Assembly (NCBI GenBank): GCA_022769565.1
Contig: JALEJQ010000031.1
Span: forward strand, 1-64,000
Source: Oscillospiraceae bacterium
Lineage (GTDB): Bacteria > Bacillota > Clostridia > Oscillospirales > Ruminococcaceae
Reading direction: 5' to 3'
Length of the DNA stretch: 64,000 bases
The translations under genes were made by a program, and so were the position numbers. Below, in pieces: positions 1 through 64,000 of this stretch (position 1 is the first letter of the stretch; every line of letters begins with the position of its first letter). Under the pieces are notes generated by a model. That model searched no databases. It was not told the DNA's origin and worked only from the letters and a program-made list of their open reading frames with translations.

Positions 1-148
1 TTTGTTCTATGGATAAAGACGGTGGATAGAATACGTCCAATCAAGGAAAACGACCGCAGGCAGGCTGCCGCCTGTCAAGGGAGTTTGACGCAGAGTGGGC
101 GTATTATAGCCGCCGTATTTTATCCATAGGTTAAATGGTTATTAGTAT
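1..148 (+). repeat. MITE-like palindromic element, family T (copy 1, left end truncated by window)
   Basis: TTTGTTCTATGGATAAAGACGG...TTTATCCATAGGTTAAATGGTTATTAGTAT; same ends and body as 12292-12451, 24659-24891 and 28690-28850. Confidence 0.9.
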
Positions 149-150
149 TA

Positions 151-190
151 ATTATTCATTATTCACTATTCATTATTCACTATTCATTAA
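151..190. repeat. short degenerate tandem repeat ATTATTCACTATTC
   Basis: attattcattattcactattcattattcactattcatta directly visible. Confidence 0.8.
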
Positions 191-250
191 AGCGCAGCGC
201 ATAAACAAGGCTCTCCTGTTCATATAATTGAAAAAAGGAGTGCTGTAAAT

Positions 251-532
251 ATGAATGAAGTAAATAATAACTCTCAGGTACACAATATTATAATGGAAGG
301 AAGAAAAAAGCTTTCCCTGTCGGGTGTCACAGATGTTGACCGTTTTGACGAAAATACCGTGGTTCTTTATACAAGCATGGGCGAGCTGACCGTTCGGGGC
401 AGCGACCTCCATGTAAGCGATCTGTCCGTAACAAGCGGAGAAATGAACATCGAGGGCGACATTGATTCCCTTGTTTACGGGGATAAGGACCTGCGCTCTC
501 CACTGTCGTTCATAGGAAAAATGTTCAGATGA
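251..532 (+). CDS. yabP: YabP-family spore protein
   Basis: ORF 93 aa; RBS aaaaaaggag; YabP-like sequence (GRKKLSLSGVTDVDRFDENTVVLYTSMGELTVRGSDLHV); followed by yabQ. Confidence 0.9.
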   Translation: MNEVNNNSQVHNIIMEGRKKLSLSGVTDVDRFDENTVVLYTSMGELTVRGSDLHVSDLSVTSGEMNIEGDIDSLVYGDKDLRSPLSFIGKMFR

Positions 533-541
533 GGTGACCCC

Positions 542-997
542 ATGAGCCTTGAAACCTTTTTCAGCGTTTCGGAACAGACGATGCAGTTTTTGCTGTCGGT
601 AGTGCTGGGGGCAGGTCTCGGCATCGTCTACGACTGCTTCAGAGTGTTCCGTATACTTTTCCCTCCCGCAAGAAAAACAGGAGCTGTCTGCGCAGGAGAC
701 ATTGTGTTTATGATAATTTCCGGGGCGGCGGTATTCCTTTTCGCCGTTACGTTCTGCCGCAGCCAGGTGCGTTTTTTCAGCGTTATAGGCGCTTTGCTGG
801 GATTTATACTTTATATTCTCACCATAGGGAATTTTATTACAGGTATACTTAAAGCAATAGTTTCTGCCGTATGTAAAATTTTACAAAAAGTATATTCGGC
901 TGTTTTTGCACCTGTTGTAAATTATACGAAAGGAATTTGTCTAAAAAGTTTTAACAAATTTGTGCATAGTTATGAAAATGAGGAAAAAACAAAATAA
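542..997 (+). CDS. yabQ: YabQ-like spore cortex membrane protein
   Basis: ORF 151 aa, multiple TM segments, directly after yabP. Confidence 0.85.
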   Translation: MSLETFFSVSEQTMQFLLSVVLGAGLGIVYDCFRVFRILFPPARKTGAVCAGDIVFMIISGAAVFLFAVTFCRSQVRFFSVIGALLGFILYILTIGNFITGILKAIVSAVCKILQKVYSAVFAPVVNYTKGICLKSFNKFVHSYENEEKTK

Positions 998-1012
998 GTT
1001 TCTTTTACCCCC

Positions 1013-1042
1013 TTGAAAAATGCGGCTTTTGTGTAGTATAAT
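1013..1042 (+). promoter_or_regulatory. candidate sigma-A promoter
   Basis: TTGAAA-N18-TATAAT upstream of divIC-like gene. Confidence 0.55.
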
Positions 1043-1138
1043 AAAGAGACTAAGAAAATGCCGAAGTATGCACATAACGGCGTTTTCTCAATGTCGTTTG
1101 ATCTATATTCCGTAAAGTTCGTTCGGGGAGGTGAAGTA

Positions 1139-1489
1139 ATGGGCAGTACATATAAAAACTATGCAAAACAGAAGCAAAAGCAGGAAAAAGCGGAAAAACG
1201 CCGCAGAAACGGAGGTCCCGTTATGCACGGCATCGTTTCTCTCGCAGGAGCCGCTGTGGTAGTGTATTGTATCTGTTCATTTATTTCAACTCAGGCGGAT
1301 ATTGCCGAAAAAAAGCAGGAGCTTGCCGAATTGCAGAACAAGGCGGCGGAGCTTGAAGCCAAAAACGACGAGTATGCAAGCATCCTTGCCGAGGAGGACG
1401 AAAGAGCCTATATGGAAAGGATAGCTTCCGACGTTCTCGGCTATGCTTACCCCAATGAAAGACGGTTTTACGATACAACAAGAAATTAA
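1139..1489 (+). CDS. septum formation initiator (FtsB/DivIC-like)
   Basis: RBS gggaggtg before ATG 1139; basic N-term, one TM, coiled coil (EKKQELAELQNKAAELEAKNDEYASIL); classic position after yabPQ. Confidence 0.85.
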   Translation: MGSTYKNYAKQKQKQEKAEKRRRNGGPVMHGIVSLAGAAVVVYCICSFISTQADIAEKKQELAELQNKAAELEAKNDEYASILAEEDERAYMERIASDVLGYAYPNERRFYDTTRN

Positions 1490-1526
1490 CCCATAAAATA
1501 ACAATGAGAGGATATTAAAATTTTTT

Positions 1527-1988
1527 ATGCAGCTGGATGTAGGAAAAATTTACGAGGGAAAAGTTACAGGAATAACAAAGTTCGGGGCTTTCGTCGAGCT
1601 TGAACCCGGCACAACGGGAATGGTACATATCAGCGAGGTGGCAAACACCTTCGTCAACGAGATAAAGGACTTCCTTACAGAAGGACAGACCGTAAAGGTA
1701 AAGGTGCTGTCCATAGGCGAGGACGGAAAGATCTCGCTTTCTATCAAAAAAGCTGCGGACAACCCTCCGCCGAGGAAGGATAACGTCAGAAAGCCTTATA
1801 ACAACAATAACGGCGGCAGGCGCTTTGACGGCGGAAACAAGCAGAGCGTCCAGGAAAAGGCTCCCCTTACGCCGGAAGCTGCTTTTGAGGATATGCTCAA
1901 CAAGTTCAAGCAGAACTCCGAGGAGCGTATGAGCGACATCAAGAAAAACGTGGACAACAAGCGCAGGAGCCAGTCCAGAAGAAAATAA
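1527..1988 (+). CDS. S1 RNA-binding domain protein (YabR-like)
   Basis: GKIYEGKVTGITKFGAFVELEPGTTGMVHISEV S1 domain. Confidence 0.9.
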   Translation: MQLDVGKIYEGKVTGITKFGAFVELEPGTTGMVHISEVANTFVNEIKDFLTEGQTVKVKVLSIGEDGKISLSIKKAADNPPPRKDNVRKPYNNNNGGRRFDGGNKQSVQEKAPLTPEAAFEDMLNKFKQNSEERMSDIKKNVDNKRRSQSRRK

Positions 1989-2003
1989 TTTTTGTGTGTC
2001 AAC

Positions 2004-2045
2004 GGTGACAGTATGCAAAATTGCCTACTGTCACTGTGTTTTTTG
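2004..2045 (+). terminator. rho-independent terminator
   Basis: TGACAGTA..TACTGTCA stem followed by T-rich tract. Confidence 0.7.
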
Positions 2046-2292
2046 TTCCGAAGCCCGAGTAAATGAATTTTTCGTAAATATTTATGCACTTTTTTGCGGT
2101 TGTTTTATGAAATTTACAATTAGGACATTAAAAGAACACAAAAATTTAAATAAAAGATTCACATATTTTGATATAATCAAGTATAGTCCATAATATTATT
2201 TTAAATTAGTATGTCAGTGTTTGCACCGACGGCAGGAACGCTTTGCATATCTTGACATTTTATACTAACAAATCTGACAGGAGGATATTATT

Positions 2293-2994
2293 ATGTCACT
2301 TGGAAAAGTATTAGTCGTTGACGACGATAACAACATCTGCGAATTGCTGAAGCTCTATCTTGAAAAAGAAGGCTACGGAGTGATCGTTTCACATGACGGC
2401 GACGAGGCTATCATTAAATTCAACGCACTCAAGCCCGATGTCGTTCTTCTCGATATTATGCTTCCCGAACTGGACGGCTGGCAGGTATGCCGTGAGATCA
2501 GAAAGAAGTCCAACGTTCCCATTATTATGATAACCGCCAAGAGCGAGACCTTCGATAAGGTGCTCGGTCTTGAACTGGGCGCAGACGACTATATCGTTAA
2601 GCCCTTCGATACAAAGGAAGTTATTGCCAGGATCAAGGCAGTTTCAAGACGTATCGGTCAGTCAGGCACCGAAACAGAGGTCAAGGAAGTGCGTTACGAC
2701 AAGCTGGTCGTAAATATGACAAGATACGAGCTGAGAGTTGACGGAAAGGTTCAGGATACTCCTCCCAAGGAGCTGGAGCTTCTGTTCTACCTTGCTTCCA
2801 ACCCCAACAGAGTTTATACAAGAGACCAGCTTCTTGACGAAGTATGGGGCTTTGAATATTACGGCGATTCCAGAACTATCGACGTTCACATCAAGCGTCT
2901 CCGTGAAAAGCTGGAGGGCGTTTCTGATAAGTGGGCGCTCAAAACAGTTTGGGGCGTAGGCTACAAGTTCGAGGCTGAGGAGGAAAATGCGTAA
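2293..2994 (+). CDS. OmpR/PhoB-family response regulator
   Basis: REC domain VLVVDDDNNICELL...DVVLLDIMLP plus winged-helix C-terminus; RBS gacaggagg. Confidence 0.93.
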   Translation: MSLGKVLVVDDDNNICELLKLYLEKEGYGVIVSHDGDEAIIKFNALKPDVVLLDIMLPELDGWQVCREIRKKSNVPIIMITAKSETFDKVLGLELGADDYIVKPFDTKEVIARIKAVSRRIGQSGTETEVKEVRYDKLVVNMTRYELRVDGKVQDTPPKELELLFYLASNPNRVYTRDQLLDEVWGFEYYGDSRTIDVHIKRLREKLEGVSDKWALKTVWGVGYKFEAEEENA

Positions 2995-4423
2995 AAGCGT
3001 TTTCTCCGAGTATTTCTCTCTGTGCGCAACTATAATTTCGTCCGCCGTAGTCTGTATAGCGGCAGTCCTGCTGATGATCTCATCGGAATTTTACAAGAGC
3101 GAAAAGAAAAACTACATCGCCGATAATTCCGCCGATATTATTGCCGTAACAAAACTGAGCATAATTTCGGGCGGCAGCGTTGACGCCGGATATTTGAAAA
3201 ACGTTTATCTCAACGCTACGGATACCACGGACATTGTCTTTACATTAACCGACTCAGACGGCGTTGCTTTGGTATGCTCCGAAGCACCGCCGTGTTCTCA
3301 TACGGGAAGAAAAATCGGGGAAAAAACTCTGAACAAAATAACCGAAGAGGGCTTTTACGAGCTGAGCAGCCTTGACCGTTTCTATGAAAAAAGCTACTTC
3401 AACGTAGCATATAAATTCGAGCAGAGCGGAAACATATATTACCTTTTCGCAAGACTTCCCGATGATTCTCTGAGGGCTTATCTTTCAAAGCTCATCATCA
3501 TTCTTGCGGTGGTAACGGCGATAATACTGGCGTTGGTATTTGCGGCTGTTTATGCGGCTACAAAGCACCTTATGGCGCCTATAAGAGAAATGACCCTTGC
3601 CGCAAAACGGTTCGGAGAGGGAGATTTTTCAAAGAAGCTCTATGTTGCCGAGCAGAACGAGTTTGGTTTCCTTGCCAATTCACTTAACGAAATGGCAGTT
3701 TCTCTTGAAAATCTTGAAGAAACCAGAAAAAACTTCGTTTCAAACGTTTCCCACGAGCTGAAAACTCCTATGACTACCATAGGCGGCTTTGTGGACGGCA
3801 TACTGGACGGAACTATCCCCCCCTCAAAGCATAATTACTACCTGCACATCGTTTCGGACGAGGTGGACAGACTTGCCCGACTTGTCCGTTCAATGCTCAA
3901 CATCTCAAAGTACGAAGCAGGCGAAATGGAGCTTGCAACGGAAAACTTTGACCTTATGCCCGTTATCGTCAAGACCCTGCTCATATTTGAAAACAGGATA
4001 GATGAAAAACAGGTGGAAATAAGGGGCATCGAGCATGGCAGATTTATGCTCAACGCCGACCCCGACCTTACAAAGCAGGTCATCTACAACCTTGTGGAAA
4101 ATGCCGTGAAGTTCGTCAACAAGGACGGATATATCGCCTTTGATTTTGAAACTGGCAGCGATGGAATGAGCATTATAAGAATACGCAACAGTGGAGAAGG
4201 ACTTAAAGAAAACGAGATCTCCCGAGTGTTTGAAAGATTCTACAAGACCGACCCGTCAAGGGGTATAGACAAAACAGGCGTGGGTCTGGGACTTTCAATA
4301 GTGCGTTCAATAATAAAGCTCCACGGCGGAACTATTTTAGTACGCAGCGAGCCTAACGAGTATGTGGAATTTGAATTCACAATGAAAACAGGCGTGAGAG
4401 AACCGCCTAAACAGCAGAATTGA
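2987..4423 (+). CDS. sensor histidine kinase (HAMP, HisKA, HATPase)
   Basis: overlaps the RR gene; FVSNVSHELKTPMTTI H-box, GVGLGLSIVRSI G-box. Confidence 0.93.
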   Translation: MRKSVFSEYFSLCATIISSAVVCIAAVLLMISSEFYKSEKKNYIADNSADIIAVTKLSIISGGSVDAGYLKNVYLNATDTTDIVFTLTDSDGVALVCSEAPPCSHTGRKIGEKTLNKITEEGFYELSSLDRFYEKSYFNVAYKFEQSGNIYYLFARLPDDSLRAYLSKLIIILAVVTAIILALVFAAVYAATKHLMAPIREMTLAAKRFGEGDFSKKLYVAEQNEFGFLANSLNEMAVSLENLEETRKNFVSNVSHELKTPMTTIGGFVDGILDGTIPPSKHNYYLHIVSDEVDRLARLVRSMLNISKYEAGEMELATENFDLMPVIVKTLLIFENRIDEKQVEIRGIEHGRFMLNADPDLTKQVIYNLVENAVKFVNKDGYIAFDFETGSDGMSIIRIRNSGEGLKENEISRVFERFYKTDPSRGIDKTGVGLGLSIVRSIIKLHGGTILVRSEPNEYVEFEFTMKTGVREPPKQQN

Positions 4424-4476
4424 ATGACGGGGCGCTGCCGTGACGGCGGTGCCCCCGATTTTTAAGGAGGAATCCT

Positions 4477-6036
4477 ATGGATAACGAGTTCAACAACAAT
4501 CCCGAAAACGGTACGGAAAATACAAACGGCAGCACTCCCCCCACAACGGATAACGAAAAGAGTCAGGCGTTTTACGTCCAGCCACCCGTGCCGCCTGTTT
4601 ACGGACCTCCGCCTGTAAATAACGAAGTCCTGCGCCATATACGGACGGAAAACGCAGAAAACGGCAGCGCTTCCGAAAAAACTGCTCAGGGAAGCAGCGG
4701 AATCCCCCCTCAGAACGGCGCACACTCGGGAATTCCGCCTTATAACAGCGGAAATGTTCCTCCCCCGTTTACACCACCCCCTTATCCCGGTTACGGAAAC
4801 GGATATGTGCCGCCAATGGGTATGCAGCCCGTTCCCCCGAAGAAAAATCGGCTTTCCACAGGCTGGATAATTGCATTATCTATCCTTATTGCCGTAATGA
4901 TGATAATAATCATTATACTGAGCGTTCTTGTCGTAAAAAAGGCATCGGATTTCAACAAGACTGTTTCGGAAAACAAGTTCAGCAGCCTTGATACGGAATC
5001 CGCAAACGCTTCTTCCGGCAAAAACAGCAAGGTGCAGATAAATCTTCCGGTATCAAAGAAGCCGGAAATAAGCTCTTCTTATTATGCAAATGAGGAAACA
5101 GGACTTCTTACAACGGAAGGCGTTGCACAGAAAATACTGCCCTCACAGGTGCTTATAGGCGTTTACAACGACACGCCCTACCAGATGACTTCCCTTGGTT
5201 CGGGTGTGATACTTACCGCAGACGGCTATATCCTTACCAACGCTCACGTTGTTGACGGCGCTTCCGATATGAAGGTGCGCCTTAACGACGATTCCCAGTA
5301 TGAGGCCAAGATAGTAGGCATTGACAGGGAGCAGGACGTTGCCATTGTAAAGATAGAAGCAACAGGTCTTACCGCAGCAGAGCTTGGGGATTCGGACAGC
5401 GCCGCAGTAGGCGAAGCTGTAGCGGTCGTAGGCGCAGCAGGTTCCTTTGAGAACTCGGTCACCTTCGGTTATATAAGCGCCCTTGGCCGTGAGATCGAAA
5501 CGGACTATTCTTCAAGCGGCATACTTAACTGCATCCAGACAGACGCAGCGCTTAACCCCGGAAACTCGGGTGGTGCTCTTGTGAATATGTACGGACAGGT
5601 CATCGGGCTTTCCGTTGGCGGAATGAGCCACGAGACCTATGACGGTATAGGCTTTGCTATTGAGATAAACGACGTTATCCCCATTGCCGAAGCGCTTATG
5701 GCAAACGGATTTGTCCCGGGCAGAGCAAGGATAGGCGTTCTCTATATCCCCATAACAACAGAGCTTGCTGCGGAATATGATGTTCCCATAGGTCTGTGCG
5801 TTGCAGAGGTGGATCCCACCTGCGATGTTGCAAATTCGGGAATACAGAAGTACGACATTATAACAGCCATTGACGGAGTGGCTGTTTATAACGGCGATAC
5901 GGTGAAAAAGGCAATGAAGGACAAATACGCAGGACAGACGGTGACTCTTTCCGTTTACAGAAAAACTATCACCGACGAGGTCAGCGAATTTGACGTTCAG
6001 GTGATACTTGCGCAGAAAAATGATATGGAACAGTAA
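4477..6036 (+). CDS. HtrA/DegP-like membrane-anchored trypsin-like protease with PDZ
   Basis: Pro-rich N-term, TM, TNAHVV / DVAIVKI / NPGNSGGAL catalytic motifs, C-terminal PDZ-like region. Confidence 0.92.
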   Translation: MDNEFNNNPENGTENTNGSTPPTTDNEKSQAFYVQPPVPPVYGPPPVNNEVLRHIRTENAENGSASEKTAQGSSGIPPQNGAHSGIPPYNSGNVPPPFTPPPYPGYGNGYVPPMGMQPVPPKKNRLSTGWIIALSILIAVMMIIIIILSVLVVKKASDFNKTVSENKFSSLDTESANASSGKNSKVQINLPVSKKPEISSSYYANEETGLLTTEGVAQKILPSQVLIGVYNDTPYQMTSLGSGVILTADGYILTNAHVVDGASDMKVRLNDDSQYEAKIVGIDREQDVAIVKIEATGLTAAELGDSDSAAVGEAVAVVGAAGSFENSVTFGYISALGREIETDYSSSGILNCIQTDAALNPGNSGGALVNMYGQVIGLSVGGMSHETYDGIGFAIEINDVIPIAEALMANGFVPGRARIGVLYIPITTELAAEYDVPIGLCVAEVDPTCDVANSGIQKYDIITAIDGVAVYNGDTVKKAMKDKYAGQTVTLSVYRKTITDEVSEFDVQVILAQKNDMEQ

Positions 6037-6042
6037 CACAAC

Positions 6043-6085
6043 AAGGCTTCGGCACCGAAATGACGGTACCGAAGCCTTGATTTTT
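6043..6085. terminator. bidirectional terminator
   Basis: AAGGCTTCGGCACCG-aaatga-CGGTACCGAAGCCTT then ga-TTTTTG; between convergent genes. Confidence 0.85.
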
Positions 6086-6097
6086 GTCTTGCTGATT

Positions 6098-7258
6098 TTA
6101 TGATATTTCCTTTCGATAAACTTCCTTGCCGCCTATAAAGGTCGCTTTTACGGAGGTCATTATTTCAAGTGGATCTCCGTCAAAAACAACAAGGTCGGCG
6201 TCTTTGCCGATGGTAATTGAACCTACTCTGTCGTAAATTCCCGCAATTTGGGCAGGATTTACCGTAAGGGCACGGAGCGCTTCTTCATAGGGCAGACCTG
6301 CTTTTACGCAGTAAGCAGCGCTTGCAGCAAGGTACTGAACGGGAATTTCCGGGTGGTCGGTGCAGATGGCAGCGTTCACGCCGTTTTTGTAAAGAATACC
6401 TGCATTAGCTGTGGTAAGCCCCGAAAGCTCGGGCTTGCCCCTGTCGCAGATAACGGGTCCCACAAATGCAGAAGCCTTTTCCTCACCCAGAATATCCGCA
6501 ATAAGGTATCCCTCAGTGCAATGTACAAGGACATAATCAAGGTCAAATTCCTTGGCTATCCTTACCGCCGTCATAATGTCATCGGCACGGTGACAGTGGA
6601 AGTGCGCTTTCAGCTTATGTTCAAGCAAAGGGATAAGCGCCTCGCACTTTATATCATACTCCGGCAGGGAATCTCCGCTTTCCAGAGCCTCCGCCTTGTC
6701 CTGCATATATCTCTGCGCCTTGAAAAGTGCCTCACGGATAATAGCGGCGGTCGCCATTCTTGTGACGGGAGCGGAATCCTTGTCGGAAAAGGTGGATTTA
6801 GGGTTTTCGCCAAGAGCAAATTTTATGCCTACCTGACGGATAAGCATTTCATCGGCGCATCTTCCGGCTGTTTTCACCGCAATAAAGTCGCCGCCTATGG
6901 GATTGGAGGAGCCTACCCCCGTAACGACAGCGGTGACTCCGCAGGCAACAGCGTCACGGAAGCAGTTATCCCTGAAATTAAGCCCATCTATGGTGCGCAG
7001 GTGAGGTGTAACAGGGTCGCTGTCCTCGTTAACGTCCTCACCCTCTGCACCCATTCCGTCGCCAATAAGACCGATGTGGGAATGTGGGTCGATGAAGCCG
7101 GGGAAAAGCAGACCGCCCTCTGCGTCAAAGTCGCCCTCCGAAACCTCGGGCGGCATTCCTTCGGAAACTTCGCATATAACGCCATTTTCCGCACGGACGA
7201 AGCCTTTTTTGATAACGGGCGAATCCATAGTATGAATTTCCGCATTGTAAACGTACAT
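6098..7258 (-). CDS. amidohydrolase (imidazolonepropionase-like)
   Basis: GLLFPGFIDPHSHIG metal-binding motif, ADLVVFDGDPLEI C-terminal motif. Confidence 0.9.
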   Translation of the reverse strand: MYVYNAEIHTMDSPVIKKGFVRAENGVICEVSEGMPPEVSEGDFDAEGGLLFPGFIDPHSHIGLIGDGMGAEGEDVNEDSDPVTPHLRTIDGLNFRDNCFRDAVACGVTAVVTGVGSSNPIGGDFIAVKTAGRCADEMLIRQVGIKFALGENPKSTFSDKDSAPVTRMATAAIIREALFKAQRYMQDKAEALESGDSLPEYDIKCEALIPLLEHKLKAHFHCHRADDIMTAVRIAKEFDLDYVLVHCTEGYLIADILGEEKASAFVGPVICDRGKPELSGLTTANAGILYKNGVNAAICTDHPEIPVQYLAASAAYCVKAGLPYEEALRALTVNPAQIAGIYDRVGSITIGKDADLVVFDGDPLEIMTSVKATFIGGKEVYRKEIS

Positions 7259-7270
7259 AGGCTTCCCCCG

Positions 7271-7438
7271 TTACGACAAGCCGCACTCGTCGTAGTCCTT
7301 CCAGCGCTCATTGTAGTTGTAAGCACTGATAGCCTTGTAAACAATAAAGCCTCCGGCAACAAAAATAAGCGCCAGAGCCGCAGCGATAGGCACTGCAGTT
7401 CTCATATAATCCATTACTGTGATCTTTTTCTTTTTCAT
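7271..7438 (-). CDS. 55-aa single-TM small protein
   Basis: not in the ORF track; manual translation MKKKKITVMDYMRTAVPIAAALALIFVAGGFIVYKAISAYNYNERWKDYDECGLS*; RBS-like GAAAGGAAACC upstream; directly precedes amidohydrolase. Confidence 0.75.
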   Translation of the reverse strand: MKKKKITVMDYMRTAVPIAAALALIFVAGGFIVYKAISAYNYNERWKDYDECGLS

Positions 7439-7589
7439 TTGTACAGGTTTCCTTTCGTTTTTTCTATAATAATATTATAATGTGAAAATCCGATTTAGTA
7501 AATACCTTTTTTGAAAATAAGTTTGGTTTCAAGGGGAATTTGTGCAGAGGAAAGAAGAATTATAATGGAGCTTTGCTCGTCCGTTCTCC

Positions 7590-7618
7590 TTGACAAAGTT
7601 TATTTTAAGATGTATAAT
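7590..7618 (+). promoter_or_regulatory. consensus sigma-A promoter
   Basis: TTGACA-N17-TATAAT, exact consensus. Confidence 0.85.
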
Positions 7619-7650
7619 ATAAAAAATCAAGATATGGGAAAGGGGATGCA

Positions 7651-8409
7651 ATGATGTCGACCGAAGAAATGTTAAAACAGCTTCTTGATGGTCAGAATTC
7701 AATAAATCAGCGGCTTGATACTATGGATAAGCGGTTTGACACGATAGATGAACGCTTTGACACAATAGACAAGCGGTTTGAAGCAATAGATGAACACTTT
7801 GGCACGATAGATAAGCGATTTGAAGCAATAGATGAACACTTTGACACGATAGACAAGCGGTTTGAAGCAATAGATGAACACTTTGACACGATAGATAAGC
7901 GGTTTGAAGCAATAGATGAACACTTTGGCACAATAGATGAACACTTTGACACGATAGATAAGCGGTTTGAAGCAATAGATGAACACTTTGGCACAATAGA
8001 CGAACACTTTGACACGATCGATAAGCGGTTTGAAGCAATAGATGAACACTTTGGCACAATAGACGAACACTTTGACACGATAGATAAGCGGTTTGAAGCA
8101 ATAGATGAACACTTTGTCACAATAGACGAACACTTTGACACGATAAATAAGCACTTCGATGAAGTGTATCTCAAAATTGACGAAGTACACGATATTGAAG
8201 CCGAATTGCTCAACCGTCAGGATAATCTGCAGAAAGATGTTAAGAGCATTAAAATCACTCTTGAAAATGATATATCCCCTTCTATCAGGCTTTTATCCGA
8301 CTTACAGCTTGAAAATTCCAAACGTTTTATAGTTCTGGAGAAAAATGTTGAAACCCTGACAGATAATCTTGTTATCGATGAAGTTCTTAACGGATTAAAT
8401 AACAGATAA
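7651..8409 (+). CDS. heptad-repeat coiled-coil protein
   Basis: 21 consecutive 7-aa units (DTIDKRF/EAIDEHF/GTIDEHF); RBS aaagggg. Confidence 0.85.
   Translation: MMSTEEMLKQLLDGQNSINQRLDTMDKRFDTIDERFDTIDKRFEAIDEHFGTIDKRFEAIDEHFDTIDKRFEAIDEHFDTIDKRFEAIDEHFGTIDEHFDTIDKRFEAIDEHFGTIDEHFDTIDKRFEAIDEHFGTIDEHFDTIDKRFEAIDEHFVTIDEHFDTINKHFDEVYLKIDEVHDIEAELLNRQDNLQKDVKSIKITLENDISPSIRLLSDLQLENSKRFIVLEKNVETLTDNLVIDEVLNGLNNR
7717..8157 (+). repeat. coding minisatellite, 21-bp unit with 42/63-bp higher-order structure
   Basis: 21 in-frame units read directly from sequence. Confidence 0.95.
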
Positions 8410-8519
8410 AAACAAACTTAAGGCTGCGGCTTGGGCTGCGGTCTTTTTATTTTTCTCTGCATATCAATAATTTCAATTTTATGAAGCAAATTTCCCCTAT
8501 CATCCGTCATAAAAAATCG

Positions 8520-8548
8520 TTGACAATATCAGTAAAATAGGCTATAAT
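8520..8548 (+). promoter_or_regulatory. consensus sigma-A promoter for greA
   Basis: TTGACA-N17-TATAAT, exact consensus. Confidence 0.85.
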
Positions 8549-8626
8549 AAGAATGTATATTTTTCGGACGGCGATGCGCCGTTTAAGTTGATATAATAAA
8601 AATTCAGTATAAAGGAGAGCATTTCA

Positions 8627-9103
8627 ATGGCTGTTAAAAAAGTCAGAATGTCCGCAGAGGGTCTTGCTAACCTCGAAAAAGAAAAAGAATACCTTATTAC
8701 CGTAAAGCGTGCCGAGGTCGCTCAGAAGCTTAAAGAAGCAAGAGGCTTCGGAGACCTCTCCGAGAACGCCGAATACGACGAAGCCAAGAACGAACAGGGT
8801 ATCGTTGAAGCCCGTATCCAGGAACTTGAACTTACTATCGCAAACGCTATCGTTGTAAGCGATGACGATATTTCCGCAGATGAAGTAGGCGTAGGCTCCG
8901 TTGTTACAGTTGAAGACCTTGAACTTAACGAGAAAATGACCCTCCAGATAGTAGGTTCCACCGAAGCAGACCCCGAAAACAACAAAATTTCCGACGAATC
9001 TCCTATCGGTATAGCTATCCTTAAAAAGAAGGTTGGCGAGGAATTCGAGGTCGAGGCTCCTATAGGAATAATCCGTATGAAAGTCCTTGAGATCTCCAAG
9101 TAA
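8627..9103 (+). CDS. greA: transcription elongation factor GreA
   Basis: GreA N-terminal coiled coil ([24 protein letters not shown]); RBS aaaggag. Confidence 0.97.
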
Positions 9104-9170
9104 AATTATACCGGAAGTTATATTTTGAGCAGATATTGCGCAAAGTCTATATTCCGGCTTGAAAGGAATT

Positions 9171-18311: not shown

Positions 18312-18890
18312 TTAGTTGAACAGTCCCGCAAAGCCCATGAAACTTACGGAAACTATTGAAGCGGCAATAAGCGTTGCAGGAACGCCCTTGAACATTGCGG
18401 GAGAATCGGAGGCGTTCACTCTCTGGCGCACTCCGCTGAATATAAGGAGTGCAAGGGTGAAGCCGAGACCTGCTCCGAGAGAGTTTACAACAGACTGTCC
18501 GAGGTCATAACTGTTGTCGATGTTAAGGATAGTTGCACCGAGAACTGCGCAGTTTGTTGTAATAAGTGGCAGGAACACGCCCAGTGCTTTGTAAAGGGGC
18601 GGAACCTTCTTTTTCAGGAACATTTCAACTATCTGAACGAAAAGCGCAATGATAAGGATAAACGCTACCGTTTTAAGATATGTAAGTCCCATTGGAACAA
18701 GGATAAGCGTATAAATAGGATAAGTAACGATAGTTGCGCATATCATAACGAAGGTTACGGCTGCGCCCATTCCTGCTGCGCTGTCAAGTTTCTTGGAAAC
18801 GCCGAGGAATGCGCATATACCCATAAATTTTGAGAGAACGAAGTTGTCAACCAGCATTGCGCTGAGAAGTATCACAAGCATTTCTTTCAT
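18312..18890 (-). CDS. rnfA: Rnf complex subunit A
   Basis: MKEMLVILLSAMLVDNFVLSKFMGICAFLGVSKKLDSAAGMG. Confidence 0.96.
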   Translation of the reverse strand: MKEMLVILLSAMLVDNFVLSKFMGICAFLGVSKKLDSAAGMGAAVTFVMICATIVTYPIYTLILVPMGLTYLKTVAFILIIALFVQIVEMFLKKKVPPLYKALGVFLPLITTNCAVLGATILNIDNSYDLGQSVVNSLGAGLGFTLALLIFSGVRQRVNASDSPAMFKGVPATLIAASIVSVSFMGFAGLFN

Positions 18891-19570
18891 TCGCTTTTAC
18901 CTCCCTCTTTATTGTAGGACGGGCAGGAAGCGGCATTGGGACAGCTTGCGCAGCCTATCTCCTGAGGGGGCTTCTTGCTTGTCAGCTTGTTTATAACGGC
19001 AATGATAACGCCAAGGGTGAAGAAACCGCCTGCAGGCATTATGAACACCGTCATTGTAACGGGCAGGTGCAGGTCGATCCCAAACCAAGCGCCTGTGCCG
19101 ATTATTTCTCTTACGCTGCCCATAAGGAACAGGGCAAGTGTGAAGCCGATACCCATTCCGAGACCGTCAAGCATAGACTTAACGGGACCGTTTTTGGAGG
19201 CGAAGGCTTCTGCTCGTCCGAGAATTATACAGTTTACCGTGATAAGTGAAAGGAACAGTCCCAGACTGTCATAAAGCTCGGGAAGGTAGCCCTTCATAAG
19301 GAATTCAATAAGTGTAACAAAACTTGCGATAACAACGATAAAGCAAGGCAAACGAACCGCTTTCGGGATAACATTTTTAAGCAATGATATAACAAGGTTT
19401 GAGCATACAAGTACAAAGGTTGTGGCAAGACCCATTCCTATGCCGTTTGAAGCCATTGTTGTAACGGCAAGGGCAGGACACATACCCAGCAGTGTAACGA
19501 GAACGGGGTTTTCCTTTATGATGCCCTTTGTAAGCTCAAAAAGATTGCCCTTTTTCTTTTCTTCACTCAT
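18887..19570 (-). CDS. rnfE: Rnf complex subunit E
   Basis: KENPVLVTLLGMCPALAVTTMASNGIGMGLA...NCIILGRAEAFASKN. Confidence 0.96.
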   Translation of the reverse strand: MSEEKKKGNLFELTKGIIKENPVLVTLLGMCPALAVTTMASNGIGMGLATTFVLVCSNLVISLLKNVIPKAVRLPCFIVVIASFVTLIEFLMKGYLPELYDSLGLFLSLITVNCIILGRAEAFASKNGPVKSMLDGLGMGIGFTLALFLMGSVREIIGTGAWFGIDLHLPVTMTVFIMPAGGFFTLGVIIAVINKLTSKKPPQEIGCASCPNAASCPSYNKEGGKSE

Positions 19571-20222
19571 TTCCGCTTACTCCTTTCATTTCGTTATAAG
19601 CATTCAGAGCAGCAGTAACGGCTCTGTTCATACCGTTTGAGGAAAGGGTAGCACCCGTTATGGCATCAAGCTCAAAGGTATCGCCTGCAGGAACAGCTGA
19701 GGCAGCTTCTTTAAGGCTGTTTATCTCCTCTTCGCTGCCCCAGACGTACTTTTTCTTGGTGCTGCTTTCTTCACCGCCGGTCTTGGGGAGCTTGTCAAAG
19801 GTAAGTCCCTTGAACTGGTCTAAGAAGGAGGCTTCCTTAACTTTTGTACCAACGCCGGGAGTTTCGCCCAGTGTAAGGACAGAAACGCCTGTGACCGCAC
19901 CGTCGGAGGAAATTCCCACCATAACGTGAATTCCGCCGCCTGAGTAACCGTCAGCGATAATTTCAAATGCGGTGTTTCCGTTTGCGTCCTCAAGAACGGA
20001 GGTAACTCCCTCGGGAGCATAAACCTTTCCGTTTTCGTCAAGCTTCATTTCAAAGCCGTCTGCGGTGCCGTATATCTCGTTAAGACCTGCGGTCATTTTT
20101 TCTGTGATCTCACCTATATTGCCGTCATCATTTGTAGCCTCGTATGCAGCGACAAGCAGTGCGCAGGCAATAAGGCATATAAGCGTTAAAACAAGAGAAG
20201 GCTTTATTTTTTCGTTAAACAT
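19563..20222 (-). CDS. rnfG: Rnf complex subunit G
   Basis: FMN-binding domain with ITGATLSSNGM (S/T-G-A-T flavinylation motif). Confidence 0.95.
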   Translation of the reverse strand: MFNEKIKPSLVLTLICLIACALLVAAYEATNDDGNIGEITEKMTAGLNEIYGTADGFEMKLDENGKVYAPEGVTSVLEDANGNTAFEIIADGYSGGGIHVMVGISSDGAVTGVSVLTLGETPGVGTKVKEASFLDQFKGLTFDKLPKTGGEESSTKKKYVWGSEEEINSLKEAASAVPAGDTFELDAITGATLSSNGMNRAVTAALNAYNEMKGVSGNE

Positions 20223-21199
20223 TACTGAACAGCCTCCTTTGTCTTTTTAACGGGCTTCTTTGCTCCGAGAGGGTGGGTCCTGCATATTTTATCTATATAA
20301 GGCGTAAGCAGGTTCATAAGCAGTATGGAGAAGGAAACGCCCTCGGGGTAATTGCCGAACTGACGGATAACGAAGGTGATCAAAGCGCAGCCAACGCCGA
20401 AAACTATCTTGCCCGATGTGGTAAGGGGCGTTGTAGCGTAGTCGGTAGCCATAAAGAATGCGCCTATCATAAGACCGCCTGCAAGAAGCTGGTAAACAGT
20501 CATTGTAAGGCTGCCCGTGTAGAGCAGTGTAAGCACGCCGAAGGTGCCGATAAAGGCAATGGGCGTTGCGGGAGAGATTATCCTTGTAACAATAAGGAAA
20601 ATTCCGCCGATAATAAGCGCAAGGGCGCAGGTCTCACCGATACAGCCGCCTGTTTCGCCAAGAAGCATCTGCTTAAGGGTAAAGGGTGCGACCATGCTTG
20701 TGCCGTTGTCAAGCCAAGCTGCCGCAAGAGGTGTTGCACCTGTCTGAGCGTCCGGTGTATTCCAGTAGTAAGGAACTACCCAGCTTGTCATCTCCGAGAA
20801 GGACACCATAAGTACTATTCTTGCAGCAATTGCAGGGTTTGCAAAGTTCTGACCTATACCGCCGAAAAGCTGCTTTACAATAACTATTGCAACAAAGCTG
20901 CCGATAACGGGGATATAGAAGGGTACGGAAGCAGGCAGGTTCATACCGAGAAGAAGTCCCGTTACTACCGCCGAAAGGTCGGAGATAGTCTGTTCCTTCT
21001 TTGTTATAATGTTGAAAAGCGCTTCAAAGGCAACTGCCGAAACTATTGTTACAAGCAGTACCGCTGCCGCTCTTAAACCAAAATAAATGCAGCCCATAAC
21101 TGCCGCAGGGAGCAGAGCGATTATGACCATTGCCATAATTTTTGTTGTTGAAAGTCCGGCGCTTCTGTGAGGCGACGGAGAAACTCTTAATCCGTTCAT
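20222..21199 (-). CDS. rnfD: Rnf complex subunit D
   Basis: LRVSPSPHRSAGLSTTKIM...; polytopic; in rnf order. Confidence 0.96.
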   Translation of the reverse strand: MNGLRVSPSPHRSAGLSTTKIMAMVIIALLPAAVMGCIYFGLRAAAVLLVTIVSAVAFEALFNIITKKEQTISDLSAVVTGLLLGMNLPASVPFYIPVIGSFVAIVIVKQLFGGIGQNFANPAIAARIVLMVSFSEMTSWVVPYYWNTPDAQTGATPLAAAWLDNGTSMVAPFTLKQMLLGETGGCIGETCALALIIGGIFLIVTRIISPATPIAFIGTFGVLTLLYTGSLTMTVYQLLAGGLMIGAFFMATDYATTPLTTSGKIVFGVGCALITFVIRQFGNYPEGVSFSILLMNLLTPYIDKICRTHPLGAKKPVKKTKEAVQ

Positions 21200-21221
21200 A
21201 AAAGCTGTTTATTCTCCTTTC

Positions 21222-22517
21222 TCACTTCTTAGACGCAGGACGGGGGATAAGTCCCTTTGCCAGCTGGTTTATTTCCGCAAGAGGACGGTGTGCCGGGCAG
21301 ATATAGCTGCAGCAGCCGCAGTTCATGCAGAGCATAACCTTAAGCGACTTCAGCGCCTCAACGTCCTTAGCCTTGTATGCGCTTTCAAGCTCAACGGGCA
21401 TAAGGTTCATAGGACAGACTCTTATGCAGTTTCCGCAGCGTATGCAGGCGGTCGTCTTGGGTTCTTCCACGTTGTTGAACGCAAGAACGGCATTTGTTGT
21501 TTTAAGGATAGGCTGGTCTGTGTCGTACAGAGGGAAGCCCATCATAGGGCCGCCGTAAAGCACCTTTTCGGGGTTCTCGGCGCCGCCGTATTCGAGTATT
21601 TCGGAAATTCTTGTACCGATGGGAACAAGGTAGTTGCCCTTGTTCTTGGTTATTGCATTTCCGTCAAGAGTTATTCTTCTGTGAGTAAGGGGCATACCTG
21701 TTTCGCAGTAGCGATTAATGTAAGCAACGGTGGAAACGTTCATTACCATAACGCCCTGATTGCTTGGCAGCTCACCCTCGGCAACTATCCTGCCCGTTGC
21801 GGAAAAGACAATGACCTTTTCTGCACCCTGAGGGTAGGAAGAAGGAAGAGTAACTATCTCAATGGACTTGATATCCGCCGTTTTCTCCTTTAAAAGAGCA
21901 ATAGCATCCGGCTTGTTGTTCTCTATGCAGATTTTACAAATAGGAATATTAAGATATTTCTGTACAAGGAGTGTTCCCTTGATAACATCATCGGGATCCT
22001 CCATCATCTGGCGGAAGTCCGAGGTTATATAGGGTTCGCACTCTGCAGCGTTGATAACGAGGGTGTCGATAGGGGTCTTGGACTTGTCGAAATTGACCTT
22101 GATGTGAGTGGGGAAGCCCGCTCCTCCCAGACCTGCAAGTCCGCTTTCTCTGACAGCAGCAACAAAAGACGCTTTGTCCGTTATCACAGGCGGAACAAGG
22201 CTCGGGTCGGGGGTCTGTTCTCCGTCGGTGTCGATAACGGCCGCTTTGCAGGAGTTTCCTCCCGGCAGCAGATAATCGACTACCGCATTTACCGTTCCGG
22301 AAACGGAAGAATGAATGGGTACCGACATAAAAGCGTCAGTGTCGCCGATCTTCTGTCCCACGGTCACAGCGTCTCCTGCCTTGACAAGACAGTTGCATGG
22401 TGCGCCCATTGCCTGGGACATAGGGATAATGACCTGCTTCGGCAGCGGAAAGCTGACAGTCTCGCAGTCCTTAGTCCCTTTGTCATGGCTGAGGCGCACG
22501 CCGTTTAGTTTTTTCAT
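21222..22517 (-). CDS. rnfC: Rnf complex subunit C
   Basis: GGAGFPTHIK; CIRCGNCIRVCPMNLMP and CMNCGCCSYICPAHRPL; start reassigned to 22517. Confidence 0.96.
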   Translation of the reverse strand: MKKLNGVRLSHDKGTKDCETVSFPLPKQVIIPMSQAMGAPCNCLVKAGDAVTVGQKIGDTDAFMSVPIHSSVSGTVNAVVDYLLPGGNSCKAAVIDTDGEQTPDPSLVPPVITDKASFVAAVRESGLAGLGGAGFPTHIKVNFDKSKTPIDTLVINAAECEPYITSDFRQMMEDPDDVIKGTLLVQKYLNIPICKICIENNKPDAIALLKEKTADIKSIEIVTLPSSYPQGAEKVIVFSATGRIVAEGELPSNQGVMVMNVSTVAYINRYCETGMPLTHRRITLDGNAITKNKGNYLVPIGTRISEILEYGGAENPEKVLYGGPMMGFPLYDTDQPILKTTNAVLAFNNVEEPKTTACIRCGNCIRVCPMNLMPVELESAYKAKDVEALKSLKVMLCMNCGCCSYICPAHRPLAEINQLAKGLIPRPASKK

Positions 22518-22541
22518 CTGGCATTTTCCTTCCTTAATCAT

Positions 22542-22587
22542 AAGCAATGCTTCACAAAGAGCGCCTGCGGTTTTGCACGGCATTGCC
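22542..22587 (-). repeat. ~47 nt leader hairpin repeat (family L, copy 1)
   Basis: AAGCAATGCTTCACAAAGAGCGCCTGCGGTTTTGCACGGCATTGCC (+ strand); similar to 55425-55471. Confidence 0.75.
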
Positions 22588-22642
22588 TATATAAAATAAA
22601 TTTATGTGAAATTATAATGATGTTCGGTTTTATTCGGAATGT

Positions 22643-23167
22643 TCAATCCCGTTTATGCGCCGCAAGGCTTTTTTCAAGCAGCGGAATGACCTTGCCCGAA
22701 ACAATACCCGTGAAAAAGCCTGATACCGTACCCGTAACAAGCAGCAAGGGCGCATAATAAAGGGTGTAAACGCTGCCCGTAAGCAGAGCCGCCGCCCCAA
22801 GCTGACCGAGAATGTGAACTATTGCGCTTATAACGCTTATCATAACGTAGGAACACCGTGTTTTTGACAGCAGCAGCGCCGTTATCCCAAAGGACAGCAG
22901 CCCTCCGCTTGCCGACATTATACCGGCTGTAACTCCCCTTGTCATAAGCACAAAAACCGATTTCAGCAGCGTTATGATAAACGCCGTGGGCAGATTTATA
23001 CATACTGCAGCAGCAAATACCGCAATGTTTGCAAGTCCTATCCTTACTCCTGCAGGCAGAAACGCCGATACCATGCTTTCAAAAGCCGTAAGCGCCGCCG
23101 CAAGTGCAAGCATTATGCCCGTTACAGCTACATAACGAGCCTTGGAATCAAATGGATCTATCTTCAT
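22643..23167 (-). CDS. Gx transporter family membrane protein
   Basis: hydrophobic 174 aa; VAVTGIMLALAAALTAFESM...GVRIGLANI typical of family. Confidence 0.8.
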   Translation of the reverse strand: MKIDPFDSKARYVAVTGIMLALAAALTAFESMVSAFLPAGVRIGLANIAVFAAAVCINLPTAFIITLLKSVFVLMTRGVTAGIMSASGGLLSFGITALLLSKTRCSYVMISVISAIVHILGQLGAAALLTGSVYTLYYAPLLLVTGTVSGFFTGIVSGKVIPLLEKSLAAHKRD

Positions 23168-23180
23168 ATTAATTATACTA

Positions 23181-23579
23181 TCAGTTTAAAACAACGTCAA
23201 TTTCATTTTCTGTATTTGAGATTATTCTTACAGAGATCCTGTTTGGCAGGCACACTATTGACTGCCCGGTTCCGCTTATAAACCCTGTTTTTTCGCAAAT
23301 TTTGTCGGGGCAATCCGACCTTGAAACGCATATCTCCCCGTTTTTCACGGTAAGCTCCATATCAAAGCCTTCAAGGGGATAAACGCCGTCCCTGTCAAGA
23401 GGTATCTCCGCAACAGCTTCTCCCTCAAAGGACACCACAGCCGCAGTGCCTCTTTCCTTGCCCTGCATAAGAAAATATGCAGCTAATGCAATAACAATGA
23501 CTGCCGCCAAAAAGAGAATATCCCTTGCACTGAGGAGCTTTCTGCCATTATTCCGAGAAGCTGAAGCCTGTGTTTTCAT
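23181..23579 (-). CDS. NusG domain II-containing protein
   Basis: TM then GEAVAEIPLDRDGVYPLEG...NGEICVSRSDCPDKICEKTGFIS...IVCLPNRISVRI; start reassigned to 23579. Confidence 0.88.
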   Translation of the reverse strand: MKTQASASRNNGRKLLSARDILFLAAVIVIALAAYFLMQGKERGTAAVVSFEGEAVAEIPLDRDGVYPLEGFDMELTVKNGEICVSRSDCPDKICEKTGFISGTGQSIVCLPNRISVRIISNTENEIDVVLN

Positions 23580-24525
23580 AAAGCGTAAAATCAACTCCCC
23601 TGCTGACGTAGACCCTTTGGTTCTCGTCCGCCGCAATAATAAAGCAGTCTTCCCTGTCCATATAGCGTTCAAGCTCCGCCGTTCCCTCCGAATATACCGC
23701 CGTAGCAAGCATATCGGAAAGAATACCGCCGTTTTCCGTGCCGTAGGGAACTATGACCGTAACTGAGGTAAGGTCTGTTTCAACGGGATAGCCTGTTTCC
23801 GCAGAAAGGATATGCCCGTATTTAACGCCGTCCTGCTCGAAATAGCGCTCATAGCCGCCGCTGGTGGAAATAAATGCGGCAGAGGTTTCTATCATCCCAA
23901 GGTATTCCGAAGGCTTGTCGGGGTTTTTCACAGCCGCCTTAAAGCTGCTGCCATCGGATTTTTCGCCGTAAAGAAGAGTGGACGAGCCGAGAGAAACAAC
24001 GGCGCAGGAAGTATCCGAAACCGAAAGAAGCTCCGCCGCCTTGTCGCAGGCGTAACCCTTTGCCGAAGCGCCAAGGTCAAGCCTTGTTCCGTTGGGAAGC
24101 TCCGAAAGGCTGTCAAAACCGCCCCGAAGAGTGCCGAGCGCCTTGTCTATGTCCTCCTGTGAAGGTACGGAAGGCGTATCCGTTGAAATGCCCCAAAGCT
24201 CCGTCAAAGCGCCGCAGGTAATATTCAGACCGCCGCCTATTTCCTTTGAAAGCAGTAAAGAACGCTCTGCGCAGTCGGAAATATATTCTCCCGTAAGGGT
24301 GTTTGCGTCCGCACCGTAAGCGTTTTGGAACTCGCTGCTCATATCCTCCATAAGCTCTTTCATAGAAGAAAGCTCCTTTTCTTTTCCGTACAGTGTTATA
24401 CCGCAGTAGGTGTCGAAGGCGTAAAATTCCGCCGAGCTTTTTTCGGTAGCGCAGGAGCATAGAAGCAGCACAGCCGCAGAAACGGCACAAACAGGTTTTA
24501 AGCATTTAAATTTATACATACTCAT
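23548..24525 (-). CDS. apbE: FAD:protein FMN transferase (ApbE), lipoprotein
   Basis: ApbE motifs (LDLGASAKGYACDKAAELL; HILSAETGYPVETDLTSVTVI); lipobox LLLCSC. Confidence 0.93.
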   Translation of the reverse strand: MSMYKFKCLKPVCAVSAAVLLLCSCATEKSSAEFYAFDTYCGITLYGKEKELSSMKELMEDMSSEFQNAYGADANTLTGEYISDCAERSLLLSKEIGGGLNITCGALTELWGISTDTPSVPSQEDIDKALGTLRGGFDSLSELPNGTRLDLGASAKGYACDKAAELLSVSDTSCAVVSLGSSTLLYGEKSDGSSFKAAVKNPDKPSEYLGMIETSAAFISTSGGYERYFEQDGVKYGHILSAETGYPVETDLTSVTVIVPYGTENGGILSDMLATAVYSEGTAELERYMDREDCFIIAADENQRVYVSRGVDFTLYENTGFSFSE

Positions 24526-24658
24526 AACAGTATAATTTTATCCTATTAAGCGCTTCTCGTCAAGAGTTTTAAAAATTTCCCTGCAAAAGCGGCAATACGC
24601 ACAAATTACGGAGCATTTTATGCGCTATAATACGAAATTCTGCAAACGCCCAAAATCA

Positions 24659-24891
24659 ATACTAATAACCATTTAACCTATGGATAAAATACGGCGGCTA
24701 TAATACGCCCACTCTTCGTCAAACTCCCTTGACAGGCGTAATCTCCCCCTGTGAGGGGAGGTGTCACGAAGTGACAGAGGGGCTGACCGACAGACCAGCC
24801 TGCCTGCGGTCGTCTTCAAGGTAAACAAGTTTACCTGATTGGACGTATTCTATCCACCGTCTTTATCCATAGAACAAATGGTTATTAGTAT
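24659..24891 (-). repeat. MITE-like palindromic element, family T (copy 3, enlarged loop)
   Basis: same TIRs as other copies plus two hairpin insertions in the loop. Confidence 0.9.
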
Positions 24892-24925
24892 AAAGGCTGC
24901 CGCAGAACACGCTGCAGCAGCCTCA
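24892..24925 (-). terminator. putP terminator candidate
   Basis: AGGCTGCcGCAG..CTGCaGCAGCCT imperfect stem with short U tract on minus strand. Confidence 0.55.
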
Positions 24926-24951
24926 TTTGTTTATGCACTGTATAATTTATT

Positions 24952-26478
24952 TCAATCCGCTTTCTTTGCTTCGTCAAAAAGTGCCTTTACTTCGTCCGAG
25001 GGTTCTTTGTCCATAAGAGATACAACAATTGTAAGAATTATTGAAACCGCAAATCCGGGAACGATCGAATAAAGATGACCGCTCCAATGGAGGAGGTATT
25101 CCCAGATTATTACGGTGCCTGCGCCGCCGATAATGCCTGCAACGGTGCCTTTAAGGGTAAGACGCTTCCAGTAAAGCGAAAGGATTATGGCAGGTCCGAA
25201 GGCTGCGCCGAAGCCTGCCCATGCGTTTGATACGATACCCATTATGGAATCCTTGGGGTCAAGAGCAAGAATGCAGGCAATAACGGAGATGAGCATTACC
25301 GTGCCTCTGCTTATCCACATAAGCTTCTTTTCCGAAGCCTCTTTCTTGACGATTACCTTGTAAAAGTCGTTTACAACAGCAGAAGCCGTTACAAGAAGCT
25401 GGCTGTCGGCGGTGCTCATGATAGACGCAAGCACTGCGGAAAGGAATATACCTGCTATTGCGCCGGGGAACAGTCTCTTTACAACATCGATAAAGATAAG
25501 CTCCTGTTCTGCCGAGCCGAGAGAAATGCCCTGATTGTCAAGGTAAACACGACCCAGGATACCGATAAGAACGGCTGCGCCAAGGGAAATTATTACCCAT
25601 ACAATAGCGATTATTGCAGACTTCTTTACGCTCTTTGCGTCCTTGATAGCCATAAAGCGCACAAGGATATGGGGCATTCCGAAGTAGCCCAGCGCCCACG
25701 CAAGGTCGCTTATTATGGAGTTGAAGGAACGTCCGCTGACCATTGAAGCAAAGCCGGGAGCGTATTCGCCCTCCGCAACTATCTTCTGTGTGTTTGCGAT
25801 CATATCGAAGCTGAAATTTTTCGTTGAGGATATAAGCGCAATGGGGAGCGCAACAATAGCCATTACCATGAGCAGTCCCTGAATAAAGTCCGTCCACGCA
25901 ACTGCGTTGAAGCCGCCCATAAAGGTGTAGGTTATGATGATAAGCGCAGAAATGATAACGGCTGCCTTTGTGTAGGTCGTGTTTGTGCTGTCAATGTTGA
26001 ACACCACCTGGAACAGCTTTCCGCCGGAAACAAACGCCGAGGTTGTGTACACAAGGAAAAAGATGAATATTACAAGTGCGCACACAAGACGTACTATAGG
26101 GCTGTCCGCTTTAAAACGGTTCTGGAGGTACTGGGGGATAGTGATGGAATCCCCTGCTTTTTCGGTAAACTTACGGAGAGGCTTGGCAACGAACGCCCAG
26201 TTAAGGATAGTGCCTATTGCAAGACCGATAGCTATCCAGTAGTTGCCCATACCCGTTGCATAAGCTGCGCCGGGAAGGCCCATAAGCAGCCAGCCGCTCA
26301 TGTCGGAAGCCTGTGCGGACATAGCCGTTACCCAGCTGTTGAGCTGTCTGCCTGCAAGGAAGTAGTCGCTCATTTTTTTGCTTTTGTTGCTGAAATAGAA
26401 GCCGATAGCCAGCATAAGTGCAAGATATATCACAAAGGATATAAGCACCGGAACATCGGCGTTTTTAAAAAACCCCAT
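24952..26478 (-). CDS. putP: sodium/proline symporter
   Basis: SSS family: DYFLAGRQLNSWVTAMSAQASDMSGWLLMGLPGAAY. Confidence 0.95.
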   Translation of the reverse strand: MGFFKNADVPVLISFVIYLALMLAIGFYFSNKSKKMSDYFLAGRQLNSWVTAMSAQASDMSGWLLMGLPGAAYATGMGNYWIAIGLAIGTILNWAFVAKPLRKFTEKAGDSITIPQYLQNRFKADSPIVRLVCALVIFIFFLVYTTSAFVSGGKLFQVVFNIDSTNTTYTKAAVIISALIIITYTFMGGFNAVAWTDFIQGLLMVMAIVALPIALISSTKNFSFDMIANTQKIVAEGEYAPGFASMVSGRSFNSIISDLAWALGYFGMPHILVRFMAIKDAKSVKKSAIIAIVWVIISLGAAVLIGILGRVYLDNQGISLGSAEQELIFIDVVKRLFPGAIAGIFLSAVLASIMSTADSQLLVTASAVVNDFYKVIVKKEASEKKLMWISRGTVMLISVIACILALDPKDSIMGIVSNAWAGFGAAFGPAIILSLYWKRLTLKGTVAGIIGGAGTVIIWEYLLHWSGHLYSIVPGFAVSIILTIVVSLMDKEPSDEVKALFDEAKKAD

Positions 26479-26629
26479 TTTCTTACGACCTTTCTTTAAA
26501 AAATATATAAATTTATTATACTATTTTTAACCTGCCTATGTATTAATAAAAAGTGAATAAACGAACATTTTGTGAATAATATGCAGTTTGGGCATTGGTA
26601 TTATTAATTCTTTGGAGGATAATTATAAG

Positions 26630-26681
26630 CAAATATAAAAAACGGACTGAAAGCTGCGGAATTATCCGTGTTTCAGTCCGT
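26630..26681 (-). terminator. rsmE terminator
   Basis: ACGGACTGAAA..TTTCAGTCCGT stem with U-run on minus strand. Confidence 0.85.
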
Positions 26682-26690
26682 ATATCAACA

Positions 26691-27410
26691 TTACATATTT
26701 CCCGTAAGATTCATTATGACAGCCGAAACAGCAACGGGGCAGGTCTCGCAGCGGAGTATTCTTTCTCCCAGCCACACAGGCACCGCTCCCGAATCCGCCG
26801 CTCTTTCCGCTTCGCTTCGGTCAAATCCGCCCTCCGAGCCTATCATAACGCCTATGCTCTTATACTCGGGCAGCCCAAGCTCCGAAAGCCGCTTTCCGCC
26901 GTTTTCGTAGCATATGAGCCGCAGCTCGCAGCTTTTCATATCCTCAAGCGCCTGTTCAAAGGTCATAAGGGGCGCCACCTCGGGAATTATCCCACGCCCC
27001 GACTGCTTTGCCGCCTCCTCGGAGATCTTGCGGAAGCGCTCCAGCTTCTTGGCAAAGTCCTTTTCGCTCGGTCTTGAAACGCAGCGCTTTGAAAGGAAGG
27101 GCACTATCCTTGCCGCTCCAAGCTCCACCGTTTTCTGTATTATCTGTTCAAATTTATCCTGCTTCGGGAACGCCTGATAGAGGGTAAGGGAAACGCTCGG
27201 CTCGCACTTTGACGGCTCCGCTCTGTCTATGCGGCAGGTAACAGTGTCCTCCGACATTTCCGTTATGGTGCAGAAATAATCTGTTCCCATGCGGCAGAAG
27301 GTTATGCTGTCTCCCTTTTTCATTCTCAGGGAATAGCCTATGTGTCTTGCGTCGCCGCCTGTGACGGTAATGTATTCCGACGGCTCGGTATCAATAAAAA
27401 ATCTTGGCAT
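26691..27410 (-). CDS. rsmE: 16S rRNA (uracil1498-N3)-methyltransferase
   Basis: FIDTEPSEYITVTGGDARHIGYSLRMKKGD; VMIGSEGGFDRSEA; ILRCETCPVAV SPOUT motif (usually ILRTETA). Confidence 0.94.
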   Translation of the reverse strand: MPRFFIDTEPSEYITVTGGDARHIGYSLRMKKGDSITFCRMGTDYFCTITEMSEDTVTCRIDRAEPSKCEPSVSLTLYQAFPKQDKFEQIIQKTVELGAARIVPFLSKRCVSRPSEKDFAKKLERFRKISEEAAKQSGRGIIPEVAPLMTFEQALEDMKSCELRLICYENGGKRLSELGLPEYKSIGVMIGSEGGFDRSEAERAADSGAVPVWLGERILRCETCPVAVSAVIMNLTGNM

Positions 27411-27422
27411 AGCTGCTCCTTA

Positions 27423-28511
27423 TTATTTTACAACGCAGTTCTTTCCGCTGTTTTTTCCTTTGTACAGCTTTTTGTCCGCTGCGGTGATAACGCTGTCCAT
27501 TGTTGACGTTGATGTAAATTCCGAAACACCGAGGGTAAGGGTCACGCTTATATCCTTGCCGTCAAAGGAAAGGCGGCGGCTTTCAACTGCTGCCCTTATC
27601 TTCTCGGCAATGTCCGCAGCTTCGTCAATAGGGCGGCAGGAAAGCATAAGGAATTCCTCGCCTCCCCATCGGCAGACCGTGTCCTCTTCCGGCAGACAGC
27701 CTGCGACTATTTCCGAGACCATTTTCAGCACCTCGTCACCGCATGCGTGACCGTAGGTGTCGTTCACGCCCTTAAAATTGTCAATGTCGCTCATAATAAC
27801 GGAAAATGTGATGTTGTTCTTCACCGCCGAGCTTAAAATAGTATTCATTTTGCGGCGGTTGTAAAGTCCCGTAAGTGCATCAATGCTGGCAAGACTGTCC
27901 AGCTTTTTGTTGTTTTTCTCAAGGTCAAGCTGTGCTATCATTATTTCTGCTGCAAATATATATGAATAAAGTATAAGCAGCGCACAGGTACACATCACGT
28001 TGAAGATATATACCCCACGAACAAAGCCCTCATTTTTAACGGCATACACGGGCTCAAAATAATATGAATACTCCCTGCATATGACAAGTGTGGCAAAGCT
28101 GAGAACTCCGAAGCACACGGCTGTGCGTATGCCCTTTACCGTATCGTCAAGAGCGAACGCCATATCGAAGCCTATAGGTATTATGGCTATAAGATACATT
28201 GAAAATCCGAAATTCCATCCTGCCATATATACCGCAAGGACAGAATGGAGCATTACCTCTATACAGGTATAAATATAGACCTTCATAAAAGATTTTTTCT
28301 TAACAGGTTTCAAGCAAAGGAAATATCCTGCGGCGCTGAAAACATTGTATACTGTCATCGGTAACGAGCCTATATATAAAAATACGAATATCAGCATAAT
28401 GTGTACAGACGCAATGCAGACCGTAAGCAGACTGTATTTCTGCACATCGCTGAATTTTACCGTACCTTTAAGAATTCCTTTAAAGCCGGAAAACAAATTC
28501 AAATGATACAC
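27423..28511 (-). CDS. membrane GGDEF diguanylate cyclase
   Basis: N-term TMs; DALTGLYNRRKM and RWGGEEFLML. Confidence 0.93.
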   Translation of the reverse strand: MYHLNLFSGFKGILKGTVKFSDVQKYSLLTVCIASVHIMLIFVFLYIGSLPMTVYNVFSAAGYFLCLKPVKKKSFMKVYIYTCIEVMLHSVLAVYMAGWNFGFSMYLIAIIPIGFDMAFALDDTVKGIRTAVCFGVLSFATLVICREYSYYFEPVYAVKNEGFVRGVYIFNVMCTCALLILYSYIFAAEIMIAQLDLEKNNKKLDSLASIDALTGLYNRRKMNTILSSAVKNNITFSVIMSDIDNFKGVNDTYGHACGDEVLKMVSEIVAGCLPEEDTVCRWGGEEFLMLSCRPIDEAADIAEKIRAAVESRRLSFDGKDISVTLTLGVSEFTSTSTMDSVITAADKKLYKGKNSGKNCVVK

Positions 28512-28689
28512 CTCCGAAATGTGATGTTCTTTCCGTATGACAGACTGTTATGCGGAAATCCCTATTAATTATTATAATCTTATTTCGTTTTCTTGTCAAT
28601 CAATTTGAGGAATAATGTAAAATCGGGGCGAAAGCCTGTCCTTGGGTTACAAAAGCCTGTCCTTTAGGCTGCTTTTGATAAAATACCTG

Positions 28690-28850
28690 ATACTAATAAC
28701 CATTTAACCTATGGATAAAATACGGCGGATATAATACGCCCACTCTGCGTCAAACTCCCTTGACAGGCGGCAGCCTGCCTGCGGTCGTTTTCCTTGATTG
28801 GTCGTATTCTATCCACCGTCTTTATCCATAGAACAAATGGTTATTAGTAT
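28690..28850 (-). repeat. MITE-like palindromic element, family T (copy 4)
   Basis: ATACTAATAACCATTTAACCTATGG...CCATAGAACAAATGGTTATTAGTAT. Confidence 0.93.
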
Positions 28851-29058
28851 GACAGGCGCAAGTGAATTTGATCCCTTTACGCTTTTTAAACTTCACATTT
28901 CCCATACGGCGGTACGCTATTTTTTAATTTTATTTTAATTTTTATATTTTTTTCAAAAAAACAAGACAAATCATAAAAAATATGTTATAATTATACCAAT
29001 CTATATTATTTTAGGACGCTCTGTACTGTCCGGGCGCCCGGAAAGGAAACGACAGCCT

Positions 29059-29466
29059 ATGATGCACGAAAAATCCTGCGGTGCCATAGTTTACCGAAAG
29101 CATCACGGGAATATCGAAATATTGCTGATAAAGCACGTTAACAGCGGACACTGGTCTTTTCCCAAGGGTCACGTTGAGGACGGAGAGACCGAGATTGAAA
29201 CAGCTTTGCGTGAAATAAAGGAAGAAACCGGGCTTGACGTTATCATTGACCCCACCTTCCGTGAGACCGTTACCTATTTCCCCCGAAAGGACACACAAAA
29301 GGTAGTGGTCTATTTCATTGCAAAGGCTAAAAATTTTGATTATGTTCCGCAGGAAGAAGAAATTGCAGATATAAAGTGGGTAGATGTTGGTTATGCTACG
29401 TCGGTACTTACTTATGAGAACGATAAATCTATCGTTAACAAGGCAAAAAAAGTTATCAAGGACTGA
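29059..29466 (+). CDS. NUDIX hydrolase
   Basis: Nudix box GHVEDGETEIETALREIKEETGL. Confidence 0.93.
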   Translation: MMHEKSCGAIVYRKHHGNIEILLIKHVNSGHWSFPKGHVEDGETEIETALREIKEETGLDVIIDPTFRETVTYFPRKDTQKVVVYFIAKAKNFDYVPQEEEIADIKWVDVGYATSVLTYENDKSIVNKAKKVIKD

Positions 29467-29474
29467 CAAATGCA

Positions 29475-29515
29475 CCGCCGCAGGCTTCAGGGAAAGGTCT
29501 GCGGCGGATTTTTTA
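29475..29515 (+). terminator. rho-independent terminator
   Basis: CCGCCGCAG..CTGCGGCGG + ATTTTTT. Confidence 0.88.
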
Positions 29516-29578
29516 TATAAATATGAATTTAAAGTAAGCAAAGACAGAAAATAAACATATAAATATGAAAAACGAAAG

Positions 29579-30451
29579 GTGCTGTCGCCTGTTATGAAAC
29601 AATATCTGTACAATATGGCAAGGGGAGCGGCTCTCGGCGGTTTTCTGCCCGAAATTGCGGAGTCGATGAGCCGTCTGGAGGTCACGCATTACGATATTTG
29701 CCCCGAAAGGCTGCCACGGGAGTTTGACGGGCTTAAAATAGTGCAGCTTTCCGACCTGCACAATAAAAAATACGGAAGCGGCGATGCTCTGCTTTATGAC
29801 AAAATAGCCGCCTGCGACCCCGATCTTGTGTTTATGACAGGCGATATGATAAGCCACAAAGCGGAAAACGTAGAGGACTTCATCAGTCTGGTGCAAAGGC
29901 TCTGCCGCAAATATCCCGTTTATTACGTCAACGGCAACCACGAATACTCCGATATGTCCCCCGAGCTTTTCGATAAGGCGGCACAGGAGCTTGCAAAAGC
30001 AGGAGCAAAATGCCTTGACAACAGCTGTGTTCTTCTGCGCCGAGGAAACGCAAGGCTGCGGCTGTACGGGCTTAGTTACCATGCAAAATATTATCGGGGA
30101 GTGCGGCAGTATAAGCTGAACTGGGCAAGGTTCCGTGTCCGTGATATGCGGCGCTGCTGCGGAGCAAGACCGCAGGATTTTACCATACTTCTTGCCCATA
30201 ACCCTCTTGATTTTGACGTTCACGCCCAATGGGGAGCAGACCTTTCCTTCGGCGGACACATCCACGGCGGAGTTATACGACTGCCCCTTGTGGGAGGAAT
30301 AATTTCCCCCGAGCTGAGGCTGTTTCCCAAGTATAAGGAAGGAGTGTACCAAAGCGGCGGTTCCCTGCTTGTAGTCAGCAGAGGACTTGGCAGGATAAGG
30401 ATATTCAATCCCCCCGAGCTGGTGTCGGTAACGCTGAGAACGGCGCTATAG
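29579..30451 (+). CDS. metallophosphoesterase
   Basis: IVQLSDLHN...DPDLVFMTGDMI...YVNGNHEY...GGHIHGG motifs. Confidence 0.92.
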   Translation: MLSPVMKQYLYNMARGAALGGFLPEIAESMSRLEVTHYDICPERLPREFDGLKIVQLSDLHNKKYGSGDALLYDKIAACDPDLVFMTGDMISHKAENVEDFISLVQRLCRKYPVYYVNGNHEYSDMSPELFDKAAQELAKAGAKCLDNSCVLLRRGNARLRLYGLSYHAKYYRGVRQYKLNWARFRVRDMRRCCGARPQDFTILLAHNPLDFDVHAQWGADLSFGGHIHGGVIRLPLVGGIISPELRLFPKYKEGVYQSGGSLLVVSRGLGRIRIFNPPELVSVTLRTAL

Positions 30452-30756
30452 GTTGCTGTGCCGAGGCTGTGTTGCAGAAAAACACACTTCGCTGCGCTCC
30501 GCACATTTTATCCGAGGTTACTTTATCTTTATACGATAGAAATAGCGCAATTCACATTAGCCGGTTCAACGAGATCTGTGTTATACAAAACACTACTCGA
30601 TTCCAACTTTTGATGTGAATTGCGCCTTTGGGTTTATTACTTTGCTGTTTTTAACGCAGCTTTGTTATGTGCCTTAGTTTTGGGGATTTCGCTCTCTGCG
30701 GAGAGCGACAAGGGGCTCTCTCGCCAAAGGGACTCGTCCCTTTGGAATCCCATTAT
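30452..30756 (+). repeat. family H solo half-element (copy B)
   Basis: homologous to the right half of copies A and D. Confidence 0.85.
30544..30626. repeat. ~82 bp inverted-repeat unit (B)
   Basis: aGCGCAATTCACAT...ATGTGAATTGCGCC. Confidence 0.93.
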
Positions 30757-30763
30757 TTTACGG

Positions 30764-31906
30764 TCAGCGCTTTTTGCCGTTCAGATCCTTTTCCGTCCAG
30801 CCTACAGAAAGGCGGCGGCATATTTCCGAACCTATTTTTTCAAGAGGCTGCTGTTCTGCACAGGCGCCCAGCTTATAAGCTTCCATAGGCATACCGTAAA
30901 CAACGCAGGTTTCCTTATTCTGCCCTATTGTATATGCGCCCTTATTGTGCATTTTAAGCAGACCCTTTGCGCCGTCTGCGCCCATACCCGTAAGTATTGC
31001 GCCTATGGCTTTATTTCCTGCTGCTTCCGCAACGCTGCTGAAAAGAACATCCACCGAGGGACAATGTCCCGAGACCTTTTCTCCGGGAGTGCTTTTTACA
31101 TAATAGCCTTTTGAATCCTTTTTAAGCTCAAGATGGTATCCTCCTGCGCCTATTATACAAACGCCGTTTTTAAGCCTGTCGCCGTCCTCGGCTTCCTTTA
31201 CCGTCATTGCGCAGCTTTTGTTGAGCCTTTCTGCGTACATTTTAGTGAACACGGGAGGCATATGCTGAACTACTACAACAGGCGGCATATTGTCGGGGAA
31301 CGCCTTTATAACACATTCCAGAGCGTCCGTTCCCCCTGTTGAAGCACCCAGAGCAACTATATATCCGTCCTTGCCCTTTGCCGACGCTCCCGAAATATCT
31401 GACGATGTGGGCAGCTCGGGAACTGCTTTTGCAATGTGCTGTGAGGATGCGGCTGCAGGCGCTGCAGGAGTTACCCCGTCAATGCCCGAACCGTGCCTTT
31501 TGGCGTACTTATCCTTATTCGCTGAGGCAACTATGGCTTTCGTTGCAAGCAGATTGCAGAAAGCGGTCATATCCTTATTGCTTTTGGGTTTGAGCATAAA
31601 AGCTGCCGCCCCTGCGTTTATGACTGCAAGCTCGGAAACGGTCTCCCGTGATGTTACCATAATACAGGGCATAGGGTACTGGGTCATAAGCTGTTCAAGG
31701 AACTCCACACCGTTCATTTTCGGCATTTCCACATCAAGGACAAGCACATCGGGCTTCAGCTCGGTTATTTTTTCCTTTGCCTCAAATGCGTCAGCGGCAG
31801 TGCCGACTATTTCTATGCCCGGGGCGTTCTCAAATTGCTTTTTAAGTGATTCACGGAACAGCTTTGAATCGTCCACCACTAAAAGCCTGACTGTTTTCTT
31901 TACCAT
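30764..31906 (-). CDS. cheB: chemotaxis protein-glutamate methylesterase CheB
   Basis: REC domain plus GASTGGTDALE / VVVQHMPPVFTKMYAERL / LTGMGADGAKGLL. Confidence 0.95.
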   Translation of the reverse strand: MVKKTVRLLVVDDSKLFRESLKKQFENAPGIEIVGTAADAFEAKEKITELKPDVLVLDVEMPKMNGVEFLEQLMTQYPMPCIMVTSRETVSELAVINAGAAAFMLKPKSNKDMTAFCNLLATKAIVASANKDKYAKRHGSGIDGVTPAAPAAASSQHIAKAVPELPTSSDISGASAKGKDGYIVALGASTGGTDALECVIKAFPDNMPPVVVVQHMPPVFTKMYAERLNKSCAMTVKEAEDGDRLKNGVCIIGAGGYHLELKKDSKGYYVKSTPGEKVSGHCPSVDVLFSSVAEAAGNKAIGAILTGMGADGAKGLLKMHNKGAYTIGQNKETCVVYGMPMEAYKLGACAEQQPLEKIGSEICRRLSVGWTEKDLNGKKR

Positions 31907-31928
31907 AATAAATCAAAATGCGGCAATT

Positions 31929-32759
31929 TTATCGGAAGGAAGGTTTTTGGTCGCTGAGTTTGCGGTATATTGCGGGCTTGATGTAGGTATATCGTGTGTT
32001 CTTGCCTACGCTTTCAGCGTGACCGACAAAAAGGTAGCCGCCCTCCTTGGTTACGTCGTAAAATCTTTCGATAAGTGCGTTCTTCGTTTCCATTTCAAAA
32101 TAGATCATAACGTTCCTGCAGCTTATCAGATCGTAGGGCTTTGTGCATACGATCTTATCCATAAGGTTGAACTGTCTGAATTCAACCATATTTCTTATTC
32201 TGTCAATGACCTGATAGGTGTTGTCGTCTATTTTGTTGAAATATTTTTTCAGCCACCTGTCGGGAACGTCCTTTAAAAGGTCGGTGGTGTAGATACCTGC
32301 CTTAGCTTTTTTAAGAACGTCGGTATCAAGGTCTGTTGCAAGTATTTTCAGGTTCCACACAGACGCTTTTGCACCGAAATATTCGTCCATAGTCATAACT
32401 ATGGTATAAGGCTCCTGCCCCGTTGAAGATGCGGCGCACCATATTCTCAGGTCGTGGTTTTTTACGGTCTGTTCAAAATAAGGGAGAAGGGTATCTCTAA
32501 GATAGTCGAAATGCTCCGGCTCCCTTAAAAAGTATGTATGGTTCGTAGTCAGCTTGTTGACCAGCTGCATAGTTTCGTTGCCCGTTTTATCGGCAAAGGC
32601 GAAATCTATGAACTCCTTGAAGCTGCCGAAGCCTCTTGATGTGACCATATTCGACAATCTTCCCTCAATAAGCACACGCTTCTTTTCAAGGTTTATGCCG
32701 TAATTGGATCTCATATAATCGACAAGTCTGCGGAAATCGTCGTCGGTAAGTTTAAGCAT
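31929..32759 (-). CDS. cheR: chemotaxis methyltransferase CheR
   Basis: IWCAASSTGQEPYTIVM; DLISCRNVMIYF. Confidence 0.95.
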   Translation of the reverse strand: MLKLTDDDFRRLVDYMRSNYGINLEKKRVLIEGRLSNMVTSRGFGSFKEFIDFAFADKTGNETMQLVNKLTTNHTYFLREPEHFDYLRDTLLPYFEQTVKNHDLRIWCAASSTGQEPYTIVMTMDEYFGAKASVWNLKILATDLDTDVLKKAKAGIYTTDLLKDVPDRWLKKYFNKIDDNTYQVIDRIRNMVEFRQFNLMDKIVCTKPYDLISCRNVMIYFEMETKNALIERFYDVTKEGGYLFVGHAESVGKNTRYTYIKPAIYRKLSDQKPSFR

Positions 32760-32838
32760 GATGATACGCTCCGTAATTTTGCTTTGTTTTCTGAGGTCGC
32801 CGGGAAAGCGCCGACATATTCCGCCGCTTTCCCGAAGA

Positions 32839-33312
32839 TCAGTTCATTATAAGCTTTGTGCAGTCCAGAAGCAGCTTTATGTTGTCCTCCGAATTGATGA
32901 TGCTCTTTATGTAGCGGTTGGAGTTGACGTTCTTGCAGTCGGGAGTTTTGCTGATGATGGTCTTGTCAACAACAACAACTTCCTGCACTCTGTCAACGAT
33001 TATGCCCACCTGTTCGCCGTTCTCAAATTCAAGAACGATAATGCAGGTCCTGTCATCATAGGGTATCTCCTCCATGCCGAAGCGCTTTCTTACGCTTATA
33101 ACGGGAACAACCTTGCCTCGGATATTTATAACGCCCTTGATGTAATCGGGTATCTTGGGAACAACAGTGATCTGCTCAATGCTGATGATCTCTTTTACAA
33201 ATTCAATTTCTACGCCGTAGGTCTTATCGCCGATAGTGAAGAAGAGTATCTCAACGCCGTCAGCGGCAAAGGCTTTCTTTTTGGTATCGGCGGAATAAAT
33301 AGCTTCGCTCAT
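32839..33312 (-). CDS. cheW: chemotaxis coupling protein CheW
   Basis: FTIGDKTYGVEIEFVKEIISIEQITVVPKIPDYIKGVINIRGKVVPVI. Confidence 0.95.
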   Translation of the reverse strand: MSEAIYSADTKKKAFAADGVEILFFTIGDKTYGVEIEFVKEIISIEQITVVPKIPDYIKGVINIRGKVVPVISVRKRFGMEEIPYDDRTCIIVLEFENGEQVGIIVDRVQEVVVVDKTIISKTPDCKNVNSNRYIKSIINSEDNIKLLLDCTKLIMN

Positions 33313-33340
33313 TTTAACTCATATTCCTTTCGCTGTAAGA

Positions 33341-35749
33341 TTAGAAGTCGCTGATGATGTTGCCTATATCCAGAATAATGGTAATGGAGCCGTCGCCAAG
33401 GATAGAACAGCCTGCCATACCGTGCTGTTTAACATTGAAGTTGTTGAGCAGAGAGGAGAAAGGCTTTACAACTACCTGCTGCTCGCCGATAAGCTCGTCG
33501 GCAAAGATGCAGGCGCACTTGCCCTCCGCTTCAACAAGGATAACGATACCTTCGTAAAGGTCGGATGTGCCGGGAGTAAGGTCATAGGTCTCATACAGTC
33601 TGATAAGAGGGAAGCACTCGCTTCTTATCATTATCATTTCCTTGCCGTCTGTGTCCTTTACAAGCTGGTTGGGCTTTACCTTGAAGGATTCTCTGATAGA
33701 ATTGATAGGGATAGTGAATATGGACTGACCGACGGAAACTTCCATACCGTCCACAATGGAAAGGGAAAGAGGTATCTTGATAGTAAATGCGCTGCCCTCG
33801 CCCCACTTTGAATCAACGGAAACACTTCCGCCTATCTTTTCAATGTTCTTGCGCACAACGTCCATGCCAACGCCTCTGCCGGAATACTCCGTTACCTGTT
33901 CGTTGGTGGAGAAGCCGGGGAGCATTATCATATTGAATATTTCCTTGTCGGTATATTCGCTCATAGGCTTTGTGAGAAGACCGTTCTTTTCAGCCTTTTC
34001 AAGCACTCTTCTTGTATCTATGCCTGCGCCGTCGTCGGCAATGACAATGATTACCTCGTTGGAGGAGTTGTAAGCGGAAAGGGTTATCTTGCCCTTTGCA
34101 GGCTTGCCCCTTGCGATACGGTCTTCAACGTTGTCCTCGATGCCGTGATCCATGGAGTTTCTTACCATATGCATAAGGGGGTCGTTGAGCTGGTCGATAA
34201 TGGACTTGTCAACTTCCGTTTCCTCACCCTCGAAGATAAGGTCAACGTCCTTGTTCAGCTTTACCTTCATATCGCGGACGATACGGGTCATTTTATTGAA
34301 TGCGCCGGAAATAGGCACCATTCGGATAGACATAACGGTGTCCTGAAGCTCGGAATTCAGCTTGCGGAGCTGACGGGCGGACTTCTGGAAATTATCAAGC
34401 CTCAGACCCTTAAGGTCGGGGTTGGAGGTAACCATTGCTTCGGTGATAACAATTTCTCCCACAAGGTCAAGAAGGGTGTCAAGCTTATGCAGATTTACGG
34501 AAATAAGGGACTGCTTTGCGCCGGAACCCTTGTTGCCCAGCATATTGTTTATCTGCTCCACAGATTTCTTTTCTGCGGCAGCAGGAGCGGCAGCCTTAGA
34601 AGCAGCCTGTGCGCCCGTATTTGCGGCAGGAGCGGCAGCCTGTGTGGGAGCAGCAGCCTGAGGTGCGGGAGCGGAAGTGCCGGAGGAAAGTATCTCGCAG
34701 CGCTTTACGTTGGGGCTGGAATGGATGGTTCTTATAACAGCCTTGGGGTCGTTTGCCTCAAAATGCAGCATAAAGCCGTTGTCTATGATAGTCTGCGCAG
34801 CTGCGGAGTTGTTCTCTATATCGGCAGGCTCGTAGGTGAGCTTTGTGCAGCTGTCCTTGATATTGTTGACAACGATGAGCGCACGGAGATTTTCCATTTT
34901 GCACTCTTCCTCGAAGGTCACCTTAACGTTTATGGTGCCGGTAAGCTCGATAACAGCCCCCATTTCAAGGACTTCGTAGGATTTTACGTTTGAAGTTTCG
35001 CCGATAAGGTTAAGTATGGAGTCGATGTCCATATCACAGGAAGGCTTGAACTTAACGATAAAGCCGTTTTCGATAATGTCCTTTGCGGTATCGGGGTTGT
35101 TTTCGATGTCCGCAGGGATATATTCCAGCTTGTCGCAGTCCTCGGCAATTTTATTTACAACGAGGAGCGCACGGAGATTCTCCATTTTGCAGTCGTCATC
35201 AAAGATTATCTTTACGGTGGTAAGCTCATGACCTGCGGAAGCCTGAGGCTGTGCTGCAGCAGACGGAGCGGAAGACGCAGCAGGTGCAGAAGCAGCAGGA
35301 GCCGCATCAGCCGCAGGCGCACTGCCGCCGTTCTTAAGGGCAGCGGCAAAGGCCTTTATCTTGTTCATAGCGTCACTGAAATCGGTGGGAGTGTATTCTT
35401 CCTCCTGTATAAGCTCTATCTCCGCTTTAAGCAGGTCGGAAGCGTTGAACACAAGGTCGTAAAGGCTTCTCATATCGCTTATAACGGGGTTTTCCTCTCT
35501 GATTATGTAGAACATATCCTCGATGCTGTGGGCGAGCTTGGACATATTGTCAAGACCCATCATTGCCGAGGAGCCTTTTATGGTGTGCATCGTGCGGAAT
35601 ATCTCGTTTATTTCCTCCGAGGAAAATCCGCTTTCGTTTTCGGTTTTCATAAGTATCTGGTCAAGCTGTTCCAGCAGGGAAGTGGACTCGAATATAAACA
35701 TATCCACCATTGATTCCATGCCGGCTTCAAATTTTGCCATATAAAACAC
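33341..35749 (-). CDS. cheA: chemotaxis histidine kinase CheA
   Basis: HPt (MHTIKGSSAMMGL), dimerisation, HATPase and CheW-like C-terminus; RBS present. Confidence 0.96.
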   Translation of the reverse strand: MFYMAKFEAGMESMVDMFIFESTSLLEQLDQILMKTENESGFSSEEINEIFRTMHTIKGSSAMMGLDNMSKLAHSIEDMFYIIREENPVISDMRSLYDLVFNASDLLKAEIELIQEEEYTPTDFSDAMNKIKAFAAALKNGGSAPAADAAPAASAPAASSAPSAAAQPQASAGHELTTVKIIFDDDCKMENLRALLVVNKIAEDCDKLEYIPADIENNPDTAKDIIENGFIVKFKPSCDMDIDSILNLIGETSNVKSYEVLEMGAVIELTGTINVKVTFEEECKMENLRALIVVNNIKDSCTKLTYEPADIENNSAAAQTIIDNGFMLHFEANDPKAVIRTIHSSPNVKRCEILSSGTSAPAPQAAAPTQAAAPAANTGAQAASKAAAPAAAEKKSVEQINNMLGNKGSGAKQSLISVNLHKLDTLLDLVGEIVITEAMVTSNPDLKGLRLDNFQKSARQLRKLNSELQDTVMSIRMVPISGAFNKMTRIVRDMKVKLNKDVDLIFEGEETEVDKSIIDQLNDPLMHMVRNSMDHGIEDNVEDRIARGKPAKGKITLSAYNSSNEVIIVIADDGAGIDTRRVLEKAEKNGLLTKPMSEYTDKEIFNMIMLPGFSTNEQVTEYSGRGVGMDVVRKNIEKIGGSVSVDSKWGEGSAFTIKIPLSLSIVDGMEVSVGQSIFTIPINSIRESFKVKPNQLVKDTDGKEMIMIRSECFPLIRLYETYDLTPGTSDLYEGIVILVEAEGKCACIFADELIGEQQVVVKPFSSLLNNFNVKQHGMAGCSILGDGSITIILDIGNIISDF

Positions 35750-36081
35750 CTGCCTGTCTGCATTTTTTGTATTTTTGACGGTTTTATTGAAAACGGGTCT
35801 TGCCGTTCGCCTTCAATAATGGTATAATAAGTATATTATAAGTAATAAAGCTGCCGTCTGCACTATATATTTTATATTATACTACAAAAATTTCATAACT
35901 ACAAGTCAAAATCTTCAATATAAGAGATTCTGATGTAAAAATTTTTGAAAAGATTTTCGGTCATTTTTAACAAATTTGTACAAAAAACGGCTTGCTTTAT
36001 GTATATCCAAAGTCAATTGAGCAGATACAAAAATCAATGTGGAAAACTCAATAAAAATGTGCAAAACGACGAAAGGGGTAT

Positions 36082-38211
36082 TTGACAATGGCTGAGCTGC
36101 TTAATATTACTACTCCCATAACGCCGAAAAACTACGAATTTTCAAACAAAAATCTTCAGCAGCCCCAGACCGACCAGGTCTTTAACCTTGGCGACACCAG
36201 CAGGGTGCAGAAGCCTTCGGAAAGAACGGAGGAATATGCCAATCAGGACACTAAGGACGGGGGTTCCCTAAGCGTTCAGGTATCTTCCGCAAAGGATCCT
36301 GCCGCCGCAATGGGTGTGCTGCGCTCTATCGTGGGGGAAAGCACTCTTTCGGCGCTCAGGAGCGAGGGAAATGCGGACATTCTTAATAAAGTTACAGAAT
36401 TTGCCAACGAGGTAATGCTTGCGCCGGGAAATCTTGCGGCGGATATGGTGTCCCAGGAAAAGGAATCCACGGTCTACAGCGACCCCATATGGTCTCAGAT
36501 GAAGGACATACTTGTTAACGGCGGTTCGGACGAAACGGGAGAAGCGGTGCTCCAGTTCACAAAGGCTGTTTCCGACGCTGCGGCAAGAGATGATATACTT
36601 ACCTCCGTTGCCTCCAACCTGCGCTACCTTGCAGACAAGGCTGCGCCCTCAAGAGCCTTTGCGGAACAGCTCCGTGCGGCGGCGGACGCTCTTACAAAGG
36701 AAAATTTCACCGATATGAAGGGCGAGATACTTTCCATGCTGAACGACCTTCGGGGCAGCCTGCTTATGAACGACAGCACGGAAAACCTTATTTCCCTTGC
36801 CATATACAATTTATCACGCTTCAACGGCAGCGTTTCCGCCCTGGGCGAGAGCTTCAATGCCGTTCTTGATATGACAAGCGACCAGAAGCAGGCGGACGCT
36901 CTTCGTCAGCTTTTTATGCAGTACATAGAAAATGCCGACCTGCCTACGGACATAAAGCTGGCTTCCCTTGACAGCATTGTGCAGGGTTCGGCTTCGCCCC
37001 TGAGCTCACTTTCGATAATGGCGGAAAAGCTGGGTGCTGCTATGAACAATTCCTCCGTTCCGGCAGGCTATTTGCAGGAACAGCTGGCAGGCATCGCTCC
37101 CGACGGCGGGCTTGAATCTCTGAGAAGCCTTTTCTCCCTTATGCTGCCGGGAAGCATGAGCGGCGCGCTCAACAACATACTTAAAAGCTACGATTCCACG
37201 GGCAACGTTGCTTCTCTTATAGACAGGCTTGGCATAATGATAAACTCTGTTGACGATATGGACAAGAAGACCATGCTTGCGGACAAGGCCAACGAGATAC
37301 TGGCAAACCTGCCCTTCCTTGAAAAGGACGTTTCCTTTGCTTCCGATTCAATACTTAATCAGCAGTCACTTGTTATGCTGTCGGAAAAGCTGGGACAAAA
37401 CCTTAACAGTGCTCTGAACAACGTTTCACCCCAGGCGCTTTCACAGATGCTTTCCGCTGCGGACACCTCGGGCGGCTCCGCTGCAATAAGAGCGGCGTTT
37501 GAAATGCTGCTGCCCCAGAACTCCACGGGTGAGCTTAACCTGCTGCTGAGAAGTTTTAACGCAACGGGAAATCTTAACAAGCTGATAGACAACCTCAGCA
37601 TTGTTCTCAACTCCGTGCAGGATATGGATAAGAAGATAATGCTTGCACAGACAATGAACGAGATACTGGGCAATCTTACAAAGGCGGAGGGAATAAACTA
37701 CAAGCCGCCTACGTCCATGGCGAATCTAATGGATTTTCTCTCAAAAAATATAAACGATCCGTCGCTTAAATCCCTTTCTTCAATGAGCAGGTCGGACATT
37801 ATGCAGGGGCTTCTTGCCGCACCGGGAGCGCTTACACCCCTGCTTCATTACCTTGTTCCCGTCAATGACGGCGGCTTCAAGGCCTTCGGCGAGCTGTGGG
37901 CAGACCCCGACGCAGAGGGCGGCGGAGCAAAGGACGCAAAGCACATTTTCCTCTGCTTTGAAATAGAGGATGTGGGATATTTTGAGCTTGAACTGAGAAG
38001 CCTTGACAAAAAGCTGAACGTGCAGCTTCTCTGCCCCTCGGGAACGGAGGGCGTTTTTGGCAAAATGAAGGAGTTTATACCGAAAATAGCCTCCCAGAAC
38101 GGCTATAACGCCGAGGACACAAAGATAGGAACGGTAGTAAAGCGCAGAGACCTTTCGCAGGTGTTCCCCAAAATACAGGATAAAAGGAGCGGTCTTAATG
38201 TCAAGATATAG
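36082..38211 (+). CDS. FliK-like (flagellar hook-length control-like) protein with internal repeats
   Basis: 709 aa, C-terminal ELELRSLDKKLNVQLLCPSGTEG; overlaps a FlhB-C-terminal-like gene. Confidence 0.55.
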   Translation: MTMAELLNITTPITPKNYEFSNKNLQQPQTDQVFNLGDTSRVQKPSERTEEYANQDTKDGGSLSVQVSSAKDPAAAMGVLRSIVGESTLSALRSEGNADILNKVTEFANEVMLAPGNLAADMVSQEKESTVYSDPIWSQMKDILVNGGSDETGEAVLQFTKAVSDAAARDDILTSVASNLRYLADKAAPSRAFAEQLRAAADALTKENFTDMKGEILSMLNDLRGSLLMNDSTENLISLAIYNLSRFNGSVSALGESFNAVLDMTSDQKQADALRQLFMQYIENADLPTDIKLASLDSIVQGSASPLSSLSIMAEKLGAAMNNSSVPAGYLQEQLAGIAPDGGLESLRSLFSLMLPGSMSGALNNILKSYDSTGNVASLIDRLGIMINSVDDMDKKTMLADKANEILANLPFLEKDVSFASDSILNQQSLVMLSEKLGQNLNSALNNVSPQALSQMLSAADTSGGSAAIRAAFEMLLPQNSTGELNLLLRSFNATGNLNKLIDNLSIVLNSVQDMDKKIMLAQTMNEILGNLTKAEGINYKPPTSMANLMDFLSKNINDPSLKSLSSMSRSDIMQGLLAAPGALTPLLHYLVPVNDGGFKAFGELWADPDAEGGGAKDAKHIFLCFEIEDVGYFELELRSLDKKLNVQLLCPSGTEGVFGKMKEFIPKIASQNGYNAEDTKIGTVVKRRDLSQVFPKIQDKRSGLNVKI

Positions 38212-38479
38212 AAAGCCTGTCACAAACGGCGCCGCAGTAGCGCTGAAATACAACCCCGAACAGGACTACACTCCCGTTGTGGTAGCTTCGGGTCACGGCA
38301 AGGTTGCGGAAAGAATAATAAACCTTGCGGAAGAAAACGGCGTACCTGTGTTCAGAGATGATTCCACGGCGGCAATGCTGACGATGCTTGAAGTGGGACA
38401 AGGCATACCGCCGGAGCTTTATCAGGTTGTGGCAGGTATATATGTGCAGGTAATGCAGCTGGCGAAAAAGAACCTTTAA
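38198..38479 (+). CDS. stand-alone FlhB C-terminal-domain-like protein
   Basis: AAVALKYNPEQDYTPVVVASGHGKVAERIINLAEENGVPVFRDDSTAAMLTMLEVGQGIPPELYQVVAGIYVQV. Confidence 0.88.
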   Translation: MSRYRKPVTNGAAVALKYNPEQDYTPVVVASGHGKVAERIINLAEENGVPVFRDDSTAAMLTMLEVGQGIPPELYQVVAGIYVQVMQLAKKNL

Positions 38480-38570
38480 AGGAATTTGGAATGTGGAGAG
38501 TGGAATGTGGAATTATGGTATAGCCTGCGGCTATGTTATTTTTACAAATTTTTGTACTATAATAAAGAGA

Positions 38571-38617
38571 TCGCCGATGAAACAGCTTGAATAAAACTGT
38601 TTCATCGGCGATTTTTC
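38571..38617. terminator. bidirectional terminator
   Basis: TCGCCGATGAAACAG-N11-CTGTTTCATCGGCGA perfect 15 bp stem + TTTTT. Confidence 0.92.
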
Positions 38618-38621
38618 ATTT

Positions 38622-39050
38622 TTATCTGACATAATAAGGATTAGGCTTAAGCAGGATTATAATGCAATCAATTATCCAGCCTATGCCGCATAATCCGAAT
38701 GTAAAAAGATACAACAGTCCGCTGCCGATCTTGCCCTCATAGAATTTGTGCACTCCAAAGAAACCAAGGAACAGACAGAGGGCAAAAGCCACCCATTTAT
38801 TGATCGGCTTCCCCATATACCCGGCCCCCACAGCGGCAACATTGGAGTTAACATTGGTATTTTCGTTGTTGATAACGATCTGCGGCTGGGCTGCCTGCTG
38901 CTGTGCAAGCTCCTCGACCTGTCTGCCGCAATGAACACATAAAACTGCGTCCTTGGGAATTTTGCTTCCGCAATGCTTGCAGAATTTCATATTGTCCATG
39001 GGAACGCTTTCGGCAACATTCCCGGTATTTGGTGTAGAATTTTCGTACAT
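38622..39050 (-). CDS. TM2 domain protein with N-terminal zinc ribbon
   Basis: FCKHCGSKIPKDAVLCVHCGRQV; ALCLFLGFFGVHKFYEGKIGSGLLYLFTFGLCGIGWIIDCI. Confidence 0.92.
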   Translation of the reverse strand: MYENSTPNTGNVAESVPMDNMKFCKHCGSKIPKDAVLCVHCGRQVEELAQQQAAQPQIVINNENTNVNSNVAAVGAGYMGKPINKWVAFALCLFLGFFGVHKFYEGKIGSGLLYLFTFGLCGIGWIIDCIIILLKPNPYYVR

Positions 39051-39174
39051 AATCCCATCTCCCGTGTATTTTTTGTTCATTATAGCACGTTTTGTTCTAA
39101 AAGTCAATAGAATAATTCATTCTAAGATAAAATTGTTGCATAAATGCACATATTATTAATGAGGGTGAATTATT

Positions 39175-39387
39175 ATGTATGAACGGATAAGAAATTTACG
39201 GGAAGATATGGACCTTACGCAAATGCAGGTGGCAGAGGTGCTTCATTGCAGCCAGCGGACTTACAGCTATTACGAATCGGGAGGACACGACATTCCTACG
39301 GGTACACTTGTGATGCTTGCGGATCTTTATAATGTTTCAATAGATTATCTTCTGGGAAGAACTGACAAAAAAGAGGTCAACAGGTAG
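39175..39387 (+). CDS. XRE-family HTH regulator
   Basis: IRNLREDMDLTQMQVAEVLHCSQRTYSYYESG. Confidence 0.92.
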   Translation: MYERIRNLREDMDLTQMQVAEVLHCSQRTYSYYESGGHDIPTGTLVMLADLYNVSIDYLLGRTDKKEVNR

Positions 39388-39474
39388 CGCTTTTGGGGTC
39401 GCAAAGAACAGTGTTCTTGTAAAATTTATTTTCCCTAAAGTATTAAATATCGTAAAACTACTCGCAGTAAACTT

Positions 39475-39525
39475 AAAATCAAGCCTTAAATGTTTAAAAT
39501 CAACATTGAAAGGCTTGATTTTTTG
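39475..39525. terminator. terminator
   Basis: AAAATCAAGCCTT..AAGGCTTGATTTT + TTTT. Confidence 0.85.
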
Positions 39526-39664
39526 CTTTGTTTTGTGAAAATATACAAAATTGAATTTTAAACGCAACAAAAAGCCGTTTTTTTGACACTATTTATATGA
39601 CAGGTCTTTTAAGGGAGAAGATTTTGTGGTATAATGTTATTATTAATCAGTCGCCCTTGGGCGG

Positions 39665-40219
39665 ATGAGAGGTGATAACTGCTTGAAAAACACGGACTTT
39701 GACAAGTGTGTGAAAAAAGCGAGGGAAGGCGATGCGGACGCATTCGCAGAGCTGTATTCCCTTGTATATAAAGATTTGTACCGCATTGCTCTTATAAACC
39801 TTAATAATAATCAGCACGATGCTTCCGATGTGGTTAGCGACACTGTCCTGGAAGCGTATTCTTCCATAAAAAAGCTCAGAGATGAAGCAGCATTCAAAGC
39901 CTGGATAATAAAGATCCTTACTGCAAAGATAAAAAATAAGCAGAAGGAATATATAGAAAGAAATAATTTCAGGCAGGATCTGGATGAACTCGACAGTGTA
40001 GAACAAGAGAAGTCCGAGGAGATAGATTATAACGGATTGGAAATAATGGAAGAGTTCGCAAAGCTGGGAGAGGAAGACAGACTTGTTTTATCGTTAAGCG
40101 TTGTTTCCGGCTACAAAAGCGAAGAGATCGCAGGAATGCTCGGTATGTCTGCAAATACCGTCCGTTCTAAAGCGGCAAGAGCAAAGATAAAGCTGAAACA
40201 GATGCTTACGGAGCGCTGA
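39665..40219 (+). CDS. ECF-type RNA polymerase sigma factor (actual start may be TTG 39683)
   Basis: sigma-2 (DAFAELYSLVYKDLYRIALINLNNNQHDASDVVSDTVLEAY) and sigma-4 (VSGYKSEEIAGMLGMSANTVRSKAARAKIKL). Confidence 0.9.
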   Translation: MRGDNCLKNTDFDKCVKKAREGDADAFAELYSLVYKDLYRIALINLNNNQHDASDVVSDTVLEAYSSIKKLRDEAAFKAWIIKILTAKIKNKQKEYIERNNFRQDLDELDSVEQEKSEEIDYNGLEIMEEFAKLGEEDRLVLSLSVVSGYKSEEIAGMLGMSANTVRSKAARAKIKLKQMLTER

Positions 40220-40238
40220 TGGAAAGGAGGTTGGAATT

Positions 40239-42293
40239 ATGACATTCGATGAAAAACTTAATGAGCTTATAAGCGAGGTCGAGGTTCCCGATGAACTCTC
40301 GCCTCAGAATATTGCGTTAATGCTCAAAGCTAAAAACGCTCAGTCCAAAATGGAAGCGGAACACAGAAATATAAAAGCCGCTCCTTCAATCGCTGCACAA
40401 CGACGTATCATTATTACAAGGACTGCTGCCGCCGTTGCTGCCTGCGCAGTTTTTGCTACGGCCGCTATCGCATTCGGCAGGAATAACGACGACGTGGGAC
40501 AGATAGAGGATCAGATAGATTATAATGCGGTCTCTCCCGAATCCTACGATGATCTTTACAACATTTATACGGGTATCTATCTCGGCGGAACTGCTCCCGA
40601 AGAAGAGGAACAGACAGGCACGGAAACTGCTCCTGCCGGCGACGAAGACCCCGTTATTTCCGACGCAGAAGCTGCGCCGAGAGAAATGCTTTCCGAGCTT
40701 TCCGCATACGATTTTTCCGGTGCTGCAGACAGCAGAGTCTCCGAAGCGGATATTGTTAAATCCGACGGAACGAACCTCTACTGTATCGCAGAAGGAAAAC
40801 TTTACATTGTTTCTCTTGAAACTATGGAGGTCGTGGCAGAAGTCGAAAACGACCTTAATCCTCCCGTTGAGCTTTATATCGAGGGAGATACGCTCATTCT
40901 TGTATCGAAGGAAAACGAGGAAGTCCTTGTAACAGACAGCTCCGAAGCTGCCAAGGATGCCCTCGGTCCGCAGTCAGACTCTTCTCAGACGGCGCCCGAT
41001 GTTCCAGCAGAGGCAGCCGGCACTCACTCAAATGCGGACAGCAGCTCATATTCCGGCTCCGAAGCGGGAAAGGTAAACCGCACCAACGTTGTTGTTGATT
41101 TTTATAACATCAGCGACAAGACAAACCCTGTGCGCACCGCTTCCTACAAGCAGAACGGCAGATATACGTCTTCAAAGATAGTCGGAGGAGTGCTTTACAC
41201 CGTAACGGGTTATTCCGATTACAGGACGGCACCCCTCGACAAGGAAGCCGACCTCGACAGCTATGTTCCCGCATACTTTATCAACGGAAACAAGCATTAT
41301 GTTGCGGCGGAGGACATTACAGTTCCTTCCAACGCCAACAGCACGGACTACACGGTAGTTTCAGCCATAGATCTCGGTTCGCTTTCCGAACTTAACGCCA
41401 CCGTCAAGGCTGTTCTCGGCAGCAGCAGAAATGTTTACTGCTCCGCAGATACACTTTATATAGTAGGCGTGGGCAAGAGCAAGGATAATTCCGACTACAG
41501 CATCGTTACCAGCTTTGACCTTTCCGATGAAAGCGGCATAAGCTACAAAGCCAGCGGTTCAATTGCCGGCAAGGTGATAGGACGCTGCAGCATGAACGAG
41601 TATAACGGACTTTTCCGCATTGCTTCGGAGATAACCGATGAAAACGGTACGACTTCCGTTTCGCTTTACGTCCTTGATGAAACTCTTACGGCGGTAAACA
41701 GCGCCGGACAGCTTCTTTCGGGCGAAAAGGTATCCGCTGTGCGCTTTGAGGAAAATTATGCAAGCCTTTACACAGACAGCAGCGAGCCTGCGCTTGTGAT
41801 AGATCTTGCAAGTGATCCTCCGGTACAGGCACAGTCACTTGCAGGCGCTTCCGCTTACCTTTACAGCTACTCAGAAGACAAACTTCTGGGTCTTGGCGTT
41901 AAGGAGGACGGCTCCGCTCTTACTCTGACCATGTACAGCGCAGAAAACGGTCTTATGTACCATACGGTCAGCTTTGCCGAGGGTCTTGACAATATAAACT
42001 CAAAGGCTCTTAAAGACAGGCGTGCGATACTTATTGACTCTGAGAACGGCATTATAGGTGTTCCCGTTTACAGCCACACGGAATTCGGCACAAAGAATCA
42101 GTATTGTGTTTTTGAATATGACGAAGAAAACGGCTTTATCTCAAAGGGCACCATTGAATACAACGATCTTGACGACGAAAAGGTTTTTGAAAGAGCTGCT
42201 GCAGAAAACGGTATGCTTTACATTTCAGGCGGTTCAAGAGTTGTATCGGTTCAGCTCAGTGATTTAAAGGTCGTAAATGTAATTGAATTCTGA
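40239..42293 (+). CDS. membrane-anchored beta-propeller domain protein (possible anti-sigma/sensor)
   Basis: cytoplasmic N-term, TM (IIITRTAAAVAACAVFATAAIAFG), long beta-rich domain (SEADIVKSDGTNLYCIAEGKLYIVS). Confidence 0.8.
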   Translation: MTFDEKLNELISEVEVPDELSPQNIALMLKAKNAQSKMEAEHRNIKAAPSIAAQRRIIITRTAAAVAACAVFATAAIAFGRNNDDVGQIEDQIDYNAVSPESYDDLYNIYTGIYLGGTAPEEEEQTGTETAPAGDEDPVISDAEAAPREMLSELSAYDFSGAADSRVSEADIVKSDGTNLYCIAEGKLYIVSLETMEVVAEVENDLNPPVELYIEGDTLILVSKENEEVLVTDSSEAAKDALGPQSDSSQTAPDVPAEAAGTHSNADSSSYSGSEAGKVNRTNVVVDFYNISDKTNPVRTASYKQNGRYTSSKIVGGVLYTVTGYSDYRTAPLDKEADLDSYVPAYFINGNKHYVAAEDITVPSNANSTDYTVVSAIDLGSLSELNATVKAVLGSSRNVYCSADTLYIVGVGKSKDNSDYSIVTSFDLSDESGISYKASGSIAGKVIGRCSMNEYNGLFRIASEITDENGTTSVSLYVLDETLTAVNSAGQLLSGEKVSAVRFEENYASLYTDSSEPALVIDLASDPPVQAQSLAGASAYLYSYSEDKLLGLGVKEDGSALTLTMYSAENGLMYHTVSFAEGLDNINSKALKDRRAILIDSENGIIGVPVYSHTEFGTKNQYCVFEYDEENGFISKGTIEYNDLDDEKVFERAAAENGMLYISGGSRVVSVQLSDLKVVNVIEF

Positions 42294-42314
42294 CATCTCT
42301 ATAAATACAAAATA

Positions 42315-42352
42315 TCCGCTGTTCCTCAGCTATTGGAACAGCGGACTTTTTT
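42315..42352 (+). terminator. terminator
   Basis: TCCGCTGTTCC..GGAACAGCGGA + TTTTTT. Confidence 0.88.
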
Positions 42353-42355
42353 GGT

Positions 42356-42595
42356 TCAAGATACTTCTACAAGCACTTTTGAGCTGTCCTCTTCCCGAAG
42401 TGCGATGACCGCCCCTCTTATAAGATACGCCACGGGATCACCCGAGGGACTTCTTTGCAGGCAAAGCACCTTTGTACCCTCTATAAGCCCTATATCCTGA
42501 AGTCTGCGGCGCATACTTCCTTCGTTGTCAAGCCTTATTACTCTTGCGCTCATTCCCTCTTTCAAGGAATGAAGGTTATTCTGCTGTATGTTCAT
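42356..42595 (-). CDS. feoA: FeoA-family protein
   Basis: LKEGMSARVIRLDNEGSMRRRLQDIGLIEGTKVLCLQRSPSGDPVAYLIRGAVIALR; start reassigned to 42595. Confidence 0.9.
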   Translation of the reverse strand: MNIQQNNLHSLKEGMSARVIRLDNEGSMRRRLQDIGLIEGTKVLCLQRSPSGDPVAYLIRGAVIALREEDSSKVLVEVS

Positions 42596-42681
42596 ATCAA
42601 TATATCTCCGTAAGTATAAATAGTAGGATAATTCCGCCGCAAGCGGTATTGTCCGATATATTATATTCATAAAAAAATTTT

Positions 42682-45081
42682 ATGGTGACAACGGGCAGAA
42701 GTTGTGATATACTTATTATTGAAATGAATTTTTGTCGGGAGATGAAAAAATTGGGCAGCCTTACAGAAAATAATCATATAAATAAAAAATATTGTCTTTT
42801 TTCTTTTGCGGCAGGAATTGCAATTTTTCTTCTTGCGGCTTTGCCCTATGCTGCCGGAAACGGATGGATATTTTATTTCTATGGCGATTTTGACGCTCAG
42901 CAGACCCCGTTTCTGCTTTATCTGCATCAATATCTTGCGGATCTGACTATCCCTCAATATGATTTCAAGGCAGGTCTGGGTCTGGATTTCCTTGACGCTT
43001 ACACGTTTTACAACCTTTTCAGCCCATTTACGCTTATTACTGCGCTTATTCCGCAGAAAGCGCTGCTTTACGCAGTTCCGTTCCTTATTTGCCTTAAATT
43101 GGGTATGTGCTGCCTTAACGGGTATCTTTATGCCTCGAAATTCTGTAAAGACCCCTGCTATGCGGTAATTGCGGCAATGCTTTATACATTTTCCGGCTAT
43201 CAGATGACAAATTTTGTTTTTCACTATATGGACGGACTTGCTTTCTTTCCGCTTCTGCTTTATGCCCTTGAAGCTGCTGTCACGGAAAAGCGCCGAGGGT
43301 TATTCGGAGCAGCTATCGCTTTATGTGCGCTGACAAATTACTATTTGTTTGTTACCGAGGTTATTTTTATCATAATTTATTTTTTGGTAAGGCTTACCGA
43401 TAAGAATTTCAGGATAGGAATAAGGGATTTTCTCTGCCTTGGGTTGGAATCGGTGCTTGGTGCTGCGGCTGCCGGCATAGTTCTTGTTCCTGCGATAGTT
43501 TGTATTCTCGGAAGTCCCCGTTTCGGTGATACCTATTCTTTGAACAACATTATACAGGCGCTTGTTTATGAGACCCCGTGGCGATATGCAAGAATAATAC
43601 AAGCCATTTTTACCGTTCCCGACACCCAGGGATACACCAATGTTTTCCCCGATTTCAGAGGGGAATATCCGTTTGGTTCACGGTGGTCGTCAATGTCAAT
43701 GTACCTGCCTGTGTTCGGAATGTCCGGCGTAATAGCTTTTATGTGCGCAAATAAAAAAAGCTGGCAGACAAGACTTGCGGCCATATGCGTAGTTATTGCG
43801 CTTGTTCCTGCGCTTAACAGCATATTTTCTCTCGGACGGACTACATATTATGCAAGATGGATGTTTGCACCTGTTCTCATAATGTCGGTCATGACCGCCT
43901 GCGCTATCGAGAACGGAGCAAAGACGTTTAAAGTCGGAATAGCCGTTAACGGAGCGGCCGCTCTTGCTATATCTGTTTTTACTCTTATATTTCCAATGGA
44001 AAAGCTGTCCATGTGGGAAACAGGAGCTTATTACAGCGACAGCCAGAAGTGGATAAACATAGGTATGACGGCGGTGGGACTTATTCTTACTGCACTGATA
44101 ATTTTTGTGATAAAACGGGACGAAACTTATTCAAAAAAGACTGCGGTCATAACTCTTGCTGCTGCGTTTGTGCTTATGGAAAGCACTATGCTTTACGGAA
44201 TGGGAGAAAACAGAATGCCTGAACTTACAATAGATTCTCGTATGTCCTACCCCAAATTTGAGGAGACCGCTTACGGAAAAAGGATAACCGCTGTCAGTCA
44301 GTTTGATAATCTGAATATTCTCTGGGGACAGAATTCACTTTATTTCTTCAACAGCACGGTCAATCCCTATATAAATGAATACTGTCAGGCTTTAGGTTTC
44401 GGATATGATGATATATACAATGACTATACATCGGAGTGTCTTTGCTCGGTAAAAGAGCTTGTGTCAGACGTTAATTCTCTTATTAATTTTTCGGACAAGC
44501 ACACTTTTAAGGAACAGCAGGGCATATATTACATTTATGAAAATCCCGATTTTATCCCTATGGGTTTTTGTTATGACTACTGCATTTCAAGAGAAAAATT
44601 CGATTCCCTTGACGAAGATACAAGGAAAGGCATCATGCTTAAAGCCATGGTCGTGGACGATACAAGTGCAGTTTCGGACTATCTTGAAGAAATACCCGAG
44701 GAGGAGATATATGCGCTTAACGATGAGGAGTTTTCTGCAGAATGTGCAAAGCGCAGAGAGAAATATGCCGAGAAATTCACTTCCGACGGCAGCGGATTTA
44801 CTGCGGAGATAACTCTTGACGAACCCGAGCCGGTATTTTTCAGCACGGCTTACAGCAATAACTTTACTGCATATGTAGACGGCGAAAAGACAGACTTTTA
44901 TCGTGCAAACATCGGCTTTATGGCAGTTACCGTTCCGTCGGGGAACCATACGGTCAGATTTGAATATCATTCAAAGGCAAGGGACATTGGTGCGGCTGCC
45001 TCGATGATCGGAACAGCAGGTTTGGCAGCGTATATTGTCTGTGTAATTATTTATAAAAGAAAAAATAAAACGGAGGTTTAA
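42682..45081 (+). CDS. YfhO-family membrane protein
   Basis: 799 aa polytopic, FYGDFDAQQTPFLLYLHQYL and C-term YSNNFTAYVDGEKTDFYRANIGFMAVTVPSGNHTVRFEY. Confidence 0.88.
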   Translation: MVTTGRSCDILIIEMNFCREMKKLGSLTENNHINKKYCLFSFAAGIAIFLLAALPYAAGNGWIFYFYGDFDAQQTPFLLYLHQYLADLTIPQYDFKAGLGLDFLDAYTFYNLFSPFTLITALIPQKALLYAVPFLICLKLGMCCLNGYLYASKFCKDPCYAVIAAMLYTFSGYQMTNFVFHYMDGLAFFPLLLYALEAAVTEKRRGLFGAAIALCALTNYYLFVTEVIFIIIYFLVRLTDKNFRIGIRDFLCLGLESVLGAAAAGIVLVPAIVCILGSPRFGDTYSLNNIIQALVYETPWRYARIIQAIFTVPDTQGYTNVFPDFRGEYPFGSRWSSMSMYLPVFGMSGVIAFMCANKKSWQTRLAAICVVIALVPALNSIFSLGRTTYYARWMFAPVLIMSVMTACAIENGAKTFKVGIAVNGAAALAISVFTLIFPMEKLSMWETGAYYSDSQKWINIGMTAVGLILTALIIFVIKRDETYSKKTAVITLAAAFVLMESTMLYGMGENRMPELTIDSRMSYPKFEETAYGKRITAVSQFDNLNILWGQNSLYFFNSTVNPYINEYCQALGFGYDDIYNDYTSECLCSVKELVSDVNSLINFSDKHTFKEQQGIYYIYENPDFIPMGFCYDYCISREKFDSLDEDTRKGIMLKAMVVDDTSAVSDYLEEIPEEEIYALNDEEFSAECAKRREKYAEKFTSDGSGFTAEITLDEPEPVFFSTAYSNNFTAYVDGEKTDFYRANIGFMAVTVPSGNHTVRFEYHSKARDIGAAASMIGTAGLAAYIVCVIIYKRKNKTEV

Positions 45082-45083
45082 AC

Positions 45084-45860
45084 GTGGCAAGAATTTACCC
45101 CCTATTTTCATCAAGCAAGGGAAACTGTACATATATCGGCACAAAGGAACAGGGCATTCTCATTGACGACGGCGTTTCCTATTCCCGTTTATGCAAGGCG
45201 CTTGAACTGAACGGACTTTCTCCCGAGTGTATCAAGGCAGTGTTCATTACACACGAACATTCCGACCACACAAAGGGTCTTGCAATGCTTACAAAAAAGC
45301 AGCCTGTAACGGTCTACGCTCAGGCTTACACTCTTGAGGTGCTTCTGGACAGCGGCTGCATAAAAGGTGATTACGAGGAACTGAAGGACAACACGGATAT
45401 TTACGGTATGAACATCCGCTGTTTTCCCACAGACCACGATACAAGAGAATCCTGCGGCTACCGCATAACCTTTGAGGACGGCAAAAGCTGCGCCGTATGC
45501 ACCGACCTTGGTCACGTTACCGATATTGTTGAAGAAAGTCTCCTTGGAACGGACGCTGTTCTCCTTGAAGCAAACTATGACGTTGAAATGCTGCGGAACG
45601 GACCTTACGCATATTACCTCAAGACCCGTATTTTCTCAAACAGCGGTCACCTTTCCAACGACGACTGCGGAAAATTTGCCGCAAAACTTATAGAAAACGG
45701 CACAACAAGGCTTATCCTCGGTCATTTGTCACAGGAGAACAACACCCCCTCCGTTGCAGAGGAAACGGTGCTGAAATATCTTGACGGCTACGTCCGCAAC
45801 GCCGATTATATGCTGTCCGTTGCGCCGGTGGAAACAAGCGGCGGATTTGTGGCGTTCTGA
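45084..45860 (+). CDS. MBL-fold metallohydrolase (WalJ/YycJ-like)
   Basis: SSSKGNCTYIG; FITHEHSDHTKGL; LEANYDVEML; followed by rlmH. Confidence 0.9.
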   Translation: MARIYPLFSSSKGNCTYIGTKEQGILIDDGVSYSRLCKALELNGLSPECIKAVFITHEHSDHTKGLAMLTKKQPVTVYAQAYTLEVLLDSGCIKGDYEELKDNTDIYGMNIRCFPTDHDTRESCGYRITFEDGKSCAVCTDLGHVTDIVEESLLGTDAVLLEANYDVEMLRNGPYAYYLKTRIFSNSGHLSNDDCGKFAAKLIENGTTRLILGHLSQENNTPSVAEETVLKYLDGYVRNADYMLSVAPVETSGGFVAF

Positions 45861-45871
45861 AAGGAGCAAAT

Positions 45872-46357
45872 ATGCTTAATGTAAATCTTATTACGGTAGG
45901 AAAGCTGAAAGAAAGCTATCTTCGTGAAGCCTGTGCAGAGTACAAAAAGCGGCTGCAGGGCTTCTGCAAAATAAATATTATTGAGCTTAACGAAAGCCGT
46001 CTGCCCGACAACCCTTCCGAAAAGGAGATAAAAGCTGCTCTTTCGGCTGAGGGCAAGGCTATGCTTGATATACTGGGTGGAAATAACTGCTATAACATTA
46101 CTATGTGTATTGAAGGTAAGCAGCTTTCCTCCGTTAAATTTGCCGAAAAGATAGAAAAAATATCCGTTGAGGGAAAAAGCACCCTTAACATTGTAATAGG
46201 AAGCTCCTTCGGCATTGCAGACGAGATAAAGGCAATGTCAGATATGCGGCTTTCAATGTCGGAAATGACCTTTCCTCACCAGCTTGCAAGGGTAATGGTG
46301 CTTGAACAGCTTTACCGTGCCTTTCAGATAAACGGCGGCGGAAAGTATCATAAATAA
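45872..46357 (+). CDS. rlmH: 23S rRNA (pseudouridine1915-N3)-methyltransferase
   Basis: VGKLKESYLREACAEYKKRL; IGSSFGIADEIK; MTFPHQLARVMVLEQLYRAFQI. Confidence 0.96.
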   Translation: MLNVNLITVGKLKESYLREACAEYKKRLQGFCKINIIELNESRLPDNPSEKEIKAALSAEGKAMLDILGGNNCYNITMCIEGKQLSSVKFAEKIEKISVEGKSTLNIVIGSSFGIADEIKAMSDMRLSMSEMTFPHQLARVMVLEQLYRAFQINGGGKYHK

Positions 46358-46414
46358 AGGGCGGTTTTCGTCCAAAAAGCATATAATATTATTATTTATC
46401 AAGGAGGACTATAT

Positions 46415-46915
46415 ATGTCACTGCACGAGATCAAATTATCCGATTTAAGTATTAACCCCTGGGAGAAAATAGGCAAGGAATGGTTCCTTGTTGCTTCGGG
46501 AGATGAAAGCGGCTACAATATGATGACCGCAAGCTGGGGCTTTGCCGGAGAAATGTGGGGCAAGGACGTTTTCGAGACAGTTGTCCGCCACAACCGCTAC
46601 ACCTACGAATTTATGGAGAAGAACGACCTGTTCACTATCAGCTTTTTCGACAGCGATAAAAAAGACGTTCTGAAATTCTGCGGAGCAAACTCGGGAAGAG
46701 ATGTTGACAAAACAGAAAAAACAGGCATTACGCCCTTCTTTACGGACGGCACCGTTGCTTTTAACGAGGCAAGCCTTGTTTTCGTCTGCCGCAAGCTCTA
46801 TGCAGGGGATTTTGACCTTGACAAGCTGAATGACGATGAAAAGAACAAGTGGTACGGCACTGACCCCGTTCACAAGCAGTATATCGGCGAGATAGTGAAG
46901 GTATACAGCAAATGA
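46415..46915 (+). CDS. flavin reductase/flavoredoxin-like protein
   Basis: NMMTASWGFAGEMWGKDVFETVVRHNRYTYEFMEKNDLFTISFF; RBS aaggagg. Confidence 0.85.
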   Translation: MSLHEIKLSDLSINPWEKIGKEWFLVASGDESGYNMMTASWGFAGEMWGKDVFETVVRHNRYTYEFMEKNDLFTISFFDSDKKDVLKFCGANSGRDVDKTEKTGITPFFTDGTVAFNEASLVFVCRKLYAGDFDLDKLNDDEKNKWYGTDPVHKQYIGEIVKVYSK

Positions 46916-48498
46916 GCGGCAAGCGTAAAAGACAGCTAATGACCGCCATAACAGCAGCGGCGGTCATATCCGCAGTTTTCTCTTCCTGTTCAAAGGAGCA
47001 TAATGTTGAGACCGTTTCAGATACCTCTTTGACACAGGTACAGACAGAGGCGGAAACCACAGCTTCTTCCGAAACCGCGGAAACAAGCGAAAGCACTGTC
47101 AAAACTACTGTAGAAACTACTGCTGAAACTACCGCAGAAACTACTGTTACGGAAAATACCGAAGCAAGCGTTACCGAGTATATCACAGAGGAAGGGCTGC
47201 TCAACGACAACGCTTCTGCCGCAATTGAGAATTTTATTGCAAAGGAAACGGAAGCTGCCGATCTGTATACCGCATATTTCGGACTTTACGACTTTACCCT
47301 TGACGGCGTGCCGGAAATTTATGCTGTTCATCATAGCAGCGGTCAGGGAACTATGGAGTCCTTCATATACACCCTTGACGGCGATCTATACGGTGAGTTT
47401 GACGGTTACTGCCGTGAAGGCTTCTGCCGCTTTTTCACCTTGGACGGCAATGTTTATGTGCATAATTTTTACGAACATTCGGCGCACCTGAGCGTTGACA
47501 AGGTGGACAGGATAACCGAAAGCGGCATATCGGAATATCTGCTGGAATGTGGCGCTGTGGGGGACGCTTTCCCCTTAAAGGAATACACCTATTACATAAA
47601 CGGCGAAACAGCCGAGGCAGCGGATTATTATGACGAGTGTGACAAAGTGCTTAGGAGCAGCTTTAACGAGGCAAACGAAGTATCAATATGCACCTATGAT
47701 GCTGACAGCTTGGATATGTCCGACTATGGAAGTCAGGCGCAATGGCTTGTTGATACCTACAACGGGTATTTTACGGCGAAAAAAGCGGCTGAAAGCTATC
47801 TTGGCGGCAAAACCAAGGTGTTCTGCTATGACGATTTTGACGGAAACGGAAGCTATGAGGCGTTTTTCTGCCAAAAGGACAGCCCCTTGTGCTTTATTGC
47901 GGATAATGCTGTAACGGAGCTGTGTCTGCCGGAGTTCGGATGGTTCGGTGATTTCGCACGGGTAGGAAATCTGTTTTTTGCGGAGAATTCAAGTAATTCG
48001 GGACCCTGCGTTATATACGGAGTAAAGGACGGCAAGCCTTATGAGCATGAGCTTTCCGGCGTTGGTATGTTTATGCGCCCTTCTCCGTCATACGGATGTG
48101 ATAACATGGATCTGATAAACGATCAGTTCGTTCTGTACAAATCGGGATTTGATTCTATGGGAGAGAAGGGCGTGGAAAGCAGCTCAGACGGCGCTCATAC
48201 CTACAAGCCCTACTGGTTCACATTATCGGGAGAGCTTACGGGCGAACCTGTTTCCCGTGAAGATTTTGCAGGCCGTTCCGATGTAGAGGCTCTGTTTGAC
48301 CGGATAGAAGCGGAGGGAAGCACGGTCACAGGCGCATATCTCAGAGATGGCTGTATCCTCAATATAAACTATGAATTCTCCCTTGAACCCGATTCCAAGC
48401 TTTACGGAAAGCGGTATGCTACCTATATTATCCAGAATGAGATAAGAGAGATAGAATGCGGCAGCGGAATATATCACGCAAGCATTTTTGATGAATGA
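46912..48498 (+). CDS. lipoprotein with TET-rich linker, unknown function
   Basis: VFSSCSK lipobox; linker TVKTTVETTAETTAETTVTENTE; ATGA overlap with previous gene. Confidence 0.75.
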   Translation: MSGKRKRQLMTAITAAAVISAVFSSCSKEHNVETVSDTSLTQVQTEAETTASSETAETSESTVKTTVETTAETTAETTVTENTEASVTEYITEEGLLNDNASAAIENFIAKETEAADLYTAYFGLYDFTLDGVPEIYAVHHSSGQGTMESFIYTLDGDLYGEFDGYCREGFCRFFTLDGNVYVHNFYEHSAHLSVDKVDRITESGISEYLLECGAVGDAFPLKEYTYYINGETAEAADYYDECDKVLRSSFNEANEVSICTYDADSLDMSDYGSQAQWLVDTYNGYFTAKKAAESYLGGKTKVFCYDDFDGNGSYEAFFCQKDSPLCFIADNAVTELCLPEFGWFGDFARVGNLFFAENSSNSGPCVIYGVKDGKPYEHELSGVGMFMRPSPSYGCDNMDLINDQFVLYKSGFDSMGEKGVESSSDGAHTYKPYWFTLSGELTGEPVSREDFAGRSDVEALFDRIEAEGSTVTGAYLRDGCILNINYEFSLEPDSKLYGKRYATYIIQNEIREIECGSGIYHASIFDE

Positions 48499-48558
48499 TG
48501 TTTATTGGGATGATCGTAATATGTTCGGGGCATACGAAAGTACAGAGGTGTATATAAA

Positions 48559-49311
48559 ATGAGCGGCAAAAGAAAAAAGATACTTATTATCTCGGTCATA
48601 GCGGCGGCAATAGTATCCGTGATAGCAGGCTGTACGGTATATCTGCTGGATTATTATCCTGCGGAGGATTATATTGAACAAGCCCTTGAAAGCAGCGACT
48701 ATGCTTCTGTCGTAAACTACGGCGACGGAGTTATAGCATTCGAGCCGTGGGAAGAGCCGGTGGCAGGACTTATCTTTTACCCCGGAGGAAAGGTGGAGTA
48801 TACATCCTATGCGCCCCTTATGCAGTTTCTTGCCGATAAAGGGGTGCTGTGTCTGCTGGTGAAGATGCCTTTCAATCTTGCTGTTTTCGGCAAAAACGCT
48901 GCTTTCGGTCTGCAGGAACGTTACCCCCAAATTGAGCGGTGGTACATAGGCGGACACTCCCTCGGCGGAGCAATGGCGGCTTCCTATGTATCGGAGCACA
49001 GCGAAGATTTTGAGGGGCTTATACTGCTTGGTGCGTACTCCACAGCCGACCTGAGCGGAACAGGGCTTAATGTAATGAGCGCTTACGGCTCCGAGGACGG
49101 CATAATGAATATGAAAAAATACGAAAAATGCAGATCCAACTTGCCCGAAGACTTCAGCGAGTATGTTATTGATAACGGAAACCACGCAAACTTCGGCGGA
49201 TACGGAGACCAGACCGGAGACGGTGTCTCAAACATAGATACCAATACACAATCCTCCCTTACAGCCGAGTTTATCTATGAGAAAATAACGGAGTTTGCAC
49301 AGGCGGAATAA
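48559..49311 (+). CDS. alpha/beta hydrolase
   Basis: GLIFYPGGKVEYTSYAPL; WYIGGHSLGGAMAASY nucleophile elbow; NGNHANFGGYGDQTGDG. Confidence 0.88.
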   Translation: MSGKRKKILIISVIAAAIVSVIAGCTVYLLDYYPAEDYIEQALESSDYASVVNYGDGVIAFEPWEEPVAGLIFYPGGKVEYTSYAPLMQFLADKGVLCLLVKMPFNLAVFGKNAAFGLQERYPQIERWYIGGHSLGGAMAASYVSEHSEDFEGLILLGAYSTADLSGTGLNVMSAYGSEDGIMNMKKYEKCRSNLPEDFSEYVIDNGNHANFGGYGDQTGDGVSNIDTNTQSSLTAEFIYEKITEFAQAE

Positions 49312-49316
49312 AGAAA

Positions 49317-49352
49317 ACGGGCGCACAATATCAATATGTGCGCCCGTAAAAT
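49317..49352. terminator. terminator
   Basis: ACGGGCGCACA..TGTGCGCCCGT + aaaaTTT. Confidence 0.8.
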
Positions 49353-49369
49353 TTATTCAGCAATTATTA

Positions 49370-49996
49370 TTATGCCACCACATTCACTATTTTACCCACA
49401 GGGTCTTTTTCAAGTTTTATGTCCCCAACGGTATATTTTGCGCTGTTATCAGCCTTTGTGACCGTTTTTGTCACGCCGCCGGCAGTATATGACCTGCCGC
49501 ATTCGGGACAGATCCCCCTGTGTATGGTAACAGTCTGGTAAACGACCTTCTGACCGTTCTGCTCGGCTTCTGTGCGATTCCTTGCAACGTGTTCGTTCTC
49601 GTGTGAACGCACCGCAGAATACGCTGCCGAGGGGTCAATGTGCGTTGCCGTCTGAAAGGACACTCCCGAATCGTCCGATTCGTCCTTATAGCGCCTGTTC
49701 TTGCAGGTCTCACATTCAAAGGAATCAAAGCGGCGTTTCTTCTCCGCTTCGGACATTTCCGAAGGTTCGCTGTCCTTTTCGATTTTTTCAAGCTTGTTCT
49801 TATACTTTGATATTTCCAGATTCAGCTTAGTTATTTCGGCTGATTCCCTGTTGTCAAGCTGTCTCAGCTTACGCTCGTCGGCGTCTATACGGCGTTCTAT
49901 TTCGGAACGGCGCATTTCCGAGGTCATACCGCCGCTTTTTGAAGCATTATCCGAGCCATAGCCCGACAAAGCACCCGTTAAAGATAAAACTGCCAT
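49370..49996 (-). CDS. putative SprA-like metalloprotease
   Basis: HENEH (HExxH) motif, CxxC pairs (CETCKNRRYKD; CPECGRSY), coiled coil; start reassigned to 49996. Confidence 0.75.
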   Translation of the reverse strand: MAVLSLTGALSGYGSDNASKSGGMTSEMRRSEIERRIDADERKLRQLDNRESAEITKLNLEISKYKNKLEKIEKDSEPSEMSEAEKKRRFDSFECETCKNRRYKDESDDSGVSFQTATHIDPSAAYSAVRSHENEHVARNRTEAEQNGQKVVYQTVTIHRGICPECGRSYTAGGVTKTVTKADNSAKYTVGDIKLEKDPVGKIVNVVA

Positions 49997-50140
49997 ATCA
50001 ACACCCCTTTGCATAAATCTTCACTATAATTATAACAACAGATGTAAATCCTTTCAATAGTCAAAATAGATAAATTTTCCTGTTCGTATCACAATATTAT
50101 GACATAACGGAAAATAAGTGCTGCACTTTAATCAGCTTTT

Positions 50141-50483
50141 TCCTAATAACTGCTGTGTTGGGGTAACGGTGGCATACTTTGCCGCGTCGCAACAAATACA
50201 CTTCGCTGCGCTCAGTATATTTGTTGCGAGGGTAGTTTTTCTTGATACGATAGAAAAGGCGCAATTCACATAGTCGGTTTTACAAGCTTTGTGTCATAGG
50301 ACACTTTACTTGGTTCCGATTTTTTATGTGAATTGCGCCTTTGGATTTTTTACTTTTCAGTTTTTAACGCAGCTTTGCGTTGCACTATAGTTTAGGGGAT
50401 TTCGCTCTCTGCGGAGAGCGACAAGGGACGCTGTCCCCTTGACCCCTGCCACCCTTTGAAAAGCGTGGACGTAAACTTTAGAC
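50141..50483 (+). repeat. family H solo half-element (copy C)
   Basis: homologous to the right half of copies A and D. Confidence 0.87.
50258..50339. repeat. ~82 bp inverted-repeat unit (C)
   Basis: GGCGCAATTCACAT...ATGTGAATTGCGCC. Confidence 0.95.
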
Positions 50484-50522
50484 TGATTGTTCAACAACTC
50501 GGCTGTGATTCAGCGTTAATAA

Positions 50523-51515
50523 TTACTGCTTGTTCTGTATCTGATTTGCGGAAACGCTGCTGCTTGCGGCAACTTCCTTTATGGAAGTCGCAAGACCTGC
50601 AAGACCCTGTATCTCGGAGGGGATGATTATCTTTGTAGCCTTGCCGTCAGCAGCCTTACCGAATGCTTCAAGGCTCTTGAGAGCAATAACATTCTCGCTG
50701 GGGTTGCTTTCATTGAGCTTTACGATACTGTCTGCAAGCGCTTTCTGCACAAGCTCAATAGACTCAGCTTCGCCCTGCGCTTCAAGTATCTTCTGCTGTC
50801 TTACAGCGTCGGAACGGAGAATAAGCGCCTGCTTTTCAGCCTCAGCCTTAAGGATAGCTGCCTGCTTATCGGCCTCGGCACGAAGTATCTTGGACTCCTT
50901 TTCACCTTCCGCAACAAGTATCTGTGACTTCTTTTCACCCTCTGCCTGGAGTATCTTTTCACGACGCTCACGCTCTGCCTTCATCTGACGTTCCATGGCG
51001 TCCTGAATTTCTCTGGGAGGAAGAATGTTTTTAAGCTCAACTCTGTTGACCTTGATGCCCCAAGGGTCTGTTGCAACGTCAAGGAGGGAGGTAATCTTAG
51101 TGTTGATAACGTCACGGGAAGAAAGCGTTGCGTCAAGCTCCATTTCGCCGATGATGTTACGGAGAGTTGTTGCGGTAAGATTCTCAATTGCGGACATAGG
51201 ACGCTCAACGCCGTAGGTATACAGCTTTGCATCTGTTATCTGGAAGAAAACTACCGTGTCTATCTGCATGGTAACGTTATCCTTTGTGATAACGGGCTGA
51301 GGCTTGAAGTCTGCTACCTGCTCCTTGATGGAAACCTTTTTTGCTACCTTGTCGATAATGGGAACAACGTAGTGGGGACCTGTCTGAAGGGTCTTGCTGA
51401 AAGCGCCGAAGCGCTCAATGATGTAGACCTGTGCCTGGGGAACGAATTTGATGCCGCTTATAAGGATAATGATAACGATAAGCGCAAGAACGATAAGAAC
51501 TGTTAAACCTTCCAT
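50523..51515 (-). CDS. SPFH/band 7 (stomatin-like, QmcA-type) protein
   Basis: VPQAQVYIIERFGAFSKTLQTGPHYVVPIID...LDATLSSRDVINTKI. Confidence 0.93.
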   Translation of the reverse strand: MEGLTVLIVLALIVIIILISGIKFVPQAQVYIIERFGAFSKTLQTGPHYVVPIIDKVAKKVSIKEQVADFKPQPVITKDNVTMQIDTVVFFQITDAKLYTYGVERPMSAIENLTATTLRNIIGEMELDATLSSRDVINTKITSLLDVATDPWGIKVNRVELKNILPPREIQDAMERQMKAERERREKILQAEGEKKSQILVAEGEKESKILRAEADKQAAILKAEAEKQALILRSDAVRQQKILEAQGEAESIELVQKALADSIVKLNESNPSENVIALKSLEAFGKAADGKATKIIIPSEIQGLAGLATSIKEVAASSSVSANQIQNKQ

Positions 51516-51531
51516 TGTAATACCTCTTTCT

Positions 51532-51981
51532 TTAATTTGTATTTTCAGCTTCTTTTTTAACGGACAGCTTTGCTCCTCTTACTTCAAGAACGGTGACGAC
51601 CGAGCCTTCGGGGATAATTTCGCCCGAATCGGAAACTGCGGTCCAGTCCACGCCGCCAAGCTTTACTCTGCCCTTGCCGTGCTCCGTGTCTATCTCCTCA
51701 ATGACAACTGCGCTTTTTCCAACCGAAAGCTCCGAGTTTGTGGGTATAAACTTACCCGGGAACAGCTTTTTGACAAGTGGTCTTGTGAAGATAAGAAGAA
51801 CTGCCGAAACAAGGACGAACAGCACCGCCTGAACAAGCACCGAAGCACCAAATGCGGCAGCAATAAGTCCGGCAACAGCTCCTGCGGCGAACCATATTGA
51901 AATAAGTGCGAATGTTGCAGCCTCCGCAAGCAATGCCGCAACAAGGACAACGATCCAGAATATCACCATAAATAAACTCAC
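51532..51981 (-). CDS. NfeD-family protein
   Basis: N-terminal TMs plus OB-like GKSAVVIEEIDTEHGKGRVKLGGVDWTAVSDSGEIIPEGSVVTV; adjacent to SPFH gene. Confidence 0.92.
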   Translation of the reverse strand: MSLFMVIFWIVVLVAALLAEAATFALISIWFAAGAVAGLIAAAFGASVLVQAVLFVLVSAVLLIFTRPLVKKLFPGKFIPTNSELSVGKSAVVIEEIDTEHGKGRVKLGGVDWTAVSDSGEIIPEGSVVTVLEVRGAKLSVKKEAENTN

Positions 51982-52271
51982 CTCACAAAGTTATGTCTGT
52001 ATTCTGACCTTGCAGGGGAAAATAACAATTGTTTAACCCTGTGTTTACATTTTAACATAAACAAACTGCAAACGCAAGCGTCTTTTTAGTTAAATTACAG
52101 TAAATTAGAACGTTTTTAGCCGAAATTTCAAATCGGGCTGCGCCGCTCTGAGCCGCTCTTACGCACATATGCTCTTGTTTTCTCCCGTATTCTCGTTTTT
52201 TCTCAAAATTGCGAAATCCGGCAAGCCGTTGTATGACCTGCCGGAATGTATTGTATCATTAGAGGTTCCCA

Positions 52272-53036
52272 TTATAAATTTTTATTGTAAATAACGATAA
52301 GCCCCTTTAGCAGAAGCTCGTCGTCGAGAATGATCTTGCGGTTACAGTATGGGATAATGCTGCCTGCAAGTCCGCCTGTGGCAACGACAGTGGCTTTCTC
52401 GCCAAGTTCGGCTTCTATGCGGTCGACTATGCCGTCAAGGCTTGCCGCCGTGCCGAAAAGTATGCCGCTTTTCATGCAGTCAACGGTGTTCCGTCCGATG
52501 ACCTTTTTCGGGGGAACAAGGTTTATTTTGGGCAGCTGTGAAGTGCCTGCGGTAAGGGCGTTAAGGGAAATATTCACTCCGGGGATTATCATTCCGCCAA
52601 GGTAATTTCCGTTTTTGTCTATGACAGAAGCGGTGGTGGCTGTACCCATATCGAAAATAATAAGGGGCAGCGGATATTCCGCAATTCCTGCCGCTGCGTC
52701 AACAACAAGGTCGCTTCCAAGCTGTGCAGGGTTGTCTATAACAATATTCACTCCCGTTTTTATTCCGGGACCTATTACCTTTGCTTCAACTCCGACTATC
52801 TTTTTCACAGCCTCGCTTATGGTATAGGTCACCGAGGGCACAACGGAAGAAATAATGGCTCCGCCAATGCTTTTTGGGTCTATGCCGTAAAGCTCCAGCA
52901 CCGTCTTGAAGGAAACTGCATATTCAAGAACGGTGTTGTCGGGCTTTGTTGAGATACGCTCCACAAATTTTATGTTCTTGTCCTCGCAGCAGCCTATAAC
53001 GATATTCGTATTTCCCACATCTATAGCTAAAATCAT
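52272..53036 (-). CDS. coaX: type III pantothenate kinase
   Basis: MILAIDVGNTNIVIG; GSDLVVDAAAGIAEYPLPLIIFDMGTATTASVID. Confidence 0.96.
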   Translation of the reverse strand: MILAIDVGNTNIVIGCCEDKNIKFVERISTKPDNTVLEYAVSFKTVLELYGIDPKSIGGAIISSVVPSVTYTISEAVKKIVGVEAKVIGPGIKTGVNIVIDNPAQLGSDLVVDAAAGIAEYPLPLIIFDMGTATTASVIDKNGNYLGGMIIPGVNISLNALTAGTSQLPKINLVPPKKVIGRNTVDCMKSGILFGTAASLDGIVDRIEAELGEKATVVATGGLAGSIIPYCNRKIILDDELLLKGLIVIYNKNL

Positions 53037-53051
53037 TTTTATCACCAAGTT

Positions 53052-53675
53052 TTAATCAGTTTTCTTTGCGGCTTTCGGGATAAGACCTGCTTTAAGCAAA
53101 GCCGTGCCTACTGCGCCCGTTAAAACCGTTGACGCTATCATTTCAAATACAGCGTTTATTCCAACAAAGGAGCAGATAAACAGCAGCACGTTTTTTCCAT
53201 CCATAAGTCCCTGTACATATTCGGTATTGCCGAAAAGCAGCACAAGAGCCGACATAAAAAACGCCGTGTTAAAGAAAGCGGAAAAGAAACCTGTTACAAA
53301 GCAGGATGCATAGCTGTTACAGAGCTTTGAAACGCCCTTGTAAATAAAGCCGATAAGCAGACCGTCCAGCATACGGGGAACAAATCTCTGTACAAACGCC
53401 AGGAAGGGATTAATGCTGAAAAGCATAGCGCCCATTCCGCTGGGAACGCCTATACCGAGGCACTGCAAAAAGCTGAGTATACCGAAAACGGCTCCCATGG
53501 CGGCTCCGCCTACGGGTCCGAGTATAACGGCAGCAAGTGCAACGGGGATAATGTTCAGGGTAATTGACAGCGGACCTATCGGTATCGTTCCTATAGGCGT
53601 GAACGAGAACACGAACAGTATCGCCGTCAGCAGTCCCATAAGGACTAACTGCTTTGTGTCGAATCTGGTTTTCAT
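53052..53675 (-). CDS. ECF transporter S component (pantothenate, PanT-like, by context)
   Basis: polytopic; LVLMGLLTAILFVFSFTPIG...GPVGGAAMGAVFGILSF; next to coaX. Confidence 0.85.
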   Translation of the reverse strand: MKTRFDTKQLVLMGLLTAILFVFSFTPIGTIPIGPLSITLNIIPVALAAVILGPVGGAAMGAVFGILSFLQCLGIGVPSGMGAMLFSINPFLAFVQRFVPRMLDGLLIGFIYKGVSKLCNSYASCFVTGFFSAFFNTAFFMSALVLLFGNTEYVQGLMDGKNVLLFICSFVGINAVFEMIASTVLTGAVGTALLKAGLIPKAAKKTD

Positions 53676-53764
53676 ATTAAATTTTCCTCCTTGTTATTAT
53701 TCCCTTTCGGGATACAATACAATACTTTTATATTATAACACGTTTTTCTCCGTTTTGCAACGGG

Positions 53765-53812
53765 GGAGGAAAATTATTTGCCCTTGACAGGAGGAAAATT
53801 ATTTGCCCTTGA
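53765..53812. repeat. 25-bp tandem duplication
   Basis: GGAGGAAAATTATTTGCCCTTGA repeated with period 25. Confidence 0.95.
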
Positions 53813-53815
53813 ACC

Positions 53816-55405
53816 TCACGGCTCAAACTCCTCAATTATCTTCACAGCCGCCTTCATTCCGTCCACGGCGGCAGACATTATGCCTCCTGCATAGCCTGCA
53901 CCCTCGCCGCAGGGATAAAGTCCCTCTGCGGAAAGTGACTGCATATTCTCTCCCCTCGTTATCCTTACGGGAGAGGAAGTCCTTGTTTCGGGCGCAGTCA
54001 TTACCGCCTTTCCGTCACCGAAGCAGCGCATTTTTCCTGCAAAGCTTTTAAGTCCGGCTTCAAGCATTTCCGAAACAAAATCGGGGAACAGCCTGCGGAA
54101 ATCGCACTCCTCCACACCTCTTGCATATGTTGGGGAAACGTCCGCTCCTTTAAGTGAGCCGCCGCCCCTTAAAAAGCTTTCCACCGTGCAGGCAGGCGCT
54201 TTATAGCTTCTTCCCGTAAGCTCAAAGGCACGGCGTTCTATGCTCCTTGCAAAATTCACACCGTCAAGGGGCGCATTTCCGTAATCCTCGGGAGATACCG
54301 ACACCGCAACTGCAGCGTTTGCATTCTCCCCGTCACGGGCAAACTCACTCATACCGTTGGTAACTATGGAAGCTCTCTCGCTTTGTGACGGCACCACCAT
54401 TCCTCCGGGACACATACAGAAGGTGTACACCCCTCTGCCGTTCCTGCGGTAGGAAAGCTGGTATTCCCCCTTGGGCAGAGCCTTGTTGTCATACTGCTTT
54501 CCGTACAAAGAGCGGTCGACTTCAACCTGCTTATGCTCTATTCTCGTTCCAACGGAAAAGGGCTTCGGCTCTATAAATATATTTCGTGAGATAAGCATTT
54601 CAAAGGTGTCTCTTGCGCTGTGTCCGGGAGCAAGTATAAGCGCTCCGCAGGGTATTTTCTCACCGTTTACCGTTATCGAGCGAACTCTGCCCCCCAAAAG
54701 CTCAATATCCGTCAGCTTTGAGCAGAACCGCACCTCTCCGCCCAGAGAAATTATCCGTTCTCTTACGCCCTTGACGATACCTCTCAGCTTGTCCGTGCCG
54801 ATATGGGGCTTGGCTTTTGTGAGTATTTCCTCAGGTGCGCCGAATTCCGCAAAGCGTTCAAGAACTCTGCGGCACATAGGATCCTTTATCCTTGTTGTCA
54901 GCTTGCCGTCGGAGAAGGTACCTGCTCCGCCCTCGCCGAACTGCACGTTAGTTTCCTCGTCAAGCTCCCCCCCCAGCCAAAAGCCTTCAACCGCCTTTAC
55001 TCTTTCCTCAACGGAGCCGCCTCTTTCAACAACAAGTGGCTTAAAGCCGTACTCCGCAAGGGTAAGCGCCGCAAACATTCCCGCGGGTCCGAAGCCTGCC
55101 ACCACAACACGGCCTTTCAGCGGCGTACTGCCTGTTTTTTCCGGCATAAGCTCGGCTTTTGCGTCTGTATAGGTGCAGCTGTCGCAATGCTCCGCAAGCC
55201 TTTTTTCCTCTTCTGCATTGTCAAGCTCCACCCATACGGAGGAAACAAGCCTTATATCGGCGTTATTCCTTGCATCAAGAGAGGTCTTGTGGACAGCCGC
55301 CAGCTTTGCTCCGCCCTTTATGCGCAGCTTTTTTAGAGCGGAGGAAATTATCTCGTCCTTTGAAGAATTTATGCCTGTTTTTATCTGTGAAACAATAAGG
55401 GGCAT
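53816..55405 (-). CDS. NAD(FAD)-dependent oxidoreductase/dehydrogenase
   Basis: VVAGFGPAGMFAALTLAEYGFKPLVVERG; GEGAGYAGGIMSAAVDGMKAA; start reassigned to 55405. Confidence 0.93.
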   Translation of the reverse strand: MPLIVSQIKTGINSSKDEIISSALKKLRIKGGAKLAAVHKTSLDARNNADIRLVSSVWVELDNAEEEKRLAEHCDSCTYTDAKAELMPEKTGSTPLKGRVVVAGFGPAGMFAALTLAEYGFKPLVVERGGSVEERVKAVEGFWLGGELDEETNVQFGEGGAGTFSDGKLTTRIKDPMCRRVLERFAEFGAPEEILTKAKPHIGTDKLRGIVKGVRERIISLGGEVRFCSKLTDIELLGGRVRSITVNGEKIPCGALILAPGHSARDTFEMLISRNIFIEPKPFSVGTRIEHKQVEVDRSLYGKQYDNKALPKGEYQLSYRRNGRGVYTFCMCPGGMVVPSQSERASIVTNGMSEFARDGENANAAVAVSVSPEDYGNAPLDGVNFARSIERRAFELTGRSYKAPACTVESFLRGGGSLKGADVSPTYARGVEECDFRRLFPDFVSEMLEAGLKSFAGKMRCFGDGKAVMTAPETRTSSPVRITRGENMQSLSAEGLYPCGEGAGYAGGIMSAAVDGMKAAVKIIEEFEP

Positions 55406-55424
55406 GAAGTCAGTCCTTTCCTTA

Positions 55425-55471
55425 AAGCAATGCCGCACAAAGCCGTAGTGCGGTATTTGTGCGGCGTTGCC
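55425..55471 (-). repeat. ~47 nt leader hairpin repeat (family L, copy 2)
   Basis: AAGCAATGCCGCACAAAGCCGTAGTGCGGTATTTGTGCGGCGTTGCC (+ strand); similar to 22542-22587. Confidence 0.8.
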
Positions 55472-56809
55472 TTAGCTTTTCAGTGTTACCGTAACGGTGG
55501 CCTTCGGCGAAAGAACGCCGTCTGAGCCTATGCACCATACATCATCGTAAGCAGGAGTTGAGAAGGTAACGGGGAACTTGTAATCCCTTGCCTCAAGCTC
55601 ATAGTTGATAAGGTCTATCTTTGATACAACGTCTATATAGGACAGCTTTTCTATGCTTTCCTCCGAGCCGATGAAGAACAGGGTGAAGCCGGAGGTTATA
55701 ATGTTGTAATCAAACTGGGGAGGAGCGTTGACCACCTGAACGGAGCTTCCCCTTATGGTCATAGTTATCTTGTAAAGTCCCTCACTTGGGCAGGTAACGG
55801 AAACGGTATCTATGCTGCTGAGGTTCTGGTATCCCTCGGGCAGGAAGTCCGCCGTGCTGAAGGTGAATACCGAGCCGATGTCCACCTCTCTCATATCAAT
55901 TGTGCCGATATTGAGGGAAGGAATATCCTTTATGGAATCCACAGGCGCAGCGACCTCAAGCTCCGAAACGGAGAAGGTCAGCTTTTCCATATAAGCGTCG
56001 GAATTGAAGCTTTCGGGTGCGTTGGATATTGTAACGGAAAGGGGCAGGGTCTGCTTCTGAAGAATGGGAATACTTACGTTGAAGCTGCTGCGGCTGAAGG
56101 TTATCTCTTCTTCATTCGATACGGGTATGCCCTTGCTGTATATCACAGGGTCGACCGCAGTATATTCATAGGTGCCCGACAGCTCGCCCTCTGCTTCAAT
56201 ATAGAAATAAACATCATTTATAGCATCAATTTCGTCCTTGGGACCTGTTACCTCTATCTTATCGGGAGCAATAACAACATCGTCTGCGTCGCTGATAAAG
56301 CCCTGCGCAATGTGAACGTTGTCCATAAGAGGACGAATAGATACCTCCTTGGTAATTATCTCGTCAAAATCCACGGTCACATATTCAATCGCCGAGGAAG
56401 GCTGGTCAGAAGGAGTGATTTTTGTAAGGGTAAAGTTCTTTCCGCTTGTACATTCCACATCAAGGGGCAGGCTGTAGCCATCGGCGTTGATAACATTTTC
56501 CGCCGAAGCCGTTACCTTAAGCTCATCTGCGGTAAGGTCGCCTATTTCTCCTCGTTCGCCCTTTATATAAACGTTGACCTCGGTAACGTTCTGGCTCACT
56601 ACTTGAAAGTTGTGCGCCTCGGCATAAGTACCCTGCATATCCACTGTTACGGGAACATTGTATATTACCCTGTCAATGGTAGGATAAGCGCTTACGGATA
56701 CCACGAACCATATAATGACCGCCGCAATGAGCGATAATATCTTTATGGTAAAATCTTTTTCAAAAAGGCGCTTAAAAAACGCTGTGACCGTATCAAGAAT
56801 TTCTTTCAT
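55472..56809 (-). CDS. cdaR: YbbR-domain protein (CdaR-like)
   Basis: N-term TM, repeated YbbR-type domains; overlaps cdaA. Confidence 0.92.
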   Translation of the reverse strand: MKEILDTVTAFFKRLFEKDFTIKILSLIAAVIIWFVVSVSAYPTIDRVIYNVPVTVDMQGTYAEAHNFQVVSQNVTEVNVYIKGERGEIGDLTADELKVTASAENVINADGYSLPLDVECTSGKNFTLTKITPSDQPSSAIEYVTVDFDEIITKEVSIRPLMDNVHIAQGFISDADDVVIAPDKIEVTGPKDEIDAINDVYFYIEAEGELSGTYEYTAVDPVIYSKGIPVSNEEEITFSRSSFNVSIPILQKQTLPLSVTISNAPESFNSDAYMEKLTFSVSELEVAAPVDSIKDIPSLNIGTIDMREVDIGSVFTFSTADFLPEGYQNLSSIDTVSVTCPSEGLYKITMTIRGSSVQVVNAPPQFDYNIITSGFTLFFIGSEESIEKLSYIDVVSKIDLINYELEARDYKFPVTFSTPAYDDVWCIGSDGVLSPKATVTVTLKS

Positions 56810-57740
56810 TGTCGCTGCCTCCGGAAATCACGCTGCCGCTTGTTTTTTTGCCGCCGAATATAGACTTCTTTTCTCCGGGATTCTTCGGAGGCTTCGGCGC
56901 TTTGGGCTGGCGCTGGGTCTTTTCGGGAATAAGTTTTGAGCGGAGATATTTTTTCAGGCTGTCTCTTGAAAAGCCTCTTTCAAGGGAACCGTTTTCCGCA
57001 ACGGAGATAACGCCTGTTTCCTCCGATACCGCAATAACTATAGCATCGGAGTTTTCGCTCATTCCTATTGCCGCACGGTGACGGGAGCCAAGCTGCTTGT
57101 TTATGCTCTCCTCCTTCTGAGGCTTGGGCAGGAAGCAGGCTGCGGCAAGAACGATACCGTCACGCATTATCACAGCACCGTCATGGAGAGGGGTGTTCTT
57201 GAAGAAAATGTTGCCGAAAAGCTCCTTTGAGGGTACGGCGTTGAGGATGGTGCCCGTGTCTATCTGTTCGCCCAGCTTTGATTCTCTTTCAATAACGATA
57301 AGAGCGCCCGTTGTAGTGGCGGAAAGATCCTCGCAGGCGTCGCACACGGCTTCAATGGCGGTGTTCCATTTTGCTGTAACGACATCATTGTTATCGCTGC
57401 CTATGGAGGATATAACGGGTATCTTCGTTATCTTGGAACGTCCCATTTTCTCAATGGTACGGCGAAGCTCAGGCTGGAAAAGGATAACGATAGCCAGCAG
57501 ACCTATGCTGAACAGGTTTTTCATAATATAAGCCATAGCCTTCATTTCAAAGAATTCCATTATGGCATAAGCTGCTATCAGTACGGCTACGCCTTTGAGA
57601 AGTCCGCCTGCACGGGTCTCCTTTACTATGGTTATGCCTTTATATATGATGACCGCAAGCACGGCAATATCAAGCAGATCCCAGAAGGTTATGGGCAGTA
57701 CGCTGTTAAGATACGACCGCATGGTATATAAAACATCCAA
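56793..57740 (-). CDS. cdaA: diadenylate cyclase CdaA
   Basis: DAC motifs NTPLHDGAVIMRDG and LGSRHRAAIGMSE. Confidence 0.97.
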   Translation of the reverse strand: MDVLYTMRSYLNSVLPITFWDLLDIAVLAVIIYKGITIVKETRAGGLLKGVAVLIAAYAIMEFFEMKAMAYIMKNLFSIGLLAIVILFQPELRRTIEKMGRSKITKIPVISSIGSDNNDVVTAKWNTAIEAVCDACEDLSATTTGALIVIERESKLGEQIDTGTILNAVPSKELFGNIFFKNTPLHDGAVIMRDGIVLAAACFLPKPQKEESINKQLGSRHRAAIGMSENSDAIVIAVSEETGVISVAENGSLERGFSRDSLKKYLRSKLIPEKTQRQPKAPKPPKNPGEKKSIFGGKKTSGSVISGGSDNERNS

Positions 57741-57920
57741 AAATAACTCCGCCTTTCTGTATTATGAGTATCTTTAATTGTATCACAAAACAGGCGCTTT
57801 TTTCAATAGTATTATGTAAAATTTCGGGGCAAATTCAGACTTATTATACAAACCCCCGATGCTTATTATGTGCCAAACTCACAAAACAATAAAATATTAT
57901 CGAAAAACAATAAAAAACTA

Positions 57921-57949
57921 TTGACAAATGATAATTGCTATGGTATCAT
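57921..57949 (+). promoter_or_regulatory. sigma-A promoter
   Basis: TTGACA-N17-TATCAT. Confidence 0.75.
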
Positions 57950-57984
57950 ACAGTTACAGTCAAAAACAAAAGACCGGAGGTAAA

Positions 57985-58082
57985 GTTTGAAAATCCTTGA
58001 TTTTCAAACTACGAGTTTTGTTTATTCGGCTTCAAACTCAACAAGTTGAGTGCTCGATTTCCTTACGGAAATCACAAAACTC
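57985..58082 (+). promoter_or_regulatory. structured leader with nested hairpins
   Basis: GTTTGAAAATC-CTT-GATTTTCAAAC; GAGTTTTGT..ACAAAACTC enclosing ACTCAAC-AA-GTTGAGT and GATTTCC-TTAC-GGAAATC. Confidence 0.75.
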
Positions 58083-58102
58083 AGAAAGGAATGATTATAA
58101 TT

Positions 58103-58552
58103 ATGAAGAAACTTAAATGGACAGAACCCATGTCGCTGCTGCTTTCAAGCGTTATTGTAAAAATACTTGCGGTGCTTTTTGCCGCAGCCTGCGTTTACGC
58201 TCCCTTTGCGGTGAAAGGCTTTGCAGACCAGCTCGGACTTAACATACCCCTGTTTATGACGGTTTTCTACCTCTGCGCAGTGTTTGCGTTCACGGCGCTG
58301 TTCTTCCTTAACAGGCTGCTTAAAAACATAAGAAAAGCCGAGATATTCATTGATGAAAATGTAAGGATACTGCGCATTTTGTCGTGGTGCTGCTATTTTG
58401 TGGGAATAACAATGGCGGTGTACAGCATATGGGAGTACCCGTTTATAGTAATTTCGGCAGCTGCAGCGTTCTTCGGACTTATTATAAGAGTGCTGAAAAA
58501 CGTGTTCCGCAAGGCCGTTGAGATACGGGAAGAAAACGACGGTACAATATGA
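58103..58552 (+). CDS. DUF2975-type membrane protein
   Basis: four hydrophobic segments; next to small XRE HTH gene; start reassigned to 58103. Confidence 0.85.
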   Translation: MKKLKWTEPMSLLLSSVIVKILAVLFAAACVYAPFAVKGFADQLGLNIPLFMTVFYLCAVFAFTALFFLNRLLKNIRKAEIFIDENVRILRILSWCCYFVGITMAVYSIWEYPFIVISAAAAFFGLIIRVLKNVFRKAVEIREENDGTI

Positions 58553-58568
58553 ATTAGGAGAAATTGTT

Positions 58569-58790
58569 ATGGCAATAATAGTAAACCTTGACGTTGTTAT
58601 GGCGAAAAGGAAAATTTCCTCGGGAGAGCTTGCGGAAAAACTTGAAATAACCCCTGCGAACCTCTCCATACTTAAAACGGGAAAAGCAAAGGCTATCCGC
58701 TTTTCCACTCTGAACAGGCTTTGCGAGATACTTGACTGCAAGCCGGGAGATATTCTCGACTATGAGAAGGGAGATAATGAATATGACTGA
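58569..58790 (+). CDS. small XRE-family HTH regulator (YozG-like)
   Basis: IIVNLDVVMAKRKISSGELAEKLEITPANLSILKTGKAKAIRFSTLNRLCEILDCKPGDIL. Confidence 0.94.
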   Translation: MAIIVNLDVVMAKRKISSGELAEKLEITPANLSILKTGKAKAIRFSTLNRLCEILDCKPGDILDYEKGDNEYD

Positions 58791-60300
58791 TACCGCAGGC
58801 AAAATTACGGACAACGAAGCATATTTTCAGCCCCCCGTTGTGGTTCCGCAGATGAAATATTCCGTTAAGGAAAGCATTTTCGCCCTTATTTTTTCTTTCA
58901 CGGGATATTTCTTCATAAAAACCTTTATTATGAATTCCCCCGGCATGGGTGCGACAATATTTATGCTCTGCACAGCCGCCGCAGCTGCAGTTTTCGCAAA
59001 GCTGAACGGGGCAAAGGGCAACTGTTACAGCAAACTTTACTTCATACTGACCCTTTTGTTTTCGGCAAATATGGGAATAACGGCAAACGGACTTATAATG
59101 TTCCTTGATTTTATGTTTGCGGCAATAATGCTTGCAATGTGGGCGTTTGCCGTAAACAACCCCGACTGGAAGGGTGCGGACGACTTCTTCGTTTTCAGCT
59201 TCGGAAGCGCTGTTTTCGGACGTTCCTTCGGCAATTTCGGCAAGTGTCCCTCCGCCGCTGCAGAGCTGCTCAAAAGAAACAAAAGCGGCAGGAACGTAAG
59301 AAACATTTTCCTTGGCATTTTGACCGCAGTTCCCGTTACCCTTGTTGTAATAACCATACTTTCCTCTGCGGACAGCGTTTTCGGGGATATTATGGATAAC
59401 ATCGTCGGCAGCATAAGCCTTAGCGGTCTGTTCAGATATATGTGGGGTCTGCCCCTTTCCTTCCTTGTGTTCGGCATTATTTACGGCGGCGTTTCGGCAA
59501 AAAGCGGCTGCCCCGACAAAGGAAAATGCGAAAGAACGGCGGCAGCCTTCAGGATAGCTCCAAGCGTTATGATGTACGCCTCCGTGGTGCCGCTGTGCAT
59601 AGTTTACGTTATATTCTTCTTTTCACAGCTGAGCTACTTCACCTCGGCGTTCAGAGGTGTTCTCCCCGAGGAGTTCAGCGCCGCAGAGTACGCAAGGAAA
59701 GGCTTTTTCGAGCTTTGCGCCGTGTCGGTGATAAACCTGTTCGTAATTGCGGCAATAAATGTTTTCTGCCGTTATGACGGAAAAGAGGGCGAAAAGAAGC
59801 GTCCTGCCCCACTGAGGTTCTTTACCGCTCTGCTGTCGGTGTTCACACTTATCCTTATAGCAACGGCACTGAGCAAAATGGGAATGTATATTGCCCGTTT
59901 CGGACTTACCCCGAAAAGAGTGTACACCTCCTGGTTTATGGCAGTCCTTGCAGCGCTGTTCATACTTATCGCCGCAAGACAGTTCAAGGCGTTCAACATA
60001 GCAAAAACGGGAGCGGTCATATTCACGGTAATGCTTGTTCTTCTCAGCTTCTCACAGACCGATTCGCTTATTGCAGGCTATAACATTTCCGCATACGAAA
60101 ATGGACAGATAGAGGAGATAGACTTTGACGGGCTTTCCTGCGATGCGGTTTATGCCGTTAAAGGCTGCCTTGACAGCGAGAATACGACCCTCAGGGAAAA
60201 AGCAGAACAATGGATAGTTTATCAAAAAGAAAGCAGCTGTTATTATGAATGGTACGAAATGGGCGTTTCGGAATTTGCAGCAAGATCCCAAATAAATTAG
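58783..60300 (+). CDS. DUF4153/DUF4173-like polytopic membrane protein
   Basis: large polytopic protein, overlaps HTH gene; start reassigned to 58783. Confidence 0.8.
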   Translation: MTDTAGKITDNEAYFQPPVVVPQMKYSVKESIFALIFSFTGYFFIKTFIMNSPGMGATIFMLCTAAAAAVFAKLNGAKGNCYSKLYFILTLLFSANMGITANGLIMFLDFMFAAIMLAMWAFAVNNPDWKGADDFFVFSFGSAVFGRSFGNFGKCPSAAAELLKRNKSGRNVRNIFLGILTAVPVTLVVITILSSADSVFGDIMDNIVGSISLSGLFRYMWGLPLSFLVFGIIYGGVSAKSGCPDKGKCERTAAAFRIAPSVMMYASVVPLCIVYVIFFFSQLSYFTSAFRGVLPEEFSAAEYARKGFFELCAVSVINLFVIAAINVFCRYDGKEGEKKRPAPLRFFTALLSVFTLILIATALSKMGMYIARFGLTPKRVYTSWFMAVLAALFILIAARQFKAFNIAKTGAVIFTVMLVLLSFSQTDSLIAGYNISAYENGQIEEIDFDGLSCDAVYAVKGCLDSENTTLREKAEQWIVYQKESSCYYEWYEMGVSEFAARSQIN

Positions 60301-60458
60301 GGCACCGCGAAGCGTCTAAAGTTTAGGTCCACCCTTTTCAAAGGGTGGTGGGTGTCCGGAGGGCAAAGCCCTTTGGTCGCTCCCGCAGGAGCGAAATACC
60401 CCTAAAAGTAGGGCATACAGCAAAGCAGCGTTAAAACAAACAAAGTAAAAGTTATAAA

Positions 60459-60540
60459 GGCGCAATTCACATAAAAAATCGGAAAGAGCATTGTTTTGTT
60501 TTTAAATAAACTATGCTGACCCGTTAATGTGAATTGCGCC
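60459..60540. repeat. ~82 bp inverted-repeat unit (D1)
   Basis: GGCGCAATTCACAT...ATGTGAATTGCGCC. Confidence 0.95.
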
Positions 60541-60899
60541 TATTTCTATCCCGTACATACAAAATTACTCTCGGATAAAAATATACTGAGCAGAGCGAAG
60601 TGTATTTTTATCAGACACGGCAAACTATGGCAGTCAGTTTTCCGCACATTTCGTTATAAACCAAACATAATTTATGTAGAGGACGGGGCTCCCGTCCCGA
60701 TTTTCCGCACAAAATCAGCATTTTTCACATTTTTCTGTAGGGGCGCACAGTGTGCGCACGTTTTTATTTACACAACACTGTCGGATAATAACTGTTGTGT
60801 TGGGGTAACGGTGGCATACTTTGCCGTGTCGCAACAAATACACTTCGCTGCGCTCAGTATATTTGTTGCGAGGGCAGTTTTTCTTGATACGATAGAATA

Positions 60900-60981
60900 G
60901 GCGCAATTCACATAGTCGGTTCCACGAGTTTTGTGTTATGCAAAACATTTCTTGGTTCCGCTTTTTTATGTGAATTGCGCC
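60900..60981. repeat. ~82 bp inverted-repeat unit (D2)
   Basis: GGCGCAATTCACAT...ATGTGAATTGCGCC. Confidence 0.95.
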
Positions 60982-61174
60982 TTTGGATTTGTTACTTTAT
61001 TTGTTTTTGCTGTTACAATGCGTTATGCCTTACTTTAGGGGTATTTCGCTCTCTGCGGAGAGCGACTTAGGGGCTCCGCGCCCCTAAGAACCTGCGCCAA
61101 AGGGACTAATCCCTTTGGAATCCCGTTATTGCTTCGCAGTTATTATGCAACAGCAAATTTTATATGTTTTTCAA

Positions 61175-62452
61175 TTATCCTATTTCTATAATTCCAAGCC
61201 TCTGCTTCATTTCAAGTATTCTTTCCACGCTTTCGTCAAGTCTTGCTTCATCAATTTTTCCGCTTTGTACCGCAGCAAGTATATCGTTGTACGCCGTTTC
61301 GATATTCGATGTGCAAAGCAGGTCGTTTCCTGCGTTAACGGCAAGAACATAGGAACTTTCTCCGTCCGTGTAAAGCGTAATTGCGTCCATTCCAAGGTCG
61401 TCGGTAACTATCACTCCCTCAAAGCCCATATCGTTCCTCAGCAGCTCATGTACCGCAGGAGAAAGTGAGGCAGGCAGCTCGCTGTCATACGCCTTGACGA
61501 TATTGTGGTTCACCATTACCGCAGGCGCTCCGGCTTCAATGCCGTATCTGAACGGTACAAGGTCGGTCTTCTCAAAGCTGTCGGCGGAACGGTCGTCCTC
61601 CGCAATGCCCGTATGGGTGTCAACGTTGGGTCCGTAACCGGGGAAATGCTTAAGGCAGCTGCCCATATTGTTCTCGTTCATCGTTTCCACAACAAGCGCA
61701 ATATACTCGCCTGTGGTTTCGGCGTCCTTGCCGAAGGTGCGCTCATAGATATAGTCAAGGTGGTTTTCCGTTATATCCGCAACGGGAGCAAGGTTGAAGT
61801 TTATCCCCACAGAGGCAAGGAGCTTTGCTTTTTCCTCATTTTCGCTCTTTATTGCCTCCTCGCCCTCTCTGGCAAGGGCTATCTGTGAGCTGAACGGCGT
61901 TAATCTGTACTGTGGGAACTTGCTCATTCTGACTACCGTACCGCCCTCCTCGTCTGTTGCAAGGAAGGGCGGTATTTTTGCCGCCGCTTTTATCCTGTTT
62001 GTTTTTTCAAGCATGGTTTCGGGCGTTTCCGTTTCAAAATCCTTTGCATAAAGGGTATATCCCCCAAGGCTGTACTTCTCCATAGCTGCCGCCGCACCGC
62101 TGTCGGGGTACCTGCACAGAAGTATCTGACCTGTTTTTTCTTCAAGGGTCATTGAATCCACAAGAGCTTTCACGGAGCTGAAATCAAGGGTATGCTCTCC
62201 GCCTGAATCATCCTCCGTCTGTAAAGCTTCGGAGCTTTCCGCCGCTTCGCTTGCCAAGGTGTCCTGCGAAGGTGTTTCCTGTGCGGAAGCATCGTTCTCC
62301 GCCGTTTTGCCCATATCATTTTCAGCTTTGGAAACAGCTGTATCGGAAACCGTGCCGCTTTGGGTCTGAGATGGTTTTTCAATGGTTGCCGTACAGGCGG
62401 AAAGAGTCAAAACCGCCGCAAGCGATATTACTGTCTGTATAACTCTTTTCAT
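61175..62452 (-). CDS. GH3 family beta-N-acetylhexosaminidase-like lipoprotein
   Basis: lipobox LTLSAC; LATDEEGGTVVRM; CLKHFPGYGPNVDTHTG; VIVTDDLGMDAI. Confidence 0.92.
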   Translation of the reverse strand: MKRVIQTVISLAAVLTLSACTATIEKPSQTQSGTVSDTAVSKAENDMGKTAENDASAQETPSQDTLASEAAESSEALQTEDDSGGEHTLDFSSVKALVDSMTLEEKTGQILLCRYPDSGAAAAMEKYSLGGYTLYAKDFETETPETMLEKTNRIKAAAKIPPFLATDEEGGTVVRMSKFPQYRLTPFSSQIALAREGEEAIKSENEEKAKLLASVGINFNLAPVADITENHLDYIYERTFGKDAETTGEYIALVVETMNENNMGSCLKHFPGYGPNVDTHTGIAEDDRSADSFEKTDLVPFRYGIEAGAPAVMVNHNIVKAYDSELPASLSPAVHELLRNDMGFEGVIVTDDLGMDAITLYTDGESSYVLAVNAGNDLLCTSNIETAYNDILAAVQSGKIDEARLDESVERILEMKQRLGIIEIG

Positions 62453-62469
62453 TTTATACTTCCTTTCGA

Positions 62470-63717
62470 TTACATAAGGGTTTCGTTTGCGCTGTAGCCT
62501 ATTGCAAGTATCTCCGCTGTTTTATTTTCGGAGCCTTCCGCAATTTTTATTTCGACCTCCATTTCCTTTACGCTCTGCCACTTTATGACCTGATAAGCGT
62601 AAGGGTCGCCCCAGCCGTCTTTGTCGTTGGTATCAATGACCTTCGCCCTTGTACCGTTTATATAGACCTCTATCTTGCCCATATCTGCGCTGTTGTTACG
62701 CTTGCAGACAAGGAAAATGCTGTTGCCCGTGACCGTGAATTTCATAGGCTCACCCTGTGCCGAGCCGTTATACGCCCAGCCCTTGTTAAAGCCACTTACG
62801 CTTGCATACTTGTCAAAGCTGCCGATACTCTCTATAACGCCCTCGCTGTCCGCTTCTATCAAAACGGCGTTTTCGTAGGGCGCACCGAATTTTCCTATAA
62901 CGGGAACGGTGTACTCCCCGTCCTCCGCAGCCTTGTCAAGCTCGCTGAAATAATAGCCGATAAACTCCTCAAACAGCTTGTGTCCGTCGGGACTTGGGTG
63001 GGAAGAATCGTTGTAGTAGCTTTCCCATTTTACGGTGCCGTCCTCAAGAGCAGGGGTCAAGGCGTCGGCGGTGCTTATCATAGGCAGGTCGTAATACTCG
63101 CCTATCTGCTTCATATAGTCCTGTGCGGTGTGACCCTCCTTGGTGCGGTTGAAAAGAAGCACCACCGCAGGCTCGTTTTCCTGTTCAAGTACGGTCTTAA
63201 CAAGGGAATCATAAGATTCCTGATACAGCTTGTCGTTTCCGTCATTAACGGCGTATTCAATGAAAACAATATCCGCACCCTTTGAGATAACGTCCCTTTC
63301 CGCTCTGAGATTGCCGAGGATAGAGGGCGTTCCGCTGAGACCTGCGTTAACGTAATTTATCGTTGCGCTCGGGTATTTTTCGCAGAAATAGTCGTAGGTG
63401 AGCTTTGCCCAGCACTGGTCGGGCTGAACGGTGTAGCCTTCGGTAATGGAACCGCCCAGAAACGCCGCCGTCACCTCTTCGCCGTTTGCCATAGCCGCCA
63501 GCTTCTGCTTCATACGGTGGGTATTGCCAAGAGAAACAAGGGAACGCTGCACCATAGCAGTGTAAGGGTCTGCGGCTGTGACTTCCTCCGATGTTACAGC
63601 CTCGGCAGCGGTCGTTTCTTCCGTAACAGCCTGTTCTCCCCCGTTTCCGCAGGCGGTAAGGGATAATGCGGTGATAAATACCGCTAAAATACGCTTAACG
63701 TTGATATTTTTTATCAT
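62470..63717 (-). CDS. SGNH/GDSL hydrolase lipoprotein
   Basis: lipobox LSLTAC; FLGGSITEGYTVQ; YNDSSHPSPDGH. Confidence 0.9.
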   Translation of the reverse strand: MIKNINVKRILAVFITALSLTACGNGGEQAVTEETTAAEAVTSEEVTAADPYTAMVQRSLVSLGNTHRMKQKLAAMANGEEVTAAFLGGSITEGYTVQPDQCWAKLTYDYFCEKYPSATINYVNAGLSGTPSILGNLRAERDVISKGADIVFIEYAVNDGNDKLYQESYDSLVKTVLEQENEPAVVLLFNRTKEGHTAQDYMKQIGEYYDLPMISTADALTPALEDGTVKWESYYNDSSHPSPDGHKLFEEFIGYYFSELDKAAEDGEYTVPVIGKFGAPYENAVLIEADSEGVIESIGSFDKYASVSGFNKGWAYNGSAQGEPMKFTVTGNSIFLVCKRNNSADMGKIEVYINGTRAKVIDTNDKDGWGDPYAYQVIKWQSVKEMEVEIKIAEGSENKTAEILAIGYSANETLM

Positions 63718-63730
63718 ACAGCTTGTCCTT

Positions 63731-64000
63731 TCATTTTAGATCGGCAATATTTGTGATAATGCCCTTGTCCGTAATGTCAATAATGCCGTAGGAAGGCGGC
63801 TTGCCGTCTCTCGGACAGGAGCAGCTGCCGGGATTCATTATATACACCCCGTCCTCGTAATGCTGAAAGCGCTCGTGGGTGTGACCGTAGAGGATAATAT
63901 TGCATTTTTTCTGCGCCGCAGCGGACATAATGCGTTCAAGCCCGTATTTTACATCAAAACGATGACCGTGGGTGCAGAATATCCTTGCTCCGGGCAGGTC
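63731..64000 (-). CDS. YfcE-like metallophosphodiesterase (5' end beyond window)
   Basis: frame stays open to 64000: DLPGARIFCTHGHRFDVKYGLERIMSAAAQKKCNIILYGHTHERFQHYEDGVYIMNPGSCSCPRDGKPPSYGIIDI. Confidence 0.92.
   Translation of the reverse strand, partial: DLPGARIFCTHGHRFDVKYGLERIMSAAAQKKCNIILYGHTHERFQHYEDGVYIMNPGSCSCPRDGKPPSYGIIDITDKGIITNIADLK

Follow-up and report, generated by a model that had tools for sequence, protein, structure and literature searches.

Paired stem changes in a dispersed, modular hairpin repeat of an uncultured Ruminococcus

The hairpin at 60574–60612 is one of many dispersed copies of a module, here called I, whose stem keeps pairing as its letters change, whose cap is conserved, and which has been shuffled as a whole hairpin among loci. 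With a probability of about 0.6, we take these properties to reflect a maintained fold combined with shuffling of whole hairpins, within a modular structured repeat arm. The window, the whole stretch of 64,000 nt that was analysed, is contig C87 of a 2.57-Mb assembly (genome label G000) of an uncultured Ruminococcus. The repeat arm is present in this genome in about 65–80 copies, and the arm family is confined to this Ruminococcus and two or more congeners.

The first-pass annotation had listed five such hairpins in the window, and reading of the sequence finds all five where it had placed them, with D-left starting with GATAAAAATA at 60574 and ending with TATTTTTATC at 60612 (Table 1). The list was one short, a sixth copy (B) having been overlooked. 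The stem arms GCAACAAATA/TATTTGTTGC are common to A-left, C and D-right, and those of A-right are GGATAAAATGTGCG/CGTGCATTTTTATCC with one T bulged. That the different stems still pair holds with small reservations: the three hairpins that were folded singly (D-left, A-left and A-right; C and D-right have the A-left sequence) lie far below their dinucleotide shuffles (z = −6.1, −6.2 and −5.5, respectively), but A-right has its bulge and the outer pair of D-left is broken (TCGGAT...ATCAGA, a G·A mismatch). Module B does not fold as the hairpin (z = −0.9 against dinucleotide shuffles); it is a left/right chimera of two stem types.

Hairpin I is the distal, last module of an arm in which the stop codon of a gene is followed by the U/T hairpins (...TCGCTCnnCGCAnnGAGCGA...), then by O (85 bp) and then by I. 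A gene may be followed by a single arm, or two convergent genes may enclose two arms that face each other, inverted, across a spacer, S; in the window A and D are inverted arm pairs, and B and C are single arms. In the U/T hairpins, too, the loop (CGCA) is kept while the two sides of the stem vary together (CTCTC/GAGAG, CTCC/GGAG, CTTC/GAAG); among 125 sampled genera of the family, nine have short U/T-like matches.

Table 1. Positions of the arm modules and spacers in the window.
Module	Copy	Coordinates	Strand	Remarks
I	D-left	60570..60616	+	stem type GGAT/ATACT; one outer G·A mismatch; feature under study
I	D-right	60828..60872	-	stem type GCAAC/ATACT
I	A-left	16823..16867	+	stem type GCAAC/ATACT
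I	A-right	17076..17121	-	stem type GGAT/GTGCG; one bulged T
I	B	30471..30516	-	halves of two stem types (left GGAT/GTGCG, right AGTGT/CTGC) that no longer pair
I	C	50186..50230	-	stem type GCAAC/ATACT
O	D-left	60457..60542	+	invariant outer stem GGCGCAATTCACAT...ATGTGAATTGCGCC around variable inner sequence
O	D-right	60898..60983	-	
O	A-left	16714..16797	+	
O	A-right	17147..17232	-	
O	B	30545..30628	-	
O	C	50256..50341	-	
U/T	D-left	60339..60435	+	GC-rich hairpins closest to stop codon at 60300 (...TCGCTCCCGCAGGAGCGAAATACCCC)
U/T	D-right	61006..61137	-	adjoins stop codon at 61175
U/T	A-left	16559..16691	+	adjoins gene ending at 16545
U/T	A-right	17255..17352	-	
U/T	B	30650..30756	-	adjoins CheB-like gene ending at 30764
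U/T	C	50363..50461	-	near Band_7 gene ending at 50523
S	D	60668..60806	+	holds GTAG-REP of the genome's RAYT at 60737-60757
S	A	16888..17024	-	holds GTAG-REP at 16935-16955

Seventy I modules were collected from the first 37 stretches, 67 of them with a readable cap and 65 with both halves readable; 12 further intact I modules, in stretches not used to form the hypothesis, served as a hold-out. Exact O palindromes number 63, and one, two or five I modules stand behind one O (the tandem of five at C17:7275-7682). The arms are oriented in the sense direction: 45 of 56 O modules lie 83–329 nt, mostly 150–190 nt, downstream of the end of a sense reading frame with 120 codons or more. The assembly breaks in or near arms at many contig ends (C36, C45, C48, C52, C57, C88, C100), and given these breaks the true copy number is probably above the count. 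Another palindromic element, with the ends TATACTAAACACC or TATACTAATAACC, is inserted in or just before I in several arms, and is also found in intergenic regions of the congener G003 (loci L106, L168, L189, L202 and L209).

The tip of I is a GNA, sometimes ANA, triloop. Below it come two Watson–Crick pairs (usually GC/GC, GT/AC in two copies, AC/GT in the congener G004), then a tandem G·A/A·G, then a stem of 16–17 bp; the tandem G·A, the two pairs and the triloop make up the constant cap. At pair 1, beside the cap, GC, AT, TA and CG all occur in the shorter class. Without exception in this genome, though not in G004, pairs 7–9 are A-T. The sense strand folds more stably than the antisense strand in 55 of 57 haplotypes as RNA and in 52 of 57 as DNA.

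Covariation of the two arms, which the first-pass annotation had proposed from five copies with three stem types, was thinly based on those copies, but genome-wide it lies far above shuffled and slid controls. Of the 52 distinct hairpins with equal arms, 37 make up set A1 (15/15 stems) and 15 shorter ones set A2. In A1, 92.9% of cells are paired (83.0% in shuffles), with 74 double-change cells against 25.2 and a score of 0.296 against 0.123; in A2, 99.6% are paired, with 41 double-change cells against 14.2 and a score of 0.404 against 0.124. Double changes thus stand at about three times the shuffled expectation in both sets and neither score is reached in 500 shuffles, although the shuffles ignore relatedness and hairpins are exchanged between copies, so that the changes are partly non-independent and the significance is overstated. 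Compensatory changes are found in 9 of 19 and in 7 of 18 pairs. When the partners are slid by one to three columns the signal collapses to 0–7 double-change cells. Counting on a tree gave 106 double pair-to-pair changes and 40 single losses, figures that were not taken as a count of independent events because the flank tree and the stem types conflict.

Because the shuffles ignore relatedness, a linkage test was added whose outcome is independent of the number of events. Across a distance of about 35 nt, the outer block on the left is strongly associated with that on the right (AMI 0.66), and so are the two inner blocks with each other (AMI 0.69), whereas within one arm the outer block and its inner neighbour, only about 8 nt away, are much less closely associated (AMI 0.31 and 0.14). 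Association between blocks tracks pairing, not distance, and in 57 of 65 copies the two outer blocks are an exact match. The flanks say almost nothing about stem type (stem against flank, AMI −0.05 to 0.20), from which it follows that hairpins have been shuffled between loci as whole units. The outcome that had been named as counting against a maintained fold, an independent loss of pairing no rarer than substitution at other places, is not what is seen: fully mismatched halves occur in one of 65 copies, which is B. The energies agree with this, as random left/right chimeras fold about 10 kcal/mol worse than natural hairpins (−12.7 against −22.6 kcal/mol). Eleven of the 12 hold-out copies fold fully and the twelfth is partly mispaired or degraded; seven of them are new haplotypes, some with paired states that the first set lacks (GGAG/CTCC, TAAAATG/CATTTTA).

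Two congeners, the uncultured Ruminococcus MAGs G003 and G004, carry the O palindrome in arms built to the same plan: the outer stem of O is nearly identical, the I stems are wholly different and the cap is of the same kind (in G004 GAAC-GAA-GTGA, with GGAGTGCAAACACAC/GTGTGTTTGCACTCC among the stems). In O, 12 pairs of the outer stem are invariant in 50 distinct copies of the home genome and nearly so in 32 from G004 and seven from G003, so that the outer stem is essentially invariant across 89 distinct O from three species. In I the shape is preserved, in O the sequence. Matches to the O palindrome in Acidobacteria and Proteobacteria were rejected as coincidence, six of nine sharing one spacing and reading as coding sequence within the same gene context, which we take to be that of sigma-54 activator genes. 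Four orthologous genes bear arms in both G000 and G004. Orthologous arms have different stems in two cases, copy C of the window against L114 and a C71 arm against L146; behind the Band_7 gene of copy C the stem is GCAACAAATA... here and GGGGATAAAACG... in G004. The Band_7 orthologues in G001, G002 and G003 have no arm behind them, nor do the orthologues in G001–G003 of the D-right gene (GH3), one of which is followed by a terminator-like hairpin with a T-run. Most arms are absent at orthologous genes of other species, so the arm family has often moved or been lost. The orthologous sites have diverged too far for the junctions of the element to be defined. At one place in G003 (contig C3, L081, after position 1701) an arm runs straight into the apparent 3′ part of a chemotaxis-receptor gene, a junction that may be a fusion made by the repeat.

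The idea of the first-pass annotation that the fold itself is maintained is upheld by the compensatory changes, the conserved cap, the arms that stay matched under block-wise assortment, and the same architecture in a second and a third species. Selection for the folded hairpin, which we take to be the main cause, would keep the pairing by way of stepwise compensatory change. Less certainly, the fold may act in the transcript, as a 3′-UTR or 3′-end structure; this is suggested because the arms run in the sense direction and their distance from the stop codon hardly varies, because the sense strand folds better, and because relatives without the arm have terminator-like hairpins at that place. 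Against selection on the fold stands the existence, without evident harm, of B and of a few copies that are truncated or in part mispaired. G·T is about as common as the A·C mismatch outside the one conserved T·G position, so there is no sign of the tolerance of wobble pairs that RNA selection usually brings; wobble asymmetry, absent outside that column and in the inner hairpin of O, was dropped as a proof of RNA selection. The lack of a U-run behind I also speaks against a role as RNA.

The fold could also, or instead, act as single-stranded DNA during spread of the element, a role considered because RAYT-cognate REPs cluster beside the hairpin. In its strict form, I (and O) would be recognized by a transposase such as a RAYT and only folding copies would spread, which we regard as a serious but rather unlikely account. 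It gains from the likeness of O to the REPINs of RAYTs, which have two invariant inverted ends and compensatory changes in the spacer (PMC3116915), and from the orthologous genes of relatives that lack arms. It gains too from the single divergent RAYT-like ORF of this genome (NF047646, 60 bits against a cut-off of 80; L176:1303-1815, contig C71), and from the position of its cognate GTAG-REPs, 31 of 51 of which lie within 400 bp of an arm where 1.1 are expected. The ORF contains two inverted in-frame copies of its own GTAG-REP palindrome, read as V-G-A-H-S-V-R-P (GTAGGGGCGCACAGTGTGCGCCC) and G-R-T-M-C-A-P-T (GGGCGCACAATGTGCGCCCCTAC). These REPs match S, however, and not O or I: the GTAG/GTGG head is absent from both modules and present only in the spacer. 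Nor need an element that works only as DNA be strictly sense-oriented behind genes, and G004 has about 50 arm matches yet no Y1 transposase match in an assembly that is 81% complete.

Homogenization of the arms, the other reading offered by the first-pass annotation, may contribute, but fits poorly as the sole cause. Here template switching or palindrome correction during replication would copy one arm onto the other, with no need for selection; it is a known source of hairpins and of compensatory changes, which it can also maintain (PMC8794818), and is known as well to homogenize inverted-repeat arms. The lack of a G·T excess over A·C outside one column would suit it, as would the several adjacent pairs that change together (GCAG to GGAT). 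Copying should nevertheless perfect the stem, and pair 4 remains a T·G wobble in 41 of 52 haplotypes while A·A or A·G mismatches persist in 16 of 37. Template switching can also invert loops (PMC8794818), but the orientation of the loop relative to the flanks is identical in all 67 copies with a readable cap. Single-arm intermediates exist, and the cap is conserved across species despite the replaced stems. We consider homogenization unlikely.

A more far-reaching proposal makes the arm a mobile cassette for transcript 3′ ends, moved together with the RAYT, that would land in the sense direction right behind stop codons, replace the terminator of the gene itself and fix where the mRNA ends or how long it lasts; selection would act on shape alone in I and on sequence alone in O, and the RAYT would carry its own REPs in frame. 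Taken as a whole, this combination is improbable. Still more doubtful is shuffling as the whole explanation, in which a few stem types arose once, gene conversion spread whole hairpins and few events are counted many times. The near-independence of stem and flank means that exchange does happen, but outer and inner blocks assort independently with the arms still matched, which single linear exchanges cannot achieve; such exchanges would instead yield chimeras like B, of which there is one in 65. Many left-inner and left-outer types, moreover, each have their own partner, and the hold-out brought new paired states.

Equally doubtful is that I is an intrinsic terminator of the upstream gene: arms do sit behind stop codons and the cap GAGCGAAGCGA is indeed found on terminators with a U-tail in two further genera of the family (G061, and G118, where a tRNA gene precedes it), but no U-run follows the I stem (the following sequence is CGACACGGCAAAC), only the REP in S is terminator-like in a scan of element D, and the A/T tract within the stem is not kept in G004. 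These same-cap terminators, in two of 149 genomes, are all that a model of I finds across the wider family. They carry GAGCGAAGCGA and also GATCGAAGTGA (loci L179 1501-1547, L180, L184 and L186), and in G118 they follow the tRNA gene once as two in succession.

The U/T-O-I arm family was not found in the literature searched or in Rfam, which gave no match in the window and, in a scan of seven arm loci, nothing but SAM riboswitches; the O sequence was likewise absent from the literature searched, where the I cap had a single match, in an unrelated asthma paper. With some 80 copies whose stems differ in many ways yet pair, beside an 85-bp palindrome with an invariant outer stem, the hairpin is a natural experiment in which selection on shape could be told apart from selection on sequence. 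Compensatory selection and template-switch homogenization, between which the study of hairpin evolution has yet to decide, could be told apart in the same way. Transcription of the arms would make them a spreading 3′-UTR element of a common gut genus.

Several known systems share parts of this plan. Compensatory change in dispersed hairpin repeats has been described for REPINs (PMC3116915) and for the REPs of Stenotrophomonas (PMC2817692), and the arms resemble REPINs, REPs and BIMEs as dispersed extragenic palindromes with inverted doublets. Like REPINs, in which two near-invariant ends of about 16 nt are inverted around a hairpin-forming spacer, O has inverted, near-invariant ends (63 exact GGCGCAATTCACAT pairs) and a spacer rich in compensatory changes. 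The genome also has its divergent RAYT-like ORF, with cognate GTAG-REPs. Unlike REPINs, O and I are without the GTAG/GTGG head, the covarying I lies outside the invariant pair, and the arms are composite (U/T-O-I) and sense-oriented behind genes. RNA hairpins maintained by template switching are alike in that their two stem halves change in step, at times at several positions together, but they also undergo loop inversion and conversion to perfect pairing (PMC8794818), whereas I keeps its fixed wobble and mismatch positions and an uninverted loop. Bacterial stem-loop repeat families are also intergenic and repeated, with one predicted fold (PMC2267715), and I shows compensatory pair changes above shuffled expectation, as a structured RNA element would. 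The BOX element of Streptococcus pneumoniae is a modular composite repeat whose hairpin module, boxB, may be tandem; BOX elements are enriched between convergent genes and folded if transcribed (PMC3049150). A variable number of hairpin modules is seen here as well, including the five I at C17, but here two arms stand inverted around a REP-bearing spacer and the stem covaries; the likeness is one of plan, and no sequence kinship is expected. The arm family is a new REPIN/BOX-like structured repeat with unusually rich covariation.
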